Shown: positions 1 to 64,000 of the stretch, piece after piece
Layout of the letters: every line of letters starts with the position of its first letter
Position numbering within the stretch: the first letter of the stretch is position 1
Assembly (NCBI RefSeq): GCF_900105765.1
Contig: NZ_FNTX01000002.1
Coordinates: forward strand, 248,001 to 312,000
DNA from: Ruania alba
Lineage (GTDB): Bacteria > Actinomycetota > Actinomycetes > Actinomycetales > Beutenbergiaceae
Reading direction: 5' to 3'
Length of the DNA stretch: 64,000 bases
Notes under the pieces: generated by a model
The model's input: only the letters and a program-made list of their open reading frames with translations
Told to the model about the DNA's origin: nothing
Databases searched by the model: none
Translations under genes and position numbers: made by a program

Positions 1-401
1 ATGACGTAGAACGGATAGACCAGGTTGCGCCGGTCGTTGCTCGACCGGATGCGGTAGGTGATGTGGATCCGCACCAGCCCGGCCTGGTCCTCGTCCTGTA
101 CTGGGCTGACCTCCTCGACCTCGATCCGCGGCTCCCACTGTGCGAGCGCGTCCCGGACGGCCTCGCGGATCAGCCCGAGCAGGTTCGCCGTGACCGGCTC
201 GAAGAGCAGGTCCCAGATCCGGCACCCGAAGGCCGGGCGCATCACCCGCTCTCCCGGCGCCGTCAGCAGCACCACCCGGATCGCGTCGTCGAGGCCCGCC
301 CCATCGCGGGTCATCGCGATCGCACCGGTGTGGTCGACGCGGAGCGGCCACGCGAACCCGCTTCCGACGAAGTTGGCCGCATCCTGGCGTCGATCGTTCA
401 T
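1..401 (-). CDS. gp25-like baseplate wedge protein of an eCIS (partial, 3' end outside window)
   Basis: The protein starts MNDRRQDAANFVGSGFAWPL and continues for about 133 residues to the window edge. It shows the GPW/gp25 pattern: a 'GFAWPLRVD' opening, 'ILLTxPGER-MRPxFG' in the first third, and a late beta strand ending in VYPFYVI. In phage tails and contractile injection systems, gp25-like proteins form part of the inner baseplate wedge that joins the sheath to the hub. The start is ATG 401, preceded by GAGGTG about seven bases upstream, and lies just after the VgrG stop. The gene order (tube, LysM, VgrG, gp25) is the usual eCIS order, so baseplate J-like genes are expected to the left of the window. 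Confidence 0.9.
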   Translation of the reverse strand, partial: MNDRRQDAANFVGSGFAWPLRVDHTGAIAMTRDGAGLDDAIRVVLLTAPGERVMRPAFGCRIWDLLFEPVTANLLGLIREAVRDALAQWEPRIEVEEVSPVQDEDQAGLVRIHITYRIRSSNDRRNLVYPFYV

Positions 402-411
402 CGCGCGCACC

Positions 412-2181
412 TCAATTGATCTTCACGACGGCGCCACTGACCTCGGTGCTGGCGCTGCCCTTGATCACTGTGGTCGTCCCGGTCACGACCGCACGAGTCT
501 TCGCGGACGCCTCGAACGTCGTCGACGCCTTCGCTTCGACGTCCATGCCTTCGAGGGTCAGCGACTGCTTCGCCTTCATCGTGATGCTCGCGGCGTTGAT
601 CGTGAGATTCCCCCTCCCGTCGAACGTGAGCGACGCGGCACCGGAGCCCTCACCCGAGGTGATCACCAGTGGCGTCTCGGCAGCGTGGATCTCCGTCTTG
701 TCCTTGCCGATCCGCACATAGCTGCGATCGCCGGCCAGCGCCATCCGCACGTACTGCTCCGCATCCGCCTTCCCGTCTGCGATCTCGATCCGATGACCTT
801 CCCGGGAGACGAAGTAGCGGGTCGTCACCTCAGAACTGTTCGGGGCGAGCGCCGGTGTGGGGACGGTGCTCTGCTTCCCGAACAGCCCGCCGAGGACGAC
901 CGGCCGGCGCACGTCCCCGTCCTCGAACGCGAGGAGCACCTCATCGCCCACCTCGGGGAGCACCACCAAGCCCCGGTCGGGACCGGCGCCGAGAGAGAGC
1001 ACCCGGGCCCAGGACGAGGATGCCGAGTCCGAGACGCCTTCGAGCGCCACCCGGACCCGGCCGCGCTGGTCCGGGTCGTTGATGTTGTCGACCCGTGCGA
1101 CCGTGATCCCGGTGTGCCGCAGGCTCGAGGCCGACGGCGGAGCGCGCCACGGATCGGTGAGCCGAACCGGTGGCCGGTCCCCCACCACGAAGGTGGTGCG
1201 CAGCGAGGTGGCGTCGACCTGGTGCGAGACCTCACGCACGTAGTAGGTCCCGTCCGCGCTGCCCGCGGACCGGATGGTGACCAGCCCTCCCGGCCGTAGC
1301 CCCGGTATGAAAGAGCCCTTCCCTCTCCCGCTGACCCGGCCGGCAGCTGCCGCCAGCCCGCCGGCCACCTCCTTCGCCTCCGCTTCGGTCATGGACAGTT
1401 GCCGGGTCGCCAGCACCGGGGCCGACTTTCCGCCGTCGACCGGTGCGAAACCATTGCGATCGCCCGGGGTTCTGGTAGTCGCGCGCCCGGTCACACTCCG
1501 CTGCCGCTCGGGGTCCCAACCCCGGACCGTGAAGCTGCTCGGCCCGGTCTCCTCGCGCCGGACAGCGAAGCCAATCAGCTCCACGCCGAGGTCCAGGATG
1601 GGCGCCTCACCCGCCCAGGGTGCCGATCCCGAGACGGGCCAGACCGCGAACCGTTCCTCGAGCACAGCCCAGTCGCAGCCCAGCCTGCCCGCGATCTCAT
1701 CCACGAGGCCGAGCCGGGAGTCGGCCCGGAACGCCCACGCGTGGGTGCCGCCAGGCACATCGACGTCGGCACGCAGCCCCGCCCCCTGAACCGTCGAACG
1801 GATGATGTCGGCGTCGGACATCTTCTGGTGCGTGGTCACGGCACGATCGCGGGAGAGGTCATAGGCCTGGTCATGCACGGTGGCGGTCACGGTCGCGCCG
1901 CGGTCGGTCGCCTCGAGCTCGACACCGGTCACGGTGCCGGAGAACACGACCTGAGCGGGCGAGACCGATGAGATCGTCACCGTCTTTCCCAGCTCGACGA
2001 CGCCGCCGGCGAACGTCCCCCGGTCGAGGAACCGCACCTGTGCCCGCCCGATCGTCCGAACACCGGTGTCGACCCGGATCTCGAGCAGATCGTCAGCGAG
2101 CTCTGTCCGCAGCTCGGTACCCTCGATCTCCACCCGCAGCTGGGTCTGGGTGTGCGGGTCCTGGTGCGCCTGCGCCGTCAT
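412..2181 (-). CDS. VgrG-like spike protein (gpD/gp27 + gp5 OB fold)
   Basis: 589 residues. Residues ~15-330 resemble the phage late-control gpD/gp27 hub domain. Residues ~350-450 contain a gp5/gpV OB fold, seen as 'VARVDNINDPDQRGRVRVALEG' split by 'WARVLSLGAGPDRG' and 'LPEVGDEVLLAFEDGD', followed by 'RPVVLGGLFG'. The last ~90 residues are repetitive short strands (LTINAASITMKAKQSLTLEG and following), as expected of a trimeric beta-helix needle. Such proteins form the spike at the tip of the tube. The start is ATG 2181, overlapping the stop of the LysM gene by four bases; longer readings of this frame run through the LysM gene and are not needed. No separate PAAR tip protein is visible in the window. 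Confidence 0.93.
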   Translation of the reverse strand: MTAQAHQDPHTQTQLRVEIEGTELRTELADDLLEIRVDTGVRTIGRAQVRFLDRGTFAGGVVELGKTVTISSVSPAQVVFSGTVTGVELEATDRGATVTATVHDQAYDLSRDRAVTTHQKMSDADIIRSTVQGAGLRADVDVPGGTHAWAFRADSRLGLVDEIAGRLGCDWAVLEERFAVWPVSGSAPWAGEAPILDLGVELIGFAVRREETGPSSFTVRGWDPERQRSVTGRATTRTPGDRNGFAPVDGGKSAPVLATRQLSMTEAEAKEVAGGLAAAAGRVSGRGKGSFIPGLRPGGLVTIRSAGSADGTYYVREVSHQVDATSLRTTFVVGDRPPVRLTDPWRAPPSASSLRHTGITVARVDNINDPDQRGRVRVALEGVSDSASSSWARVLSLGAGPDRGLVVLPEVGDEVLLAFEDGDVRRPVVLGGLFGKQSTVPTPALAPNSSEVTTRYFVSREGHRIEIADGKADAEQYVRMALAGDRSYVRIGKDKTEIHAAETPLVITSGEGSGAASLTFDGRGNLTINAASITMKAKQSLTLEGMDVEAKASTTFEASAKTRAVVTGTTTVIKGSASTEVSGAVVKIN

Positions 2182-2843
2182 GACGCCTCCACCCGTGGCA
2201 CGGCGAGCATCGTCCCTGGCCGGACGGCCAGCGGATCGGCGATGCCGTTGGCATCGGCCAGAACGCGCCAGCGGGTCGCGTCCCCGTAGTAGCGGGCGGC
2301 GATGCGATCGAGGGTCTCCCCCGCGAGCACACGGTGCACGCGCTGCGGTTGCGGGGTCCCGGAGGTGGGATTCTGCGGTCCGAACGCCCGTGACTCCTCG
2401 TACTGACGCAGCACGAGCGCGAGCTTCGCGCGCAGTGGTGTGCCGCTGGCCGAGAAGTACGTGAAGGTGAGGCCGAGCGATGCCACGACCGCCTTGAAAG
2501 AGTGCAGATCGCCCCAATGGAAGGTCACAGCCGGTGGTCGCGCATTCCCGCTGGCGGCATCGGAGCCGGGGAGCGAGGGGTCGATCTCCATCAGCTGCAC
2601 GATCCGGCCGGTGTACTTCGTGACCGGGCTGCCGTCGTGAGTGGTGTCGAAGAACAGGTCGACGGCAAGCGAGCCGGGTTCCGAGCCCGCGTACCGGAGG
2701 CGAGGAACGCCGCGGCCGGGTCGGGTCGGGGCCTCCCAGCGGTTGCCCCTGCTCAGATGCAGCTGGGCCGGATTGAACAGACACGGCAGCTTCTCGCCCC
2801 CCTCGACCTCGAGGAACGCCTTCACCGGTCCGGTCTCAGCCAT
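2178..2843 (-). CDS. LysM-domain contractile injection system tube/baseplate protein
   Basis: 221 residues. The N-terminus (EVEGGEKLPCLFNPAQLHLSRGN) is the pattern of the CIS tube protein N-terminal domain seen in Afp7/Pvc7-type proteins. Residues ~168-217 form a LysM motif (VHRVLAGETLDRIAARYYGD...ANGIADPLAVRPGTML). In related systems the protein joins the inner tube to the VgrG hub. It begins one base after the stop of the 812-residue upstream protein and overlaps VgrG by ATGA, so it belongs to the same transcript. Confidence 0.9.
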   Translation of the reverse strand: MAETGPVKAFLEVEGGEKLPCLFNPAQLHLSRGNRWEAPTRPGRGVPRLRYAGSEPGSLAVDLFFDTTHDGSPVTKYTGRIVQLMEIDPSLPGSDAASGNARPPAVTFHWGDLHSFKAVVASLGLTFTYFSASGTPLRAKLALVLRQYEESRAFGPQNPTSGTPQPQRVHRVLAGETLDRIAARYYGDATRWRVLADANGIADPLAVRPGTMLAVPRVEAS

Positions 2844-5282
2844 CTAGAACACCTCCATCCCGCGGCGCCAGGCTCGTCGCTCGGTCTCCTCCCGCAGCCT
2901 CTCCTCGACGACGGCCATCACCCGCTCGTCGAGTTCGGTGTCGAGCCATTCATCGACCCGGGTCAGGACGCGGTCCTCGAGGTCCCGCACCCAGGAGGGC
3001 TCGACGTTGGCACTGCTGCCACCGGGTTCACGCTCCTGGGCCGGCAGGAACGAATAGCTCATGCTCATCGGAGTGTCCTCTCGGCGGCGGGGGATCGATG
3101 GTGATCCGGCCGTGGACGGCGGTGGGGGCGGTCCGGAGCCTCGGCGGTACTGCGCATGTGAACCGGCTGAACGTGGCGGATCAGCCGAGCTTGTCCAACC
3201 AGCCGAACGGGGCGGCCCGGTCAATCCCCGCGCACCCTGCGGGCCGGCACGGTGGAGGCCGGCACCGTTCTGGGGGTAGGCACCGTGCTGTGGCCCGGCG
3301 TGGGCTGGGGTGGCGGTCTGTGCCGGGCGGCGAGCCGACCGTGGCGGCACCACGGCGAGCCCCGGCGTCGCCGAACCTCCGGACGGGAGCCCGCCGGGAG
3401 ACCCTCCCGCTGGGGCGCCCGGTGCGGGCCGGCCGCCCATCACGCCGTCCATCCCGGCCACCGCCGGTGTGACTGTGGTCGCGGCAGGCACGCCTCGGTG
3501 CCCGCCGATCACGCCCAGCGTGCCTGGCTCGTGAGAGGCGTTCTGGCGTCCGGGTCCCGCACCGCCGGGTGGGGCCGGTTCTCCTGCCGGCTGCCACGCT
3601 CCCCATCGATGCGACCCCGGCTGGAGCGACGGCCGGGCAGAGGTGCGGTCGCGGCGCAGGTGCGGGTCGTCGATCCCGAGGCCGGTCCAGGAGCGACGCC
3701 GGATCATGATGGTGCGGTAATGTCCGGCTCCAGGCAGGCGATCTCCAGCGGCCCCCGTGGAGCGGGGCTGCGCTGGCACACTGCCCGCAGATGCTTCGGT
3801 GACAGCACTCATCTCGGTGGACGTCGTGATCTCGGTGGACACGGCACCGGGATCGCCGGCCCTGGGTGCTCGTGACACCGAGATCGCACCGGTGGGCCGT
3901 CCGCGGACGCTCACGCGCCGGACCGTCGAGGGGGCCGTCGGCCGTGCTCGTCCGAGGGGATGCACACGCTGCCCTGCTACCGACGCCGGTGCGGCAGCAC
4001 CCATGGGGAGGTCGAGCAATCGTGCTGCTCTCGTGATCGGCCCGAGAACGTGACCAGACCGCTGTGCGAGTGCCCCCGGTCCGCCGTGGCAGCCACGCGC
4101 CATCCCCTGGAGCCCTGGCGCGCTGGCATCGGGCAGCACCTGCCCGCCGGTATCACGCACAGTGCCGCGCTGCATCGGCTCGCCGGCAGGTCGCGCCGTG
4201 CGGGGCGACGTGACGTGCTCGGCGGAACCGGCGGGTGAGGTGACCTCAGGTGCGCTCCTGGTCGTCACGGAGGTGCTCGTCGGTGTGATCGCGTTCGTTC
4301 GCGCAGGCACCGTGGTCGTGGCGCTCGTAACGACGGATGCCGGACTGGCATCGATGCGCTGCGGACTGCGGGGGATCCGCGCTGACGCCACAGTCTGCGT
4401 GGCCCGGGCTCGGCGCCGCACCAGGCGTGAGGTCAGGGCAACAGCAGATGCGCTGAGCGTCGCTGCATAGCCTGGGAGTCCGCCGGCGGGCGAACCCTCA
4501 CTCGATATCTGGCCCCACTGCGCGCCGGCAGGGCCCCGGACAGGGCCAGTCGCACGCCTCCCTCCGCCGTCAGAACTCTCAGGATCGACGATGGCAGCCG
4601 GGTTCCCTCGGGCTCGGCCGATATCAGGATTGCCGCTGGTTCTGCCATGCCTGCTCGGTCCAGGCAACTCGCCCGGTCCAGGCTGCCCACCCTGCCCGCG
4701 CTGTCCGCTCTGTCCGCCTGGTCCAGGCTGCCCACTCTGCCCGTCCTGCCCACGCTGGCGTCCGCTGGCGGCGGACCGTGGGCGTCGGCGCACCACCCGG
4801 CGGGCGCGGGCGTCGGCGGGGGTGGTCATCCGGCCGACTGCTGCGACCTCTTCGGGCAGCTGCATCGGAACCGCCTGCGCCGTCATGGTGGCCGGGATAC
4901 GGCCGGGCCGGTGCGACGCCTCGTCCGGAACGGGACCCACGGCCCGCCGGAGACCACGGGCGGGCAATGGGCGGTCCGCCCGGGTGCCGCCGAACCACCA
5001 CCGGGGTGGCCTCACCCCGGACTCACGCTCACCGACGTCCGCGCTGCGGGAGGACCCAGCCGTGGCCAGTGCCCGACGTACGGCGCCCGGCCGGCCCCAT
5101 CCGCTGACGAACCGCATCGAGGATGCGGCCAGTGCCCCGATCTTGCTCGGGCGAGGCCCACCCCAGGGGCCAGCATGTCGATAGCGCTCCGCGATCTGCC
5201 CACCCATCGAGGTCTCGCCGGGCAGGGGCAGATCCGTCTGGTCCGGTTTCTGCGTCGCTGCCGGCTCCGGCGCCCCAGTCAT
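2844..5282 (-). CDS. Large disordered eCIS protein with collagen-like tract and conserved C-terminal helix
   Basis: 812 residues, not recognised as a known family. It starts MTGAPEPAATQKPD at an ATG overlapping the stop of the tube-like gene (ATGA) and ends one base before the LysM gene, so it is embedded in the structural operon. Most of it is Pro/Gly/Ala/Arg/Ser/Thr-rich and probably unfolded. Residues 178-204 are nine Gly-X-Y triplets, mostly Gly-Gln-X, like collagen. Residues ~305-350 are Ser/Thr-rich. The last ~55 residues (WVRDLEDRVLTRVDEWLDTELDERV onward) form a charged amphipathic helix, the only part that looks conserved. An internal ATG at 3068 has a good Shine-Dalgarno (AGAGGA) and would give this C-terminal 74-residue product alone. 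It could be a tube-lumen, tether or sheath-associated protein; function is unknown. The opposite strand also carries long open frames here, so the reading frame rests on the tight coupling at both ends. Confidence 0.65.
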   Translation of the reverse strand: MTGAPEPAATQKPDQTDLPLPGETSMGGQIAERYRHAGPWGGPRPSKIGALAASSMRFVSGWGRPGAVRRALATAGSSRSADVGERESGVRPPRWWFGGTRADRPLPARGLRRAVGPVPDEASHRPGRIPATMTAQAVPMQLPEEVAAVGRMTTPADARARRVVRRRPRSAASGRQRGQDGQSGQPGPGGQSGQRGQGGQPGPGELPGPSRHGRTSGNPDIGRARGNPAAIVDPESSDGGGRRATGPVRGPAGAQWGQISSEGSPAGGLPGYAATLSASAVALTSRLVRRRARATQTVASARIPRSPQRIDASPASVVTSATTTVPARTNAITPTSTSVTTRSAPEVTSPAGSAEHVTSPRTARPAGEPMQRGTVRDTGGQVLPDASAPGLQGMARGCHGGPGALAQRSGHVLGPITRAARLLDLPMGAAAPASVAGQRVHPLGRARPTAPSTVRRVSVRGRPTGAISVSRAPRAGDPGAVSTEITTSTEMSAVTEASAGSVPAQPRSTGAAGDRLPGAGHYRTIMIRRRSWTGLGIDDPHLRRDRTSARPSLQPGSHRWGAWQPAGEPAPPGGAGPGRQNASHEPGTLGVIGGHRGVPAATTVTPAVAGMDGVMGGRPAPGAPAGGSPGGLPSGGSATPGLAVVPPRSARRPAQTATPAHAGPQHGAYPQNGAGLHRAGPQGARGLTGPPRSAGWTSSADPPRSAGSHAQYRRGSGPPPPPSTAGSPSIPRRREDTPMSMSYSFLPAQEREPGGSSANVEPSWVRDLEDRVLTRVDEWLDTELDERVMAVVEERLREETERRAWRRGMEVF
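3066..3081 (-). promoter_or_regulatory. Candidate internal ribosome-binding site and start inside the disordered eCIS gene
   Basis: On the minus strand GAGAGGACACTCCG precedes an in-frame ATG at 3068. AGAGGA with a seven-base spacer is a better Shine-Dalgarno than most starts in this operon. It would allow separate production of the 74-residue C-terminal segment. No stop codon separates it from the upstream reading frame. Confidence 0.45.
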
Positions 5283-5752
5283 GCCGTCACCGCACGGAAT
5301 CCGTTGTGTGCGACCTCAAGGGTCTCGTTCAGCGGTGCATCCGAGTCGGCAAGCAGCTGCGGCCCGCTCCAGCTCACGGCGAACACACCCTCCAGCTCCC
5401 ACGATCGCATCCGGTCGCCGGTGTGGTTGATGACCGTGACGGCCCCGGTGGCGCGCGTCAGCACGTTGTCGTTGCCGGCGAAGCCCGCCCCCGAGCTCTT
5501 CGCCACCCAGGTGAACAACGCGTCGGACTGCACCAGCCCGCGAGTGAACACCAGATGGGGCCACCGCATCACACCCGGGAGCTGATGCACGTAGGAGTTC
5601 TGACCACCCTCGACGTACTCCTCGACGGCCACGTCCAGCTGCAGTCCCGAGACCTCCCGGAACGTGCCGATCTCCACACCGTCCACCTCGAAGAGGAAAC
5701 GGCTCGACGTCGACGGCTCGCCTCCGAGCGGCGCCAGGTCAGGCGTTCTCAC
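5279..5752 (-). CDS. Second gp19-like tail tube protein
   Basis: 157 residues of the T4 gp19/conserved phage tail protein family. Features are 'FLFEVDGVEIGTFREVSGLQLDVAVEEYVEGGQNSYVHQLPG', then 'LVFTRGLVQSDALFTWV', and a C-terminal 'ELEGVFAVSWSGPQL'. eCIS loci usually encode two or more tube paralogues; this one is distal to the main tube gene at 6402 and may form the tube end contacting the baseplate. The start is GTG 5752, overlapping the DUF6760 gene by 14 bases. Confidence 0.92.
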   Translation of the reverse strand: MRTPDLAPLGGEPSTSSRFLFEVDGVEIGTFREVSGLQLDVAVEEYVEGGQNSYVHQLPGVMRWPHLVFTRGLVQSDALFTWVAKSSGAGFAGNDNVLTRATGAVTVINHTGDRMRSWELEGVFAVSWSGPQLLADSDAPLNETLEVAHNGFRAVTA

Positions 5753-5912
5753 GGACCATCTCCCACGCGTGTTCGTTCATTGCCGAGACCGCACGGACCA
5801 TCCGCACCCGGTCGAGGTGCTCGAGGTCCAGCAACTCCTCGAGCGGCCAGTGCAGGTGATAAGCGAGGTAAGCGATCTCCTGCCAGAGCGCATCCGGCGG
5901 ATAGTGCAACAT
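5739..5912 (-). CDS. DUF6760-like small eCIS protein
   Basis: 57 residues, beginning MLHYPPDALWQEIAYLAYHL and containing HWPLEELLDLEHLDRVRMV. This short helical protein is a regular member of actinobacterial phage-tail-like loci, placed between the assembly protein and the second tube gene, as here. It is too short for most ORF filters but lies tightly inside the operon: seven bases after the assembly gene stop and overlapping the next gene by 14 bases. A role in tube or baseplate assembly is inferred from position. Confidence 0.85.
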   Translation of the reverse strand: MLHYPPDALWQEIAYLAYHLHWPLEELLDLEHLDRVRMVRAVSAMNEHAWEMVRENA

Positions 5913-5919
5913 CGGACGA

Positions 5920-6399
5920 TCACCCGGTCTCGCCGGGGATCTCCTCGATGGCGGATCGCCGTGGCCGATGCCTGCCGGCGCCTTCCGCGTCGATCCTCGA
6001 CTGCAGCTCGGGACCGTCGGCAGCAGGCTCCGCCACCCCCGTCGGTTCCGAGGGTGGCACGGACCGCTCGGTCACCGCATGGGCCGCGACGAACTCGTCG
6101 AACTCTGCTTCGGTGCCGAAGTTGATTACGCCGTAGAAGTCCTGCAGAAACGCCAGGTCCGCCGCGAACAGCCCTTCGACCTCGTGCGGCGTGACGAGCT
6201 CGAGCGATCCGAGCTGCTCGACCACGCGGGCCAGCACCAGCACGGTCAGTCGCGGGTCGTCCGATCCCGTGATCGTCGGATCGCGGAGCGGTTCGAGCTC
6301 GTCACGCGCGGTCGCGAGCCGCATCGTGCCCCCGCGATGGACAGTGCCGTGATCGTCGACATAGCCACGCGGCAGCGTGAACTCATAACTGGTACGCAC
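5920..6399 (-). CDS. Phage tail assembly protein of eCIS
   Basis: 159 residues, beginning VRTSYEFTLPRGYVDDHGTV (GTG start, two bases after the tube stop). It shows 'MRLATARDELEPLRDP', 'RLTVLVLARVVEQLGSLELVTPHEVEGLFAADLAFLQDFYGVIN', a pattern found between tube and baseplate genes of contractile tails and resembling assembly chaperones/tail assembly proteins. The C-terminal ~45 residues are variable and polar. A longer reading frame starts upstream inside the tube gene and was not used. Confidence 0.82.
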   Translation of the reverse strand: MRTSYEFTLPRGYVDDHGTVHRGGTMRLATARDELEPLRDPTITGSDDPRLTVLVLARVVEQLGSLELVTPHEVEGLFAADLAFLQDFYGVINFGTEAEFDEFVAAHAVTERSVPPSEPTGVAEPAADGPELQSRIDAEGAGRHRPRRSAIEEIPGETG

Positions 6400-6401
6400 G
6401 C

Positions 6402-6875
6402 CTACTTGATCCGTTCGAGCCGTTCGATGACGATCGTGATCGTCTCTTTCAGTGCATCCGATCCATCCACGGACAACTGATCGGTCGCGATCTTGCTCGG
6501 CCAGCCGTTGAAGAAGTTGAACCTGGCGACCTCCGTGCTCGCAGCGTCGTAGAGGACGACTGATCCGTTCTTGCGGTTGCTGGCGCGTTCGCCAGCCAGC
6601 CCACCTTCGCGGACCTTCTTGAACCACTTCCAGAGCTCGTCGTTGTCGATGTCCGCCGGGGCCACGCGGGTCAGTGACAGGTCGGAAACCTCGACGGTCT
6701 GGCCGAGGAACTTCACCTGCTGCTTCTGTCCCTTCTCGCCGATCTGGGTGGACTTCCCGACGCCGACTTCGACGTCGAGCCCGGAGACGGTCATGAGCGC
6801 GGAGACGACCTTGCCGTCGATCTCCAGGAAAAAGTTCTGCGTGATGATCGGGTCGGCGGTGAACAGGCCAGCCAT
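6402..6875 (-). CDS. eCIS inner tube protein (gp19-like)
   Basis: 157 residues, beginning MAGLFTADPIITQNFFLEID, with 'GLDVEVGVGKSTQIGEKGQKQQVKFLG' and 'NFFNGWPSKIATDQLSVDGSDALKETITIVIERLERIK'. This is the standard T4 gp19-type tail-tube fold, and the C-terminal strand pair is typical of the main tube subunit. The hexameric rings stack inside the contractile sheath. It follows the sheath gene by 51 bases and precedes the assembly gene by two. Confidence 0.94.
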   Translation of the reverse strand: MAGLFTADPIITQNFFLEIDGKVVSALMTVSGLDVEVGVGKSTQIGEKGQKQQVKFLGQTVEVSDLSLTRVAPADIDNDELWKWFKKVREGGLAGERASNRKNGSVVLYDAASTEVARFNFFNGWPSKIATDQLSVDGSDALKETITIVIERLERIK

Positions 6876-6926
6876 GGGTTTGCTCCTCAGAATGGGGTCA
6901 AGCTCGGGTCAAGGGCGACGCGGCCG

Positions 6927-8492
6927 TCAGGAGGCACTCAGCTTGTTCTGACTGACGCGGAAGATGACGAACTCGGCGGGCTTGACCGGCGCGAGGCCCA
7001 CCTCGACGACGAGCTTGCCCGCATCGATGGACTCCGGCGGGTTCGTCGTCTCGTCGCACCGGACGAAGAACGCCTGGTCCGGGGTGGCCCCGAATAAGGC
7101 GCCTTCCTGCCACAGCCCGTGCAGGAATCCCGTGAGAGTCCGCTTGACGCCCTCCCACAGCGCAGTGTCGTTGGGCTCGAAGACCGCCCATTGCGTCCCC
7201 TCGAGAATGGTCGACTCCACCATGTTGAACAGGCGCCGTACGTTGAGGTACTGCCAGTCGGTGTCGGAGGACATCGTCCGCGCACCCCAGATCCGAATGC
7301 CGCGGATACCGAACGGCCGAATCGCGTTGATCCCGATCGGGTTGAGGATCGACTGTTCGTTCTGCGTGATGCTCTGCTCGACGTCCAGCACCCCACGAAT
7401 CGTGTCGTTGGCGGGCGCCTTCCAGACCCCACGACTCTCGTCGGTGCGAGCCCAGACCCCGGCGACGTGCCCCGACGGTGGGATCAGGATCTCCGCTGTT
7501 CCGTTGCTGCCCGTCGGGTTGTCGACCTTGATCCATGGGTAGTAGAGCGCGGCGAAGCCCGAGTCGTACTGGGCGGCGTCCGCACGCCAGTCACGCACGG
7601 CCTGCGGGCTCAGCCCGGGGGGAGCGTCGAGCAGCGCTATCCGGTTGGAATGCTGCTCGCAGTGGGCGATCAGTGCCGTCTGCACCGCCTTCCACATGCC
7701 CAGGTCGAGCGAGCCGTCCTCCTTGGTGGCCGCAGTGACCAGGTCGGGAACGGTGACGATGGTGACGTCCTCGGCGAGCGCGAGGCCATTGATGCCAGTG
7801 CGGGCCGACTCGGAACCGGCGAACTTGCGCGGTGAGACGGGCACGCTCACCGGGGCGGCCTTCTCCAGCTGGTACGCGCCTGGCTTGAGCAGCTCGAGCT
7901 GGTCCTCGAGGGTGACGTCGGTAGCGAGGTCGACCTTCACCTTCACCTTCGTCGATCCCTCGTTCACGATCGTGGCGGCGTCGCGCGGGCCCCCGAAGGT
8001 GAGATCGGAGAAACGCTCGACGACCTCGTCGTTCTCCAGCACGGTCAGCGAGAACGGTGTCGGCCCCTCGAGATCGTCCGGGGCGTCGGCGGACTCGATC
8101 GCGATCGTGAGGTCGGCATCTGGGGCGATCGACTCCACTGTCAACGGCATGCCCAGCGCACGATCAGCAGCCGGCAGCGCACGCGTGGCCGCCTCTCCCG
8201 ACGGTTCGGCGTTCGGTACCCGCACGATGTAGGCGAGGGAGCCGCCATTGAGGAAGTAGCCATAGACCGCCAACGGCAGCATCGCCCCGTCGACGAATCC
8301 GCCGTACATGCTCTCGTATTGCGACCAGCTGGTGACCAGCCGGGGCGCGAGACCCTGCGGATCCTCAGGGTCCGAGGGAGCCGTCTGGGTGAATCCGACG
8401 AACGCGGTCACCGCAGTCGGCGCGGCGGTCAGGACCTTCTGCGAGGACGGGACCTCTTCGACGTAGACGCCGGGCGCTGTGTACGTGGGCAC
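6927..8492 (-). CDS. eCIS contractile tail sheath protein
   Basis: 521 residues. It starts PTYTAPGVYVEEVPSSQKVL after a GTG (8492), with AAGGA about seven bases upstream; the longer reading starting near 8669 lacks sheath similarity. The N-terminal 'PGVYVEEV' and the C-terminal subtilisin-like sheath domain (DWQYLNVRRLFNMVESTILEGTQWAVFEPND, then ...GALFGATPDQAFFVRCDETTNP, and a final strand VGLAPVKPAEFVIFRVSQ) are hallmarks. The sheath contracts to drive the tube out. As first gene of the operon it faces the divergent LuxR regulator, so the promoter lies in 8493-8685. Confidence 0.95.
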   Translation of the reverse strand: MPTYTAPGVYVEEVPSSQKVLTAAPTAVTAFVGFTQTAPSDPEDPQGLAPRLVTSWSQYESMYGGFVDGAMLPLAVYGYFLNGGSLAYIVRVPNAEPSGEAATRALPAADRALGMPLTVESIAPDADLTIAIESADAPDDLEGPTPFSLTVLENDEVVERFSDLTFGGPRDAATIVNEGSTKVKVKVDLATDVTLEDQLELLKPGAYQLEKAAPVSVPVSPRKFAGSESARTGINGLALAEDVTIVTVPDLVTAATKEDGSLDLGMWKAVQTALIAHCEQHSNRIALLDAPPGLSPQAVRDWRADAAQYDSGFAALYYPWIKVDNPTGSNGTAEILIPPSGHVAGVWARTDESRGVWKAPANDTIRGVLDVEQSITQNEQSILNPIGINAIRPFGIRGIRIWGARTMSSDTDWQYLNVRRLFNMVESTILEGTQWAVFEPNDTALWEGVKRTLTGFLHGLWQEGALFGATPDQAFFVRCDETTNPPESIDAGKLVVEVGLAPVKPAEFVIFRVSQNKLSAS

Positions 8493-8685
8493 TGGACATC
8501 CTTTGGTAGGGCGGAACCGACGCTGGTACGGGTCCCGATTTGCTGCCGTCGGCGGCACGTTCTCGAGCCCCGCTCCGCCGTCAGCGTAGGAACCGCCCTG
8601 CACGGGGCCATCGGTAATCGGTACCGAAGTTTCGCCGGTAGACCCGACCAGATGTGTACAACCGTTCAACGTTTCCCTAGGGTCG
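8493..8685. promoter_or_regulatory. Divergent intergenic region between eCIS operon and LAL regulator
   Basis: 193 bases separate the sheath start from the first LAL regulator start, so both promoters must be here or within the flanking genes. Visible symmetric elements are a GGTACC inside ATCGGTAATCGGTACCGAAG near 8613-8632 and a TGTACA at 8654-8659. No clear -35/-10 pair could be assigned on either strand. Confidence 0.5.
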
Positions 8686-11367
8686 ATGCCTGTGACAGGT
8701 GAGCCAGATCACGACGACCGCGGCACGCTCACCAGCGCCCACGCCCTGAGCACTCGATCACGTGAGGTGGCTGGTGCGTCGAGTGCGGGCACCCCCAGCG
8801 CCGCTGCCGACCACGCGCCGGCCCAGCAGATCGAGCAGGTCCACCAGCTCGTGCGCTCGCTGCACGCCGGACGAGGGACCCTCGTCTTCGGCGAGGCCGG
8901 CGTCGGCAAGTCGCACCTGGTCTCCCGAGCGCTGATCGGAGAGGGATACCCGGACGAGATCGCGAGCCCGTCACTCCCGCCACCACCGACGACGCCCCTG
9001 ACCACCGCGTTCGAGGGGTTGGTCCACCTGCTCAGCCTCACGCGCCGCCCCGCCACCGCCAGCGAGGCCGCAGTCGTCGTGCGGCAGCAACTCACGCCCG
9101 CGAGCTCGGGTCGGTGCCCGCCACTGCTGCGGGTCGACGGAGCGCACCTCCTCGACGACGCCAGTGCCGCCGTGATCGCCGAGCTGGCTCGACGTGGCCA
9201 CCTCACCCTCGTGGCGACGGCCCGCCCCCATGCCGCCGCCACCGCCCCTTGGTACAACCTGTGGCACGACGCGATCCTCGACCGGCTCGACATCCATACG
9301 CTCCCCGCCCACGAGATCGAGGGCCTTCTGACCTCGATGCTCGGCAGCCCGGTCGCCCCCGGCATCCTGCACTACCTGTGGAGTCGCAGCGGCGGCAACG
9401 CGCTCCATCTGCGTGAGCTCGCCGTCAGCTTGAACGCAGCGGGTGGGCTCACGGCCGATCGACCGGTCCGCTCCCTCACTGTCATGCCGGAACCGGCACC
9501 CGCCTTGCTGGCAGTCGCCACCACCGAGCTGGCCGACCTCAGCGAGAACGCGTTGCACGCCCTCCGAACTCTGGCGCTGCTGGGCCCGCTCACGCTCGGG
9601 ACACTCCGCGACAGTATCGACCGGGGCACGGTCGAAGGCCTCCTGCAGCGCGGCCTGATCCGCACGCGACCGGCCGAACGCCTCCCGGAGCTGATGGTCG
9701 AACCCGCCCACAACCTGCTGCGCGAGGCGCTGCTCAGCACGATGCCGCACGATCAACGGCTGGCGATCCTGCGCCACGCTACCGGTCATGGAGGGGGCGG
9801 AGGCGTCCTCGGACGCCAGGCGGTGCTCCTGATGCTCTCGCAGGGATGGCCACTGGGGTATCCGACCATCCGCGGTGCGGTGGCCGAAGCGTTCTCCCAT
9901 CACCGTCCGGATGAGGTGGTCTCGCTCGTGGATGCCGCGTTCGGCCCCACCGGGAGCAACCGCCTGAGCACGATCGAGACGATCAGCCTGCTGCTCGATC
10001 GAGCCGAGGCACACCGCCTCCTCTCCGACGCCGACGCCGCACTGGATGACATCGCTGCCCTTCTCCCGCAGCTGCGTGGCGCCGTCGCCGCTGCCCCCAC
10101 TGATGCACGCCTGCCCACCCTCGTGCTCACAGCCGCACGGCTGCGTGCCGATCTCGAGCAGCACGATCAGGACGACCTCGACGCCGCGCTGAGCTCTCTC
10201 GCCGAGGCGAACCAGTGGATGTCCGAGCTGCCGGTGCCCGAGCACGCCGACGGTCCACGCGTCGAGCTCGAGGTGTCCCGACTGCGCCACCTCGGCTACG
10301 CCGGCAGGCACCGCGACGCCCGTACCCGCTCCCTCACCCTGCTGAACGAGATCGGCGACCCGAGGTTGGTCCTCCCGCTCGTCTACCCCACCGGGATGGG
10401 CCTGCTCCAGGCCGGTCAGTTCGACGACGCCTGGAGCATCGCTGCCCGCTATCGCTCCGCGATTTCGGCAGGATCGGACGCCCGCGGCGAGGCGGCGGAC
10501 GAGCTCGCCGCACTGCAGGTCCTCGCTCACCTGGCGGCAGGAGAGATCGACGAGCTCGAGGCCCTCGCACCGACCCGGTTCGACTCGCCTCGGGCGGGCG
10601 CCAGGTGGTTGGACGTACACGTCGGCGCAGGCTTGACCGCAGCCGCGCGCGGCGCCTGGTCACGGGCACAGCACCGGTTGCGGAAGGGACGCGATCATCG
10701 TGACCTGCTTGCACCTCCCGGGATCGACGCCTACGCACGTGCGGTCGAAGCATTGGCCGCGGCCGCCGGGGGCGAGCGGGTGCAGGCGCAGGAACTGCTC
10801 ACCAGCATCCGAAGCATGCCCCGAAGCCAGACGGCAGTGCTGAGTGGCGAACTGCGCCTGCTGCGGCTCGACACCATGCTCTGGCTCCGCTCGCCGTCGC
10901 TGCCCCAAGCCGCACGAGCCCTCGCCTCCTGGGCTCGACTGTCCGGACTGGCGCGTATCGAGATGGAGGCGCTGCACCGGTCGCTCCTGCTCGACCTGCG
11001 CTCCGCGCACCTTCCCTACGACGGCGTGCTGGACCGCATCCGCCAGCTCCGCCAGGACCTCGCCTCACCACGCGCCAGCGCCCTCGCCGCCCACGCCGAA
11101 GCCCTGGCCGATGCCGACACCGACCTGGCCGGCATCGCCGAACGCGATCTCAACGAACGGGGCCTGTGGCTGCCACCAGGACCACGCTCGCACGGTCTCA
11201 CTCCCCGTGAGCGTGAGGTCGCCGCGCTCGCCCGAGCCCGCCTGACGAGCCGCACCATCGCCACCCGGCTCGGGGTCTCCAGCCGTACCGTCGACAGCCA
11301 CCTCGCCAGCGTCTTCGCCAAGCTTGGCGTCTCCAGCAGGGAAGAACTGACCTATGCGCTCCGCTGA
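8686..11367 (+). CDS. LAL-type LuxR family ATPase regulator 1
   Basis: 893 residues. A Walker A (GEAGVGKSH, about residues 70-78) lies in an AAA/STAND-like ATPase domain with Walker B-like 'LLRVDGAHLLDD'. A long helical repeat middle follows, and a C-terminal LuxR helix-turn-helix (GLTPREREVAALARARLTSRTIATRLGVSSRTVDSHLASVFAKLG). The large size and order are those of LAL (MalT-like) activators. It diverges from the eCIS operon and overlaps the next regulator by 14 bases, so a role in controlling the injection system is plausible but inferred. The ATG at 8686 has only a weak GGGT upstream; a slightly later start is possible. Confidence 0.9.
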   Translation: MPVTGEPDHDDRGTLTSAHALSTRSREVAGASSAGTPSAAADHAPAQQIEQVHQLVRSLHAGRGTLVFGEAGVGKSHLVSRALIGEGYPDEIASPSLPPPPTTPLTTAFEGLVHLLSLTRRPATASEAAVVVRQQLTPASSGRCPPLLRVDGAHLLDDASAAVIAELARRGHLTLVATARPHAAATAPWYNLWHDAILDRLDIHTLPAHEIEGLLTSMLGSPVAPGILHYLWSRSGGNALHLRELAVSLNAAGGLTADRPVRSLTVMPEPAPALLAVATTELADLSENALHALRTLALLGPLTLGTLRDSIDRGTVEGLLQRGLIRTRPAERLPELMVEPAHNLLREALLSTMPHDQRLAILRHATGHGGGGGVLGRQAVLLMLSQGWPLGYPTIRGAVAEAFSHHRPDEVVSLVDAAFGPTGSNRLSTIETISLLLDRAEAHRLLSDADAALDDIAALLPQLRGAVAAAPTDARLPTLVLTAARLRADLEQHDQDDLDAALSSLAEANQWMSELPVPEHADGPRVELEVSRLRHLGYAGRHRDARTRSLTLLNEIGDPRLVLPLVYPTGMGLLQAGQFDDAWSIAARYRSAISAGSDARGEAADELAALQVLAHLAAGEIDELEALAPTRFDSPRAGARWLDVHVGAGLTAAARGAWSRAQHRLRKGRDHRDLLAPPGIDAYARAVEALAAAAGGERVQAQELLTSIRSMPRSQTAVLSGELRLLRLDTMLWLRSPSLPQAARALASWARLSGLARIEMEALHRSLLLDLRSAHLPYDGVLDRIRQLRQDLASPRASALAAHAEALADADTDLAGIAERDLNERGLWLPPGPRSHGLTPREREVAALARARLTSRTIATRLGVSSRTVDSHLASVFAKLGVSSREELTYALR

Positions 11368-13927
11368 CACCCACGAGGCCGCGGCGCCTCGCCCGCGACC
11401 GTCCACACCGTCCGCCCCGACCGCGCAGACAGGCCCACCGGCACGACCGGCCTCCGTCCGGGACGCGCTCATGGCCGGACGCTCCGTCGTTGTCCATGGG
11501 GAGGCCGGGACGGGCAAGACCCACCTGATCACCACAGCGCTGCGCGACGGCCTCCCCCCTGCCTGGACCCTCATCGACCTCACCGCCGGTACTGGCGGCA
11601 CTGCGTCGTGGCAACGCCTGGTCGGCGAGGCAGGTGCGCGGGACGGCGTCGAGGCCGGGGCCGCGGCGCTGCAGGACTGGCTCATGTTGCCCCCCGCCGG
11701 CAGAGCACTGCTCCGGCTCGAGGACGCCCACCTGCTCGAGGACACCGTCCTGGCCGCTATCGCCCTCGTGACCCACCGAGCCGACGTCGCGGTCGTGGCC
11801 AGCCACAGCGCTCACCCGAGCGAGCTGACCGCGCTCACGGGTCTGCGGGACGCGGTCACCATCCGCGTCGCGCCGATGAACGCGACACAGACCGAGACAA
11901 TGCTCACCGAGATGCTCGGCGGATTTCCCACCGCCGACGCGGTACACCGGCTGTGGTTGGCCTCGCGCGGCAACCCTTTCTACCTGAGCGAGCTGGTCCG
12001 TGACCATCAGCAGCGCGGCGATCTGTTCGCCCACGACGGCGTCTGGGTGTGGACCGGCATCCCGACGCTGACGGACCGGATGATCGAGGCGGCCTTCCAC
12101 GACCTCGGCGCCCTGACGGAGGCCGAGCGCGATGCCGTCGAACGCGCCGCCGTGGCCGGCGTGATCACCGCAGCGACCGTGCCGCACGAGGTACGCCGGC
12201 GACTACTTCGCCGCGGGCTGCTGCGACCCGGGCCGACCGGCCCGGGGATGGGTGGCCAGTCGCACCTGGAGGTGACCCACCCGCTGCGCGCGGACGCCAT
12301 CGCCGCCCAGGTCTCGACCACCCGCCGCCACGACCTCATCGCCGGCGGGCAGACCACACCGGTTCCGACCGGTCCGCAGGATCTTGTGCGATCCGTCTGC
12401 AGCAGGGTCAGGGCCGAGATCCCCGTCCCGCTGCCCGAGTTGCTGCGGGCGTGCCACCACGTGGTGCGGGCGGACGAGCCGCAGACCGCCGTCGAGCTGA
12501 CCGGAGCGGTGCTGCAGCAGGGAATCGACCCGATCAGCACGATCAAACTCTTGACCGCGCGTGCCACAGCGCACCTGCGCCTGGGCGACATCGACGCCGC
12601 ACTGTCCGATCTCGCGACGGCACGCTCCGCCATGATCCTGACCGACGAGTCCGGAGCAGAGGTCCTCGACGCCTACCTACCGGCCATCCGGCACGAGACG
12701 ACAGTGCGGCACTTTCTCGCCACCGACCCCGAGGCGACCCTCAGCGTGCTCAGCTCGACAGCACGCTGGCTGCGCCCGACGGCGCAGGCGAACAGTCTGG
12801 TCGCGCAGGCGTTGACGAACGTCGAGTCGCTCCGGCTGGCGCACCTGGCGTGGGCGGGTCGGCATCCCGAGATGCTGGACGAGGCGTGGAGCCGGTTGCA
12901 GCACAGCCCCCACCCGGAGCAGGTGGTCCAGCTCGTCGGACCGGCGTCGATCGCCCTCGCCCTGGCCGGCCGTTCCGGGTCTGCCACGGCACTGTTCGAG
13001 CGATTCCTCCCTGTGGTCTCCAGCGACCGTGTGCTGCGGGGATGGGACCCAGGGTCGTTCACCCTGCTCAGGTTCTTCCTGCTCGTGCTCACCGGGGAGA
13101 CGGACGCGGCCGAACGCACCGAACCGGTCGCCGGCACCGACGTCGACATGGTGGGGTGGCACCTGCGCCGCGGGACGGTGGCATCCGCCCGCGGTGACTG
13201 GGCCACCGCCCGGCGGGAGCTGCGAGCGGCGAACGTCCGGCTGCGGGTGCGCGACACCCTGGGAGTCGTGGCATACAGCCTTGCGCAGGAGGCGAAGGTG
13301 GCCGCAGCCTCGGGCGACGGCGTGGCGGCCCGAGCGCTGCTCAGCGAGCTGGCGACGACTCCCCGGCGCTGCTCCTACGTGACCGGCGCCTACCTGGACC
13401 TGCATGTCGTCGATGCCCTCATCTGGCTGCGGGACCCGAGCGTCACGGAGGTCACGGCGCGTCTGATGGAAGCCGCCGCACGCGACCACCAGCACGCCAT
13501 CGAGCTCGAGGCGATGCACCGGCTGGTCGTGGTCGCCGGCCCGTCGGCTGCGCAGGCAGTGATCGGCGTACCACTCGCAGAACGGGTGGCGGCGCTCGCC
13601 GAGCATGTCGACGGACGCCGCAACGAGGCCGTGGTCGCCCATCTCAGGGCGATCCTCGGGAACCGAGCCCGCGCGGTCAGCGACACTGCCGAGCACCTCC
13701 GGGAGCTCGGCGTGATCCTCCCGGTCGTGGTCAAGCCCACCCGTCTGACCCGACGCGAGCGCGAGGTCGCGGCCCTCGCGGCCGGTGGCATGACCAGCAA
13801 GGCGATCGCGCAGCGACTGGTGCTGTCGGTCCGCACGGTCGACTCCCACCTCGCCGGCGCCTACCGGAAGCTCCGGGTCCACACGCGCGAGGGCCTCTCC
13901 GGAGCCCTGACGGCCGCCGACCGGTGA
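11354..13927 (+). CDS. LAL-type LuxR family ATPase regulator 2
   Basis: 857 residues. Walker A is GEAGTGKTH near residue 50, followed by 'LLRLEDAHLLED' (Walker B-like), a helical middle region, and a C-terminal LuxR DNA-binding domain (RLTRREREVAALAAGGMTSKAIAQRLVLSVRTVDSHLAGAYRKL). It is a paralogue of the upstream gene with the same architecture and overlaps it by 14 bases, so the two are co-expressed and may act together. The ligand is unknown. The window context (eCIS on the other side) is the only hint of target. Confidence 0.9.
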   Translation: MRSADTHEAAAPRPRPSTPSAPTAQTGPPARPASVRDALMAGRSVVVHGEAGTGKTHLITTALRDGLPPAWTLIDLTAGTGGTASWQRLVGEAGARDGVEAGAAALQDWLMLPPAGRALLRLEDAHLLEDTVLAAIALVTHRADVAVVASHSAHPSELTALTGLRDAVTIRVAPMNATQTETMLTEMLGGFPTADAVHRLWLASRGNPFYLSELVRDHQQRGDLFAHDGVWVWTGIPTLTDRMIEAAFHDLGALTEAERDAVERAAVAGVITAATVPHEVRRRLLRRGLLRPGPTGPGMGGQSHLEVTHPLRADAIAAQVSTTRRHDLIAGGQTTPVPTGPQDLVRSVCSRVRAEIPVPLPELLRACHHVVRADEPQTAVELTGAVLQQGIDPISTIKLLTARATAHLRLGDIDAALSDLATARSAMILTDESGAEVLDAYLPAIRHETTVRHFLATDPEATLSVLSSTARWLRPTAQANSLVAQALTNVESLRLAHLAWAGRHPEMLDEAWSRLQHSPHPEQVVQLVGPASIALALAGRSGSATALFERFLPVVSSDRVLRGWDPGSFTLLRFFLLVLTGETDAAERTEPVAGTDVDMVGWHLRRGTVASARGDWATARRELRAANVRLRVRDTLGVVAYSLAQEAKVAAASGDGVAARALLSELATTPRRCSYVTGAYLDLHVVDALIWLRDPSVTEVTARLMEAAARDHQHAIELEAMHRLVVVAGPSAAQAVIGVPLAERVAALAEHVDGRRNEAVVAHLRAILGNRARAVSDTAEHLRELGVILPVVVKPTRLTRREREVAALAAGGMTSKAIAQRLVLSVRTVDSHLAGAYRKLRVHTREGLSGALTAADR

Positions 13928-13937
13928 CTGCGGAGCT

Positions 13938-14639
13938 TCACACCCCCGGGTCGTGCCCCACCCGCAACCACACGTGCCGCGGGATCAGCTCGGAGATCCC
14001 GTACAGCAGGTTCAGGTACAGGTCGATCATCTGCACCTGCTGCCGCCCGGAGACATGCAGCAGGATGTCTGGGCCCTCGATCGAGATCGACCGGCCGATA
14101 GCGTCCGGCTGCAGCAGCCGTTCCATCATCCGCGGGTGGATCACGTCGTACGGGTACTGCCCTTCCGGCCCCTTCACCCGCCACGCGTCGTTGAACGCGC
14201 TGGACTCGAACTCCACGTCCTGACCGCCGAAGAACTTCGCGATCGAGGTGCCCAGGTGCTCCGGACTCAGCTGCAACCACGGCAACGGTGCCGGCAGGTG
14301 CAGGGCGAGCACGTGGAAGTAATGGGTGCTGCGGTTCTTCCCTGATCCCGTGGAGTACTGATAGGTCATCGAGACCACGTTCTGGCCGTGGAACGTACCG
14401 GTCAGCACGTTCTCCGCCCTGCGGGAGTTGCCACGCCCGAACGGCGGGCTCTGCCAGCGGCCCACCATGTGCCGCCCCGACCGGCTGTAGTTCCACCCCC
14501 GGCCGGCCGCCCAGCGCATCAGGAACTCGCGGCGCTTCTTCGCGTTGCGCATCCCGACGACGATGATGACCACGACGATCCCGGGGATCAGGATCCATAT
14601 GAGCACGGTGAACAGCGCCTCCCATGAGCCCTCGTCCAT
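13938..14639 (-). CDS. Single-pass membrane protein of unknown function (DUF3137-like)
   Basis: 233 residues. Residues ~8-28 form one hydrophobic segment (FTVLIWILIPGIVVVIIVVGM) followed by basic residues, so the rest is probably cytoplasmic. The soluble part has 'RWAAGRGWNY', 'GTFHGQNVVSMTYQYSTGS...STHYFHVLALHLPAPLP' and ends in RVGHDPGV; this resembles membrane-anchored DUF3137-like proteins of actinobacteria. It is transcribed convergently to the LAL regulators with ten bases between stops. No function can be assigned. Confidence 0.75.
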   Translation of the reverse strand: MDEGSWEALFTVLIWILIPGIVVVIIVVGMRNAKKRREFLMRWAAGRGWNYSRSGRHMVGRWQSPPFGRGNSRRAENVLTGTFHGQNVVSMTYQYSTGSGKNRSTHYFHVLALHLPAPLPWLQLSPEHLGTSIAKFFGGQDVEFESSAFNDAWRVKGPEGQYPYDVIHPRMMERLLQPDAIGRSISIEGPDILLHVSGRQQVQMIDLYLNLLYGISELIPRHVWLRVGHDPGV

Positions 14640-14732
14640 CTGCGCACTCCCCTCGCTCGTCGAACCGTCGCGGGCAGAGTAGCAACGCCGAGCCGCCCGA
14701 GCCGCGCCCGATGCAGGGCAGAACTCCCCTGG

Positions 14733-14875
14733 TCACAGCTCGCGCACGTAGCAGAGCATCCGGTAGTCCCGACCGGGTTCGATGTTCATGAAGCCGTGCC
14801 GTTCGTAGAAGCGACGGGTGTCGGCGTCGCTTGCCGCACGTACCTCACTCGTCACCTCAGCATCGGCGTGCTTCA
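14733..14875 (-). pseudogene. C-terminal remnant of a GNAT acetyltransferase
   Basis: About 47 codons read LKHADAEVTSEVRAASDADT followed by RRFYERHGFMNIEPGRDYRMLCYVREL. 'FYERHGF' near the end is the classic last motif of GNAT N-acetyltransferases, where the acetyl-CoA-binding core normally precedes it. The rest of the enzyme is absent because the DUF3817 gene occupies the upstream sequence in another frame. It is most likely a degraded gene; a tiny peptide from an internal GTG cannot be excluded. Confidence 0.6.
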
Positions 14876-15331
14876 GGCACCCCCCGGCGGGCCGATCCAC
14901 AGCAGCACGCGGAAGACGGCCGCCACCAGGAGCATCGCCACCAGCGCGAACCGCACCGGGCGGCGCAGCACCGCGGCGAGCCCGCGCTCGATCGGCGTGC
15001 CGGCGCCACCGCCGAGCACCCGCCAGCGCTCCCCGACCAGGCCACGCCGCTGCACCCAGCGGCCGAACGGGATGGTGACGAACGGGGGGACGGCACTGAG
15101 CAGGCCGAGCACGGCGGTCCCTCGGCTCCATCGCTGGTCGATCGCCACCACCACGGTGGCCACGCAGTAGGCAAGGAAGACGAACCCGTGGATCGGCCCG
15201 GCGATCGTGACGCCCAGGTCCGTGGTGCGGGTGAGGTACTTCAGCGCCATCCCGATCAGCAGCAGCGCCCAGGTCACCGCCTCGGCGTCGGCGAGGATGC
15301 GGTGCAGGCGGCCGGGTCCGAGGGATCTCAC
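14873..15331 (-). CDS. DUF3817 integral membrane protein
   Basis: 152 residues, starting at GTG 15331 (VRSLGPGRLHRILADAEAVTW). Motifs 'EAVTWALLLIGMALKY', 'GPIHGFVFLAYCVATVVVA' and 'FGRWVQRRG' define DUF3817, a small membrane protein with about three helices common in actinobacteria and often found near integral membrane or transport genes. The C-terminal part adds a further hydrophobic helix (FALVAMLLVAAVFRVLLWI). Biochemical function is unknown. Confidence 0.85.
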   Translation of the reverse strand: MRSLGPGRLHRILADAEAVTWALLLIGMALKYLTRTTDLGVTIAGPIHGFVFLAYCVATVVVAIDQRWSRGTAVLGLLSAVPPFVTIPFGRWVQRRGLVGERWRVLGGGAGTPIERGLAAVLRRPVRFALVAMLLVAAVFRVLLWIGPPGGA

Positions 15332-15481
15332 CTCCCCATTCTCACCGATCCGCCGACCCAACCCCAGGACCTTCGACCCAGTCGTGAAGGAACGGCGGAG
15401 GACGGGCAGATCACGTGAAAGGTGCGCGCAGGTCCACCCGAGCCGGCTCGATTCACCCGTGGCCACTGACACCCTCGACGG

Positions 15482-16354
15482 GTGAGCAGCGAATCCACCG
15501 GTCCACAGCCACCTGCCCTGCCCGTCCCGACGGCGGAGGTCACCGTCGGCAGGAAGGCGACCTTCGCCGTCGGGCAATTGTTCCGGTTCGCCTGGATCGA
15601 GGTGCAGTGCTGCCTGTTCCCGATCGCGATCTTCGCCGGCCTCGCGCTCACCTCCGTGGTGGACCTGCCGATCCCCCGCTACGACGCCCTGCTGATCTAT
15701 GCGCTCGCGCTCACCGGGATCTTCTACCTGCTCAAGCTGGAGACCGGCCGAGAAGTGGCCGTGATCGGTGCGTTCCACCTGATCGGGCTGGCCCTGGAGG
15801 TCTTCAAGGTCTCGATCGGTTCCTGGTCCTACCCCGATGACGGGGTGCTCCGGGTGGCCGGGGTGCCGCTGTACTCGGGATTCATGTACGCGGCGGTGGG
15901 GTCCTACATCTGCCAGGCGTTCCGCCGGTTCAATCTGCGGGTGAACCACTTCCCGGTGGTGCCGACCGTGCTGCTCGCCGCCGCGGCCTACCTGAACTTC
16001 TTCACCCACCACGTGACCGTGGACCTGCGTTGGGTGATCGCCGCCGGATTCGTGCTGGTGCTGTGGCGCTCGCGGGTGTCCTTCACGGTGGGCCCGCGGC
16101 GGTATCGGCTCCCGCTGAGCGTGAGCTTCGTACTGATCGGGTTCTTCCTCTGGGTGGCCGAGAACGCCGCCACGTTCCTGGGCGCGTGGGCCTACCCGAA
16201 CCAGGCGCAGATCTGGGAGATGGTGCACGCCGGCAAGTGGGGATCGTGGGCACTGCTGGTGAGCCTGAGCTTCGTGCTGGTGGCGGCCGTGAAGATGCGC
16301 GAGGGCAGGTTCTACGGCGAACCCGAGGTGACGCCGTCGGTGCAGGCACGCTGA
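15482..16354 (+). CDS. DUF817 integral membrane protein
   Basis: 290 residues with about seven or eight hydrophobic helices. Characteristic stretches are 'FAWIEVQCCLFPIAIF', 'FHLIGLALEVFKVSIGSWSYPDD', 'PLYSGFMYAAVGSYICQAFRR' and 'AENAATFLGAWAYPNQ...GKWGSWALLVSLSFVLVA', the DUF817 pattern (YoaT-like). The family is found in many bacteria; its function is unknown. The start is GTG 15482. It ends 19 bases before a 52-base palindromic repeat and is convergent with the VOC gene. Confidence 0.88.
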   Translation: MSSESTGPQPPALPVPTAEVTVGRKATFAVGQLFRFAWIEVQCCLFPIAIFAGLALTSVVDLPIPRYDALLIYALALTGIFYLLKLETGREVAVIGAFHLIGLALEVFKVSIGSWSYPDDGVLRVAGVPLYSGFMYAAVGSYICQAFRRFNLRVNHFPVVPTVLLAAAAYLNFFTHHVTVDLRWVIAAGFVLVLWRSRVSFTVGPRRYRLPLSVSFVLIGFFLWVAENAATFLGAWAYPNQAQIWEMVHAGKWGSWALLVSLSFVLVAAVKMREGRFYGEPEVTPSVQAR

Positions 16355-16372
16355 GCCCGGCCCGCGATGGCA

Positions 16373-16424
16373 TGGGGTGCGTTGCCGTCGTGATCGTGCG
16401 CATGCGCGACGGAAACGCACCCCA
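16373..16424. repeat. Palindromic intergenic repeat, family 2, copy 1
   Basis: Perfect outer arms TGGGGTGCGTT / AACGCACCCCA (11 bp each) and inner arms CCGTCG / CGACGG enclose a 16-base loop. It lies in the 75-base gap between two convergent genes. A second copy, alike over most of its length, is at 23643. It would form a strong hairpin on either strand and could serve as a bidirectional terminator without a T-tract. Confidence 0.85.
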
Positions 16425-16429
16425 CAGGG

Positions 16430-17305
16430 TCACGCCGCGGGGCTCACCTCGATGAGCGTGTTCCACGGGTCCTCGAAGCGCAGTGTCCGGCCGTCGTGGC
16501 GACCCTGGATCCCGGCGTGCCGCAGCCGGTCCTGCAGCGCGACGATCTCGTCGATGGTGGGGACGTCGATGCTCACCTGTCCGAGCCCGAGCGAGGCGGC
16601 GCGCGGCCCGGCGCCGGCGGAGTTCCAGGTGTTCATCCCGATGTGGTGGTGGTAGCCGCCGGCAGCGATGAACAGGGCCTGCCGCCCGAAGGTCGCCATC
16701 ACCTCGAAGCCGAGCGTGTCCACGTAGAAGGCCCGCGCCGTCGGGATGTCGCCCACCTGCAGGTGCACGTGCCCGATGACGGCGTCCGGTATCAGCGCCT
16801 GCTCGCCCACCGGGGCCGGAGTGGCCGGAGCGACGTGCTCGCGCACGAAGGCGTTCGGGTCCAGTGGAAGGGAGTCCATCTGCACGCCTCCGCCGGCGGT
16901 GCGGGTCCACTGCTCGCGGGGGCGATCCACGTACAGCTCCACGCCGTTGCCCTCGGGGTCGTCGAAGTAGAACGCCTCGGAGACCAGGTGGTCGGCCGAT
17001 CCGGTGAAGCTGGTCGGAGCGTAGCCGGCCACGCTGACCAGCGCCTGAGCCAGGCTGGCCTGGTCGGCGAACAGGATGGCGGTGTGGAACAGGCCGGCGT
17101 CGCGGCGGGAGAAGGTCGGCAGGTCGCGCTCGGCGCGCATCCGCATGATCGGTGTACTGCCACGGCCGAGGACGGCGGTGGGCCCGGCGTGCTCGATCAC
17201 GTCCAGGCCGATGCCGGTGGCGTAGTAGGCGATCATCGCGTCCAGGTCGCGCACGAGCAGATCCACCGTACCCATCGCGGTGTCCTGTGCCAGTCGGTCG
17301 GTCAT
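16430..17305 (-). CDS. VOC-family ring-cleaving dioxygenase (CatE-like)
   Basis: 291 residues with two vicinal-oxygen-chelate domains (about 8-130 and 165-288). Likely iron ligands are the His in 'GHVHLQVGD', the second-domain 'GGYHHHIGMNTWN' and the Glu in 'TLIEVSPAA', as in CatE-type catechol-2,3-dioxygenases. Conserved 'VTDPEGN'-like text appears as 'YFDDPEGNGVELYVDRPREQW'. The chosen start ATG 17305 has AGGTGA upstream; an upstream reading adds ten residues without a ribosome site. A perfect 8-bp inverted repeat overlaps the promoter region, suggesting MarR-type control by phenolic or quinone compounds. Confidence 0.88.
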   Translation of the reverse strand: MTDRLAQDTAMGTVDLLVRDLDAMIAYYATGIGLDVIEHAGPTAVLGRGSTPIMRMRAERDLPTFSRRDAGLFHTAILFADQASLAQALVSVAGYAPTSFTGSADHLVSEAFYFDDPEGNGVELYVDRPREQWTRTAGGGVQMDSLPLDPNAFVREHVAPATPAPVGEQALIPDAVIGHVHLQVGDIPTARAFYVDTLGFEVMATFGRQALFIAAGGYHHHIGMNTWNSAGAGPRAASLGLGQVSIDVPTIDEIVALQDRLRHAGIQGRHDGRTLRFEDPWNTLIEVSPAA

Positions 17306-17319
17306 TCTGCTCACCTCAC

Positions 17320-17339
17320 ATAGTTGATCCTTCAACTAT
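17320..17339. promoter_or_regulatory. Palindromic operator upstream of VOC dioxygenase
   Basis: ATAGTTGA-TCCT-TCAACTAT is a perfect 8-bp inverted repeat with a four-base spacer, 15 bases upstream of the VOC start codon. This shape (TAGTTGA/TCAACTA) is typical of MarR-family sites controlling dioxygenases and quinone stress genes. No MarR gene is seen in the window, so the regulator is elsewhere. Confidence 0.7.
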
Positions 17340-17448
17340 CGCACAGAAGCTGCCGCTCGACAACCCCTCCCCCACGTCGAACGTCGATGTGGCGACTGCT
17401 ATATCGCCACATCGACGTGCAATTCTGGGGACCACTGGTGGAGAAGCG

Positions 17449-18195
17449 TCACGGCCGTTCGCCGCCGTCGGCCCTGCGGTCCTGGCCGGTGAGGCCGCGC
17501 GCACTGAGCCGGAGGATGGGGCGGATGAGCGGCCGGTAGATCCGGCGCATCACCTGCCCCGAGAACCACGCGTGGCGCTCCTCCTGCCAGACCCGGGCAC
17601 GGGGATGTTCGCGGGTGAGCACGTCGTAGGGATCCTCGCGGCGCGGACGGGACGCGTGCACCTCGATCCTCGCCAGGTGCTTGGTGCTGACGAATCCGTA
17701 CTGGCTGGGACTGACCAGCCGCACGGGTGCGCCGTGCATCGGGGTCAGCGGCTTCTGATCGAGCCGGGTCGCGAGGAGGACATCGTCGGCGAGGGCATCC
17801 TCCAGCTGAACGACCGAGGCGAAGTCGTCGTACCCCCGAAAGCCCAGGTGCGTCGCCGGCGCAGTCAGTCGGGGCTCGATCACCGCGCGGTAGAAGGTGG
17901 CGAAGGGGACACCACCCCAGCACACTCCGGCCGCGGACCAGCCGGCGACACAGTGGAAGTCCTCGGTGCGCTCGACCTGCGACAGACCGTCCAGGTCCGT
18001 CAGCAGGACCGAGTGGTCGGCCACGACCGCACCAGTGATCGTGATCGCCGGCTCGGGCGGGATCGGCGGCGGCGGTTCGTGCAGGTGGGTGCCGAACCGG
18101 GGGAACCCACCGACGAGACGCTGGCCGGGTGGCAACTCGACCTCCCGGATGGGCCGTCCCTTCGGGGCTGGATCCGTCCCCGATCTCGATCTCAT
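17449..18195 (-). CDS. Molybdopterin-dependent oxidoreductase (sulfite-oxidase fold)
   Basis: 248 residues of the oxidoreductase molybdopterin-binding family. The molybdenum-ligand cysteine is in 'EDFHCVAGWS', followed by 'WGGVPFATFYRAVIEPR', 'ATHLGFRGYDDFASVV', 'LPLTPMHGAPVRLV'-like text (KPLTPMHGAPVRLVSPSQYGFVSTKH). It lacks a twin-arginine signal, so it is probably cytoplasmic, unlike MsrP. The downstream C-terminal tail (RRIYRPLIRPILRL) is basic. Its start overlaps the upstream membrane-protein gene by ATGA, suggesting a functional pair in which the membrane protein might anchor or donate electrons; this is inference. Confidence 0.85.
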   Translation of the reverse strand: MRSRSGTDPAPKGRPIREVELPPGQRLVGGFPRFGTHLHEPPPPIPPEPAITITGAVVADHSVLLTDLDGLSQVERTEDFHCVAGWSAAGVCWGGVPFATFYRAVIEPRLTAPATHLGFRGYDDFASVVQLEDALADDVLLATRLDQKPLTPMHGAPVRLVSPSQYGFVSTKHLARIEVHASRPRREDPYDVLTREHPRARVWQEERHAWFSGQVMRRIYRPLIRPILRLSARGLTGQDRRADGGERP

Positions 18196-18614
18196 GACGA
18201 GACTCCCTCAGCGCTTCGCGTGGCGTTCAGGATCGCGACCACGCCAAGCCCGATCAGCAACCATCCCCCGGAGGCCGGCTGCATCACCGCCACCGGAACC
18301 CCGCCCGCGAGCAGTAGCCATCCGAGCTCGGGCGGGATTCGGCCGGTCGTGCGGACCAGCCGCCGGGCCAGCAGGCCCATCCCCGCCAGGCCCACACCAC
18401 TGACCATGAACCACAGGGCCGATGAGCGGGAGTCGTCCTGGGGCGGCACCGAGTCCCAGACGCCGTCGCCGATGATGCCACGCCACTGCGGCAGCGCGTT
18501 GACGACGCCCAGCAGCAGGTGCAGGGCGGCAGTGGCCAGGGTGAGGTGCGGGATCCAGGCGTCGAGTCGTGAGCGGCGGCCACTGACGGGACGAGCGACG
18601 GTCGGTGAGGTCAT
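18192..18614 (-). CDS. Small membrane protein paired with molybdopterin oxidoreductase (DUF6463-like)
   Basis: 140 residues from ATG 18614. It has four hydrophobic segments (HLTLATAALHLLLGVVNALP, SSALWFMVSGVGLAGMGLLA, ELGWLLLAGGVPVAVM and GGWLLIGLGVVAIL) and no charged catalytic motif. It overlaps the molybdopterin enzyme gene by four bases. It has no haem-ligand His pair of the YedZ type, so it is not an obvious cytochrome partner. A longer start at 18674 is possible but adds a Cys/Arg-rich stretch without a ribosome site. Confidence 0.7.
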   Translation of the reverse strand: MTSPTVARPVSGRRSRLDAWIPHLTLATAALHLLLGVVNALPQWRGIIGDGVWDSVPPQDDSRSSALWFMVSGVGLAGMGLLARRLVRTTGRIPPELGWLLLAGGVPVAVMQPASGGWLLIGLGVVAILNATRSAEGVSS

Positions 18615-18688
18615 GCACCCACTGTGCGTCCGCCGTCGGGCGCTGATATCGCCCTGAAGTCCCGACCACCTCATCCTGGAGGATGAAG

Positions 18689-19375
18689 TCAGCGGGGCCG
18701 GACCAGGCCCGTCTCGTAGGCCAGGACGACGGCCTGCACCCGGTCACGCAGCCGGAGCTTGCTGAGCACGTGCCCCACATGGGTCTTCACGGTCGCCTCC
18801 GAGAGGTGGATCCGCCGGGCGATCTCAGCATTGCTGTCCCCGGTGGCCAGCTCGAGCAGCATCTCGAGCTCACGCGGGGTGAGGCACTCACGGATCGCCG
18901 CAGCGCGGCCTGCACCCTCCGGCACCGAGGTCGCGACGTGCTCGATCAGCCGTCGCGTGGTCGAGGGCGCAACAACCCCGTGGCCGGCGTGCACCGTACG
19001 GATCGCCGCGACGACGTCCTCCGCGCGCGCATCCTTGAGCAGGAATCCGCTCGCCCCGGCGCGCAGCGCAGGAAAGGCGTACTCATCGAGGTCGAAGGTG
19101 GTCAGCGCGAGCACCCGCGTCCGGGGCTGCTCCTCGGCGATGATCTTCGTCGCCTCGATCCCGTCCAGGCGTGGCATCCGGATGTCCATCAGCACCACAT
19201 CCACCCTGTGCCGGCGGACCAACGCGAGAGCGTCATGCCCGTCGGCCCCCTCACCCACCAGGGTCAGGTCCGGCTGGCTCTGCACCATCATCCGCAGCGC
19301 GGACCGCATCAGCTCCTGGTCGTCGACGACAAGGACCCGGATCTGATCGCCGGTCCCGGCTCCATCCTCATCCAT
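18689..19375 (-). CDS. NarL/LuxR-family response regulator
   Basis: 228 residues: receiver domain (~12-127) with acidic pocket 'VVDDQE', phospho-acceptor Asp in 'VVLMDIRMPRLDG', Thr in 'LALTTFDLDEY' and Lys in 'GFLLKDA', then a LuxR HTH (~160-220, LTPRELEMLLELATGDSNAEIARRIHLSEATVKTHVGHVLSKL). It overlaps the histidine kinase gene by eight bases and is transcribed after it, forming a two-component system. The ATG at 19375 is preferred over a GTG one codon upstream. Confidence 0.93.
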   Translation of the reverse strand: MDEDGAGTGDQIRVLVVDDQELMRSALRMMVQSQPDLTLVGEGADGHDALALVRRHRVDVVLMDIRMPRLDGIEATKIIAEEQPRTRVLALTTFDLDEYAFPALRAGASGFLLKDARAEDVVAAIRTVHAGHGVVAPSTTRRLIEHVATSVPEGAGRAAAIRECLTPRELEMLLELATGDSNAEIARRIHLSEATVKTHVGHVLSKLRLRDRVQAVVLAYETGLVRPR

Positions 19376-20570
19376 CACGTCCTCCCCACGGCAGTCTCGC
19401 CCATACCCGCCACCCGTCCTCAGTGGGCCCGTACTCCAGCTCGCCCCCCACAGCGTCGACGCGTTCGCGCATCCCGGTGAGCCCACGCCCCGGTTCGGCC
19501 GGTTCGCTATGGACACCGTCATCGCTCACTTCGACGATGCACTGACCGCTGCTCGCCACCAGCCGCACCCGGGCAGAAGCTCCCGGCCCGGCATGGCGGG
19601 CGACGTTCGTCAGGGCCTCCTGCACCAACCGGTAGGCCGTGAGTGCGACAGTCGGTGACCCGCCAGCTGGCACGGAACCGGAGTACTCGACCGGCAGCCC
19701 GGCTTCCCGCACTCTCTCCACCAGGGCCGGAAGTTCATCGAGTCCGGGCTGGGAGCTCGTCGACGGCGTTTCGTCGCGCAGCACTCCGAGCAGCCCGCGC
19801 ATCTCATCAAGCGCCTCACGGCCGGTACCGCTGATGGTGTCGAGGATCGCCGAGGCCTGCTCCGGGTGGCGGACCACTACCATCCGGCCGGCCTCGGCAT
19901 GGCTGACCACGACGGCCAGCGAGTGGGCCACCACATCGTGCATCTCCCGGGCGATGCGCCGGCGTTCGTCCGCTGCCGCGCGGGCAGCCAGCTCGGCCAC
20001 CCAGGCCGACCGCACGGCTCGGAACCGACCCAGCGCCCAGGCGGAGAGCGCTCCACCGAGGGCGGCAGTGATCAGCATGAGCTGGAAGACCCATTCGGTG
20101 ACCCCGGGGAGCGTGTAGCCCCACACGCGCACGAGCATCACCAGGCAACCGGTCAGCCCGATCGCCAGCGCGATCTGCGGCCGCGGGCGGCGCGTGTGTG
20201 CGCTCGCCGCATAGAGCACCGCGAAGAAGCAGAAGCTGCTCGGAAGGAAGATCGGTACGTAGGCGCCACCGGCCGCCTCCGCCGTCGCCCCTCCCAGCTC
20301 GGGCGCGAGCGTCAGCACCAGCATCGCCAACGCGGCCACACCGTAGGCCGGCACCGGCCAGCGGCGCGCCGCTGCAACACTCAGGTGCAGAGCACTCAGG
20401 GTGGTGAACAGCAGCCCGGCCCAGACTGGTCCCATTCCTGCGTCCTGCACGGACGGCCAGGACATCGGGAGCAGGATGAGCGCCAACAGGGCCGCCAGGG
20501 CGATCTGCCCCACATCCGGGAGCCAGCGCGGCCCGGGCCCGGGGTCTGCCGGAACACCATCTGCGGACAC
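19368..20570 (-). CDS. Membrane sensor histidine kinase (HisKA_3, NarX/DesK type)
   Basis: About 400 residues. The N-terminal half has five or six hydrophobic helices (residues ~20-190). The dimerisation/phosphotransfer domain follows, with the acceptor His in 'ERRRIAREMHDVVAHSLAVVVSHA', and a C-terminal HATPase with 'VQEALTNVARHA' (N-box), 'VSDDGV' and 'GRGLTGMRERV' (G boxes). No dedicated periplasmic sensor domain is visible, as in DesK-like kinases. Start choice is uncertain: GTG 20570 (VSADGVPADP) avoids overlap with the upstream reductase gene, while the longer frame starts at 20642 inside it. Confidence 0.9.
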   Translation of the reverse strand: MSADGVPADPGPGPRWLPDVGQIALAALLALILLPMSWPSVQDAGMGPVWAGLLFTTLSALHLSVAAARRWPVPAYGVAALAMLVLTLAPELGGATAEAAGGAYVPIFLPSSFCFFAVLYAASAHTRRPRPQIALAIGLTGCLVMLVRVWGYTLPGVTEWVFQLMLITAALGGALSAWALGRFRAVRSAWVAELAARAAADERRRIAREMHDVVAHSLAVVVSHAEAGRMVVVRHPEQASAILDTISGTGREALDEMRGLLGVLRDETPSTSSQPGLDELPALVERVREAGLPVEYSGSVPAGGSPTVALTAYRLVQEALTNVARHAGPGASARVRLVASSGQCIVEVSDDGVHSEPAEPGRGLTGMRERVDAVGGELEYGPTEDGWRVWARLPWGGRDG

Positions 20571-20607
20571 GCACCTCAACGTACGCGGGATGTCACAGGC
20601 TCGGCCA

Positions 20608-21210
20608 TCACGTGGTGTCCGCGTCGGTACCGGCGACCGCATAGCTCAGGGCGACGAGTTGGGAATCCTCCAACCGCCGGGCATCGAGCAGTGTGAGTTG
20701 CTGCTGCACGGCGGCGGAGAAGGTCGAGATGCCCGATCCGATGGCCCCCGGACCGATCAGGACGTGCAACTCGTCGACCAGGTCATGAGCAAGCAGGTTG
20801 TTCCACACGGTGACGCTGCCGAAGCAGATGATGTCTGGGCCCTCGCTCTCCTTCAGCTCGGCCACTCGGGCAGCCGCACCGTCGCGGCGTACCACCTCGG
20901 TGGTCGCACGCCATGGTTCGGTGCCCTCCGGGGTGATGCTGTCCGAGATGACGACCTTGTCCAGCGTGTTGTAGAGCCGGGAGATCTCCCGCTCCACCTC
21001 CGGTGCGTCCTGGTCGTCGGCCACTGACGGCCAGTACTGGCGGGCCCCGTGGAAGGTGGTGGCGCCGAACAGCATGGCGCCGGCGGTGCGCATCCGTTCC
21101 AGGTTGTAGCGGTCGAACCCCAGGTCGATCGGCATCACGAAGACATTGCCGCCTTCGCCGGCCGCGTAGCCGTCCAGGGTGGAGGTGACAGTGACGATGA
21201 GTTTCCTCAT
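20608..21210 (-). CDS. RibD C-terminal/dihydrofolate-reductase-fold protein
   Basis: 200 residues with the YwjB/RibD_C pattern: 'TVTSTLDGYAAG', 'RMRTAGAMLFGATTFHGARQYWP', 'KVVISDSI', 'ELKESEGPDIICFGSVTVWNNLLAHDLVDELHVLIGP'. These small NADPH-binding reductase-like proteins are common in actinobacteria; the substrate is usually unknown. It has a strong AAGGAG ribosome site upstream of ATG 21210. It lies upstream of the two-component genes on the same strand and diverges from the ArsR gene. Confidence 0.87.
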   Translation of the reverse strand: MRKLIVTVTSTLDGYAAGEGGNVFVMPIDLGFDRYNLERMRTAGAMLFGATTFHGARQYWPSVADDQDAPEVEREISRLYNTLDKVVISDSITPEGTEPWRATTEVVRRDGAAARVAELKESEGPDIICFGSVTVWNNLLAHDLVDELHVLIGPGAIGSGISTFSAAVQQQLTLLDARRLEDSQLVALSYAVAGTDADTT

Positions 21211-21327
21211 GATGTGCTCCTTGGATCGTGATGAGTATCCATCGTGCGGGTGGAACCTTCACCTCGAGGACGGAGCCGCTCTGTCGCCTTCGACATCTAG
21301 CAGAAGATACACGGATCGCTGTACCGT

Positions 21328-21720
21328 ATGGAGATGTCCTCCGCCGCTGCCCCACTCGGCCTCGCCCAGTCCGAGTCCGTGGACGACGCCGTCCCGACCC
21401 TCACGCTCACCCACACCGCTGCGATCGCACGGCTCGGGTACGCACTCTCCGACCACACCCGCACCCGCATCCTGCTCGCGCTCCGCGAAGCCCCGGCCTG
21501 CCCGTCCGATCTGGCCGAGGCGTTGGGCGCGTCCCGTCAGGTGATGTCGAACCAGCTCACCTGCCTGCGTGGGTGCGGGCTGGTGGAGTCGGTGAAGGAG
21601 GGCCGCCGCACCTGGTACCGGCTCGCCGATGACCACCTCGCCACAGTGCTCACCGACCTGCTCGACCTGACCCTCGCCGTGGACCCGGACTGCTGCGGCC
21701 CGGAGTGCACCTGCTCATGA
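21328..21720 (+). CDS. ArsR/SmtB metal-sensing repressor (CmtR-like)
   Basis: 130 residues. A winged helix (RTRILLALREAPACPSDLAEALGASRQVMSNQLTCLRGCGLVESVKEGRRTWYRL) is followed by a Cys-rich end (DPDCCGPECTCS). Cys residues in the recognition region (C of 'PACPSD', 'LTCLRGCG') plus the C-terminal Cys match the CmtR type of Cd/Pb sensor. No Shine-Dalgarno is evident; leaderless translation is plausible, and a TACA-N8-TGTA element sits just upstream at 21309-21324. It is coupled by ATGA to the cation transporter gene, its likely target. Confidence 0.88.
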   Translation: MEMSSAAAPLGLAQSESVDDAVPTLTLTHTAAIARLGYALSDHTRTRILLALREAPACPSDLAEALGASRQVMSNQLTCLRGCGLVESVKEGRRTWYRLADDHLATVLTDLLDLTLAVDPDCCGPECTCS

Positions 21721-22418
21721 CGTCCCTCCCGCTGGCCCCTCGCCCTCTCGACGCCACCCGTCGCTCCATCCTGCAACGCCGGGTCCGCTGGATCGTGACC
21801 GCCACCATCACCTACAACGTGATCGAGGCGATCGTGGCGATCACCGCCGGCCGGATCGCCTCCTCGGCAGCACTGGTCGGCTTCGGCCTGGACTCCACCG
21901 TGGAGGTGCTCTCCGCAGCGGCGGTGGCGTGGCAGTTCCGCGCCCCGGACCCCGAGGCCCGCGAGCGCATCGCGCTGCGCGTGATCGCGTTCTCCTTCTT
22001 CGGCCTTGCCCTGTTCGTCACGGTCGATGCGGTGCGCACCCTGCTCGGCGCGGCCGAGCCGGAGCACTCCACGGTCGGGATCGTGCTCGCCGCGGTGAGC
22101 CTGGTCGTGATGCCGTTCCTCTCCTGGTTCGAACGCCGCACCGGGCGCGAGCTCGGCTCGGCCTCGGCCGTGGCCGACTCCAAGCAGACGCTGCTGTGCA
22201 CCTACCTCTCCGCCGTGCTGCTGGTGGGGCTGGTGCTGAACTCCACGCTGGGCTGGACCTGGGCCGACCCGCTGGCTGCCCTCATCATTGCCGGGGTGGC
22301 GGTGAAGGAAGGGATCGAGGCCTGGCGCGGGGACGCCTGCTGCCACGTGCCGCCAGGTGCAGCCTCGGCGAGCACCACTGAGCCGGGCTGCACGGACGGG
22401 TGCTGCAGCTCGGACTGA
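21717..22418 (+). CDS. CDF-family cation efflux transporter with Cys-rich tail
   Basis: 233 residues from ATG 21717 overlapping the ArsR stop. It has five or six membrane helices with the CDF-type metal site 'ALVGFGLDSTVEVLSAAAV' in helix 2 and 'SKQTLLCTYLSAVLLVGLVLN...WADPLAALIIAGVAVKEG' near the end. Unusually the soluble end is short and Cys-rich (GDACCHVPPG...PGCTDGCCSSD), with six Cys and one His that may capture a soft metal such as Cd, Pb or Zn. Pairing with CmtR-like repressor supports metal-induced export. Confidence 0.88.
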   Translation: MTSLPLAPRPLDATRRSILQRRVRWIVTATITYNVIEAIVAITAGRIASSAALVGFGLDSTVEVLSAAAVAWQFRAPDPEARERIALRVIAFSFFGLALFVTVDAVRTLLGAAEPEHSTVGIVLAAVSLVVMPFLSWFERRTGRELGSASAVADSKQTLLCTYLSAVLLVGLVLNSTLGWTWADPLAALIIAGVAVKEGIEAWRGDACCHVPPGAASASTTEPGCTDGCCSSD

Positions 22419-22482
22419 GACCACACGGTCACCGAACCGCTCAGGTCACGGCGGCCCCGACCGTCCGGCAGACTGACCCCCG

Positions 22483-23631
22483 ATGACTTCTCTGGACGCC
22501 CCCCTGGCCGTTCTCGGGCTCGGCGCCGCCGGCAGTTCCGCCCTGTGGCGCGCCGCGGCGCGCGGCGTGGACGTGGTCGGCTTCGAGCAGCACACACCCG
22601 GCCATCCGCACGGTTCCTCGCACGGGCACAGTCGCTTGTTCCGCACGGCGCTGGTGGAGGGGCCGCAGTACGTCGGCCTCGCCCGGCACGCCCAGCGACT
22701 CTGGCGTGAGCTTGAGCAGGCGAGCGGCTCCGAGCTGCTGACCCTGTGCGGCGGAGTCTTCCTCGGACCGGAGAACGGCCGGCTGCTCCCGCCGATCCTG
22801 GAGACGATCCAGGCCCACGACCTCCCGCACGAGCGCCTCACCACCACGCAGATCCGCTCCACCTACCCTCAGCACACCATCGATGAGGGCACGATCGGTG
22901 TGCTCGATCCCGGCACCGGGGTGGTGCGCGCGGAGGCGGGCATCCAGGCAGCGGTGCGGGCCGCCGTCGGGCTCGGTGCCCAGGTGCGCACGGGCGAACG
23001 GATCCTGGCCGTGGAGCCCGGCGAGCACGGGGTCGAGGTGCGCAGCACCGGCCCCGACGGCGAACGCACCTGGCAGTTCGGCCGGGTGATCATAGCCGCC
23101 GGGGCGTGGACGCCCGCGCTGCTGCCCGAGCTGACCGTGCCGATGCAGCCCCGCCGCACCCTGCTCACCTGGTTCGGTACACCGGATGCCGACCGGTTCG
23201 GCCCGGACCGGTTCGGAGTGTTCCTGCACGAGGCGGACGGGTACCTGGCCTGGGGCGCACCCGCGCTGGAGGGGCACGGGGTGAAGGTGGGCCTGCACGA
23301 CCTGCCGGTGCCCGATGTGGCGGATCCGAGCGGGAACCCGCTCGAGGTGGATCCGGCCGAGTGGGCCGAGGTGGCCCGCTGGGTGGCCCGGCGCCTGCCC
23401 GAGCTGGACGCCCAGGACGTGCGCGCCGAGGGCTGCATGTACACCGGGACCCCGGACGAGGCGTTCAGCATCGGAATCCCCGCCGCCTATCCCGGCGTGG
23501 TGCTGGCCGCCGCCTGCTCCGGGCACGGGTTCAAGCACGCAACGGCGGTCGGGGACGTGGCCGCGGCTCTCGCCCTGGACGAAGAGCCACCGGTGGACCT
23601 GGCGCCGTTCTCCCCGGACCGGTTCGGCTGA
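22483..23631 (+). CDS. Monomeric sarcosine oxidase / N-methyltryptophan oxidase-like flavoprotein
   Basis: 382 residues of the DAO/MSOX family. N-terminal Rossmann motif 'AVLGLGAAGSSALWRAAARG' is followed by 'GSSHGHSRLFRTAL', which is diagnostic of MSOX/MTOX enzymes. The Cys in 'EGCMYTGTPDEAFSIG' matches the covalent FAD attachment cysteine. The C-terminal 'AACSGHGFKHATAVGDVAA' is the second FAD-contact motif. It should oxidise an N-methyl amino acid to the amino acid, formaldehyde and H2O2. It is an isolated gene; no tetrahydrofolate partner is nearby. Confidence 0.88.
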   Translation: MTSLDAPLAVLGLGAAGSSALWRAAARGVDVVGFEQHTPGHPHGSSHGHSRLFRTALVEGPQYVGLARHAQRLWRELEQASGSELLTLCGGVFLGPENGRLLPPILETIQAHDLPHERLTTTQIRSTYPQHTIDEGTIGVLDPGTGVVRAEAGIQAAVRAAVGLGAQVRTGERILAVEPGEHGVEVRSTGPDGERTWQFGRVIIAAGAWTPALLPELTVPMQPRRTLLTWFGTPDADRFGPDRFGVFLHEADGYLAWGAPALEGHGVKVGLHDLPVPDVADPSGNPLEVDPAEWAEVARWVARRLPELDAQDVRAEGCMYTGTPDEAFSIGIPAAYPGVVLAAACSGHGFKHATAVGDVAAALALDEEPPVDLAPFSPDRFG

Positions 23632-23642
23632 GCGGACCACAC

Positions 23643-23696
23643 GTGGGGTGCGTTCTGGTCGTGATCGAGCGCTGCTGCGACGTCAACGCACCCCAC
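23643..23696. repeat. Palindromic intergenic repeat, family 2, copy 2
   Basis: Arms GTGGGGTGCGTT / AACGCACCCCAC are perfect over 12 bp, and the inner GTCGTGATCG and GCGACG match copy 1 at 16373. It sits between convergent genes. Its right arm extends into the thiQ-like gene, providing that gene's last residues (CGVR) and TGA stop. Confidence 0.85.
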
Positions 23697-24651
23697 AGAG
23701 CACGACGGCGTAGCGCCAGTCGATCTGCAGGCTCACCTCGGCGCCCGGGTCAGGGAGGTCGCCGGTCATCACGGCGGTCACCTCACCCCATCCGGGTACG
23801 TCCACCCGTGCGGTGGGTCGGCCGCGGCTGAACCCGGTGGCCCGTACCGTGCCCGCGACCCCCTGGGGCGCGAGGGTGAGAGCGTCGGGTCCGAGCGCGA
23901 CCGTCTGCCCCTCGTGCTCGACCACTCGGTAGCCGAGGAAGCGGGCCACATCGGCATCGTCGGGTGCCCTCCACAGCTCGGCCGGGGTGCCGACCTGCAC
24001 CAACTGCGCCTGGCGCATCACCGCCACCCGGTCCGCCACGGCGAACGCCTCGTCGTGGTCGTGCGTCACGTAGAGCGCGGTGGTGTGGGTTTCGGTGAGG
24101 ATGCGGCGCAGCTCGGCCGCGAGGCTCTCCCGCAGTTCCCGGTCCAGGGCGGAGAGTGGTTCGTCCAGGAGCAGCAGCCGGGGCCGTGGCGCCAGGGCGC
24201 GGGCCAGCGCCACGCGCTGCTGCTCCCCGCCGGAGAGTGACGCGACGGGTCGGCTGCCGAACCCCGCCAGACCCACCAGATCGAGCAGCGCGGCCACCCG
24301 GTCCGCCCGGCGGGTCCGTGACGCCCGCGCCATCCGCAGCCCGAACTCGACGTTCCCGGCCACGTCCCGGTGCGGGAAGAGCTGACCGTCCTGGAACATC
24401 AGCCCGAAGCCGCGGCGGTGCACCGGCACGCCGGCGAGCTCCGCGCCGTCCCACTGCACCGAGCCCGCCGTCAGCGCCTCCAGACCCGCCACGGCACGCA
24501 GCAGGGAGGACTTCCCGCAGCCGGACGGGCCGAGCACGGCGACCACCTCACCGGCGGACACGTGCAGGTCGACGCCGGCGACCGCCGTCGTGATCCCGTA
24601 GGTGACCTCGGCGGCGGTGATCTCCAGTCCGGACACCTCAGCTCCCCTCAT
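23683..24651 (-). CDS. thiQ: Thiamine ABC transporter ATPase (ThiQ/Fbp type)
   Basis: 322 residues. Walker A is GPSGCGKSS (~45), Q-loop 'FQDGQLFPH', signature 'LSGGEQQRVALARAL', Walker B 'LLLLDEPLSALD', switch His in 'YVTHDHDEA'. The ~90 C-terminal residues form an OB-like TOBE domain with less conservation. It is on the same strand as thiP and thiB but separated from them by a gene on the opposite strand (24678-25589), so it may have its own promoter. Function in thiamine uptake is inferred from the adjacent riboswitch-controlled partners. Its final residues come from a palindromic repeat. Confidence 0.83.
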   Translation of the reverse strand: MRGAEVSGLEITAAEVTYGITTAVAGVDLHVSAGEVVAVLGPSGCGKSSLLRAVAGLEALTAGSVQWDGAELAGVPVHRRGFGLMFQDGQLFPHRDVAGNVEFGLRMARASRTRRADRVAALLDLVGLAGFGSRPVASLSGGEQQRVALARALAPRPRLLLLDEPLSALDRELRESLAAELRRILTETHTTALYVTHDHDEAFAVADRVAVMRQAQLVQVGTPAELWRAPDDADVARFLGYRVVEHEGQTVALGPDALTLAPQGVAGTVRATGFSRGRPTARVDVPGWGEVTAVMTGDLPDPGAEVSLQIDWRYAVVLCGVR

Positions 24652-24677
24652 CAGACTCCCGCACCTAGTGTGGTGCC

Positions 24678-25589
24678 ATGCGTGCAACCGGTGCTCCCGT
24701 GCATCTCGGCGTCTGCATCCTGCCCGAACGACCGTGGGGCGAGGCCGCGCCGCTGTGGCGCCGCGTCGAGGAGCTCGGTGCGGCGCACGCCTGGGTGTAC
24801 GACCACCTGGTCTGGGGCGGCCTGCCGGACGCCTCCTGGCACGCCACCATGCCGACACTGGCGGCCGCGGCCGGCGTGACCGAGCGGATCGAGTTGGGCA
24901 CCTTCGTGGCGTCGCCGAACTTCCGTCATCCGCTGCTGCTGGCCAAGGACATGGTCACCCTGGACGACATCTCCGGCGGCCGGATGCTGCTCGGGATCGG
25001 CGCCGGCGGCGACCTGGACTCTGGTGTCCTCGGCGACACCTGGACCCGGGCTGAGCGGACCCGCCGGTTCGGCGAGCTGGTGCCGCTGCTGGACCGGTTG
25101 CTTACCGAGGACCATGTGGATCATCGCGGTGAGTTCTTCGCCGTGGCAGATGCTCGCCTGCTGCCTGGGTGCGTGCAGCGCCCCCGGGTGCCCTTCGTGA
25201 TCGCCGCGAACGGGCCACGTGCGATGCGGCTGGCCGCCACCTACGGTCAGGGGTGGATCACCACCGGGCCTCAACAGGGGCCGGCACCCGCAGCACCCAG
25301 CGACGCCGCCGGCCGGGACGCCCAGGTGGAGCAGTGGTGGCGCGGGGTGGCCGAACTGGCCGCCCGGATGGACCGGCTCGAGGCCGAGCACCGCAGTTCC
25401 GAAGAGCCGCTGCGGCGGTACCTGTCGGTGGACGCGGCGGGACCGGCGGCACTGTCCAGCGTGACCTTCGCCGAGGACCAGCTCGGCCGCGCCGCCGAGG
25501 CCGGGTTCACCGACGTGGTGGTGCACTGGCCCCGCTCCGAACCTCCGTACCAGGGGTCGGTGGCGGTGCTGGAGCACCTGCTCCGCTGA
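24678..25589 (+). CDS. LLM-class flavin/F420-dependent oxidoreductase
   Basis: 303 residues of the luciferase-like monooxygenase family. Motifs are 'HLGVCILPERPWGEAAPLWRRVEELGAAHAWVYDHL', 'RIELGTFVASPNFRHPLLLAKDMVTLDDISGGRMLLGIGAGG' and 'PFVIAANGPRAMRLAATYGQGWITTG'. In actinobacteria such proteins commonly use F420. It diverges from thiQ with only 26 bases between starts and its stop is five bases from the thiP stop, so it is inserted in the thiamine gene set on the other strand. No substrate can be named. Confidence 0.88.
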   Translation: MRATGAPVHLGVCILPERPWGEAAPLWRRVEELGAAHAWVYDHLVWGGLPDASWHATMPTLAAAAGVTERIELGTFVASPNFRHPLLLAKDMVTLDDISGGRMLLGIGAGGDLDSGVLGDTWTRAERTRRFGELVPLLDRLLTEDHVDHRGEFFAVADARLLPGCVQRPRVPFVIAANGPRAMRLAATYGQGWITTGPQQGPAPAAPSDAAGRDAQVEQWWRGVAELAARMDRLEAEHRSSEEPLRRYLSVDAAGPAALSSVTFAEDQLGRAAEAGFTDVVVHWPRSEPPYQGSVAVLEHLLR

Positions 25590-25593
25590 CCTC

Positions 25594-27357
25594 CTACAGC
25601 TCACCGGCCCGCTCCCCCCGCAGCCGTTCCGCTAGCCCCATCACCGAGGCGGTGAGCAGCGCCAGCAGCACCGAGGCTGCGAGCGCCATCCCGTAGTTTT
25701 CCGCACCAGGCCGCCCGATCAGGCGGAAGATGACCACCGGCAGGGTGGGCCGATCCGGGCGGGCGAGGAACGCCGTCGCCCCGAACTCCCCGAGCGAGAC
25801 GGCGAAGGCGAACCCGATCGCCAGGCCCACCGAGCGGATCAGGAACGGCAGGTCCACGGCAGCCAGCACCCGGACCGGGGACGCACCGAGCACCGCGGCG
25901 GCCTCGCGCAATCGAGGGTCGATCGCGCGCAGCACCGGCAGCACGGTCCGCACCACCAGCGGCATCGCCACGATCGCCTGTGCGATCGGGATCAGCACCG
26001 GGGATGAGCGCAGGTCCAGCGGCGGGGTGTCCAGAGTGATCAGGAACCCGAATCCCACGGTCACCGCGGACACCCCGAGCGGCAGCATCACCAGGCCGTC
26101 CATCCAGCCGATCGCGCGGCGGGCGGCCGGGTGCCGGGGCCGGCGGGAGAGCACCAGCGCCACCAGGACGCCCATCACCACGGCCAGCACGGTGGCATCG
26201 ACGGCGATCCGCAGCGAGTTCGCGGCCGCCTCCCACACGGTCACGGTGAGCGCGTTGTCCCCGCCGGTGGTGCCGAGGGCCACATAGTTGCCCACGCCCC
26301 AACCCGACGGCGTCCGCAGCGACCTGATCAGCAGGGTCCCCATGGGCAGCAGCACCAGCAGGCCCACCACGACGGCGGTCGCTGCGGTGGGCAGCAAGTC
26401 GGGCCCGGGCCGGTGGTGCTGCCACAGCCGGAGCGGCACCGGCCGGGTGCTGGCCGATTGCAGCCGGAGGGCCCGTTCGCGGCCGGCCCGGGCGCGGGAG
26501 AACACCGCCAGGGACCCGGCCACCACCACCAACTGCATCACCGAGAGCACGGCGGCGGCGCGCAGGTCGAGGAACTGGGTGGTCTGGATCCAGATCTCAG
26601 TCTCGATGGTGCCGAACTGCACGCCGCCGAGCACCAGCACCACCCCGAAGGCGGTGGCGCAGAACAGGAAGACCACGGAGGCGGCCGAGGCGATCGCGGG
26701 TGTCAGCGCTGGGAGGGTCACACTGAGGAAGGCGCGTACCGGGGAGGCACCGAGCGCTCGAGCGGCCTGCTCGGTGCGCGGGTCGAGCCGCTCCCACAAC
26801 CCGCCGACCGTGCGGACCACGACGGCGTAGTTGAAGAAGATCAAGGCGAGCACGATCGCGGCGAATGTGCCGTCCAGGCTGAGGAAGCCGAGCGGGCCGG
26901 AGTCAGCGAGCAGGGTCCGGAATGCCACGCCCACCACGACGGTCGGCAGCACGAACGGGACCGTGACCACGGCGCGTACGAGACGCTGCCCGGGGAAGGA
27001 CCGGCGGTAGAGGATGTAAGCGCCGGGGATGCCAAGCAGCACGGCACCGGCAATGCCGAGCACGGCCTGGGTGAGGGTGAGCCGGATGATCCGCCAGGTG
27101 CGAGGGCGGGAGAACACCTCCGCGAAGCCGCCGAGATCGATCATCCCGTCGGTGACGAAGCCGCGGGCGATCAGGGAGGCCACCGGGTAGCCGAAGAAGA
27201 CGCCGAGGAAGACGAGCGGTACCGCTGCGGCCAGCCCCCAGACCAGCCCCCGCACCCCTCGCGCCACCCCACCCCCACCGGCCGAGCGCAACCTTGTGCG
27301 GCGTTCCGGGCGCGAAGACCGCACAACATTGCGTTCGGCAGTGGGGGGCTGGCTCAC
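25594..27357 (-). CDS. thiP: Thiamine ABC transporter permease (fused two-domain ThiP type)
   Basis: 587 residues, about twelve membrane helices in two repeated halves. Each half has an EAA-type loop: 'EQAARALGASPVRAFLSVTLPAL' (~200) and 'REAAAVLGASPVRVLAAVDLPFL' (~495), as in ThiP and iron permeases. Start GTG 27357 overlaps the thiB stop by four bases (GTGA). Codons ~7-26 (ERNVVRSSRPERRTRLRSAG) derive from a 59-bp palindromic element at 27281-27339 lying before the first helix, without disturbing the frame. That extended basic N-terminus is unusual for the family. Confidence 0.9.
   Translation of the reverse strand: MSQPPTAERNVVRSSRPERRTRLRSAGGGGVARGVRGLVWGLAAAVPLVFLGVFFGYPVASLIARGFVTDGMIDLGGFAEVFSRPRTWRIIRLTLTQAVLGIAGAVLLGIPGAYILYRRSFPGQRLVRAVVTVPFVLPTVVVGVAFRTLLADSGPLGFLSLDGTFAAIVLALIFFNYAVVVRTVGGLWERLDPRTEQAARALGASPVRAFLSVTLPALTPAIASAASVVFLFCATAFGVVLVLGGVQFGTIETEIWIQTTQFLDLRAAAVLSVMQLVVVAGSLAVFSRARAGRERALRLQSASTRPVPLRLWQHHRPGPDLLPTAATAVVVGLLVLLPMGTLLIRSLRTPSGWGVGNYVALGTTGGDNALTVTVWEAAANSLRIAVDATVLAVVMGVLVALVLSRRPRHPAARRAIGWMDGLVMLPLGVSAVTVGFGFLITLDTPPLDLRSSPVLIPIAQAIVAMPLVVRTVLPVLRAIDPRLREAAAVLGASPVRVLAAVDLPFLIRSVGLAIGFAFAVSLGEFGATAFLARPDRPTLPVVIFRLIGRPGAENYGMALAASVLLALLTASVMGLAERLRGERAGEL
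27281..27339. repeat. In-frame palindromic element, family 1, copy A (in thiP)
   Basis: Arms of 21 bp match at 18 positions: GCCGAGCGCAACCTTGTGCG... against the complement of ...ACAACATTGCGTTCGGC, around a 17-base centre. The shared core is GCAA-NN-TTGTG. It lies inside the thiP reading frame near its 5' end. Related copies are at 28419, 37004 and 54242. Confidence 0.85.
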
Positions 27358-28496
27358 CCGATGACCGCCGCCGTCCATGCCTGGATCCACTCGTCGCGGC
27401 GGGCGTCGATGTCGGCCGGGTCCACCTCGTGCGGATCATCGGCGAGCGGCGCGAACTGGGTCCACGACTCCGGCAGCTCCACCTGGTCGTTCACCGGGTA
27501 GACGTACATCTGCTCCGGGATATCGGCCTGCACCTCGTCGGAGAGCAGGAAGTCGATGAAGGCCTGCCCGCCCTCGGGGTTCGCGGCACCGGCGATCACC
27601 CCGGCGTACTCGACCTGCCGGAAGCAGGTGTTCAGCAGCGCCCCGGTGGGCGCCTCGGTCTCCCCCTCGCCCACCTCGAACGCCGGAGAGGTCGAGTAGG
27701 AGAGCACGATCGGCCGGTCCCCCTCGCCCGCGGAGCCGGAGAAGTCCACTGAGTAGGCGTCCGACCAGCCGTCCACCACCTTCAGTCCGTTGTCGGCGAG
27801 CCCTTCCCAGTACTCCAGCCAACCGTCTTCGCCGAACGCACCGACCGTGGCGAGCAGGAAGGCCAGGCCGGGGGACGACGTCGCCGGGTTGGTCACCACC
27901 AGCAGGTCCTCGTACTGCGGATCGAGCAGGTCCTCGAAGTTCTCCGGCTCGTCAATCCCGGCCTCGGCAAACCACTCGTGGTCCACGTTCAGGCACACGT
28001 CGCCGATGTCGATCGGGGTGAGCGCGTCAGAGCCCTCGATCACGTACTGCTCGGCGCTCGCCGGGAGGGCCGGGGAGGCGTAGGAGGCGAACACTCCTTC
28101 GTCGAGTGCCCGGCTGGCGAAGGAGTTGTCCACGCCGTAGGCGACGTCGCCCAGCGGGGAGTCGGCGGTGAGGATGAGCTGGTTCACCAGGGCGCCGCCG
28201 TCACCCGGTGCACTGAGTTCGACGGTGTAGCCGGAGTCGGCCTCGAACGCGGCGATCAGCTCCTCGGAGACGTGGAACGAGTCGTGGGTGACCACCTGCA
28301 CCACACCCGACCCTGCGCCGTCGGGCCCTTCCGAACCGGATTGCGAGCCGCCCTCGGAGCCGGTCCCAATCACTGAGCACCCGGCCAGGGCGAGCGCCGC
28401 AAGCGCCCCCACCCCCGCGCCGAGCGCAACTTTGTGCGGCGATTTCACGCTATTCCGCCGCACCAGGTTGCGCTCGGCGAGCTTGAAAACTGCCAT
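27354..28496 (-). CDS. thiB: Thiamine-binding lipoprotein of ABC importer
   Basis: 380 residues with a lipoprotein signal: hydrophobic VALGAGVGALAALALAGC, the Cys being the predicted lipidation site. The mature part follows the ThiB/TbpA pattern: 'VVTHDSFHVSEELIAAFEADSGYTVE', 'GDVAYGVDNSFASRALDEGVF', 'DIGDVCLNVD', 'VVTNPATSSPGLAFLLATV', 'IVLSYSTSPAFEV'. Start ATG 28496 is chosen because AAGGAGGA is eight bases away; an ATG two codons upstream is too close to it. The n-region of the signal (RNLVRRNSVKSPHK) is encoded by a palindromic element. A TPP riboswitch precedes the gene. Confidence 0.92.
   Translation of the reverse strand: MAVFKLAERNLVRRNSVKSPHKVALGAGVGALAALALAGCSVIGTGSEGGSQSGSEGPDGAGSGVVQVVTHDSFHVSEELIAAFEADSGYTVELSAPGDGGALVNQLILTADSPLGDVAYGVDNSFASRALDEGVFASYASPALPASAEQYVIEGSDALTPIDIGDVCLNVDHEWFAEAGIDEPENFEDLLDPQYEDLLVVTNPATSSPGLAFLLATVGAFGEDGWLEYWEGLADNGLKVVDGWSDAYSVDFSGSAGEGDRPIVLSYSTSPAFEVGEGETEAPTGALLNTCFRQVEYAGVIAGAANPEGGQAFIDFLLSDEVQADIPEQMYVYPVNDQVELPESWTQFAPLADDPHEVDPADIDARRDEWIQAWTAAVIG
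28419..28478. repeat. In-frame palindromic element, family 1, copy B (in thiB signal sequence)
   Basis: 22-bp arms match at 20 positions (outer GCCGAGCGCAAC and inner GTGCGGC are perfect), separated by a 16-base centre. The element encodes residues ~7-26 of the ThiB precursor, that is the positively charged start of the signal peptide, and leaves the frame intact. Confidence 0.85.
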
Positions 28497-28504
28497 GTCC
28501 ATGT

Positions 28505-28524
28505 CCTCCTTGTAGGTAAGGAGG
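28505..28524 (-). promoter_or_regulatory. Shine-Dalgarno-sequestering hairpin of the TPP riboswitch
   Basis: On the minus strand CCTCCTT-ACCTAC-AAGGAGG forms a perfect 7-bp stem with a six-base loop, and its 3' arm is the thiB ribosome-binding site. It lies 16 bases after the riboswitch aptamer. This is the expected expression platform for translational repression when TPP is bound. Confidence 0.8.
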
Positions 28525-28540
28525 GGTAGAGAGAGAAAAC

Positions 28541-28625
28541 TCGACTTCCTTCGCCGGTGCTAACCGGTGCAGGTTCGAGGGTCTGCGGCGGACCGCACTC
28601 TCAGCGCCTCGGGCGCTCCCCTGTC
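28541..28625 (-). ncRNA. TPP riboswitch (thi-box) upstream of thiB
   Basis: On the minus strand the conserved aptamer elements occur in order: a 5' GGGGAGC stem strand, GCGCTGAGAGTGCGG (the CUGAGA pyrimidine-sensing loop), a variable stem, then GACCCTCGAACCTG, CCGGTTAGCACCGG and GAAGGAAG. This is the standard thi-box order. It precedes thiB by about 45 bases, which ties the ABC importer to thiamine. Repression is probably translational through the adjacent hairpin. Confidence 0.95.
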
Positions 28626-28738
28626 GTGTGCGATCACGGTACACCGCCGAGCCGGGAACGATGAGCAGCGCGCAATCCGCACGAGCCACTGCGCGCGAAA
28701 CGGTTCCCTCACCGCATTCCCGTGCTAACTTATCGTTC

Positions 28739-28753
28739 ATCGTTATTAACGAT
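28739..28753. promoter_or_regulatory. Palindromic operator upstream of DUF2975/Xre operon
   Basis: ATCGTTA-T-TAACGAT is a perfect 7-bp inverted repeat, and a further ATCGTT half-site lies at 28732-28737. It is located just upstream of the ribosome site (AAGGAG) of the DUF2975 gene. The co-transcribed Xre-type protein is the likely autoregulator. Confidence 0.65.
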
Positions 28754-28771
28754 CATCAATAAGGAGTAGTC

Positions 28772-29404
28772 ATGAACGACACGCCACCGGCCGTGAGTCG
28801 GGCGGACCGGATCGTGCTCATCGTGGTGGCCGCCGGTGCCGCTCTCATCGCACTGGCGGCTCTCGTGGGCCTGGCTGTCGGGACGATCGAGACCACCACG
28901 GCCACGGCCCTGGAGATCGACGGTCTCGAGCTCGCGAACCCGAGCTCACCGGAGTTCCTCGCCACGGCCGGCCAGGTGTCCGAGGCGCGGTACCAGGACG
29001 TCACCCTCACCCTCACCGACCCCCCGGCGGCGGTACGCGCCTTCACCTGGGCCGCCCGTCTGTGCGCTGCCCTGGTGACTGCTGGTGTGGCCGGATCGGT
29101 GGCCTGGCTCGCCTGGCGCACCGCCTCGGGGCGCCCATTCGTACGGTCGGCACGCGTCGCCGTCACGGTGGCTGCGATCGTGATGATCAGGGGCGGGCTC
29201 TTCGGAGACCTGTTCTCCGGACTGGCGCGTGCGGAGACGGTCACCCTGCTCGACGCGGACCGGAGCGGGACCGAGGAAGGCTTCCTACTGACAATTTTCG
29301 AGTCCGATTTCGCTTCCGTGGGCTGGGGGCTCACGCTCGCCGTGATCGCGACCGTGCTGATGCTCGGTGAGCGCATGCAGAAGGACACAGAGGGCTTGGT
29401 ATGA
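28772..29404 (+). CDS. DUF2975 membrane protein
   Basis: 210 residues with four hydrophobic helices: residues ~12-36, ~92-115, ~128-148 and ~185-203. The intervening text (PFVRSARVAVTVAAIVMIRGGLF...LFSGLARAETV) is typical of DUF2975 (YoaS-like), membrane proteins nearly always paired with a small YozG-like HTH protein, as here. It has AAGGAG eight bases upstream of ATG 28772 and ends ATGA-coupled to the HTH gene. The function is unknown; a regulator-membrane sensor pair is likely. Confidence 0.8.
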   Translation: MNDTPPAVSRADRIVLIVVAAGAALIALAALVGLAVGTIETTTATALEIDGLELANPSSPEFLATAGQVSEARYQDVTLTLTDPPAAVRAFTWAARLCAALVTAGVAGSVAWLAWRTASGRPFVRSARVAVTVAAIVMIRGGLFGDLFSGLARAETVTLLDADRSGTEEGFLLTIFESDFASVGWGLTLAVIATVLMLGERMQKDTEGLV

Positions 29405-29655
29405 CCCCGCGACGAGCCGACGACGACGCCTCCACCCTGATCCACTGCCGGCTCGGCGAGCTCCTCGCCGAACGTGGCATGACACTGACCCACCTCAGCG
29501 AGCAGGTGGGCGTCAGCCTGGTGAACCTCTCCGTGCTCAAGAACGACCGGGCCAAGGCCATCCGGTTCAGCACTCTCGCGGCCATCTGCGACGCCCTCGA
29601 GTGCGACGTCGGCGATCTCCTCACCCGATCTGAACAACCCGCGCGGCCTGAGTAG
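29401..29655 (+). CDS. Xre-family HTH regulator (YozG-like)
   Basis: 84 residues with a Cro/C1 helix-turn-helix: 'IHCRLGELLAERGMTLTHLSEQVGVSLVNLSVLKNDRAKAIRFSTLAAICDALECDVGDLL'. This single-domain form is the usual partner of DUF2975 proteins. Translation is coupled to the preceding gene by ATGA. The nearby ATCGTTA inverted repeat is a candidate binding site. A GC-rich hairpin directly follows the stop codon. Confidence 0.9.
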   Translation: MTPRRADDDASTLIHCRLGELLAERGMTLTHLSEQVGVSLVNLSVLKNDRAKAIRFSTLAAICDALECDVGDLLTRSEQPARPE

Positions 29656-29673
29656 CCCGCGACAGTCGCGGGC
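29655..29673 (+). terminator. GC-rich hairpin after DUF2975/Xre operon
   Basis: GCCCGCGA-CAG-TCGCGGGC is a perfect 8-bp stem with a three-base loop starting at the last base of the Xre stop codon. There is no T-tract, as usual for actinobacterial terminators. Confidence 0.6.
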
Positions 29674-29716
29674 CCATTACGCTGGACGCGCAGCACTGAT
29701 CCTCAAGGAGTCGCGC

Positions 29717-29971
29717 ATGAACATCCAGAAGCTGGTCACCACGGTGGCTGCCGTCGCGGCAGGCATTGCCGCCAACAAGCTGCTCACCGCCGGCTGGAAG
29801 GCCGTGACCGGTCACGAGCCGCCCACCGGTGACGCCGACGACGGCGAGATCAGCCTGGGTGAGCTGGTGGTGTTCGCCGCGGTGAGCGGTGCCGTGGTGA
29901 CGTTCGCGCGCACCTTCGCCACCCGTGGGGCGAAGAAGTGGCTGGACAGCGGGGACATCCCCAAGGACTGA
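29717..29971 (+). CDS. DUF4235 small membrane protein
   Basis: 84 residues. N-terminal helix (VTTVAAVAAGIAANKLLTAGWKAVTG) and a second helix (SLGELVVFAAVSGAVVTFARTFATRGAKKW) are the two conserved helices of DUF4235, an actinobacterial membrane protein of unknown function. AAGGAG lies seven bases before ATG 29717. It is convergent with the Mnh operon end, 12 bases away. Confidence 0.9.
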   Translation: MNIQKLVTTVAAVAAGIAANKLLTAGWKAVTGHEPPTGDADDGEISLGELVVFAAVSGAVVTFARTFATRGAKKWLDSGDIPKD

Positions 29972-29983
29972 CCCGCTGCGTGG

Positions 29984-30340
29984 TCAGGACTCCTCACGCG
30001 AGCGCGCGGCCTCCAGGTCCTCGGTGAGTTCGTCGGCGACGAGCAGGTCGGATCGGATCTTTCCCGTCCGGTAGCCGGCGCGGCCCACCATGTGCGCCGC
30101 CACCGGTGCGGTGAGCATCTGGAAGATCACCACGAGCAGCACCTTCGGTGTGATCTGACTGGACCCCAGCCCCACGGCGAGTCCTGCCATCATCAACATC
30201 AGCCCGAGCACCTGGGGCTTGGTGGCGGCATGCATCCGCGCCAGCAGGTCCGGGAACCGGGCGATCCCGATCGCGGCAACGAGCGTGAGCGCTGATCCGG
30301 CGATCATGCAGACGGCGGCGATCACCTGGGCGACGGTCAT
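29984..30340 (-). CDS. mnhG: Na+/H+ antiporter subunit MnhG/MrpG
   Basis: 118 residues: three helices with 'GSALTLVAAIGIARFPDLLARMHAATKPQVLGLMLMMAGLAV', the MrpG signature (RFPDxxxRMHAATK). The C-terminal polar tail is cytoplasmic. Last gene of the six-gene antiporter operon, coupled by ATGA to mnhF. The complex exports Na+ in exchange for protons and supports pH and salt tolerance. Confidence 0.95.
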   Translation of the reverse strand: MTVAQVIAAVCMIAGSALTLVAAIGIARFPDLLARMHAATKPQVLGLMLMMAGLAVGLGSSQITPKVLLVVIFQMLTAPVAAHMVGRAGYRTGKIRSDLLVADELTEDLEAARSREES

Positions 30341-30708
30341 GGCTCTCCCCTCCCGTCCTCGCCCTTCTCGGACTCCACCGCCATGCGCTCGCGTTCCCGG
30401 GCGTCTGCCTCGGCCACCTCGGACGGGGTGAGGATGCGCCGCTCCTCCTCCGGCTCAGCGGCCGCGAACCGGGCGAGCGTGACCGACCCGACGAAGCCGA
30501 CCAGCGCGAGCACGGTGAGCACCAGCACCAAATCTTCGCGGCCGAACCACAGCGACACCAAGGCAATGCTGCCGATCAGCACGGCGACCAGCACATCGAG
30601 GGCGACCACCCTGTCGAGCATGCTGGGACCACGCTCCACGCGGCCCACCACGATGAGGGCAGCGGCGGTGAGCAGCACACCGCAGATCACCATCACGATC
30701 GGGCTCAT
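30337..30708 (-). CDS. mnhF: Na+/H+ antiporter subunit MnhF/MrpF
   Basis: 123 residues: three helices with 'RVERGPSMLDRVVALDVLVAVLIGSIAL' and 'LVLTVLALVGFVGSVTLARF', the MrpF (MrpF/PhaF) pattern. It carries an acidic C-terminal extension of about 40 residues (EPEEERRILTPSEVAEADARER onward) longer than in many relatives. ATGA-coupled on both sides. Confidence 0.95.
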   Translation of the reverse strand: MSPIVMVICGVLLTAAALIVVGRVERGPSMLDRVVALDVLVAVLIGSIALVSLWFGREDLVLVLTVLALVGFVGSVTLARFAAAEPEEERRILTPSEVAEADARERERMAVESEKGEDGRGEP

Positions 30709-31295
30709 GAGTCGCTCCTCGCGTTGAGATGGTGCCGCTTCCAGGGGCGCGGCCGGATACCGGCCGCGGCGATGTCAGCATCCGTGGCGAGCGCATGCAT
30801 CACCCGCTTCTCCTGCTCGAGGACGTCACGCCGCGCCTTCTCCAGCGAGCCCTCCTTGGTTACATCGAGCACGTGCAGGTAGAGGATGCCGGTCAGGCGG
30901 TGCGCCTCCACCACGAGCGAACCCGGGATCAGTGAGGTGAGCTCCCCCGTCAATGTGAGCACTAGGTCGGACTCGGATCGCAGCTGTACCCGGATCACGG
31001 CCCCGCGCGGGGTGCTGTGCCACCGCAACGCTTGGACCGCCACGGAGATGGAGGCTCGCGCGATGTCCCACAGCAGCTGGGCCAGCAGGATCACTGCGCC
31101 GATCAACGACCACCGGCCGTCGAAACCGACCTTCGGCATCGGGAATACCCGCAGCAGCAGGAAGCTCACCACCAGCCCGGTGCATACGTTCGCCACGGTC
31201 AGGTCGCCCCACAGCATCACCCAGACGATGGTCATCCAGATGGCCATCGGCCATCGGCGCAGCCAGTCCCACCGGTAGGAGCTCTTCGCCTTCAT
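30705..31295 (-). CDS. mnhE: Na+/H+ antiporter subunit MnhE/MrpE
   Basis: 196 residues. Features are the two N-terminal helices (WPMAIWMTIVWVMLWGDLTVANVCTGLVVSFLLL), 'AQLLWDIARASISVAVQAL' and the conserved 'LTSLIPGSLVVEAHRLTGILYLHVLDV'. MrpE is needed for stable complex assembly. Coupled by ATGA to mnhD and mnhF. Confidence 0.95.
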   Translation of the reverse strand: MKAKSSYRWDWLRRWPMAIWMTIVWVMLWGDLTVANVCTGLVVSFLLLRVFPMPKVGFDGRWSLIGAVILLAQLLWDIARASISVAVQALRWHSTPRGAVIRVQLRSESDLVLTLTGELTSLIPGSLVVEAHRLTGILYLHVLDVTKEGSLEKARRDVLEQEKRVMHALATDADIAAAGIRPRPWKRHHLNARSDS

Positions 31296-32926
31296 CGCTC
31301 ACCTCCGGAGGGTTCGTCACTCTCGGTAGGCCGCGGGTCGGCCGTCTCAGTGCCGGAGGGTTCCTCGGCCGGGTTCGTGGCGTCCTCGGCAGCCCCGGAG
31401 TCCTCGGACTGGGACGACTCCCCTTCGCCACGTTCGCCGTCCACGATCACCGCGTCCACGTACGGGGTGCGGGCGCGCAGATCGCGCGATGCGGCGTCGG
31501 TGTAGGCGTACAGCGGCCCGCCCACGAAGGCGATCAGCACCCCGAGCGCTACCAGCGCGGCGGCCGGGCCGATCATGGTGCGCGGCACTGTCGCTGTGGG
31601 CAGCTCCTCCGGGGCGCGCTGCCAGAAGGCCTTGTTCCACGCCTTCACCACGGCGTAGAGGGTGAGCAGGGAGGTGGCCAGTCCAGCAACGACGCCCGCC
31701 ACGGCCAGACCGCTCCCGTCCGCGAGACCGGCCAGCAGGAGCCCGAGCTTGCCGAGGAACCCGGACATCGGGGGGATGCCCGCGAGGTTCATCGCCGAGA
31801 CGAAGAACAGCACGCCGAGCACCGGAGCGAGCTTCGCCAACGAACCGAGTCGTTCCAGCGAGGTACTCCCCCCGCGACGCTCGATGAGCCCGGCTACCAG
31901 GAAGAGGGCCGTCTGCACGGTGATGTGGTGCGCCACGTAGAAAATCGCTGCCGAGAGTCCCACGTCACTGGCCAGTGAGATGCCGAAGATCATGTAGCCG
32001 ATGTGGCTGACCAGGGTGAACGAGAGCAGACGTTTGATGTCCTCCTGCGCCACGGCACCGGCGATCCCCACGAGCATAGTGAGCACTGCCAGCACCATCA
32101 GCACGGTGTCCAGGCTGCCGTCGGTGAAAAGCAGCGTCTGGGCACGGATGATCGCGTACACACCCACCTTGGTGAGCAGACCGGCGAACACCGCCGTCAC
32201 CGGGGCCGGGGCAGTCGGATAGGAGTCCGGCAACCACGCAGAGAGCGGGAAGATGGCGGCCTTGATGGCAAACCCCATCAGCAGCATGATCTGCAGCACG
32301 ATCCGCAGCCCGGCATCGATATCGACGATCCGCTCGGAGAGCTGGGCAAAGTTCAGGGTGCCGGTGGCCGCATAGATCAGCGCGATCGAGATGAGGAACA
32401 GGATCGAGGAGAGCAGGGAGACGATCACGTAGATCGAGCCAGCACGAATCCGTTCACCCGTTCCACCGAGGGTGAGCAGCACGAAGCTCGCCGCGAGCAG
32501 TACCTCGAACCCGACGTACAGGTTGAACAGGTCACCGGAGAGGAACGCGGTGGCCACGCCGGCAGCGAGCACGAGATACGTCGGGTGGTAGATCGCCACC
32601 GGGGCGCCTTCGTTCCCGTCAGCGAGGCCCTGGGCGAGGGAGTAGGCGAGCACCGCGAGCAGCACCACCGCGGAGACGACCAGCATCAAAGCAGAGAGCC
32701 GGTCGGCCACCAGGGCGATCCCCACCGGCGCCGCCCATCCGCCGACGTTCACCACCTGCGGGCCCTGGGTGTGAGTGACGAAGATGAGGGCCACAGACAC
32801 GGCGAGCACCGCCGTCAGGGCGATCATCGAGATGATGCCCTGGGCGCGGGTGCGCTTGGAGAGCGCGAGCGCGAGCCCGGCCGAGACCAGGGGGATGATC
32901 ACCGGGAGCGAGACGAGCCACGTCAT
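31292..32926 (-). CDS. mnhD: Na+/H+ antiporter subunit MnhD/MrpD
   Basis: 544 residues, about 14 helices, of the proton-conducting NuoN/MrpD family. Conserved 'YVGFEVLLAASFVLLTLGGTGERIRAGSIYVIVSLLSS', 'KAAIFPLSAWLPDSYPTAPAPVTAVFAGLLTKVGVYAIIR' and 'HITVQTALFLVAGLIE' include the buried Lys and Glu residues used in ion translocation. The last ~45 residues form an acidic Ser/Glu-rich tail (GEGESSQSEDSGAAED onward) not needed for the family core. Coupled by ATGA to neighbours. Confidence 0.95.
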   Translation of the reverse strand: MTWLVSLPVIIPLVSAGLALALSKRTRAQGIISMIALTAVLAVSVALIFVTHTQGPQVVNVGGWAAPVGIALVADRLSALMLVVSAVVLLAVLAYSLAQGLADGNEGAPVAIYHPTYLVLAAGVATAFLSGDLFNLYVGFEVLLAASFVLLTLGGTGERIRAGSIYVIVSLLSSILFLISIALIYAATGTLNFAQLSERIVDIDAGLRIVLQIMLLMGFAIKAAIFPLSAWLPDSYPTAPAPVTAVFAGLLTKVGVYAIIRAQTLLFTDGSLDTVLMVLAVLTMLVGIAGAVAQEDIKRLLSFTLVSHIGYMIFGISLASDVGLSAAIFYVAHHITVQTALFLVAGLIERRGGSTSLERLGSLAKLAPVLGVLFFVSAMNLAGIPPMSGFLGKLGLLLAGLADGSGLAVAGVVAGLATSLLTLYAVVKAWNKAFWQRAPEELPTATVPRTMIGPAAALVALGVLIAFVGGPLYAYTDAASRDLRARTPYVDAVIVDGERGEGESSQSEDSGAAEDATNPAEEPSGTETADPRPTESDEPSGGER

Positions 32927-33465
32927 CGACGCTCACCCCCGGGAGCCTGGTCATCCACCTCGTGGTCGTCGGCCGAGAGCTGCGCGCCGTGGTGCGGCTC
33001 GTCCAGACCCTCCTCCTCGGTCTCGTCCCGCGCCTCAGCGGCCTCGGTGGCGAGATCGGTCCCGAGGTCGTCGGCACGTGCGTCCACCTCGTCTCGTGCG
33101 GAGCGCTGCGCGATCCTGCGGTCCTCGAGGTCGTCCTGCACCTCGTCATGGCCGTGCAACTGCCAAGAGCGGTAGGCCATGGCGAGCACGAACGCCGTCA
33201 GGCCCAGGTTGATCACGATCGCGGTGAGCACCATCGCCTGCGGGAGCGGGTCGCTCATCTGCTCCGGCTCGGTGGTACCCACCAGCGGAGGACCGCCGGC
33301 CGCTCCACCGGCGATCAGGAACAGCACGTTCACGCCGTTGCTGATCAGCGTCACGCCGATCACCACCCGGGAGAGGCTGCGCTCGAGCAGCAGATACACG
33401 CCGGTGCCGACCAGCACCCCGACCACTCCGACCAGGGCCAGGGACGGGCTCATGTCGATAGTCAT
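32923..33465 (-). CDS. mnhC: Na+/H+ antiporter subunit MnhC/MrpC
   Basis: 180 residues. The first ~105 are the NuoK-like three-helix MrpC core ([36 protein letters not shown]...[28 protein letters not shown]). The remaining ~75 are a strongly acidic tail ([20 protein letters not shown] onward), whereas many relatives stop near 115 residues. Start ATG 33465 overlaps the mnhA stop; an internal ATG at 33453 would also fit. Confidence 0.94.
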
Positions 33466-36434
33466 CGCCGCCCCTCCCCGCTCGGCAGGCTCGGTACGGG
33501 TTCGGCATCGTCGGCCGTGGTGCGCGGCGAGTCGTGCGCCACGTCCGGTACCGCGGTTCCGGATGCCTCACCCTGCCGGTCGATCTCGGACCCGAGCGAG
33601 CGCAGGATGTCCAGCATCAGCCCGACCACCACGAGGAACACCCCGATGTCGAAGAACAGCGAGGTGACCAGGTGCATCTCGCCGAAGATGCCGAGCTGGG
33701 CGTCGATCTTCACCGACTGCAGCACCGTGCCACCGAAGAACAGCGGCACGGCGCCCACACCGGCGGAGAGGAACAACCCGGAACCAAGGAGTGCACCGGG
33801 CAGGATCGGGGCGGCCTCACCGAGCTCGTAGCGCCCGCCGGCGAGGTAGCGCACAGTGAGCGCCACGCCCACCACCATCCCTGCCACGAATCCGCCGCCG
33901 GGGGCGTTGTGCCCGGAGAAGAGCAGGAAGACGGCGAACACGAGCATGGTGTGGAACAGCAGCCGGGTGGCCACCTCGAGGATCACCGAGCGGCGGTTCG
34001 TGGACAGGGAGCCGCCGGCGGAGAGCCAGGTGCGGGCCCGGCGAGCGTGACCGGTGGTCGCGATCGAGGGGCCCAACCGGGTGGCCGGGTCCGGCAGGTG
34101 GCTGGGCCAGATCGCGTCGGCATCGGAGCGGCGATCGCGAATTCGATGCACCCGCCCCGAGCGGGAACGCAGGAACACCAACGAGGCCACGCCGGTGGCC
34201 GCCACCAGCAGCACAGCGATCTCACCCATGGTGTCCCAGGCGCGGATGTCGACGAGGGTGACGTTGACGATGTTGCGCCCATACCCGTACTCGTACGCCT
34301 CGTCCGGGAACAGCATCGCGATCGGGTCCGCGGTCCGGGCGTGCGGGATGATCAACGCGAGCGCCATCACCATGACAGCCACGGAGGCTGCGAGCGCGGC
34401 GCGCCACCAGCGGCTGCCTTTGAGCGGCCGGTTGGAGAAGTAGGCGGGCAGTCGGCGCAGCACCAGGATGAAGACCACCAGGGCGATGGTCTCCACCAGC
34501 GCCTGGGTCAGCGCCAGGTCCGGCGCGCCATGCAGCGCGAACAGCACCACCACGCCGTACCCGGTGATCCCGAGGAGCACCACGGCCTTGAGCCGGCGCC
34601 GCGCCCGCGCGGTGAGGATGGCCCCGATCGCGATCACCCCGGCCGCGAGGAGCTGCACCGGGGTGTCGAACGCGCGCACCTCGCCCACCTCGGCACCGGA
34701 GTCGATCAGCGCGAACGTCACCGCGCCGACGGTGACAAGCAGGATGACGGCCAAGTACACCGGCAACGAACCACGCTGCGTGAAGGAAGTGATCGCCACC
34801 GCACCCCGATCCAGCCGGCGCATCGTGGTGCGATAGGCACGGTCGGAGTCGGGGCCGAGGATCACCGACTCCTGCACCCGCTCCACCAGGGTGCGCCCCA
34901 CGAAGAGGGCGACTCCGGTCACGATCACCACGACCGTGAGCAGCAGCGGCAGACCGAATCCGCCCCAGAGGGTGAGGTGGCCGGCCTCCCCGGCCGGATA
35001 GGTCGCGGCGTATCGCCCGAGCAGCGACTCCCCCAGGGAAGGCACCAGCCCGGCGGCCAGGCCGGCCACGGCGAGCACCATCCCGGGCACGAACAGCCCG
35101 GGGGCCTCCCGGCCCACGGAGGTGTCCACCTGCCCGCGCTTACGGGCGAAGGCGCCCCACAGGAACCGCATCCCGTAGGCGAAGGTCAGCACGGACCCGA
35201 CCACCACGACGGCGAGCAGTGCACTCTCGTACGGGCCGCCGTCGTGGGTGAGTGCCTCCAGGGCGGCCTCCTTGCCCACGTACCCGGCGAAGGGCGGGAG
35301 GCCCACCATGGAGAAGGTGGCGAGGAATCCGGGGATGGCAGCCCAGCGCAGGTGGCGGCCGAGGCCGGAGAGCTGGCGCAGGTCACGGGTACCGGCGGCG
35401 GCGTCGATCACGCCGACGGTCAGGAACAGGGCTGCCTTGAACATGGCGTGCGCGCCGATGAGGGCGAGCCCGGCGAGGGCGACAGCACGGTTCGCCTGCC
35501 CCACCAACAGCACGAGGAACCCGAGTTGGCTGACGGTGCCGAAGGCGAGCAGCAGCTTCAGGTCGTGCTGCTTCAGGGAGCGGTAGCCGCCCACGATCAT
35601 GGTGGCCGACCCGGCCAGCAGGATGATCCAGCGCCAGGCCTCCACCTCGGCGAACCCGGGGGCGAGCCGGGCCACCAGGTACACCCCGGCCTTCACCATC
35701 GCGGCGGCGTGCAGGTAGGCGCTCACCGGGGTGGGGGCGGCCATCGCCCCCGGCAGCCAGAAGTGGAAAGGCACCAGAGCGGACTTGGTGAGCGCCCCGA
35801 CCAGCACGCAGACGATGGCCACGGTGGCGGCGGTCCCCTCGGGCGGGGCAGTCACGAGCGCGGCGAGGGAGAAGGAGCCCTCCTCGATCACCCCGAGCAC
35901 CAGGAATCCGGCGAACATGACCAGGCCGCCGAACGTCGTCACCACGATGGCCTGCATCCCGGAGCGGCGGGCGCCCTTGCGGTCAAAGTAGTGCCCGATG
36001 AGCAAGTAGGAGAAGACCGTGGTCAGTTCCCAGAAGACATACAGCACGAGTGTGTTGTCGCAGGTGACCAAGCCGAGCATGGCGCCGGCGAAGGCGATGA
36101 AGGTGCCGGCGAACCGGCCCAGGAACTTGGCACCGGAGGAGAAATACCAGGCGCAGTAGATCAGCACGAGTGCGCCGACGCCGCCGACCAGGAGCACCAT
36201 CAGCCAGGCGAGCACGTCGAGCCGGAAGGTCAGGTGCATGCCCACCGATGCGACCCAGGAGACGGCCTCGGTGGGTCCGGATCCGCTGAGCACTGCGCTG
36301 GTCTGGGTGAGCGCCCACACCGCCGCCGACCCGGGGACCAGGGCCAGCGGGAGGAACATCTTCCGGCCGAAGCGCGCGACCGCTGCGGGGGCAACCAGAG
36401 CCGCAACAAGGTGTACGGCGATCAGCTGCAGCAC
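33462..36434 (-). CDS. mnhA: Na+/H+ antiporter fused subunit MnhA-MnhB
   Basis: 990 residues, over 20 helices. The N-terminal ~500 residues are NuoL-like ([84 protein letters not shown]). Residues ~640-790 are the MrpA C-terminal/MbhD-E part ([39 protein letters not shown]). Residues ~850-970 are a complete MnhB domain ([42 protein letters not shown]). This fusion is normal for actinobacteria. GTG start; first gene of the operon, so the promoter should lie in 36435-36608. Confidence 0.95.
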
Positions 36435-36608
36435 GTCGGCTCCTGGTCAGTCGGCGTGGTCAGGGGTCAGGTGGTGCTTCGGGTGTGCGGTTGTGGGTGT
36501 GCGGCAGCACCGGCCCGATCGCCGGCGCGGACAACGCGGTGCCGCGATTCTATCAATCGGCCCAGGCGCCGCCGAGGCCGGCGTCGATCGCTGGCGTCGA
36601 TGGATCCG

Positions 36609-37640
36609 TCAGGGATCGACGAGGAACTGGTCGTCGTCGGTTGCTGCACCGCGCACAGCCTCGAGCAGCGCGCGGGCCCCCGCCTCGATCCGGGCCCGCG
36701 CGTCCTCCCGCTGGTCCAGGGCCACCCGCCCGGCGCGCCCCTCGTGCAGGGCCACCGGGTCGGCCGGGTACCAGCGCAGCGCGTAGGTGATCGTGCCATC
36801 GGCTGCCCACTCCAGGCCTGCGAGCACGAGCGGCACCTGCTGCTCGGCCTCCACGGCTACTCCGATGATGCCGCCGTCGGGGTAGGACCACTGCGCACCA
36901 TAGGCCTCGGTGACCTGCGGCTGGGCGAGGGCGTGGGCGTCGAAGGCATCCGCCTCGGCGTGCAACCAGGCGCGTTCCCCCTCGTCCAGCTCACCCCCAC
37001 CTGGCCGAGCGCCACCTTGTGCGGCATCTGGCGCCGAATCCGCCGCATGAAGTTGCGTTCGCGCATCGAGTTCGGGCTCGGTCAGGAGACGCACGCCGGG
37101 CAGCACCGGGGTGAGCACCCGCACCAGGGCGTCGGGGTGCAGCCACACCTCGGAGTGCACCACCAGGTCCACCCCGGCAGTCGGGTCGGGCTCGAGCAGG
37201 TGGCCGGTGGAGGTGCGCACCGTGCCGCCGAGGCGGCGTCCCATCGCGCAGAGCACGTCGACGGCGGCCCGCTCTTGACCCTCCACGCTCCCCTCGGCGA
37301 AGGCAGCCAGCAGGCCCCCGACGGCGCGCAGTTCCTCGGGCACAGGCCCGCCCCGTTCTGGGCGGCACGTCAGCAGGTAGGTCTGGTCAGCCCAGTCCGG
37401 CAGGCCGAGAGCATCCCGGTCCGCCGCAGTGACCAGGAACGGTCCGGAGAGGTAGGTCTCCTCCGCCAGAGCGAACACATCAGCCTCTACCCACGCCGCC
37501 TGCGGGTAGCGGGACAGGGCGAGCGCCTCCACCTCCTCGACGAGCACGTCGTCCGGGACGGCCAGCAGGTGCCGCGAGGCGGCCACGGCCACGTCCAGGG
37601 GCGCCGCCCCGGAGAACGAGCCGTCGGGCATGCCCGCCAT
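36609..37640 (-). CDS. Unrecognised protein, palindromic element inserted in frame
   Basis: 343 residues, no recognised domain, no signal or membrane helix. The N-terminal part has 'AAPLDVAVAASRHLLAVPDDVLVEEVEALALSRYPQAAWVEADVFALAEETYLSGPFLVTAADRDALGLPDW', and the C-terminal part has 'WSYPDGGIIGVAVEAEQQVPLVLAGLEWAADGTITYALRWYPADP'. Residues ~193-212 (RTQLHAADSAPDAAQGGARP) are encoded by a 61-bp palindrome at 37004-37064, in a polar linker between the two parts. It ends at the Mnh promoter region and starts six bases after the dcd stop, so it is probably co-transcribed with dcd. Confidence 0.7.
   Translation of the reverse strand: MAGMPDGSFSGAAPLDVAVAASRHLLAVPDDVLVEEVEALALSRYPQAAWVEADVFALAEETYLSGPFLVTAADRDALGLPDWADQTYLLTCRPERGGPVPEELRAVGGLLAAFAEGSVEGQERAAVDVLCAMGRRLGGTVRTSTGHLLEPDPTAGVDLVVHSEVWLHPDALVRVLTPVLPGVRLLTEPELDARTQLHAADSAPDAAQGGARPGGGELDEGERAWLHAEADAFDAHALAQPQVTEAYGAQWSYPDGGIIGVAVEAEQQVPLVLAGLEWAADGTITYALRWYPADPVALHEGRAGRVALDQREDARARIEAGARALLEAVRGAATDDDQFLVDP
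37004..37064. repeat. In-frame palindromic element, family 1, copy C
   Basis: Left arm GCCGAGCGCCACCTTGTGCG and right arm ...GCATGAAGTTGCGTTCGCGC are complementary with several mismatches around a 16-base centre. The left arm closely matches copies A and B. It lies mid-gene in 36609-37640 and adds about 20 codons without a stop or frameshift. Confidence 0.8.
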
Positions 37641-37646
37641 CTCGAC

Positions 37647-38228
37647 CTAACCCTCCACCCGGGTGCGGTGAAAGTTCACGTGCGAACGGGACGCCGTCGG
37701 GCCTCGTTGGCCCTGGTAGCGCGAGCCCTGGGCGCCGGACCCGTACGGGTGCTCGGCGGGGCTGGAGAGACGGAAGTAGCACAGCTGGCCGATCTTCATC
37801 CCCGGCCAGAGGGTGATCGGCAGGGTCGCCACGTTGGATAGCTCCAGGGTGACGTGCCCGGAGAATCCGGGATCGATGAACCCTGCCGTGGAGTGGGTGA
37901 GCAGGCCGAGGCGGCCAAGGCTGGATTTGCCCTCCAGGCGGGCAGCGACGTCATCCGGCAGCGTGATCAGCTCGTAGGTGGAGCCGAGCACGAACTCGCC
38001 CGGGTGCAGCACGAACGACTCGTCGGGCTCGACCTCTACGAGCCGGGTGAGGTCGGGCTGGTCCGCGGCCGGGTCGATCACCGGGTACTTGTGGTTGTCG
38101 AAGAGGCGGAAGTAGCGGTCCAGGCGCACGTCAACGCTGGAGGGCTGGATCATGTCCTCATCGAACGGGTCCAGGCCCACCCGTCCGGAGGTCAGCTCGG
38201 CTCGGATATCGCGGTCGGAGAGCAGCAC
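37647..38228 (-). CDS. dcd: dCTP deaminase
   Basis: 193 residues from GTG 38228 ([23 protein letters not shown]). Conserved '[29 protein letters not shown]', '[63 protein letters not shown]' and '[15 protein letters not shown]' identify Dcd; the catalytic Glu is in '[17 protein letters not shown]'. It converts dCTP to dUTP (or directly to dUMP in bifunctional forms) for dTMP synthesis. The C-terminal '[11 protein letters not shown]' closes over the nucleotide. Confidence 0.96.
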
Positions 38229-38329
38229 GGGCCCACGGTAGCCGACTCGCCCGACCGGCCGAGCCGGTGTGCACCCGCAGTCCACAGATTAGGTATGCTG
38301 GGCAACGCTGTGGCCGGGAACGGCCTCAT

Positions 38330-38400
38330 GCGGGTGTAGTTCAATGGTAGAACTTCAGCTTCCCAAGCTGACAGCGCGGGTTCGATTCCCGTCACCCGCT
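38330..38400 (+). tRNA. tRNA-Gly (anticodon CCC)
   Basis: 71 bases folding as a cloverleaf: acceptor GCGGGTG/CACCCGC, D-arm GTTC-AATGGTA-GAAC, anticodon stem TCAGC/GCTGA with loop TTCCCAA (anticodon CCC), and T-arm GCGGG-TTCGATT-CCCGT. No CCA is encoded (TCCG follows). A TATGCT at 38294-38299 is a plausible -10 element. Confidence 0.95.
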
Positions 38401-38438
38401 CCGAATATTGGCGCAAGTCAGAGCAGCGATCGGCCTGA

Positions 38439-38834
38439 TCAGCGCTTCCGCGGAAGCGCCCGAACCTCGATGCTGCCAGGCATGTAGGCCACTTGGTGAT
38501 TCGTCCCGACGGCGAAGGCGGGGGCGCCGCTGAACCGGGTGAGGTACTTGTCCTCCCACCCGATGAAGTGCCCGCCGTGGGCCAGGTGCACCCGGTAGGT
38601 GATTCGGTACAGGCGGCGCTCGTTGACCTTCCGGTACTGGAACTTCCGCTCCACCACCACCGCCGGCGCGACCGGTGCGTGCTGGTACGCCGGGTCCAGG
38701 GTGTTGTCGATACGACGCTGGCGCCGAATCATGAAGACGATGCCTGCCACCACGAGTCCCACCCAGAGGACGTTCACGGCGACGAGCGCGGCAGGCGAGG
38801 CGGACGTCTGGGCGTCGATCATTCCGGACAGCAC
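38439..38834 (-). CDS. Single-pass membrane protein of unknown function
   Basis: 131 residues. One hydrophobic helix (AALVAVNVLWVGLVVAGIVFMI) is followed by a basic RRQRR stop-transfer and a ~90-residue soluble domain (VVERKFQYRKVNERRLYRITYRVHLAHGGHFIGWEDKYLTRFSGAPAFAVGTNHQVAYMPGSIEVRAL), which looks like a DUF3592-type small beta domain but is not clearly assigned. GTG 38834 with AAGGT upstream was chosen; ATG 38822 is an alternative. Confidence 0.68.
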   Translation of the reverse strand: MLSGMIDAQTSASPAALVAVNVLWVGLVVAGIVFMIRRQRRIDNTLDPAYQHAPVAPAVVVERKFQYRKVNERRLYRITYRVHLAHGGHFIGWEDKYLTRFSGAPAFAVGTNHQVAYMPGSIEVRALPRKR

Positions 38835-38937
38835 TCCAGCACCTTAGATGAGTCCGAGGCAGGCGTGGTGGACTCCTCCGTCCACACCGCAGGGGAGAAT
38901 GGGCCACACACCTGTCCGAGCTCCACGGAAGGCGACG

Positions 38938-39831
38938 ATGCCCCGCACTCTCGCGCCCGGCCAACGGGCCCGCATCCACACCATCGACGTGACCACGGGC
39001 ACCACTCACCTGGTGCACGAGTCCACCGAGGTGCTCTACGAGGCACCGAACTGGACCCTGGACGGCACCGCACTGATCGTGAACGGCGACGGCACCCTGT
39101 TCCGGCTGCCCGTCGACAGCTCCGGCGATCCGGAGCCGATCGAGATCCCCGGCATCCCACCGTTGAACAACGATCATGTGCTCGACCCGGACGGGGCGCA
39201 CGTGTTCGTCTCCGCCGAGGACGGGCACATCTACCGCGCCCCGCTCACCGGAGGCGAGGCGGACCGCATCACCACCCAGGACGGTCTGCTGCACTTCCTG
39301 CACGGGGTGAGTCCCGACGGCGGAACGCTCGCCTACGTGGGTGTGGTCACCGACCCTGGCGGCGCGTGGCATGCGCCGAACCTGTTCACCATCCCAGCCA
39401 CAGGCGGGGCGAGTGTGCAGCTCACCGAGGATGAGTTCCCCGACGACGGGGCCGAGTTCTCCCCGGACGGGAGGTGGATCTACGTCAACACCGAGCGCCC
39501 GCTCGCCGGGCCACCCCGGGCGGCCGGGCACGCACAGCTGGCCCGGATGCACCCCGACGGATCCGGAGCAGAACAGCTCACCCACGACAAGCGGGTGAAC
39601 TGGTTCCCGCATCCCTCGCCCGACGGCGCCCGGCTCGCCTACGTCTCCTTCCCGCCCGGCACGGTCGGGCATCCGGCCGACCATGACGTCATCATCCGGA
39701 TGTGCGGACCGCGGGGCGAGGACGTGACCGACCTGGTGAACGTGTTCGGCGGGCAGGGCACAATGAACGTGCCGAGCTGGTCCCCGGACAGCACGCGGAT
39801 CGCTTACGTGGACTACCCCGTGGGTACCTGA
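38938..39831 (+). CDS. TolB-like WD40/PD40 beta-propeller protein
   Basis: 297 residues without signal peptide, so cytoplasmic. It contains repeated PD40 blades: 'NWTLDGTALIVNGDGTLFRLPVD', 'SPDGGTLAYVGVV', 'AEFSPDGRWIYVNTE', 'HPSPDGARLAYVSFP', 'SWSPDSTRIAYVDYPVG'. Bacterial proteins of this type (biopolymer transporter Tol-like) often act on or sense oligosaccharides. ATG 38938 follows GGAAGG at a seven-base spacing; a longer frame from 38848 lacks conservation. It is convergent with the thiolase gene. Confidence 0.85.
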   Translation: MPRTLAPGQRARIHTIDVTTGTTHLVHESTEVLYEAPNWTLDGTALIVNGDGTLFRLPVDSSGDPEPIEIPGIPPLNNDHVLDPDGAHVFVSAEDGHIYRAPLTGGEADRITTQDGLLHFLHGVSPDGGTLAYVGVVTDPGGAWHAPNLFTIPATGGASVQLTEDEFPDDGAEFSPDGRWIYVNTERPLAGPPRAAGHAQLARMHPDGSGAEQLTHDKRVNWFPHPSPDGARLAYVSFPPGTVGHPADHDVIIRMCGPRGEDVTDLVNVFGGQGTMNVPSWSPDSTRIAYVDYPVGT

Positions 39832-39862
39832 GCGAGGACATTCTCACCACGTCGCCGGCGCC

Positions 39863-41047
39863 TCAGCCCTCCAGCAGCAGCGCTTCACCCTGCCCGCCCC
39901 CACCGCAGAGGGCAACTGCTGACTTCCCGCCGGACGCCGACCGAATGTGGGCAGCGTGGACGGCCAGGCGCGCACCGGAGGCACCGATCGGGTGCCCGAG
40001 GGCGATGCCACCGCCGTGCGGGTTCACCACATCCAGGTCCGCTCCGAGCGCAGCCACCGAATGAGCCACCACGGCCCCGAAGGCCTCGTTGATCTCGATG
40101 TGGTCCAGCTCGCCGACTCCCCAGCCCTGCCGTTCCAAGGCCGCGACGATCGCCCGCGCAGGCTGGGCGTGCAGGGATGTGTCCGGGCCCGCCACCTGGC
40201 CTGCCGCGCGCACAGTGGCGAGCGCGGTCCACCCGCGGTGCTCCGCATGGGCACGCGTGGTCAGGACCAGGGCGGCTGCGCCGTCGGAGATCTGCGAGGC
40301 GTTCCCGGCGGTGATGTTGCCGGCGGGGGTGAACGCCGCCTTCAGTGCCGCCAGCGTCTCCACCGTGGTCTCGGGTCGGATGCCCTCGTCACGGTCGACA
40401 ATCACCTCACCCTTCCGGGTCATCATCGCGACCGCCGCGATCTCCGGGGTGAACACGTCCGACTCCCAGGCCGCGGCCGCCTTCTGGTGTGACCGGGCCG
40501 CGATCGCATCCTGGTCGGTGCGGCTCACGTGGAACCGTTCGGCGTCGTAGCGGTCGGTGGACAGGCCCATCGCCTCGTGGTCGAAGGCGTCGGTGAGGCC
40601 GTCGTGGGCGGTCACGTCGAGCGCCTGGACCGCGCCGTAGGCCCAGCCCTTCCGGGAGCCGGGCAGCAGGTGCGGGGCGTTCGTCATCGACTCCATCCCG
40701 CCGGCCACCACCACCTCGGCCTCCCCGCAGCGCAGCAGCCGGGCGGCGTCGATCACCGCGGTCAGGCCGGAGAGACACACCTTGTTCACCGTGGTGGCGG
40801 GCGCCTCCCAGCCGATCCCGGCGCCGATGGCGGCCTGGCGGGCCGGGTTCTGCCCGGCGCCGGCTTGCAGCACCTGCCCCAAGATCACGGTGTCCACCGC
40901 GTCCGCGGGGACACCCTGGTCGAGTGCGCCCCGGATCGCCACCGAGCCGAGCTCGGTGGCCGTCAGGGCAGCCAGCTGGCCACGCAACTTGCCCTGCGGG
41001 GTGCGCGCCGCACCCACGATCACGACGTCGTCAGCTGCTTCAGTCAT
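39863..41047 (-). CDS. Acetyl-CoA acetyltransferase (thiolase)
   Basis: 394 residues with all thiolase signatures: nucleophilic Cys in '[42 protein letters not shown]', '[16 protein letters not shown]', His in '[20 protein letters not shown]' and second Cys in '[17 protein letters not shown]'. It condenses or cleaves acetoacetyl-CoA. The start overlaps the CoA-transferase beta gene by ATGA. Together the three genes form a ketone-body/3-oxoacid route: activation of acetoacetate with succinyl-CoA or acetyl-CoA and thiolysis to acetyl-CoA. Confidence 0.95.
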
Positions 41048-41706
41048 GACGGCACCTCCACGTGAGTCAGGTCAGGGTCGACGGCGAGCGTCGGCTCGGT
41101 CCGGTCGATCACCTCGTCCGCGGTCACGCCGGGAGCGAGTTCGCGCAGCACCAGCCCGTCGTCGGTGATGTCGACGACGGCGAGGTCGGTGATGATCCGG
41201 TTCACCACGGCGCGCCCGGTCAGTGGCAGGGAGCAGTCGCGGACAATCTTTGGTGAGCCGTCCTTGGCGGCGTGCGTCATCAGCACCACCACCCGGCGGG
41301 CACCTTGCACCAGGTCCATCCCGCCGCCGGGGCCCTTCACCATCTTCCCGGGGATCATCCAGTTCGCCAGGTCACCGGTGCCGGAGACCTGCATCCCACC
41401 GAGGATGGCGACGTCGATCTTGCCGCCGCGGATCATCCCGAAGGACGTGGCGGAGTCGAAGAAGGACGTGCCCGGGAGCGTGGTCACGGTCTCCTTGCCG
41501 GCGTTGATCAGGTCCGGGTCCACGTTCTCCTCGCCTGGGTACGGCCCGACGCCGAGGATCCCGTTCTCGGACTGCAGCACCACCTGGTATCCCGCCGGCA
41601 CGTAGTTCGGTACCAGGGTGGGCAGGCCGATCCCGAGGTTCACGTAGGCGCCGTCGGGCAGTTCCCTGGCGGCGCGGGCGGCCATCTCGTTCCTGCTCAG
41701 CGCCAT
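41044..41706 (-). CDS. scoB: 3-oxoacid CoA-transferase subunit B
   Basis: 220 residues. Motifs are '[22 protein letters not shown]', the active-site region '[38 protein letters not shown]' with the catalytic Glu in 'QSENGILG', and '[27 protein letters not shown]'-like text. It pairs with the A subunit one base upstream. The start at ATG 41706 directly follows the A-subunit TGA; longer readings of this frame cross into the A gene. Confidence 0.95.
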
Positions 41707-41707
41707 C

Positions 41708-42517
41708 TCAGGCACCCCCCTCGGTGACAGGCGGAGTGACGGTCCGCTTCTCGATCCGTTTCTCGATATCCGGCCCCACCTCGACCACCCGGTGCACGTA
41801 CACCCCGGGCAGGTGGATCTGGTCCGGATCCAGCTCACCCGGTTCCACGAGCTGTTCCACCTGGGCGATGCACACCCGACCGGCCATCGCTGCCTGCGGG
41901 GTGAAGTTCCGGGCGGACTTGTTGAACACCAGGTTGCCCTGCCGATCCGCGGTGGCGGCATGCACGAGCGCGAAATCGGCATGGATGGCCTCCTCCAGCA
42001 CGAACTCACGGGGCCCGCTGTCCGTGGGAAAGGTGCGCACCTCCTTGGGTGCCGATGTCTGCGCGAGGCCACCTGCGCCGTCGTACCTCTGCGGCAGCCC
42101 TCCCTCGGCCATCTGGGTGCCGGTGCCCGCCCGGGTGAAGAACGCCGCGATGCCCGAGCCGCCGGCGCGCAGGCGCTCCGCCAAGGTGCCCTGCGGGACC
42201 AGCTCGACCTCGAGCTCCCCGGAGAGGAACTGCCGCTCGAACTCCTTGTTCTCCCCCACGTAGGAGGCGGTCATCTTACTGATCCGCCCCGCCCCGAGCA
42301 GCAGCCCGAGCCCCCAGTCGTCCACCCCGCAGTTGTTCGAGACCACCCGCAGGTCGGTGGTGCCCTGGTCGAGCAGTGCCTGGATCAGCACCGAGGGGAT
42401 GCCGCACAGTCCGAAACCTCCGACGGCGAGGGTGGCGCCGTCGGGAATGTCCGCCACCGCGTCGGTGGCCGAGGCGACCGTCTTGTCCAGGCCGCGGGAG
42501 GTTCGTGTCGTTGTCAT
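41708..42517 (-). CDS. scoA: 3-oxoacid CoA-transferase subunit A
   Basis: 269 residues. Features are '[42 protein letters not shown]', the CoA-transferase family I signature (GGFGLCGIP), '[17 protein letters not shown]', '[22 protein letters not shown]' and '[28 protein letters not shown]'. It has GAGGAAG nine bases before ATG 42517. First gene of the three-gene 3-oxoacid operon. Confidence 0.95.
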
Positions 42518-42644
42518 GGTCACTTCCTCTCTGACCCATGGTGCGACACGCGGCGACTGTCGGCACCTCAGGGACCGGGCACGGGGGCGGGGTGCGATGC
42601 CAAGGGTTGACGCCCCCTCCTCGACACCCGTATCGTTGCGATGC

Positions 42645-42658
42645 ATTCAGAGTTGAAT
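42645..42658. promoter_or_regulatory. Inverted repeat upstream of nucleoside-hydrolase/ABC operon
   Basis: ATTCA-GAGT-TGAAT is a perfect 5-bp inverted repeat 18 bases before the start codon, followed by an AT-rich TATATA at 42658-42663. A TGCATTCA at 42642-42649 recurs at 53092-53099, before the transketolase operon, hinting at a shared regulator such as the SorC protein at 47688. Confidence 0.4.
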
Positions 42659-42676
42659 ATATACCCAGGAGGCAAC

Positions 42677-43672
42677 GTGGCACGCTGGACGATCGACGAG
42701 TTCCCGTGGCTCGAGCGAGATCTCACCGGAGCTCCCGAGGCGCGCGTGATCGTGGACAACGACTTCGCCGGCGACCCCGACGACCTGTATCACGTGGTCC
42801 ATCACCTGCTGACCCCCTCGGTGGACACCCCGCTGCTGGTCGCCTCGCACCTGGCCGTCGGCGACCGCTGGGACTCGAGCGGGCACTCGGCGGCGAACGC
42901 TGCCGCAGTGCTCGGCAGGACGCTCGAGCTCATGGGCCTGGACCCGACCGACCGAGTGGTCACCGGCTCCGAGGTGGCGCTCACCGACCGCACCACACCC
43001 CAGGACACCCCGGCCGCCCGGGCGATCGTCGCCGAGGCAATGCGAGACTCCGACACTCCGTTGTATTACGCCGCCGGCGGCGGCCTCACCGACCTCGCCA
43101 GCGCCTATCTCCTCGAGCCGCGCATCGCCGATCGACTCACCCTCGTCTGGATCGGCGGTCCCGAGTACGCCGGGCACGCCTTCGCGCCGGAGGGCAAGCT
43201 CGACCCCGAGTACAACCTGAACATCGATGTGACCGCGGCACAGGTGCTCTTCAACGACTCGACCATGCCGGTCTGGCAGGTCCCACGGAACATGTACCGG
43301 CAGTGCCTGGTCTCGGACACCGAGCTACGACGCCGGGTGAAGACGAAGGGCCCCCTCGGCGAGTACCTCTACCAGACCCTCCGTGACGTGGCCCAGGCCA
43401 CCGACTCCCTGCGGTCGGAGACCTACGCCCTCGGCGACCAGCCGCTCATCCTGCTCACCGGGCTGCAGTCGTTCTTCCAGCCGGACACCACCTCCAGCGA
43501 CTACGCGGTACTACCCGCACCACTCGTGCACGACTCCGGCCGGTTCGTCCCCACCCACACCGGGCGCACAATCCGCGTCTACACGCGCATCGACGTCCGG
43601 CTCATGTTCGAGGACATGTTCCTCCGCCTCGACGAGTTCTCCGAGTGGCTCCACTCGGACACCCGTCCCTGA
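42677..43672 (+). CDS. Nucleoside-hydrolase-like protein (IunH superfamily)
   Basis: 331 residues from GTG 42677, which has a perfect AGGAGG four bases upstream; a longer frame from 42641 was rejected. Family landmarks are changed but recognisable. 'VIVDNDFAGDPDDL' stands in place of DTDPGxDDA, with the calcium-binding Asp residues kept. 'AGGGLTDLASAYLLEPRIADRLTLVWIGG' and 'EYNLNIDVTAAQVLFN' follow. The enzyme class hydrolyses N-glycosidic bonds of nucleosides. It is the first gene of a sugar ABC importer operon (gap 18 bases), so it may act on an imported glycoside. Confidence 0.8.
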   Translation: MARWTIDEFPWLERDLTGAPEARVIVDNDFAGDPDDLYHVVHHLLTPSVDTPLLVASHLAVGDRWDSSGHSAANAAAVLGRTLELMGLDPTDRVVTGSEVALTDRTTPQDTPAARAIVAEAMRDSDTPLYYAAGGGLTDLASAYLLEPRIADRLTLVWIGGPEYAGHAFAPEGKLDPEYNLNIDVTAAQVLFNDSTMPVWQVPRNMYRQCLVSDTELRRRVKTKGPLGEYLYQTLRDVAQATDSLRSETYALGDQPLILLTGLQSFFQPDTTSSDYAVLPAPLVHDSGRFVPTHTGRTIRVYTRIDVRLMFEDMFLRLDEFSEWLHSDTRP

Positions 43673-43690
43673 CCCCGACCGGAGATACCC

Positions 43691-44956
43691 ATGGCTACCA
43701 CCGTCCGACGCCGCGCACTCGTCGCGGCCGCACTCACCAGCGCTCTCGCCCTGACCGCCTGCAACACCGGCGGAGAAGCCAGCGGGAACGACAATCAGCT
43801 CACCATCTGGATGCAGACCAACGAGGACTCCCGTGCCGAGGCGATGGATCTGATGATCAGCGGGTTCCAGGAGACGCACCCCGACGTGGAGATCGTGGTC
43901 GAGGAACGGAACACGGACCCGCACAAGGACGCGATGCGCCGCGCGGCCGGCACCGAGGCCGGGCCGGACATCTACTGGTACTGGCGCGGTCCGGGGCTCG
44001 GCGGCGAGCTGGTCGACCTCGGCGTCAGCCTCGACCTGACCGAGTACTACGAGGAGTACGGCTGGGACGACCGTTTCACCGAACCGGCACTGGCGAACAT
44101 CACCCAGTACGGCGGCTACCACGGGGTGCCGTGGTCGGTGCAGGGACAAGGCATCTACTACAACAAGAACCTGTTCGAGCAGGCCGGCATCACCGAGCTG
44201 CCGACGAGCTATGACGAGCTCGCGGCGGTCGCCGACCAGCTCGCCGCCGCCGACATCACCCCGATGGCTCTCGGTGGCACCGTGAACTGGCACGTCATGC
44301 GCCTGCTGGACAACCTCCTGGAGACCTTCTGCGGCGTCGAGGTTGCCGACCGGCTGAACACCGAGCAGGCCGGCTGGGACTCCGAGGCCTGCGTCACCGA
44401 GGCATTCACCGAGCTGCAGACCTGGGGCGAGGACTACCTCAACGAGGGCTACATGGGCGTGGCCCAGGAGGACTCCGCCCAGCTGTTCTTCCAGGGCAAT
44501 GCCGCGATGACCATCGAAGGCACCTGGTTCAACCAGCAGCTCGTCGACAACGGCATGGACCCCGAGAACGTCGGAGTCTTCCTCTTCCCCACCGACACGA
44601 ACCGGATCTACGGCTTCGGTGAAGGTCCGTACGTGAACGCGATGAGCGACAACCCAGACCTGGCCGCCGAGTTCCTCGACTACATCACCAGCGCTGAGAT
44701 CCAGGAGCAGGTCTACCAGGCATGGGGCGCGATCTCGGTGAATCGGGAGGTCGAAGCGGACACCTCGAACCCGCTGAACAGCACCTGGGTGGAGTACTTC
44801 GCGAACTCGGAGGGCATCTTCACCAATAACGACCAGAACCTGAGCCTGGAGCAGACCACGGAGTACTGGCGGATCCAGAACTCCGTGCTCACCGGTGACA
44901 TCTCCCCTGAGGACGCCGGCAGCACGTTCCAGGAGTTCGTGGACAGTTCCTCCTGA
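43691..44956 (+). CDS. Sugar ABC transporter substrate-binding lipoprotein (family 1)
   Basis: 421 residues. The lipoprotein signal is RRRALVAAALTSALALTAC with lipobox LTAC. Mature text such as 'LTIWMQTNEDSRAEAMDLMISGFQETHPDVEIVVEERNTDPHKDAMRRAAGTEAGPDIYWYW', 'VPWSVQGQGIYYNKNLFEQAGI' and 'NAAMTIEGTWFNQQL' is typical of MalE/UgpB-like sugar-binding proteins. Acts with the two downstream permeases; no ATPase is encoded nearby, so a shared MsiK-type ATPase is likely, as is common in actinobacteria. Confidence 0.93.
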   Translation: MATTVRRRALVAAALTSALALTACNTGGEASGNDNQLTIWMQTNEDSRAEAMDLMISGFQETHPDVEIVVEERNTDPHKDAMRRAAGTEAGPDIYWYWRGPGLGGELVDLGVSLDLTEYYEEYGWDDRFTEPALANITQYGGYHGVPWSVQGQGIYYNKNLFEQAGITELPTSYDELAAVADQLAAADITPMALGGTVNWHVMRLLDNLLETFCGVEVADRLNTEQAGWDSEACVTEAFTELQTWGEDYLNEGYMGVAQEDSAQLFFQGNAAMTIEGTWFNQQLVDNGMDPENVGVFLFPTDTNRIYGFGEGPYVNAMSDNPDLAAEFLDYITSAEIQEQVYQAWGAISVNREVEADTSNPLNSTWVEYFANSEGIFTNNDQNLSLEQTTEYWRIQNSVLTGDISPEDAGSTFQEFVDSSS

Positions 44957-44963
44957 GGTGCCG

Positions 44964-45896
44964 ATGACCACGCACACCTCCGCCGCTCCCCAGTCGGCGT
45001 CGCACCCCCGCGGCGTCAACCGGGGACGCGGTCTCCGCGCCGTCCCATTCCTGGTGCCCGCGACTCTGCTGTACGTGTACTTCCTCGCGTACCCGATGAT
45101 CGACTCGGTGCGCCTGTCGTTCTTCGAGTGGTCCGGTTTCCGCACCGAGGAACCGGTCTGGGTGGGTCTGCAGAACTACGTCCGCCTGTTCACCTCGGAC
45201 CCGGTGTTCTGGACGGCGGCGAAGAACTCCATCATCTGGGTGGCACTCTCACTCGCACTACCAGTGACGCTCGGGCTGGTCATCGCCCTCGGCCTGAACC
45301 GGGCGATGCTCGGCCGCAACACGATGCGGGCGGTGATCTACCTGCCGGCCGTGTTCGCACCGATCACGGTGGCCGCCATGTGGCGGTGGATCTACAACCC
45401 CACGCTGGGGGCGCTGAACCAGTTCCTCACCGCGATCGGCCTCGAGTCCTGGACGCAGCAGTGGTTGGGGGACCCCACCTTCGCCCTGTACTCGGTCTTC
45501 GCCGCGTCGGTGTGGACCGGAGTCGGCTTCACGATGGTGCTCTTCCTCGCCGGACTGCAGCAGGTCCCGCCGGAACTGGTCGATGCCGCGAGGGTCGATG
45601 GCGCCGGGCGGTGGCAGGTGTTCCGGAACGTGACGGTGCCGGCGCTGCGCCCCACCACTGCGGTCGTGGTGATCCTGACGATCATCAACTCGCTCAAGGT
45701 GTTCGACCTGGTGGTCGGGATGACCGGGGGTGGCCCCGCCCAGTCCACCCAGGTACTCGCCCTGTGGTCCTATACCCAGTCCTTCGCGAACCACACCTTC
45801 GGCCTGGGAGGGGCGACGGCGACCGTTCTGCTGGTCATGTCGCTCGCCCTGGTCGTGCCGTACCTGGTGTGGGCGCTGAGAGGAGACGACCGATGA
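44964..45896 (+). CDS. Sugar ABC transporter permease (MalF type)
   Basis: 310 residues with six helices and the EAA loop 'VPPELVDAARVDGAGRWQVFRNVTVPAL'. Opening 'AVPFLVPATLLYVYFLAYPMIDSVRLSFFEW' and 'WVGLQNYVRLFTSDPVFWTAAKNSIIWV' are characteristic of MalF-type permeases. ATG 44964 follows the binding-protein stop by seven bases and is preferred to an in-frame upstream start inside that gene. Confidence 0.94.
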   Translation: MTTHTSAAPQSASHPRGVNRGRGLRAVPFLVPATLLYVYFLAYPMIDSVRLSFFEWSGFRTEEPVWVGLQNYVRLFTSDPVFWTAAKNSIIWVALSLALPVTLGLVIALGLNRAMLGRNTMRAVIYLPAVFAPITVAAMWRWIYNPTLGALNQFLTAIGLESWTQQWLGDPTFALYSVFAASVWTGVGFTMVLFLAGLQQVPPELVDAARVDGAGRWQVFRNVTVPALRPTTAVVVILTIINSLKVFDLVVGMTGGGPAQSTQVLALWSYTQSFANHTFGLGGATATVLLVMSLALVVPYLVWALRGDDR

Positions 45897-46783
45897 CGGC
45901 CACGACCGTCGCCCGTCCGACCGGCACGCGCGCACCGGAGGGTCCGCGCCGCCGTCGGCCCACCGACTGGACCGGGGTCGGCCTGTGGGTCTCGCTCGTG
46001 ATCACCTGCCTGATCTGGGCGATCCCGTTCATCTTCATGTTCCTGACGGCGGTGAAGACGCAGGCGGACGTGAGCACCCGGCCGGTCTGGGCGCTGCCCG
46101 AGCTGTGGGCGTGGGGAAACTTCGCCGAGGGCGCCGCGACCGGTGACCTGTGGAACACGGGCCTGAACAGCCTGTTGGTCTCCGTGATCAAGGTGCCACT
46201 CGGCCTGCTGCTGGCGGCAGCCGCGGCCTACGTGCTGGGGACCATCCGGTTCCGGCGACACAAGCTGGTGGTGGCGATCTTCGCCGTCGGTTCGATGGTG
46301 CCGATCCAGATCGCCCTGGGGCCCTTGTTCAACACGATGCTGAGCCTGGGACTGCTGGACTCGCTCCCCGGCCTGATCCTGCCGTACCTGGCGTTCGGCA
46401 TCCCGTACCAGATCTTCATGCTCTACGGCTTCTTCCGTGCCATCCCGGACGAGATGATCGAGTCCGCCCGGGTGGACGGTGCCTCGACGTTGCGGATCTT
46501 CTGGCAGATCTGCCTGCCGATGGCCAAGCCCGCGCTCGCGGCGCTGTTCATCCTGGACTTCGTGGCCACCTGGAACGAGTACGCCATCGCTGTGACATTG
46601 CTGCAGAGCCAGGCCAACTACACGATCCCGCTCGCGGTACAGAACTTCAGCACCCAGTTCTCCACCGACTACGGACAACTGAACGCCTTCATCTTCATGT
46701 CAGCCATCCCCGTGCTGATCGTGTACCTGATGTTCCAGCGGTACTTCGTGCAGGGCGCGTTCGCGGGGTCGGTGAAGGGCTGA
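45893..46783 (+). CDS. Sugar ABC transporter permease (MalG type)
   Basis: 296 residues, six helices, EAA loop 'PDEMIESARVDGASTLRIFWQICLPMAKPAL' and C-terminal 'FQRYFVQGAFAGSVKG', the classic MalG ending. Overlaps the previous permease by ATGA. The long N-terminal extension in the same frame belongs to the other gene's shadow and was discarded. Confidence 0.95.
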   Translation: MTATTVARPTGTRAPEGPRRRRPTDWTGVGLWVSLVITCLIWAIPFIFMFLTAVKTQADVSTRPVWALPELWAWGNFAEGAATGDLWNTGLNSLLVSVIKVPLGLLLAAAAAYVLGTIRFRRHKLVVAIFAVGSMVPIQIALGPLFNTMLSLGLLDSLPGLILPYLAFGIPYQIFMLYGFFRAIPDEMIESARVDGASTLRIFWQICLPMAKPALAALFILDFVATWNEYAIAVTLLQSQANYTIPLAVQNFSTQFSTDYGQLNAFIFMSAIPVLIVYLMFQRYFVQGAFAGSVKG

Positions 46784-46861
46784 GCGGAGGCCACCTGTCA
46801 CCGGCTCCCCTTGTGGACGGCCCGCGACTCCATCGGCAGACCCTTCATAGAGTTGTCGACC

Positions 46862-47566
46862 ATGCCCCCGGCACTGACTCGACTCATCTATGTGGACGAT
46901 TCCGGGCACCCGAGTCAAGGGCTCGTCGTCTACGGATGGGTCGAGTGCTCACCGGACCGGTGGGCGGACGTGCTCTCGTCCTGGCTCGATACTCGCAAGC
47001 GCCTCTGGCGCGAGTACGGGATTCCCGTTTCCCGAGAGCTCCACTCGACGGACTATGTCAACGGCCGCGGCCGGATCTCACGTCGGGTCCCCCGCCGCTA
47101 TGTCCGTGCCGGGGTCGAGCAGTGGAAGGACTTTGGGCGCGAGGTTGCCCGCGAGTGCCTGGAGACAATCCGTTCCACCGGGGGAATCCGCGTGGGAGCC
47201 GTCTGGAGACCGGGGTCACCAGAGGAGCTCACTCGCAATCGCCGAGCGACCTACGAAGCGCTACTCACGAGACTCCAGCACGAGCTGGTCGCCATGGACG
47301 CCCTCGCGATGGTGTTCATGGATGGCGACGGGAGCGACCCCACCTACCGCTCGTGCCATCGCGCACTCAGTCTGCAGGACCGACATGTCATCGAGGACGC
47401 GGTTCATCTTGACTCGAGGGAATCACGCCTCGTGCAGATGGCCGACCTCGTCGCGTGGAGCGCCATGGCACACGTGGACCGGCACGAGGCCAACATATTC
47501 GCGTGGTCGTGGTACCAGACGTATCTCTCTGAGCGAGACCCGTGGCGAGAGCCCCAGCAGGTCTGA
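46862..47566 (+). CDS. DUF3800 protein
   Basis: 234 residues. It begins MPPALTRLIYVDDSGHPSQG, and the 'IYVDDSG' Asp pair near the N-terminus and 'DLVAWSAMAHVDRHE' near the end match DUF3800, an RNase-H-like fold of unknown function often seen in variable or mobile regions. Its base composition looks less GC-rich than its neighbours. It separates the sugar ABC operon from the SorC/transketolase operon and looks like a later insertion. An in-frame start at 46811 is less likely. Confidence 0.82.
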   Translation: MPPALTRLIYVDDSGHPSQGLVVYGWVECSPDRWADVLSSWLDTRKRLWREYGIPVSRELHSTDYVNGRGRISRRVPRRYVRAGVEQWKDFGREVARECLETIRSTGGIRVGAVWRPGSPEELTRNRRATYEALLTRLQHELVAMDALAMVFMDGDGSDPTYRSCHRALSLQDRHVIEDAVHLDSRESRLVQMADLVAWSAMAHVDRHEANIFAWSWYQTYLSERDPWREPQQV

Positions 47567-47687
47567 AGAGGCCCAGAAACAGCTGGACCCCCTGCTCCAC
47601 GTGTGTGGGGGGGTCCGCAATTTCACGGTATCACCAGAGGCCGGGCGTTGAACAGGGCTTGTGCACACCGAGCAAGGAAACACATCC

Positions 47688-48653
47688 TCACCCCCCGAGC
47701 AGATACCTCGCCGTCCGGCTGTCCGTGATCAGCACATCCACCCAGCCACCCCGAACGGCACCGCGGATCGCATCCCACTTCCGCTCACCACCGGCCACGC
47801 CGACCGTGCGTGGGACGGCTTTCAGCTGCTCGGTGCCGATGCCCACCACCCGGTCGTCCAGGTCACTGACCACCGGCGCCCCATCGGTGTCATAGAACCG
47901 CAGACACACATCGCCGACGGCGCCGAGGTCCCGCAACCGGGCCAGCTCCTCCTCGCCCAGCGCATTGCCGGACTCGAGCAGCAGCGGGGAAGGCTGCACG
48001 CTCCCGATCCCGGCGAGCACCACGGTGAGGTCGTCCCACGCCTGCACGAGTTCCTGGGCGTAGGGCTCGGCGAGCAGGGCATCGCGCAGCGCCGGGCCCG
48101 CCACGATGCCGGGTGCCGGCAGGTACCGCGGGACGGCCTTGGTCACCCGGGCGAGCCGGTCCGCGAGCTGGGTGGCCTGCACCTGCACGTTCGGCCGGCC
48201 CACCCCGCCGAGGACCTGGACCACATCGGTCGCCGCGCGGGTGTTGCGGGGAGTCATCGCCTCCACCGTCGCCAGCAACGTGGACGACCACGAGGAGATG
48301 CCCACCCGGTCCTTACCGGTCAGCGTCGTCTCCAGGTACCCCGCCGCCGCAGATCCCAGCGCCGAGAGCAGACCGGTCTCGGTCTCGTCGACGTCGGCGA
48401 TCACCACATCCGCGAGCCCGAAGGCGTCCTTGAGCTCCTGCTCCAGCGCGGCATGCACCCCCGCCGGCGGCACCACGATCGTGCGCACCACCCCGATCTG
48501 CACGGCTTCCTTCAGCAACCGGGACACCCGGGACTGGCTGATGTGCAGACGCTCGGCGATCTCCGGCTGCAGCACCCCCTGCTCGTGATACATGAGGGCG
48601 ACCTTGGTCAGCAGCGAGAGGCGCTCTGACGCGGGCTGGGTCACCGTGGGCAT
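47688..48653 (-). CDS. SorC/DeoR-family sugar-binding transcriptional regulator
   Basis: 321 residues. N-terminal HTH (VALMYHEQGVLQPEIAERLHISQSRVSRLLKEAVQIGVVRTIV) is followed by the sugar-binding SorC domain (LEQELKDAFGLADVVIAD...LGSAAAGYLETTLTGKDRVGISSWSSTLLATVEAM; VLAGIGSV; VGDVCLRFYDTDGAPV; VGIGTEQLKAVPRTVGVAGGERKWDAIRGAVRGGWVDVLITD). The effector is probably a phosphorylated sugar from the adjacent pathway. It is last in the transketolase operon (nine bases after the isomerase gene's end). Confidence 0.93.
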   Translation of the reverse strand: MPTVTQPASERLSLLTKVALMYHEQGVLQPEIAERLHISQSRVSRLLKEAVQIGVVRTIVVPPAGVHAALEQELKDAFGLADVVIADVDETETGLLSALGSAAAGYLETTLTGKDRVGISSWSSTLLATVEAMTPRNTRAATDVVQVLGGVGRPNVQVQATQLADRLARVTKAVPRYLPAPGIVAGPALRDALLAEPYAQELVQAWDDLTVVLAGIGSVQPSPLLLESGNALGEEELARLRDLGAVGDVCLRFYDTDGAPVVSDLDDRVVGIGTEQLKAVPRTVGVAGGERKWDAIRGAVRGGWVDVLITDSRTARYLLGG

Positions 48654-48662
48654 GCAGACAGG

Positions 48663-49640
48663 CTAGTCGACACCGAATAGCGCGTCTTGCGCGATCCGCC
48701 CGGCTGCCACGGCGTCGTGCCTGGCCTGCGCCTGTGCCAGCGCGTCCATGTCGAGCCGGTCGAGCCCTCGCTCCACCCGCTTCAGGAAGTCGATCGCCCA
48801 GGTGGCCGCCTGCACGCTGTCCTCCCGGAACGGGAACTGGTCGAGCTGCCAGACGCCCTCCCAGCCGTTGCGGCGCAGCACGTGGAAGAACTCGAACAGC
48901 TCGATCGGGTGCACGGACCCGGCGATCATGTCGTCGTCCCAGCCGCGCAGGTTGTCGTTGACGTCCATCCCGAACAGCCGCCCGTAGTCGATCGCCAGCT
49001 GTGCCGCGTCGGCCGGCGACTCCCCGCCGAAGAGTGCGTGCCCGAAGTCGAGCAGGATTCCGACGTTCGGCAGCCCGATCTTCTCGATCCCCAGCAGGGT
49101 GCGGGCCACCGAGTCAAAGCTCATGTGCACCCGCGGCTCGCGCGGCTTGTACTCGATCACGAACTTCAGGTCCGGGTTCTCCTGCGCGAGCTGACCCACG
49201 CCGTCGAGGGAGTTCTTCCACAGGGCGCCGTGGTCCACCTGGAAGGGGTAGTCCCAGCCGTCCTGACCGGGCCAGAGCTTGACGTAGTCGGCGCCGAAGT
49301 GGCGCACCACGCCGGCAGCCTCGGTGCACAGCTCGTGGGCGAGGCGGCGCACGCCCGGGTCGGGGTTGGTGAAGGAGCCCTTGGCGAACACGCGGGTGTA
49401 GATCTCCGGGGTGATGCCGATGACGTCGAGCCCCGCCTGCTCCAGCCCGGCGCCGATCTGCTCGTTGCTGAAGTCGCCCCCGAAGAAGGGGTAGTTCAGG
49501 TCCACCACGGACAGGTCGGGCACCTGGCCGGCCAACGCAATGGCGTCCAGGATGGTGCGCGGCTCGCCGTAGCCGTCGGTGGCGTACCGGTCCACGTAGG
49601 TGGCGAAGTGCCAGATGCCGGCACCGTATCGCTGAGTCAT
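48663..49640 (-). CDS. Xylose-isomerase-like TIM-barrel sugar isomerase (candidate D-apiose isomerase)
   Basis: 325 residues of the AP-endonuclease-2/sugar phosphate isomerase family. Likely metal ligands are the Glu of '[11 protein letters not shown]', the Asp of '[16 protein letters not shown]' and His/Asp of 'GMDVNDN', with the final Asp in '[11 protein letters not shown]'. N-terminus '[21 protein letters not shown]' is distinctive. It is followed by an FGGY kinase and split transketolase subunits, the enzyme set reported for D-apiose catabolism (isomerase, apulose kinase, apulose-4-phosphate transketolase). Another ketose/aldose isomerisation is possible. Confidence 0.8.
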
Positions 49641-49665
49641 GAGGGGTCCTCTTCTCTCGCCTTGG

Positions 49666-51129
49666 TCACTGCGTCAGTCCTCGTGCCCGCCCGACGGCGG
49701 CCGCCCACCTCTGTCTGCGGGCGTCCGCCCGCGTGGGGTCGAGCCGGGGGGTGAAGATGTCGGGGCCTCCCTGACCCGCGGGCGCGGGCGGTGCGTCGGC
49801 CCACAATCCCGCCACGTCCCCGGCCAGGTGCGCGGCGCCAAGGGCGGACAGGTCACTCACCCGCGCCCGGTGCACCTGCCGACCGGAGAGGTCGGCCTGG
49901 TGCTGCATCAGCCAGTCGTTCCCGGAGCCGCCGCCGTCGGCGAGCACGGTGGTCACGGGTGTGCCGGCGCCGGCGACCGCCGCCAGCACATCCTCGATCT
50001 GCAGTACGACGGCGTCCACAGCAGCCCGGGCGACCTCGGCGCGCCCGGTGCCCAGCGTCATTCCGGTGAGGGCGGCCTGGGCTGCGGTGTCCCACCAGGG
50101 CGCTCCCAGGCCGGAGAAAGCGGGCACCAGATCGACTCCACCGTCGGATGCGTCGGCGGCCAGGGTGGCCAGGTCGGGCACACTCACCCCCAGCAGCTCG
50201 GCTGCCCATACGAGGGTGGCTCCCGAGGCGAGGATGTTGCCCTCCAGGGCGAGCTGCGCCGTCGGGCCTCGTTGCCAGGCGAGGGTGCGCACCAGCCCTT
50301 CCGACGGCGGAGCCTCCTCGGCCAGGGCCATCACCGAGGAGCCGGTGCCGTAGGTGACCTTCACCTCGCCGGGGCGGCGGGCGCCGTGCCCGTAGAGGCT
50401 GGCGTGGGAGTCGCCGAGTACGGCGGTCAGGGGTGCGGTGATCCCGCCCCAGTCGGCGCTGGCGGCCGGTTCGTCGGAGGCCACCACGCGCGGCAGCGCA
50501 TCGGCCGGGATGGCGAAGCGGTCGAGCAGTTCGGGTGCCCAGTCGGCGGTGGCCAGGTCGAGCAGCTGGGTGCGGCTGGCGTTGCCGGCCTCGATGCGGT
50601 GCTCGCCGGAGATGCGGGTGACGATCCAGGAGTCCACGGTGCCCAGGCAGATCTCACCGGCGCGGGCTCGGCTGCGATCCGGGTCCACCCGGTCCAGCAG
50701 CCAGGCGAACTTCAGTGCGGAGAACATCGGGTCCACGGGGAGGCCGGTGATCTCCTGGACGCGTGCGGCGTCGGCGGCATCGACGGCGTTCGCGGCGTCG
50801 CTGGTGCGCCGGTCCTGCCAGCCGAGGACCGGTCCGAGGGGTTCGCCGGTGCGGCGGTCCCAGACCAGTGCGGACTCGCGTTGGGTGCTCAGGCCGACGC
50901 TTGCCACCGCACCGCTGGTGTCGACGGCCGCGTCGGTCAGGGCGTCCCGGACGGCGGTGTGCACACTGGCGAGCAGCTCCCCGGCGTCCTGCTCCACCCA
51001 TCCCGGATGGGGGTGGGCCAGGGAGACGGGCACGCTCGCCCGCCCCACCACCAGGCCGCGCGGATCCACCACCAGCGCCTTCGTGGCGCTGGTGCCCTGG
51101 TCCACACTGACCACGAGCGGTTCAGGCAC
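49666..51129 (-). CDS. FGGY-family carbohydrate kinase (candidate D-apulose kinase)
   Basis: 487 residues. N-terminal '[20 protein letters not shown]' and '[14 protein letters not shown]' are FGGY signatures. '[29 protein letters not shown]', '[12 protein letters not shown]' (ATP phosphate loop) and '[26 protein letters not shown]' complete the pattern, with the catalytic Asp in '[17 protein letters not shown]'-region context. It overlaps the transketolase C-terminal subunit gene by eight bases. Substrate assignment to apulose rests on operon context; xylulose or erythrulose are alternatives. Confidence 0.87.
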
Positions 51130-52081
51130 GGGCGATCCCCGCTTTCGCGGCTTCGGCGAGGTGCTCGGGATCGAGGCCGAAGTGGGTGAGCAGCGCGTTC
51201 GTGCTGCCGGTCGGAGCGAGCTCGTGCAGGCCGAGGATCTCCACCGGGACCCGCTGCCCTGCGGGCAATCCGGCGACCACGCTGGCCACGGCGGCCCCGA
51301 GTCCGCCGGAGACGTTCGCCTCCTCGGCGGTGACGATCGCGCGCGTCTGCGCGGCGGCTGAGTGCACCGCCTCCGTGTCGAACGGTGCGAGCCAGGAGGC
51401 GTTCAGCACCCGCGCGGTGACACCATCGGCTGCGAGTGCATCGGCGGCCTGGAGGGCGCGGGAGACCATGGTGCCGGCGGCGATGATCGTGACGTCCGTG
51501 CCGTCCCGCAGCTGCTGGAACCGGCCCCGCTCGAGGGCGGTGGACTCGGGCAGGTCGGGCACCTTGTGCCGCCCGACCCGCATGAACGTCGGGCGCGGTT
51601 CGGCGGCGAGCATCCGCACCGCCTCCCGGGTCTGTGCGCGGTCGGCGGGAAGCACGATGTCCAGCCCGGGCAGGGCGCGCAGCCAGGATAGGTCTTCCAC
51701 GGAGTGGTGTGTAGGTCCGAGCTCGCCGTAGGCCATCCCTGGGCTCATTCCGCACAGGATCACCGGGTGCTGGGAGTAGGCCACGTCCGCCTTGATCTGC
51801 TCCAGGGACCGGCCGGCGAGGAAGGGCGCGGCGGCGCACACGAACGGCACGAAGCCCATACTCGCAAGCCCGGCGCCCACGCCCACCATGTTCTGCTCGG
51901 CGATCCCGACATTGATCAGCCGGTCCGGGAAGCGTTCGCGGAACTCCACCAGATTGCTTGAGCCGACCGAGTCGTTGCACACGGCCACCACTCGAGGGTC
52001 GGCCGCTGCGAGCGCCATGAGCTCCTCGGCAAACGCCTTGCGGTTGTCGTGCACGGGGGCTGCGACGTCGACGGCGGTCAT
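51122..52081 (-). CDS. Transketolase, C-terminal subunit
   Basis: 319 residues covering the pyrimidine-binding and C-terminal domains. 'RLINVGIAEQNMVGVGAGLASMGFVPFVCAAAPFLAGRSLEQIKAD' contains the catalytic Glu (EQN), and 'SPGMAYGELGPTHHSVEDLSWLRALPGLDIVLPADRAQT' is classic. 'VTAEEANVSGGLGAAVASVVA' is the C-terminal domain. Split transketolases are usually found in dedicated sugar pathways (1-deoxy sugars, apulose-4-phosphate). ATG 52081 has AAAGGAG nine bases upstream. Confidence 0.92.
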   Translation of the reverse strand: MTAVDVAAPVHDNRKAFAEELMALAAADPRVVAVCNDSVGSSNLVEFRERFPDRLINVGIAEQNMVGVGAGLASMGFVPFVCAAAPFLAGRSLEQIKADVAYSQHPVILCGMSPGMAYGELGPTHHSVEDLSWLRALPGLDIVLPADRAQTREAVRMLAAEPRPTFMRVGRHKVPDLPESTALERGRFQQLRDGTDVTIIAAGTMVSRALQAADALAADGVTARVLNASWLAPFDTEAVHSAAAQTRAIVTAEEANVSGGLGAAVASVVAGLPAGQRVPVEILGLHELAPTGSTNALLTHFGLDPEHLAEAAKAGIARA

Positions 52082-52166
52082 GCTGTGCTCCTTTCGCCTG
52101 CCCACTGCGGCGCCTCACTCCGGTGTACCTCGTCCCTCGGCACCCCTACGCGGGGGCTCCTCGCGG

Positions 52167-53096
52167 TCATGCTGTCGCCCCGTCGCCTGCTAGCTCCAGG
52201 AGGGCCTGCCCGGCCTGCTCGTCAGTCGGCACCTTGTGGTGCCACTCGACCCGGTCTTCCATGAAGCTGATTCCTTTGCCCTTGATCGTGTTGGCGATGA
52301 CGGCGACCGGCCGGCCCGTGGTGGACGGTGCGTATGCCGCCATCAGCGCCAGGTGGTCGTGCCCGTCCACGGACCGCACCTCACACCCGAAGGCGCTGAG
52401 CCGTGCGTCCAGCGGGTCGAGCGCGTTCGTGTCCTCGGTGCGCGCGCCCTGCTGCAGCCGGTTCCGGTCGACCACCAGCGTGAGGTTCTTGAGGCCGAAG
52501 TGCGCGGCGGCCATGAGTGCCTCCCAGTTGCTGCCCTCTTGCAGTTCCCCGTCCCCGACCACCACGAACACTCGAGCCGCCGAACCGGACAGCTGCGCCC
52601 CGATCGCCTGCCCGACGGCAACCGGCAGACCGTGCCCGAGCGGCCCGGTGTTCGTCTCGACCCCGGGGACCTTCACCCGGTTGGGATGACCGTTCAGCGC
52701 GGATCCCTCGGCCATGAAGGTGTCCAGCTCCTTCGGGGAGAAGTAGCCGCAGGAGGCGAGGGTGGCATACAGGGCGGCGGCACAGTGGCCCTTGCTGAGG
52801 ATGAACCGGTCCCGGCCCTCCGGCAGGTCGCCCGGGTCGATCCGCAACGTGCCGTAGAACAACGTGGTGAGGATGTCGGTCACCGACATGTCCCCGCCCA
52901 CGTGTCCCTGGCCCGCGGTCATGATCATCTGCACCACACGGCGTCGAGTGGCCTGTGCTCGACCGGCCAGCGAGGCGGCCTTCTCGGCGGGCTCGGCCGC
53001 AGCGATGCGATCGCGCTCGGCGCGCCAGATCTGCACCTGCTCGAGGTCCGTCGTCAGCATCTCCGCATATCCATTCAATAGTGATCTTGTGTGCAT
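52167..53096 (-). CDS. Transketolase, N-terminal subunit
   Basis: Up to 309 residues, the TPP pyrophosphate-binding half. 'AQATRRRVVQMIMTAGQGHVGGDMSVTDILTTLFYGTL', 'FILSKGHCAAALYATLASCGYFSPKELDTFM', 'ETNTGPLGHGLPVAVGQAIGAQLSG' and the Mg-TPP motif 'VVVGDGELQEGSNWEALMAAAHFGLKNLTLVVDRN' are all present. The start is uncertain: ATG 53096 (MHTRSLLNGYAEML) or ATG 53060 (MLTTDLEQVQI); neither has a strong ribosome site. First gene of the isomerase/kinase/transketolase operon. Confidence 0.92.
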   Translation of the reverse strand: MHTRSLLNGYAEMLTTDLEQVQIWRAERDRIAAAEPAEKAASLAGRAQATRRRVVQMIMTAGQGHVGGDMSVTDILTTLFYGTLRIDPGDLPEGRDRFILSKGHCAAALYATLASCGYFSPKELDTFMAEGSALNGHPNRVKVPGVETNTGPLGHGLPVAVGQAIGAQLSGSAARVFVVVGDGELQEGSNWEALMAAAHFGLKNLTLVVDRNRLQQGARTEDTNALDPLDARLSAFGCEVRSVDGHDHLALMAAYAPSTTGRPVAVIANTIKGKGISFMEDRVEWHHKVPTDEQAGQALLELAGDGATA

Positions 53097-53417
53097 TCAC
53101 CATGGCACGGCTGCGTGACGGCGTCAAGATCCGCGGTCCCGACCGCCCCAGAGAATCGAACGCCAATCCGGTTGACGACGTGGAAGATCGCCCAGATCGC
53201 GTCATCGCAGATTTGCTATACCCTTCCCGCCACCCTCCAGCCACGAACAACCCGGCCCACCGACCCGTTTCCCGGTCCCGACGCCTGACGCCGCACCCAA
53301 GGCCACGATGGTGCGGATCGGGTGTGCCCCCACGGTCCGGACCCACACCACAAGCACAGAGGCTCCACACCACAAGGGGTAGCGGCCCCGGCCCACCTCG
53401 CGCCGTAGCATGGCGTC
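53097..53417. other. Intergenic region upstream of transketolase and ERCC4-like genes
   Basis: 321 bases between two divergent genes with no credible coding frame. It holds the presumed promoter of the transketolase operon. A TGCATTCA at 53092-53099 and ATTCA at 53073-53077 resemble the repeat before the nucleoside-hydrolase operon. On the plus strand a TAGCAT at 53407-53412 ends five bases before the ATG at 53418, which would suit a leaderless transcript. No hairpin or RNA gene was recognised. Confidence 0.5.
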
Positions 53418-54270
53418 ATGCCGGAGGACTTCCTGATCGCCCGGAACCCCGAGGAAGGCAGCACACTGCCGTACCTCCTGCGGATCCCACTGGGCGAGCA
53501 CGGGATCGTGCTCAAGGCGCGCGAGGTCTGGCCGCGCACCGGGAAGGTCTACTGCCATCGCGCGGTCGGGTGGCCGAGCGAACCGGAGATCGTGGAGGCC
53601 GTTCCCGTGCGTTCGTGCCGGCGCCGGGGCGCAGCGATCGATCTCGTGCTGGACCGCTCCCGGGAGAACCGCAGCCAGTTCGTACTCACCCGGATCAAGG
53701 GCGGCCGGGAAGCAGTGTTCTGGCAGACCGCACGCACAGCGAAGCAGGCGCGCCCCACCGTCGCCATCCCCACGGCCAGGGCGAGCGGCCTGGCCGAGCT
53801 GGAGATCGTCGTCGACAGCCACGAGCGATACGCATGGAAGTTCAGCCACCAACAAGCCACGACCCGGGCGGGCGCCATTGGCCGCGGGTGACTATGCCGT
53901 CGAGCTCGACGGCACCGTCATCGCCTCGGTGGAACGCAAGAGCCTGCCCGACCTCGTCAGCACGCTCACCACCGGCAAGATGCGCTACCTCGCGGCCGAC
54001 CTCAGCGACCTGCCACGCGCCGCGATCGTGGTGGAGGACCGGTACTCCCAGGTGTTCGCGCTCGAGCACGTGCGGCCATCGGTCGTGGCCGAAGCCGTGG
54101 CCGAACACCACGCCCGGTTCCCCCAGGTCGCGATCATGTTCTGCGAGACCCGGGCGCTCGCCCAGGAATGGACCTACCGGTTCCTCGCCGCCGCATTGGC
54201 CGAGGTGGCGGGGGAGAACATCGGCGCGGAGCAAGCCAGCTGGGCAATGTTGTGGCCGGTTTCGGGCTGA
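53418..54270 (+). pseudogene. ERCC4-domain nuclease-like gene broken by a frameshift
   Basis: The first part (53418-about 53865) reads MPEDFLIARNPEEGSTLPYL... through 'ELEIVVDSHERYAWKFSHQQATT'. The second part, in another frame, continues 'LAAGDYAVELDGTVIASVERKSLPDLVSTLTTGKMRYLAADLSDLPRAAIVVEDRYSQVFALEHV' and 'IMFCETRALAQEWTYRFLAAALAEVAGE'. Joined, they form an actinobacterial ERCC4-domain protein; 'VERKS' is the nuclease-core motif (ERKxxxD-like) and DxHER the upstream acid. One base too many in CCCGGG at 53863-53868 explains the break. The 3' end runs into a palindrome (54242-54291), whose left arm supplies the last codons, and may be truncated. Confidence 0.75.
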
Positions 54271-54291
54271 AAAGCGACCACAACGTTGCCC
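54242..54291. repeat. Palindromic element, family 1-like, copy D (3' end of ERCC4-like gene)
   Basis: Arms GGGCAATGTTGTGGCC and GACCACAACGTTGCCC are complementary at 14 of 16 positions around an 18-base centre. The GCAATGTTGTG core equals that of copy A's right arm, though the outer parts differ. The TGA stop of the ERCC4-like gene lies in the centre. Confidence 0.75.
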
Positions 54292-54343
54292 CACTCTCAG
54301 GGGCCGCGCGGCGACACCTCACCTGCTAGCGAGCGGCCCTGCG

Positions 54344-55093
54344 CTACGGCGAACTCGACCTCTCCGTGGGCAAGCGGCGGCGCTGCCAGGAGCCGAGGAT
54401 GTGGTCGCGCATGGCCTCGCGGGCACGGCGCTCGTCGCCGGCGTCGATCGCGTCCACGACCGCTTGGTGCTCCGCGAGGGTGAGCTCGAAGGCATGCGTC
54501 GGGTCCAGGCCGGTGTACCGATCACTGTGCACCGCGTGCAGGATCAGGGCCCGGGCGATGTTCGCCGCCAGGGCATTGCTGGAGAGGTCCATCACCGCGA
54601 GGTGGAACTGGACATCCGCATCGCGGAAGCCGCGCGAGTCCGCGACCGAGCTGGTCATCTCCTCGATCCGCTCCCGCAGGACGGTTCGCGCCCCGTCATC
54701 GACGACCGCCGCGGCGTCACCGGCCATCTCGGCCTCCAGGGCACTGCGCACGATGCTGAGGTCGTCGAGCACACCCAGAGTGCGATCATTGCTGATCATC
54801 GTCGACAGCACCAGCGGATCCAGGACGTTCCAGCTGGTGATCGGCAGGACGTGCGTACCACGCCCCTGCGCGACCGTGATCATGCCCTTCTCCTGCAGAC
54901 GCTTCATCGTCTCCCGGATCACGGTGCGGCTGACCCCGAACTCGGCGGTCAGCTCCCCCTCCGTCGGCAGGATCTGCCCCGACCCGTACTCGCCGGTCAC
55001 GATCGCCTGGACGAACTCGCGCAGCACTGTGGCTCCGACTCGCTCGATCGGGCGCCGGGTACGTGCAGGAGCCGCCGGCTCTGAGGAGGACAT
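54344..55093 (-). CDS. FadR-subfamily GntR transcriptional regulator
   Basis: 249 residues. Winged helix 'LREFVQAIVTGEYGSGQILPTEGELTAEFGVSRTVIRETMKRLQEKGMITVAQGRGTHVLP' followed by an FCD all-helical effector domain ('SIVRSALEAEMAGDAA', 'DADVQFHLAVMDLSSNALAANIARAL', 'EHQAVVDAIDAGDERRAREAMRDHI' with metal/ligand-binding His residues). It diverges from the sugar-acid operon and is its likely repressor. Start ATG 55093; an upstream frame start at 55147 would run into the operator. Confidence 0.93.
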   Translation of the reverse strand: MSSSEPAAPARTRRPIERVGATVLREFVQAIVTGEYGSGQILPTEGELTAEFGVSRTVIRETMKRLQEKGMITVAQGRGTHVLPITSWNVLDPLVLSTMISNDRTLGVLDDLSIVRSALEAEMAGDAAAVVDDGARTVLRERIEEMTSSVADSRGFRDADVQFHLAVMDLSSNALAANIARALILHAVHSDRYTGLDPTHAFELTLAEHQAVVDAIDAGDERRAREAMRDHILGSWQRRRLPTERSSSP

Positions 55094-55149
55094 ACGGACC
55101 AATCTACTGACTGCGGATTCCGCGCGGGCATCGGACACACCAAACAACA

Positions 55150-55165
55150 GACATATGATGTATGC
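55150..55165. promoter_or_regulatory. Candidate GntR operator between regulator and sugar-acid operon
   Basis: ACATATGATGTATGCT contains an imperfect inverted repeat CATA-TGATG-TATG in the divergent intergenic region, of the kind bound by FadR-type GntR repressors. It is 30 bases before the dehydratase start. Confidence 0.55.
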
Positions 55166-55194
55166 TACCGGAACGATCTCACCTCGAGGATGAT

Positions 55195-56348
55195 ATGAAG
55201 ATCACCGGTTATCGCACCCTCCGAACGACCCACCACTGGGGCAGACCCGTCGGCGATGTCAACGGGTACATCGCCTCCGGTGTCACCGACGTTCCCATCG
55301 TGATCGTCGAGACCGACGAGGGTGTCGAGGGTGTGGGCACCGGGTCCCACGCCGACCTCGACCGGCTCTTCCCTGCCCTCGAGGGTCAGGACCCTCGCGC
55401 CGTCTCGACGCTCTACGACACGATGCTCGCGCGAGTTTTCAAGACCTCGCACGGCGGAGCGACCTTCGGCGGTATCGGCACGCTGGACACCGCCCTGTGG
55501 GACATCAAGGCCAAGCTCGCCGAGGAACCCCTGTGGCGCCTGCTCGGTGCCGGCGACCGGTTCGTGCACGGGTATGCCTCAGGCCTCGACGCCGCACTCA
55601 CCGACGACCAGCTCGCCACCCTCTACCGTTCGTTCGCCGAGCGGGGCTACAACGCGGCGAAGCTCAAGGGGGCCGCAGCCTCAGCGACGACCTGCGGCGC
55701 TTCGCGCTGATCACCGACACCCTCAGCACCGGACGCACCACCCCGGCGCTGATGCTCGACGCCAACGAGTCCTGGAACGTCAAGCAGGCCGTGCGATACG
55801 TCAGCGCCCTCGAGGAGCACATCGACCTGACCTGGGTGGAGGAGCCACTGCGCCGCTGGGACACGGTGGGGCACGCCCGCCTGAGCCAGTCGATCAAGGC
55901 CGCGGTGGCCACCGGGGAGAACCTCACCGGGCTCGAGTGGTACCGGCCCCTGCTGGACGCGGGTGGCGCCGACATCGTCCAAGCGGGAGCGGTCTGGGGG
56001 ATCACGCACATGCTGCGGGTCGCGATGGCCGCCCACAGCCGCGACCTGGCGATCAGTCCGGTCGGCCTCACCGCGAACTACGCCGTCGCAGCGGCGGCAG
56101 CGGCCGTGCCCAACCACCTCTCCTCCGAGGTGCAGGACCTCGGCAGTCCGGTCGGGTTGACGGTCGCGCAGGAGTTCGTCGACGGCGGCATCGTCCTGGG
56201 TGAGGCGCCCGGGGCGGGGATCACGGTCGACGAGACAGCCATTCGCGCCGCCCGTACCTCCGAGGGGTGGCAGGAGCCGGGCGGACCGCACGTGCGGCCA
56301 CAACGCAGCGGGCTACGCATCGTCGACGGCGGATTGTGGGGAGAGTGA
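55195..56348 (+). CDS. Enolase-superfamily sugar acid dehydratase (MR/MLE family), frame interrupted
   Basis: Two frames joined at 55668-55672 give one ~384-residue protein. Part 1 runs MKITGYRTLRTTHHWG...GYNAAKLKG; part 2 continues RSLSDDLRRFALITDT to the stop at 56346-56348. Restoring one G in the G-run yields AKLKGGRSLSDD, including the Lys-x-Lys base motif. Metal ligands are visible at 'LMLDANESW', 'WVEEP' and 'TGENLTG'. The usual His of the His/Asp dyad is not seen ('ISPVGLTANYA'). Start ATG 55195 follows GAGGA. As first gene of the operon it should dehydrate an aldonate to a 2-keto-3-deoxy acid. Real mutation or sequence error is undecided. Confidence 0.75.
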
Positions 56349-57307
56349 TGGAGCAACGACCAGGTCTGCACCGGATCCAAGCACCACTGGGTGAGCGGTT
56401 CGTCGCCCTCTACCTGCTCACCGGACCACGAGGAGCCCTGCTCTTCGACACCGGTGTGGAGGAGTCGGTCTCGGGCACGCTCAAGCCCTATCTCGGCGAG
56501 ATCGGTCTGGACCCGGCCGAGATCCGCTGGGTGATCAGCTCTCACTGCGACTTCGACCACACGGGCGGCAACGGCGCCCTCCGCGAGCTGGCACCGGACG
56601 CACAGTTCCTGGCCGGTCGCGCCGACGTCCCGATGACCGAGGACCTCGACCTCCTCATCACCGGTCGATACGGCGAGTTCGCCGCACCGGATGGTTTCGA
56701 CGACCCGCCCGAGGCCACCCGCGAGATCCGCCGCAGCACCCGGCTCGTCACCGTGGATCAGCCCCTCGACGGCGGCGAGGTGTTCGACCTGGGTGGCGGC
56801 CGCCGGGTCGAGGTGATCTCCGCCCCGGGCCACTCCCCGGGCCACCTCGCCCTGTGGGACCCGACCAACAACGCCCTCCTCATCTCCGACGCCGTCCTGG
56901 GCGAGAGTGTCCTGACGGCGCAGGGTGAGCCGATCTTCCCACCCACCTATCGCGACACGGTCGCCTACACCGACACCATCACCCGTCTGCGCGCCTACGA
57001 TGCCGACCTGCTGCTGACGGCGCACTACCCGGTCTACGAGGGGGACGAGGTCGCAGCCTTCCTGCACCGATCGGCCGCCTACGTGGACCGGATCGACGCG
57101 GTGGTGGAGCAGCAGCTGGGTGCCGGGGAGGAGCTCACTTCGCTCGAGCTCATCCGTCGCTGCGCCCCGCACCTCGGCCCGTGGACCGAAGCCGCTGCCG
57201 AGTATCTGATCTTCCCGATGACCGGCAACCTGGAACGACTCGTGGCCGCCGGGCGCCTACGCGAAGGCACCCGGGACGGCGTGCGCACCTGGAGGTGGAC
57301 CACATGA
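56348..57307 (+). CDS. Metallo-beta-lactamase-fold hydrolase
   Basis: 319 residues. MBL fold with metal motif 'SSHCDFDHTGG' (HxDxDH rather than HxHxDH, the second His replaced by Asp), 'SAPGHSPGHLAL' (third-site His), 'LLISDAVLG' (bridging Asp) and 'LLTAHYPVYEG'. A winged-helix-like C-terminus (LIRRCAPHLGPWTEAAAEYLIFPMTGNLERLVAAGRL) is typical of MBL hydrolases of this subgroup. In a sugar-acid operon it may be a lactonase or thioesterase. Start ATG 56348 overlaps the preceding TGA by one base. Confidence 0.85.
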   Translation: MEQRPGLHRIQAPLGERFVALYLLTGPRGALLFDTGVEESVSGTLKPYLGEIGLDPAEIRWVISSHCDFDHTGGNGALRELAPDAQFLAGRADVPMTEDLDLLITGRYGEFAAPDGFDDPPEATREIRRSTRLVTVDQPLDGGEVFDLGGGRRVEVISAPGHSPGHLALWDPTNNALLISDAVLGESVLTAQGEPIFPPTYRDTVAYTDTITRLRAYDADLLLTAHYPVYEGDEVAAFLHRSAAYVDRIDAVVEQQLGAGEELTSLELIRRCAPHLGPWTEAAAEYLIFPMTGNLERLVAAGRLREGTRDGVRTWRWTT

Positions 57308-58350
57308 CGGTTCGGCTCGGGGCGATCGGTGCCGGCTGGTGGGCGACCAGCAATCACTTCCCGATCTTTGCGGCGCGTGAGGATGTCGAACTCGTCGGTG
57401 TCTGCGGCAAAGGGCCCGGCCTGGCCCAGGCACGAGAGACATTCGGCTTCGGCTTTGCCACGGAGGATGCCGACGAGCTGCTGGCCGCCGATATCGACGC
57501 CGTGGTCATCTCCACCCCGCACGACCTGCACCACCGGTTCGCGGCAGCTGCCCTGGACCGAGGGCTGCACGTGCTGTGCGAGAAGCCGATGACGCTGAAT
57601 GCGGCGCACGCCTGGGATCTCGCCGAGCGGGCCGAACGTGCCGGAACCATCTTCCTCGTCCCGTACGGCTGGAACTACAAGCCGTTCACCGCGGCCGCCA
57701 AGAGAATCCTCGACGCCGGAGACATCGGCGAGATCCAGTACGTGCTGTGCCACATGGCCTCCCCCACCAGAGGGCTGTTCGGTTCGGACCCCACCCACAT
57801 GCTCGAGCGGTGGAGTTCACAGACCGCACCCGACCCGAGCACCTGGGCTGACCCCGCCCACGGCGGTGGGTACGCGCACGGACAGATCACCCACTCCTCG
57901 GCCCTGCTGTTCTGGCTGACCGGCTTGCGTGCCGCCTCGGTGACAGGTCGTGTGACCGGGCCAGGGGCCGCCGTCGACCTGTTCGATGCGGCCGTGGTGC
58001 AGTTCGACGGCGGTGCCCTGGGCACCGTCTCGGGTGCCGCCACGCTCGCCGACGGCGACAAGTACCAGCTGGACATTCGCCTGTTCGGTTCCGAGGGGGT
58101 GCTGATGATCGACGTCGAGCGGGAGCGTGTCTCACTCAGCCGGTACGACGGGCGCCGCGAGGAGATCCCGATCGCCCCGGACGAGGGCGACTACGAGTGC
58201 CTGCTCCCCCCGGCACGTTTCATCGACCTGATCACCGGCTCCAGTACCGAGAACAATTCCGACGCCCACGTGGCTGCCCGGTCGGTCGAGCTGATCGAGT
58301 CGCTGCTGCGCTCGGCCGCCGCGGGCGGCGTCGACACCACTGTCCACTGA
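57304..58350 (+). CDS. Gfo/Idh/MocA-family oxidoreductase
   Basis: 348 residues. N-terminal NAD(P)-binding 'VRLGAIGAGWWATSNHFPIFAAREDVELVGVCGK', 'DIDAVVISTPHDLHHRFAAAALDRGLHVLCEKPMTLNAAHA' (with the EKP motif) and C-terminal dimerisation/substrate domain with 'GGYAHGQITHSSALLFWLTG'. It probably oxidises a sugar or inositol-type substrate feeding the operon. ATGA overlap with the MBL gene. Confidence 0.93.
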   Translation: MTVRLGAIGAGWWATSNHFPIFAAREDVELVGVCGKGPGLAQARETFGFGFATEDADELLAADIDAVVISTPHDLHHRFAAAALDRGLHVLCEKPMTLNAAHAWDLAERAERAGTIFLVPYGWNYKPFTAAAKRILDAGDIGEIQYVLCHMASPTRGLFGSDPTHMLERWSSQTAPDPSTWADPAHGGGYAHGQITHSSALLFWLTGLRAASVTGRVTGPGAAVDLFDAAVVQFDGGALGTVSGAATLADGDKYQLDIRLFGSEGVLMIDVERERVSLSRYDGRREEIPIAPDEGDYECLLPPARFIDLITGSSTENNSDAHVAARSVELIESLLRSAAAGGVDTTVH

Positions 58351-58362
58351 CCTGAGGAAGAG

Positions 58363-59582
58363 ATGATCAACGCTGGATCCCGCGGAGTCCTCGACGGCTA
58401 CCGCGTCATCGACTGCTCGATCGCCATGGCCGGGCCGTTCGCTGCGCAACGACTGGGCGACCTCGGCGCCGACGTCGTCAAGGTCGAACCCACCTCCGGC
58501 GAGTGGCAGCGAGCGGCCGCCGCTGGGGGCGCCCAGGGCAACGAGATCAACGTGTCCTTCCTGAGCCTGAACCGGAACAAGCGCTCGCTGGCGATCGACC
58601 TGAAGAGCGAGGACGGTCAGCAGATCGTCCGTGAGCTCGTCGCCGGCGCCGATGTCTTCCTGCAGAACTACCGCCCCGGCGTCGCTGCCCGGCTCGGGCT
58701 CGACTATGAAACCCTCGCCGCGATCAACCCCGCCCTCGTCTACGTATCCATCTCTGGCTACGGCGAGGACGGCCCGTACCGGGACCGGCCGGGCCAGGAC
58801 CTCATCCTCCAGGCGATGAGCGGCGCGATGCTCTCCGCCGGGCGCCACGGCGAACCACCCACGCCGGCCGGGCAGTACCTGGCCGACGCGGTCACCGCAT
58901 CGACCGCTTTCGAAGGCGTGCTGGCCGCGCTGCTGCACCGGGAGCGCACCGGTGAGGGGCAGTTGGTCACCGTCAACATGCTCGATGCGCTCACCACGTT
59001 GCAGATGCAGGAGCTCAGCGTGTACACCGTCGGCGGAGTCCCGCAGCAGCGGGGAGCCGAACCTCACGCGCATGTCTACATCCGCGCTCCGTACGGGATC
59101 TTCGAGACCACCGACGGCTACCTGGCACTGGCCTTCGCCGACCTCGACGCCCTCGGCACGATCCTCGGCGAACCCCGGCTGGCCGGGTTGGACGCCGAGA
59201 CGCATGGCTGGACCCATCGCGACGAGCTGCACACCATCGTGGCCGAGCACCTGCGCGAGCACACCACGCAGCACTGGTTGGACCTGTTGCTCCCCGCCGG
59301 GATGTGGGTGGGCCCGGTCTACGGGTACGAGGACCTGGTCGACGATCCCCAGATCCGGCACAACGGCACCTTCGTCGAGTACGACCATCCCACCGAGGGG
59401 CATGTGAAGACACCGGGCTTCCCGTACCGGCTGACCAGGACACCCCGCGGATCGACCGGGGCGCACCCCGGGTCGGTGAGCACACGCGGGAGATCCTCGA
59501 CGAGCTCGGCGTCACTTCCGGGCGTGCGGACCAGCTGCTCGACAGCGGAGTGGTCACCGAACCGGTGGTCACCTCGGTATGA
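58363..59582 (+). CDS. CaiB/BaiF family (class III) CoA-transferase, C-terminus frameshifted
   Basis: ~406 residues when one C is restored in the C-run at 59443-59446. Before it: 'VIDCSIAMAGPFAAQRLGDLGADVVKVEPTSGEWQR', 'LNRNKRSLAIDLKSEDGQQIVRELVAGADVFLQNYRPGVAARLGLDYETLAAINPALVYVSISGYGEDGP', catalytic Asp in 'GQDLILQAMSG'. After it, in the next frame: 'RIDRGAPRVGEHTREILDELGVTSGRADQLLDSGVV'. Without correction the frame runs to 59664 as junk. The enzyme transfers CoA between carboxylic acids. AGGAAG precedes ATG 58363; 12 bases after the oxidoreductase stop. Confidence 0.85.
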
Positions 59583-60669
59583 CCGACTATGTCGGCCTGA
59601 CTTGGGATCATCCGCGCGGACGCCACGCCCTGGAGGCGGCCGCACCACGGCTGTCCGGCGGTGACACCCTGCGGTGGGAGGTGCACCCGTTGGAGGGGTT
59701 CGAGTCCGCCGCGATCGATGAGCTGGCGAACCGCTACGACATCCTCGTCCTCGACCACCCCCACCTGGGTGATGCGCTGGCCGCGGACTGCCTGCACCCG
59801 ATCAACACCCTCCTCGACCCCGCGATCCTGCGCCGGGTGGAACGCAGCACCATCGGCGCGAGCGTGAGCTCCTACCGGTGGCACTCGCACCTGTGGGCCC
59901 TTCCCCTCGACGCCGCCACGCAGGTGAGTGCCAGGCGGTCCGACACGGTGCCCGACGCCCCACCGGCTGGGATCAGGCGATCGCGCTGGCCGGGACGGCG
60001 CGCGTGGCGATGAGTCTCGCCGGACCGCACGCGTTCCTGACGTTCTGCTCGATCGCCGTCTCGCTCGGCGGCGAGGATGCCGGCGTCCCCTTCGGTCGAC
60101 GCACCGCCCACCAGGCCCTGCAGATCATGACCGACCTCTCGGCGCACCTCCCGGCAGGCACCGAGGAGCTGAACCCGATCGGGTTGCTGGAGCGGATGCG
60201 CACCGACGGCGATATCGATTACCTCCCGCTGGTGTACGGGTACGTGAACTACTCCTCGCCCACGCTCTCCTTCGGCCCACCGCCGACGGCTCGCCGCATC
60301 GGTTCGACGATCGGCGGCACCGGGATGGCGTTCACCCGCCGGAGCCGCCCCTCCCCGGCACTGCTGGACCACGTGCTGTGGCTGCTCGACGAGCACACCC
60401 AACGCACGTTCATCCCCGCCCACGACGGGCAGCCCAGCTCCCGGGCCGCCTGGTCCGACCCGGCCGTCGACGCTGCCGCTCACGGGTTCTACACCGCGAC
60501 CCGGGCGACGATGGAGGCAGCCTGGGTGCGGCCACGGTTCGCCGGCTACGTCCCCCTGCAGAACCGGGCCTCGGCGATCGTGCGCTCCGTCGTCCGCACC
60601 GGGCGACCCACGAGCGAGGCCCTGGACGAGCTCGAGGAACTGTTCGCCCACCAACCGGAGGCATCATGA
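59579..60669 (+). CDS. Cytosolic solute-binding-protein-like protein, frame interrupted
   Basis: ~363 residues when one C is restored at 59958-59961 (…TVPDAP|TGWDQAIALAG…). Part 1 starts MTDYVGLTWDHPRGRHALEA and has 'RYDILVLDHPHLGDALAADCLHPI' and 'HLWALPLDAATQVSARR'; part 2 has 'VAMSLAGPHAFLTFCSIAVSLGG' and 'GTGMAFTRRSRPSPALLDHVLWLLDEHTQRTFI'. The pattern is that of extracellular (family 1) solute-binding proteins, but there is no signal peptide or lipobox and no permease nearby. It is coupled to CaiB (ATGA after frame correction) and to enoyl-CoA hydratase. Function unknown; perhaps a soluble enzyme subunit on a binding-protein scaffold. Confidence 0.7.
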
Positions 60670-61448
60670 CCGTCACGTCCGACACCGACCACATCGTGGT
60701 CGAGGTTCGCGATCGGGTGGCTACCGTGCGACTGAACAGACCGCACAAGCTCAACGCCGTCACCCAGGAGATGAGCGACCACCTCATCCGGATCATCGCC
60801 GGCATCAATGACGACCCCGCCATCCTGGCCGTCGTCTACACCGGCACCGGACGGGCCTTCTGCGCCGGCAGCGACATCTCCACCCTCGATCAGTACGCCA
60901 CGCCGTGGCAGTTCCGGAACCGGCGTGACTACTGCGACGCCCTGCGCGAGTGCCGCAAACCGGTGATCGCGGCAGTGAACGGTTATGCCTTCGGGGGCGG
61001 GCTGGAAGCAGCACTGACCTGCGACATCCGGCTCGCCGCCGAGTCGGCGACGTTCGCGGCACCGGAGGTCACGCTCGGCTGGATCGGCGGCGGCGGCATG
61101 TCCCCGCTGCTCGCAAGCTCGATCGGTCCGAGCAATGCGGCCACCATGCTGATGACCGGGGACCCCATCGACGCCTCGCAGGCGCTCGCCTGGGGGTTGA
61201 TCAGCCAGCACCTCCCCGCCGACGAACTGCTCGGCCGAGCCCAGGAGCTGGCGACAAGGATCGCCACGCGTCCACCGATCGCCGTCGAGACCGCGAAGGC
61301 GAACCTCCGGGCGGCACAGAACCTCCCGCTCGACCAGGCCATCGCCTACGAACGCGAGCTGCAGGCCATCACCTTCGCCACCGACGACGCCGCCGAGGGA
61401 CGCGCCGCCTTCGCACAGAAGCGACCGGGCACTTTCCACGGACGCTGA
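60666..61448 (+). CDS. Enoyl-CoA hydratase/isomerase family protein
   Basis: 260 residues of the crotonase fold. Oxyanion-hole segments are 'FCAGSDISTLD' and 'AAVNGYAFGGGLEAALTCDIRLAAESATFAAPEVTLGWIGGGG'. The Glu of 'GGGLEAAL' and the 'PEVTLG' region hold the usual catalytic positions; the second Glu position appears as Gly/Ile, so the exact reaction (hydration, isomerisation, decarboxylation) is open. Overlaps the previous stop by ATGA. Likely acts on the CoA ester made by the CaiB enzyme. Confidence 0.92.
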   Translation: MTVTSDTDHIVVEVRDRVATVRLNRPHKLNAVTQEMSDHLIRIIAGINDDPAILAVVYTGTGRAFCAGSDISTLDQYATPWQFRNRRDYCDALRECRKPVIAAVNGYAFGGGLEAALTCDIRLAAESATFAAPEVTLGWIGGGGMSPLLASSIGPSNAATMLMTGDPIDASQALAWGLISQHLPADELLGRAQELATRIATRPPIAVETAKANLRAAQNLPLDQAIAYERELQAITFATDDAAEGRAAFAQKRPGTFHGR

Positions 61449-61468
61449 CATCAGGAGACGATGAACTC

Positions 61469-62659
61469 ATGACGTGGATCCCACCGGTCGCCGACATCCT
61501 GCCCGAAGACTCCTCCGACGCCGCGCTGGTCGGGCGCGCCTGGCTCCCGGAGGCGTCCGGCCCCGCGATCGTGACCCTGCGGGACTCCGAGGTGCACGAT
61601 CTCTCGGCAACCTTTCCCACGATGCGTGACCTCGCCGAGCAGCCCGACCCTGCGGTCGCCGTCCGCGAGGCCACCGGGACGCCGATCGGTGCGCTCACCA
61701 CCATCTGGACCAACACCGACCCCGACCTGCGCGACCCCTCCCGCCCCTGGTTGCTCTCCCCGATCGACCTGCAGGTGATCAAGGCCGCGGGCGTCACGTT
61801 CCCGGCGTCGATGCTCGAGAGGATCATCGAAGAACGCGCTCGCGGTGATGCCGCGAGCGCCGAGAGCATCCGCTCGACCATCATGGACGCCATCGGCGGC
61901 GACATCGCCGACCTCGTCCCCGGCTCCCCCGCGGCCGCCCGCCTCAAGGACGTCCTCCTCGAGGCGGGACTGTGGAGCCAGTATCTCGAGGTCGGCATCG
62001 GCCCGGACGCCGAGATCTTCACCAAGGCACCCGTCCTGGCCTCGGTGGGGCCCGGCACCGATGTCGGAGTACTGGCCGAGTCGGAGTGGAACAACCCCGA
62101 ACCGGAAGTGGTGCTGCTGGTCGCCTCCACCGGCACCATCGTCGGCGCCGCCCTCGGCAACGATGTGAACCTGCGCGACGTCGAAGGACGGTCGGCCCTG
62201 CTGCTGGGCCGGGCGAAGGACAACAACGCCTCGGCATCGGTGGGCCCGTTCATCCGGCTCTTCGACGCAGGCTTCACCCTGGACCACGTCCGCCACGAGA
62301 CGGTGTCCCTCACCGTCACCGGCGAGGACGGTTTCCGGATGACCGCCAGCTCGGACATGACCCAGATCAGCCGCGACCCCGCCGACCTGGTCCGCCAGAC
62401 AGCCGGCGATCATCACAGCTACCCCGACGGCTTCGCCCTCTACCTGGGCACCATGTTCGCCCCGACCGAGGACCGTGATCTCCCGGGGCAGGGTTTCACC
62501 CACCACCCCGGAGACATCGTCCGGATCAGTTCGCCCCGGCTCGGCGCACTCGTCAACCGTGTCCGGCACAGCCAGCGTGTGCCACCGTGGGAGTTCGGGA
62601 TCGGTGCCCTCGTCTCCTCCCTTGCCCAGCGAGACCTCATCGGAAGGACCACGCGATGA
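61469..62659 (+). CDS. FAH-family 2-keto-3-deoxy sugar acid dehydratase (AraD1-like)
   Basis: 396 residues of the fumarylacetoacetate hydrolase family, longer than simple FAH proteins. Motifs are 'PWLLSPIDLQVIKAAGVTFPASMLERIIEERARGD', 'LWSQYLEVGIGPDAEIFTKAPVLASVG', 'WNNPEPEVVLLVASTGTIVGAALGNDVNLRDVEGRSALLLGRAKDNNASASVGPF' with Glu/Asp metal ligands, and 'HHSYPDGFALYLGTMFAP'. This long form sits beside alpha-ketoglutaric semialdehyde dehydrogenase in pentonate pathways, dehydrating 2-keto-3-deoxypentonate. ATGA-coupled to the next gene. ATG 61469 chosen; AGGAG lies somewhat far upstream. Confidence 0.88.
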   Translation: MTWIPPVADILPEDSSDAALVGRAWLPEASGPAIVTLRDSEVHDLSATFPTMRDLAEQPDPAVAVREATGTPIGALTTIWTNTDPDLRDPSRPWLLSPIDLQVIKAAGVTFPASMLERIIEERARGDAASAESIRSTIMDAIGGDIADLVPGSPAAARLKDVLLEAGLWSQYLEVGIGPDAEIFTKAPVLASVGPGTDVGVLAESEWNNPEPEVVLLVASTGTIVGAALGNDVNLRDVEGRSALLLGRAKDNNASASVGPFIRLFDAGFTLDHVRHETVSLTVTGEDGFRMTASSDMTQISRDPADLVRQTAGDHHSYPDGFALYLGTMFAPTEDRDLPGQGFTHHPGDIVRISSPRLGALVNRVRHSQRVPPWEFGIGALVSSLAQRDLIGRTTR

Positions 62660-64000
62660 CCACCCTGTCCAGCACGGACCCCCGTACCGGCGTCGACACC
62701 GCCACCCCGCTCACCCCCGCCACTGCCGAGCAGGTCCAGACGGTCGCCGCCCGGGCAGCCGACGCCTTCGGTGACCTCCGTGGCCGGAGCCGTCCGTGGC
62801 GTGCCGGGCTCTTGCGGGCCATGGCGGACGGGCTCGAGAACGACCGCGAGGCACTGGTCACGACGGCTATGAGCGAGACGGGCCTGCCGCAGGCCCGGCT
62901 GGATGGAGAGCTGAGCCGCAGCACCTTCCAGCTCCGGCTCTTCGCCGACGTCGTCATCGAGGGCGGCTACCTCGAGGCGATCATCGACCACGCGGCCGAC
63001 ACCCCGCTCGGCCCGGGTCCCGACGTCCGGCGCATGCTCGTGCCCATCGGACCGGTCGCCGTCTTCGGCGCCAGCAACTTCCCGTTCGCGTTCTCCGTGG
63101 CCGGCGGTGACACCGCGTCGGCACTCGCCGCCGGGAACCCCGTGGTGGCCAAGGCACACCCCTCCCACCTGCTCACCTCCCAGCGCTCCTACGAGAGCCT
63201 CGCGGCAGCCGCGGCTGCCTACGGCGCTCCCGAGGGGACCATCGGGCTCGTCCACGGCCAGCAGGCCGGTGCGGACCTGGTGCGCGACCCGCAGATCGCT
63301 GCCGTCGGGTTCACCGGGGCGCTGGCCACCGGCAAGATCCTGCAGTCGTTGATCGATGAACGGTCCACCCCGATCCCGTTCTACGGAGAGCTGTCCAGCC
63401 TCAACCCGCTCGTGGTGACCACCGGTGCGCTCGCCGAGCGGGGCGAGCAGATCGCCGACGGTCTGTACACCTCCTTCACCGGGTCGGCGGGGCAGCTGTG
63501 CACCAAGCCGGGCGTCGCGTTCGTGCCGGAGGGCGAGACCGGGGACGCGCTCGTCGCCGCCCTGGTCTCCCGCGGCGAGGCCGCCACGCCGCAGACCCTG
63601 CTGAACGCCCGCATCCACGACAGCTTCGACGAGATCCGCACCCGCCTGATCAACGACGGCAACGCGCGGAGCCTGCTTGCGCCGCACGCGGGCGAGGAGG
63701 GCTTCTCCCGTACCCCTGCTGTGCTGGAGATCGACGCCGACGCCGTGACGCCCGACGTCGCCGAGGAGGCGTTCGGCCCGCTGATCGTGCTGGTCCGGTA
63801 CCGCGACTTGGACCAGGTCCGCACCGCCTTGGCGGCCGTGCCCGACTCACTGACCGCGACCATCCACGCCGGCGGCGGTGAGGACGACGAGCGGGTGGCG
63901 TTGACCGCGGTCGTGCGGGACGCCGTCGGGCGGATCGTCTACGACGGCTACCCCACCGGCGTGCGCGTGTCCTGGGGGATGCACCACGGTGGCCCGTGGC
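62656..64000 (+). CDS. Alpha-ketoglutaric semialdehyde dehydrogenase (partial, runs off window)
   Basis: The open frame continues to the last base: 448 codons, no stop. It begins MTTLSSTDPRTGVDTATPLT. ALDH motifs of the type III KGSADH subgroup are present: 'GPVAVFGASNFPFAFSVAGGDTASALAAGNPVVAKAHPSH', 'VGFTGALATGKILQSL', catalytic Glu in 'FYGELSSLNP' and nucleophilic Cys in 'TGSAGQLCTKPG', then 'EEAFGPLIVLVRY' and 'RIVYDGYPTGVRVSWGMHHGGPW'. It would oxidise the semialdehyde made by the FAH-family dehydratase to alpha-ketoglutarate. Start overlaps the upstream stop by ATGA. About 30-60 residues are probably missing. Confidence 0.93.
   Translation, partial: MTTLSSTDPRTGVDTATPLTPATAEQVQTVAARAADAFGDLRGRSRPWRAGLLRAMADGLENDREALVTTAMSETGLPQARLDGELSRSTFQLRLFADVVIEGGYLEAIIDHAADTPLGPGPDVRRMLVPIGPVAVFGASNFPFAFSVAGGDTASALAAGNPVVAKAHPSHLLTSQRSYESLAAAAAAYGAPEGTIGLVHGQQAGADLVRDPQIAAVGFTGALATGKILQSLIDERSTPIPFYGELSSLNPLVVTTGALAERGEQIADGLYTSFTGSAGQLCTKPGVAFVPEGETGDALVAALVSRGEAATPQTLLNARIHDSFDEIRTRLINDGNARSLLAPHAGEEGFSRTPAVLEIDADAVTPDVAEEAFGPLIVLVRYRDLDQVRTALAAVPDSLTATIHAGGGEDDERVALTAVVRDAVGRIVYDGYPTGVRVSWGMHHGGPW

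Follow-up and report, generated by a model that had tools for sequence, protein, structure and literature searches.

What does a giant and almost wholly disordered protein do in the middle of an eCIS structural operon? The question is raised by the window analysed here, a stretch of 64,000 nucleotides from Ruania alba (G000:C2:248001-312000, in a 4.83 Mb genome of two contigs), in which a reading frame of 812 codons is lodged between a tube gene and a LysM gene. As the best explanation we tentatively favour a luminal tether-plug, that is, a plug-like tail joined to a disordered chain in the tube lumen, perhaps made in long and short copies. The observations beneath this reading, namely coding, operon position, one protein per anchored locus, a conserved tail and predicted disorder, are supported by the data.

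Operon position and protein anatomy

Transcribed from the minus strand, the eCIS operon has the order sheath, tube1, chaperone-like protein, DUF6760 protein, tube2, 812-residue ORF, LysM protein, VgrG-like spike and gp25 (Table 1). The last of these crosses the window's left edge, past which lie baseplate J and a protein of 204 aa that matches no Pfam family. The locus also encodes an AAA ATPase, and a separate 706-aa eCIS_core protein is found at G000:C2:229403-231520. No tape-measure-like gene was recognised by eye in C2:231-257 kb or on the minus strand of 213-232 kb. A sequence-only reading of the window had described an 812-residue frame that overlaps tube2 by ATGA and abuts the LysM gene, and the coordinates bear this out.

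Table 1. Features of the operon and of the disordered ORF, in the order of transcription (positions in the window)
Feature	Position	Strand	Remark
Contractile sheath	6927..8585	-	start codon not fixed
Tube1 (Phage_T4_gp19)	6402..6875	-	
Tail assembly chaperone-like protein	5920..6399	-	phrog_508, E 4.5e-5
DUF6760 protein	5739..5912	-	
Tube2 (Phage_T4_gp19), tube initiator by position	5279..5752	-	
Overlap of disordered ORF ATG with tube2 stop	5279-5282	-	ATGA
Giant disordered ORF	2844..5282	-	812 aa + stop
N-terminal 170 residues	4773..5282	-	best conserved part of the disordered region
VRPPRWWFG motif	4989..5015	-	
Gly-X-Y run	4671..4751	-	nine triplets; hypervariable between congeners
Ser/Thr-rich block	4233..4400	-	39% S/T; not conserved
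GAGAGGA, Shine-Dalgarno-like site before nested ATG	3076..3082	-	
Nested in-frame ORF (MSMSYSFLP...)	2844..3068	-	74 aa; conserved C-terminal tail, proposed plug module
Tail helix 1, residues 763-783	2934..2996	-	AlphaFold2
Tail helix 2, residues 786-807	2862..2927	-	AlphaFold2
TAG of disordered ORF	2844-2846	-	directly adjoins LysM ATG at 2843
CIS_tube + LysM protein (Afp7 position)	2178..2843	-	
VgrG-like spike (Phage_base_V)	412..2178	-	start codon not fixed

The near-total disorder expected from the letters is matched by the AlphaFold2 model (four-row alignment), with a mean pLDDT of 36.1. Helices of at least four residues occur only at residues 29-33, 65-73, 763-783 and 786-807; ten-residue pLDDT means of at least 60 are confined to residues 761 to 810, where the two C-terminal helices reach about 60-75. 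The proposed charged amphipathic helix at the C-terminus stood in part: the helices are charged, and the hydrophobic moment of helix 763-783 was equalled in 66 of 2000 shuffles, but helix 786-807 is not amphipathic (1309 of 2000), nor is the stretch of both helices taken whole (882 of 2000). The nine Gly-X-Y triplets are present as described, with no run of nine or more in 5000 composition shuffles, and the Ser/Thr-rich block could be located. Conserved motifs, including N-terminal ones, are distributed along hundreds of residues in the congener alignment, and the chain minus its last 70 residues is cationic (+91/-42). Searches of Pfam, PHROG and NCBIfam with the window protein gave zero matches, and it contains neither PF13699 (eCIS_core) nor a recognisable effector domain. 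Beyond the sequence-only reading lie the position of the tail at that of the spike plug, a nested start, a family-wide slot, and eCIS-core and tape-measure-like relatives.

One enlarged slot in each anchored locus

A search with the chaperone-like protein gave at least 591 pattern matches and at least 523 relatives, and the 80 best loci among these were used together with loci collected before; L030, on the same contig as L043, and L040 were removed before the counts over 64 and 67 loci. Among the 64 loci with DUF6760, tube2 and LysM anchors, exactly one of two slots is enlarged in every case: slot A (tube2 to LysM) in 51, with 791-4539 nt and at most 252 nt in the other gap, and slot B (DUF6760 to tube2) in 13, with 1319-3590 nt and at most 164 nt in the other. 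A single frame fills at least 90% of the enlarged slot in 62 of the 64 (exceptions L060 and L095). With looser anchors, the best frames of 67 loci hold 21 stops in all, where about 535 would be expected in a frame, a count that the choice of the best of six frames biases toward openness. The proteins range from 377 to 1501 aa (60 proteins), and most keep a helical C-terminal tail, the pattern that a comparison across eCIS loci had been proposed to look for. On a sheath tree of 60 loci with several weak nodes, slot position changes twice by parsimony. The slot family spans Streptomyces to Chloroflexi, with one such protein per anchored locus.

For the protein set, 26 of 87 rows were excluded, 19 of them with the slot off the contig or an anchor missing; the other seven are L037, L060, L062, L082, L083, L095 and L103. 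L037 and L062 end in the tail when read in the right frame, whereas L082 and L083, from slot A and about 250 aa long, lack it, so that leaving out these two raises the tail count somewhat. The set of 49 used for Pfam and PHROG comprises 61 proteins minus 12. L043 is also absent from the tail-motif, SD-site and duplex-energy counts, and L056 and L067 from the duplex-energy count.

The chaperone was found in 40 of 81 sampled Streptomyces genomes at E 1e-20. The Streptomyces set (n = 25) combines 20 of 48 listed places, two other genomes and three plasmid loci, and in 24 of these a slot-B ORF spans at least 79% of the gap (36% in L163). The length CV of the Streptomyces slot ORFs, 4.6% (n = 15), is no independent evidence of length control, because these ORFs were chosen to exceed 1100 aa. 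Of 12 further loci only L148 and L149 were counted for Streptomyces; a slot ORF with the tail is also present in the uncounted L150, L151, L152, L153, L154, L155 and L159. L158 and L046 are one stretch, L157 is truncated, and L156 has a short slot (561 nt) with an ORF of tail-like end. In L131, on a Rhodococcus plasmid, no tube2 was recognised, and the short ORF in the slot ends much like the tail.

The family also supplies the foremost alternative, which we consider doubtful: an effector, or an adaptor for effectors, akin to eCIS-core proteins and Tme, that is loaded into the tube and ejected, its core domain having been lost in Ruania. The sole Pfam family detected among slot proteins is eCIS_core (DUF4157), in 13 of 49 members. 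Of 46 slot-A proteins, 15 have VRPP-type motifs, and five of these also have the core domain's HExxH; these core-domain members share both the VRPPxWW motif and the tail, and the motif links them to the window protein. The window protein differs from them in lacking the domain, which Ruania holds in its separate gene. The DUF4157 protein Sle2 is reported to interact potentially with SlpT2, which is homologous to Afp5 (PMC13277306).

Among the described cases near to it is Tme (BN159_7576) of Streptomyces davawensis, given in PMC11126660 as a 2247-aa protein that has DUF4157, transmembrane helices by prediction and an endonuclease at its C-terminus. Its gene lies upstream of those for the baseplate, with a locus number two below that of the tube initiator BN159_7578, and the protein was co-enriched with tube initiator and spike in a tip pull-down (PMC11126660). 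Tme is likened to the Ruania protein by a gene position ahead of the tube initiator and baseplate genes, by being the largest ORF in its cluster and by its disorder, put at about 70% in PMC11126660; its DUF4157, transmembrane helices and endonuclease were not found in the Ruania protein. Tme is a described relative by position, which qualifies the earlier statement that no function is described: this holds for the window protein and not for Tme. Against an effector speak the lack of a recognisable effector domain in the window protein and the enlarged slot in 64 of 64 anchored loci, which is the expectation for a structural part.

Probable translation of the body and a putative nested start

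A profile of the 812-aa protein matches four of 24 genomes of the family. In all four genomes with the locus, the frame is open from its overlap with tube2 (ATGA or GTGA in each) to the LysM gene, encoding 812, 835, 894 and 1109 aa. Between congeners whose tube2 and LysM proteins are 96-99% identical, the length of the disordered protein varies by up to 10%, which speaks against the tether-plug reading, and its whole-protein identity over aligned columns is 74%. Indels among the four genomes keep the frame. The body has a dN/dS of 0.50-0.66, whereas values are 0.33-0.42 for the first 170 residues, 0.32-0.46 for the tail and 0.02-0.14 for tube2 and LysM. Because the frame is open in four genomes, is kept by indels and has dN/dS below 1, the ORF is most likely translated with the structural operon, as had been supposed, and a chance ORF is unlikely. 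Against translation, 3 of 3000 sequences simulated with the body's second-order composition were equally open. An opposite-strand gene, named beforehand as evidence that would count against the ORF, did not appear: no reverse frame across it is open throughout in the window, and 65 of 67 loci have their best frame on the strand of the operon. In a tblastn search of plasmids the full-length protein had no match. In a separate tblastn comparison, body matches in many unrelated frames were attributed to composition.

These data bear on a second alternative, in our judgement improbable, by which only the 74-aa tail is functional, as a plug, and the 738 codons upstream are a tolerated in-frame extension or untranslated spacer. 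Consistent with it, the usual strong codon GC pattern is confined to the tail in Ruania (0.72/0.45/0.87), the body having no third-position excess (0.72-0.74 vs 0.74 at position 2); the tail has a ribosome-binding site of its own; and the body evolves fast, with 60-64% identity between congeners (tblastn) against 96-99% for its neighbours. However, body dN/dS is below 1, and the window and L029 differ in the body at fewer second than third codon positions (82 vs 128, p 0.002). Of 61 family members, 56 have a body with GC3 above GC2. Openness of at least 90% is reached by the best frame in 64 of 67 loci and by the second-best in 13, and N-terminal motifs are conserved.

The putative nested start recurs: GAGAGG with an in-frame ATG is found in the window, L029, L030 and L031, where it would start the last 72-74 residues. 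Over 60 loci, an SD-like site precedes 19 of 82 ATGs lying 50-130 codons from the stop, vs 25 of 554 elsewhere. Duplex energies of -6 or below were reached by 16 of 35 near-tail ATGs vs 20 of 315 others in slot-A loci without the core domain, and by 1 of 15 vs 11 of 165 in those with it (rank test p 4e-9 and 0.008, overstated because related sequences are not independent). Half of the core-less slot-A loci (15 of 30) reach the cut-off near the tail and the other 15 fall short; the window's own site, at -5.8, misses it slightly. Among slot-B proteins none of four near-tail ATGs reaches it, vs 9 of 84 others. On a Streptomyces clavuligerus plasmid, the PLSDB gene table lists a 71-aa gene that is the tail alone in the same frame; the 1381-aa slot ORF is absent from this table, which lists an antisense hypothetical gene and describes itself as incomplete.

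A proposed plug-like tail with a disordered chain

Among complete ORFs, ERR[GAVTS] occurs in 40 of 46 slot-A proteins and an aromatic end in 40 of 46, and RER in all 14 slot-B proteins and all but one of the 25 Streptomyces ORFs; in shuffles these ERR and RER motifs are near zero. An alternative tail pattern gave 56 matches over 64 loci, a count that includes false misses and doubtful matches. Slot-A and slot-B tails align with an hhalign probability of 90.6 (E 1.3e-6, near-duplicates removed) and are probably homologous.

Their position suggests a comparison with the spike plug. The AlgoCIS plug Alg6, an Afp6 orthologue that by its number falls between Afp5 and Afp7, is described as an N-terminal strand, a flexible loop and a C-terminal helix; its trimer sits in the lumen-facing cavity of the spike, and assembly needs it (PMC8894135). 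For Anabaena Cis6, a flexible loop extending into a lumen of negative surface is reported (PMC8894136). The 812-aa gene likewise lies between tube initiator (Afp5) and LysM hub (Afp7), at 2178-5752 of the window, and its product has predicted C-terminal helices after a flexible stretch, with a small nested product. It differs by its 738-residue disordered extension and by having no detectable sequence similarity to plugs; a possible counterpart of the N-terminal strand was seen by eye only, in the MSYSFLP stretch, and the AlphaFold2 model shows no strand there. The tails did not match DUF5908, profile comparison with solved plug chains in the PDB gave unrelated matches only (E 0.34 or worse), and a search for a classical plug in Pseudanabaena and Haloferax plasmid loci yielded nothing usable. 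A haloarchaeal system is said, in the account of PMC11566945, to have neither plug nor tape measure.

In the tether-plug that we tentatively favour, the C-terminal 74 residues would replace the spike plug (Cis6/Afp6/Alg6) and, at the tube's base, bind both the spike and the tube initiator. The cationic chain would be anchored at the plug position. The 738-residue disordered, arginine-rich extension would run up the tube lumen, where, in the least certain step, it may act as a tape-measure-like scaffold, a cargo holder or both. The nested start, a site indicated by sequence and enrichment, is predicted also to yield the bare plug, and a particle may therefore hold long and short copies. Gene position favours both the lumen cargo carrier and the length determinant of the sequence-only reading as possible roles.

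Quite improbably, the disordered part could instead be a long loading signal for the AAA ATPase (Pvc15 homologue) and no component of the tube. Such an ATPase is encoded at the locus, and disordered N-termini of eCIS toxins are said to be recognised by Pvc15 homologues (PMC12210884); conserved motifs over hundreds of residues and a gene at a structural slot argue against it. The anchoring fibre of the sequence-only reading, taken as external and collagen-like, has the nine Gly-X-Y triplets in its favour but is rejected as scarcely credible: congener L030 has only a degenerate tract and L031 none, no Pfam collagen match was obtained, and the tail lies at a plug-like slot.

With tape measures (Afp14/Cis14; phage TMP) the slot protein shares large and variable length and a gene position after a chaperone-like gene and before hub genes, and a few relatives of the Ruania protein match TMP PHROGs weakly: four PHROGs are hit by 2, 1, 1 and 1 of 49 members (best E 3e-5). 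One of these, L113 (Actinocrispum), weakly matches two (E 0.004 and 0.006); its model has a disordered N-terminus, then the core domain at about 301-420 with pLDDT above 80 up to residue 390, and long low-confidence helices (445-635) that adjoin a tail helix at 649-670. Known tape measures are helical, whereas the Ruania protein is predicted to be disordered, has no TMP similarity and in the AlphaFold2 model does not show a helical, coiled-coil-rich character; in the window, a slot-A locus, tube2 also intervenes between chaperone and slot gene. Retained chaperone and tape-measure-like relatives suggest descent from a tape measure, or its replacement. No fixed distance per residue could be derived from ruler arithmetic. 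Slot-body charge correlates with tube charge over 60 loci (rho -0.66 for tube2, -0.53 for tube1) and much less within slot A (-0.37 and -0.02); the correlation mostly reflects the A/B split.

Three papers, including PMC10066040 and PMC10286715, report that a tape measure is missing in Streptomyces systems. S. coelicolor particles are nonetheless of uniform length, 268 nm, though the cluster is described as having no tape-measure gene, and their baseplate contains Cis1b/7/8/9/11/12 (PMC12237407). After deletion of three effectors their lumen is described as mostly empty in appearance (PMC10066040), which counts against a chain in the lumen. With the sheath as SCO4253 and the SlpT2 homologue as SCO4248 (PMC10286715), the genes between them would be SCO4249-4252.

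A bolder form of the tether-plug reading, which we regard as rather unlikely, would have one gene serve as both plug and disordered luminal tape measure, with the nested start determining how many short copies accompany the long ones, in systems thought to have no tape measure (Cis14) and in part no plug (Cis6). The arrangement would be common to systems of Streptomyces, Ruania, Cellulomonas, Frankia and Chloroflexi, and public gene tables would in places not show it. The literature covered, mostly at the level of passages and with subscription papers and preprints outside it, gave no account of the slot family, of a fusion of plug and disordered chain, or of the nested start.

We put forward the plug and length roles of the slot protein as hypotheses. 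Slot proteins are testable candidates for parts that their machines are said to be without, and for the tape measure reported missing from Streptomyces systems the slot gene offers a concrete candidate open to genetics. A disordered length determinant, if true, would differ from the known helical tape measures.

Hydrophobic-QR motifs and frame cover of the slot proteins

Many proteins encoded in slot B, the enlarged gap between the DUF6760 and tube2 genes, contain an excess of [LVAIMP]QR motifs (L032-L039 among other loci), as in L032, where 13 were counted against 1.2 expected. Most proteins of slot A, between the tube2 and LysM genes, lack this enrichment, although that of L101 shares it. 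The 1381-aa slot ORF of the Streptomyces clavuligerus plasmid pF1D18A, with 22 hydrophobic-QR motifs, is absent from the PLSDB gene table of that plasmid, which is incomplete by its own description and enters only the final 71 codons as a gene.

At two loci, L060 and L095, the best single frame spans 72% and 62% of the slot, that is, less than 90%, which could reflect frameshifts, sequence errors or split genes. The slot-A proteins of two Nitriliruptoraceae MAGs (L082, L083) are short (about 230-250 aa) and KAAR-rich, and the usual C-terminal tail is absent from them.

Coordinates of slot-associated and neighbouring features
Feature	Size	Location	Strand	Remarks
Slot ORF	1381 aa	L129:9531-13673, Streptomyces clavuligerus plasmid pF1D18A		22 hydrophobic-QR motifs
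Two large LuxR-type regulators (AAA plus GerE), side by side		window 8686-13927		adjoin eCIS operon
eCIS_core protein, separate gene	706 aa	G000:C2:229403-231520 = L133:16403-18520, outside window	minus	adjoins AAA ATPase gene
Small ORF		G000:C2:228936-229457		after the eCIS_core gene
Three large proteins	765, 844, 1949 aa	L002:3247-13926 = G000:C2:234247-244926, outside window	plus	CarboxypepD_reg repeats

Neighbouring genes and candidate effector counterparts

In an alignment of tail assembly chaperone-like proteins, those of the window (5920-6399) and of L029 and L031, two loci with a window-type slot gene, have no Cys-X2-Cys element, whereas the remaining eight sequences all carry one. Relatives of the separate eCIS_core protein occupy open frames of 721 codons (genome G006) and 1089 codons (G004).

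Each of the three plus-strand Ruania proteins has one hydrophobic helix, as judged by eye. In gene layout they resemble Sco4256-4258 of Streptomyces coelicolor, which PMC10066040 reports as effectors of the injection system of that species.
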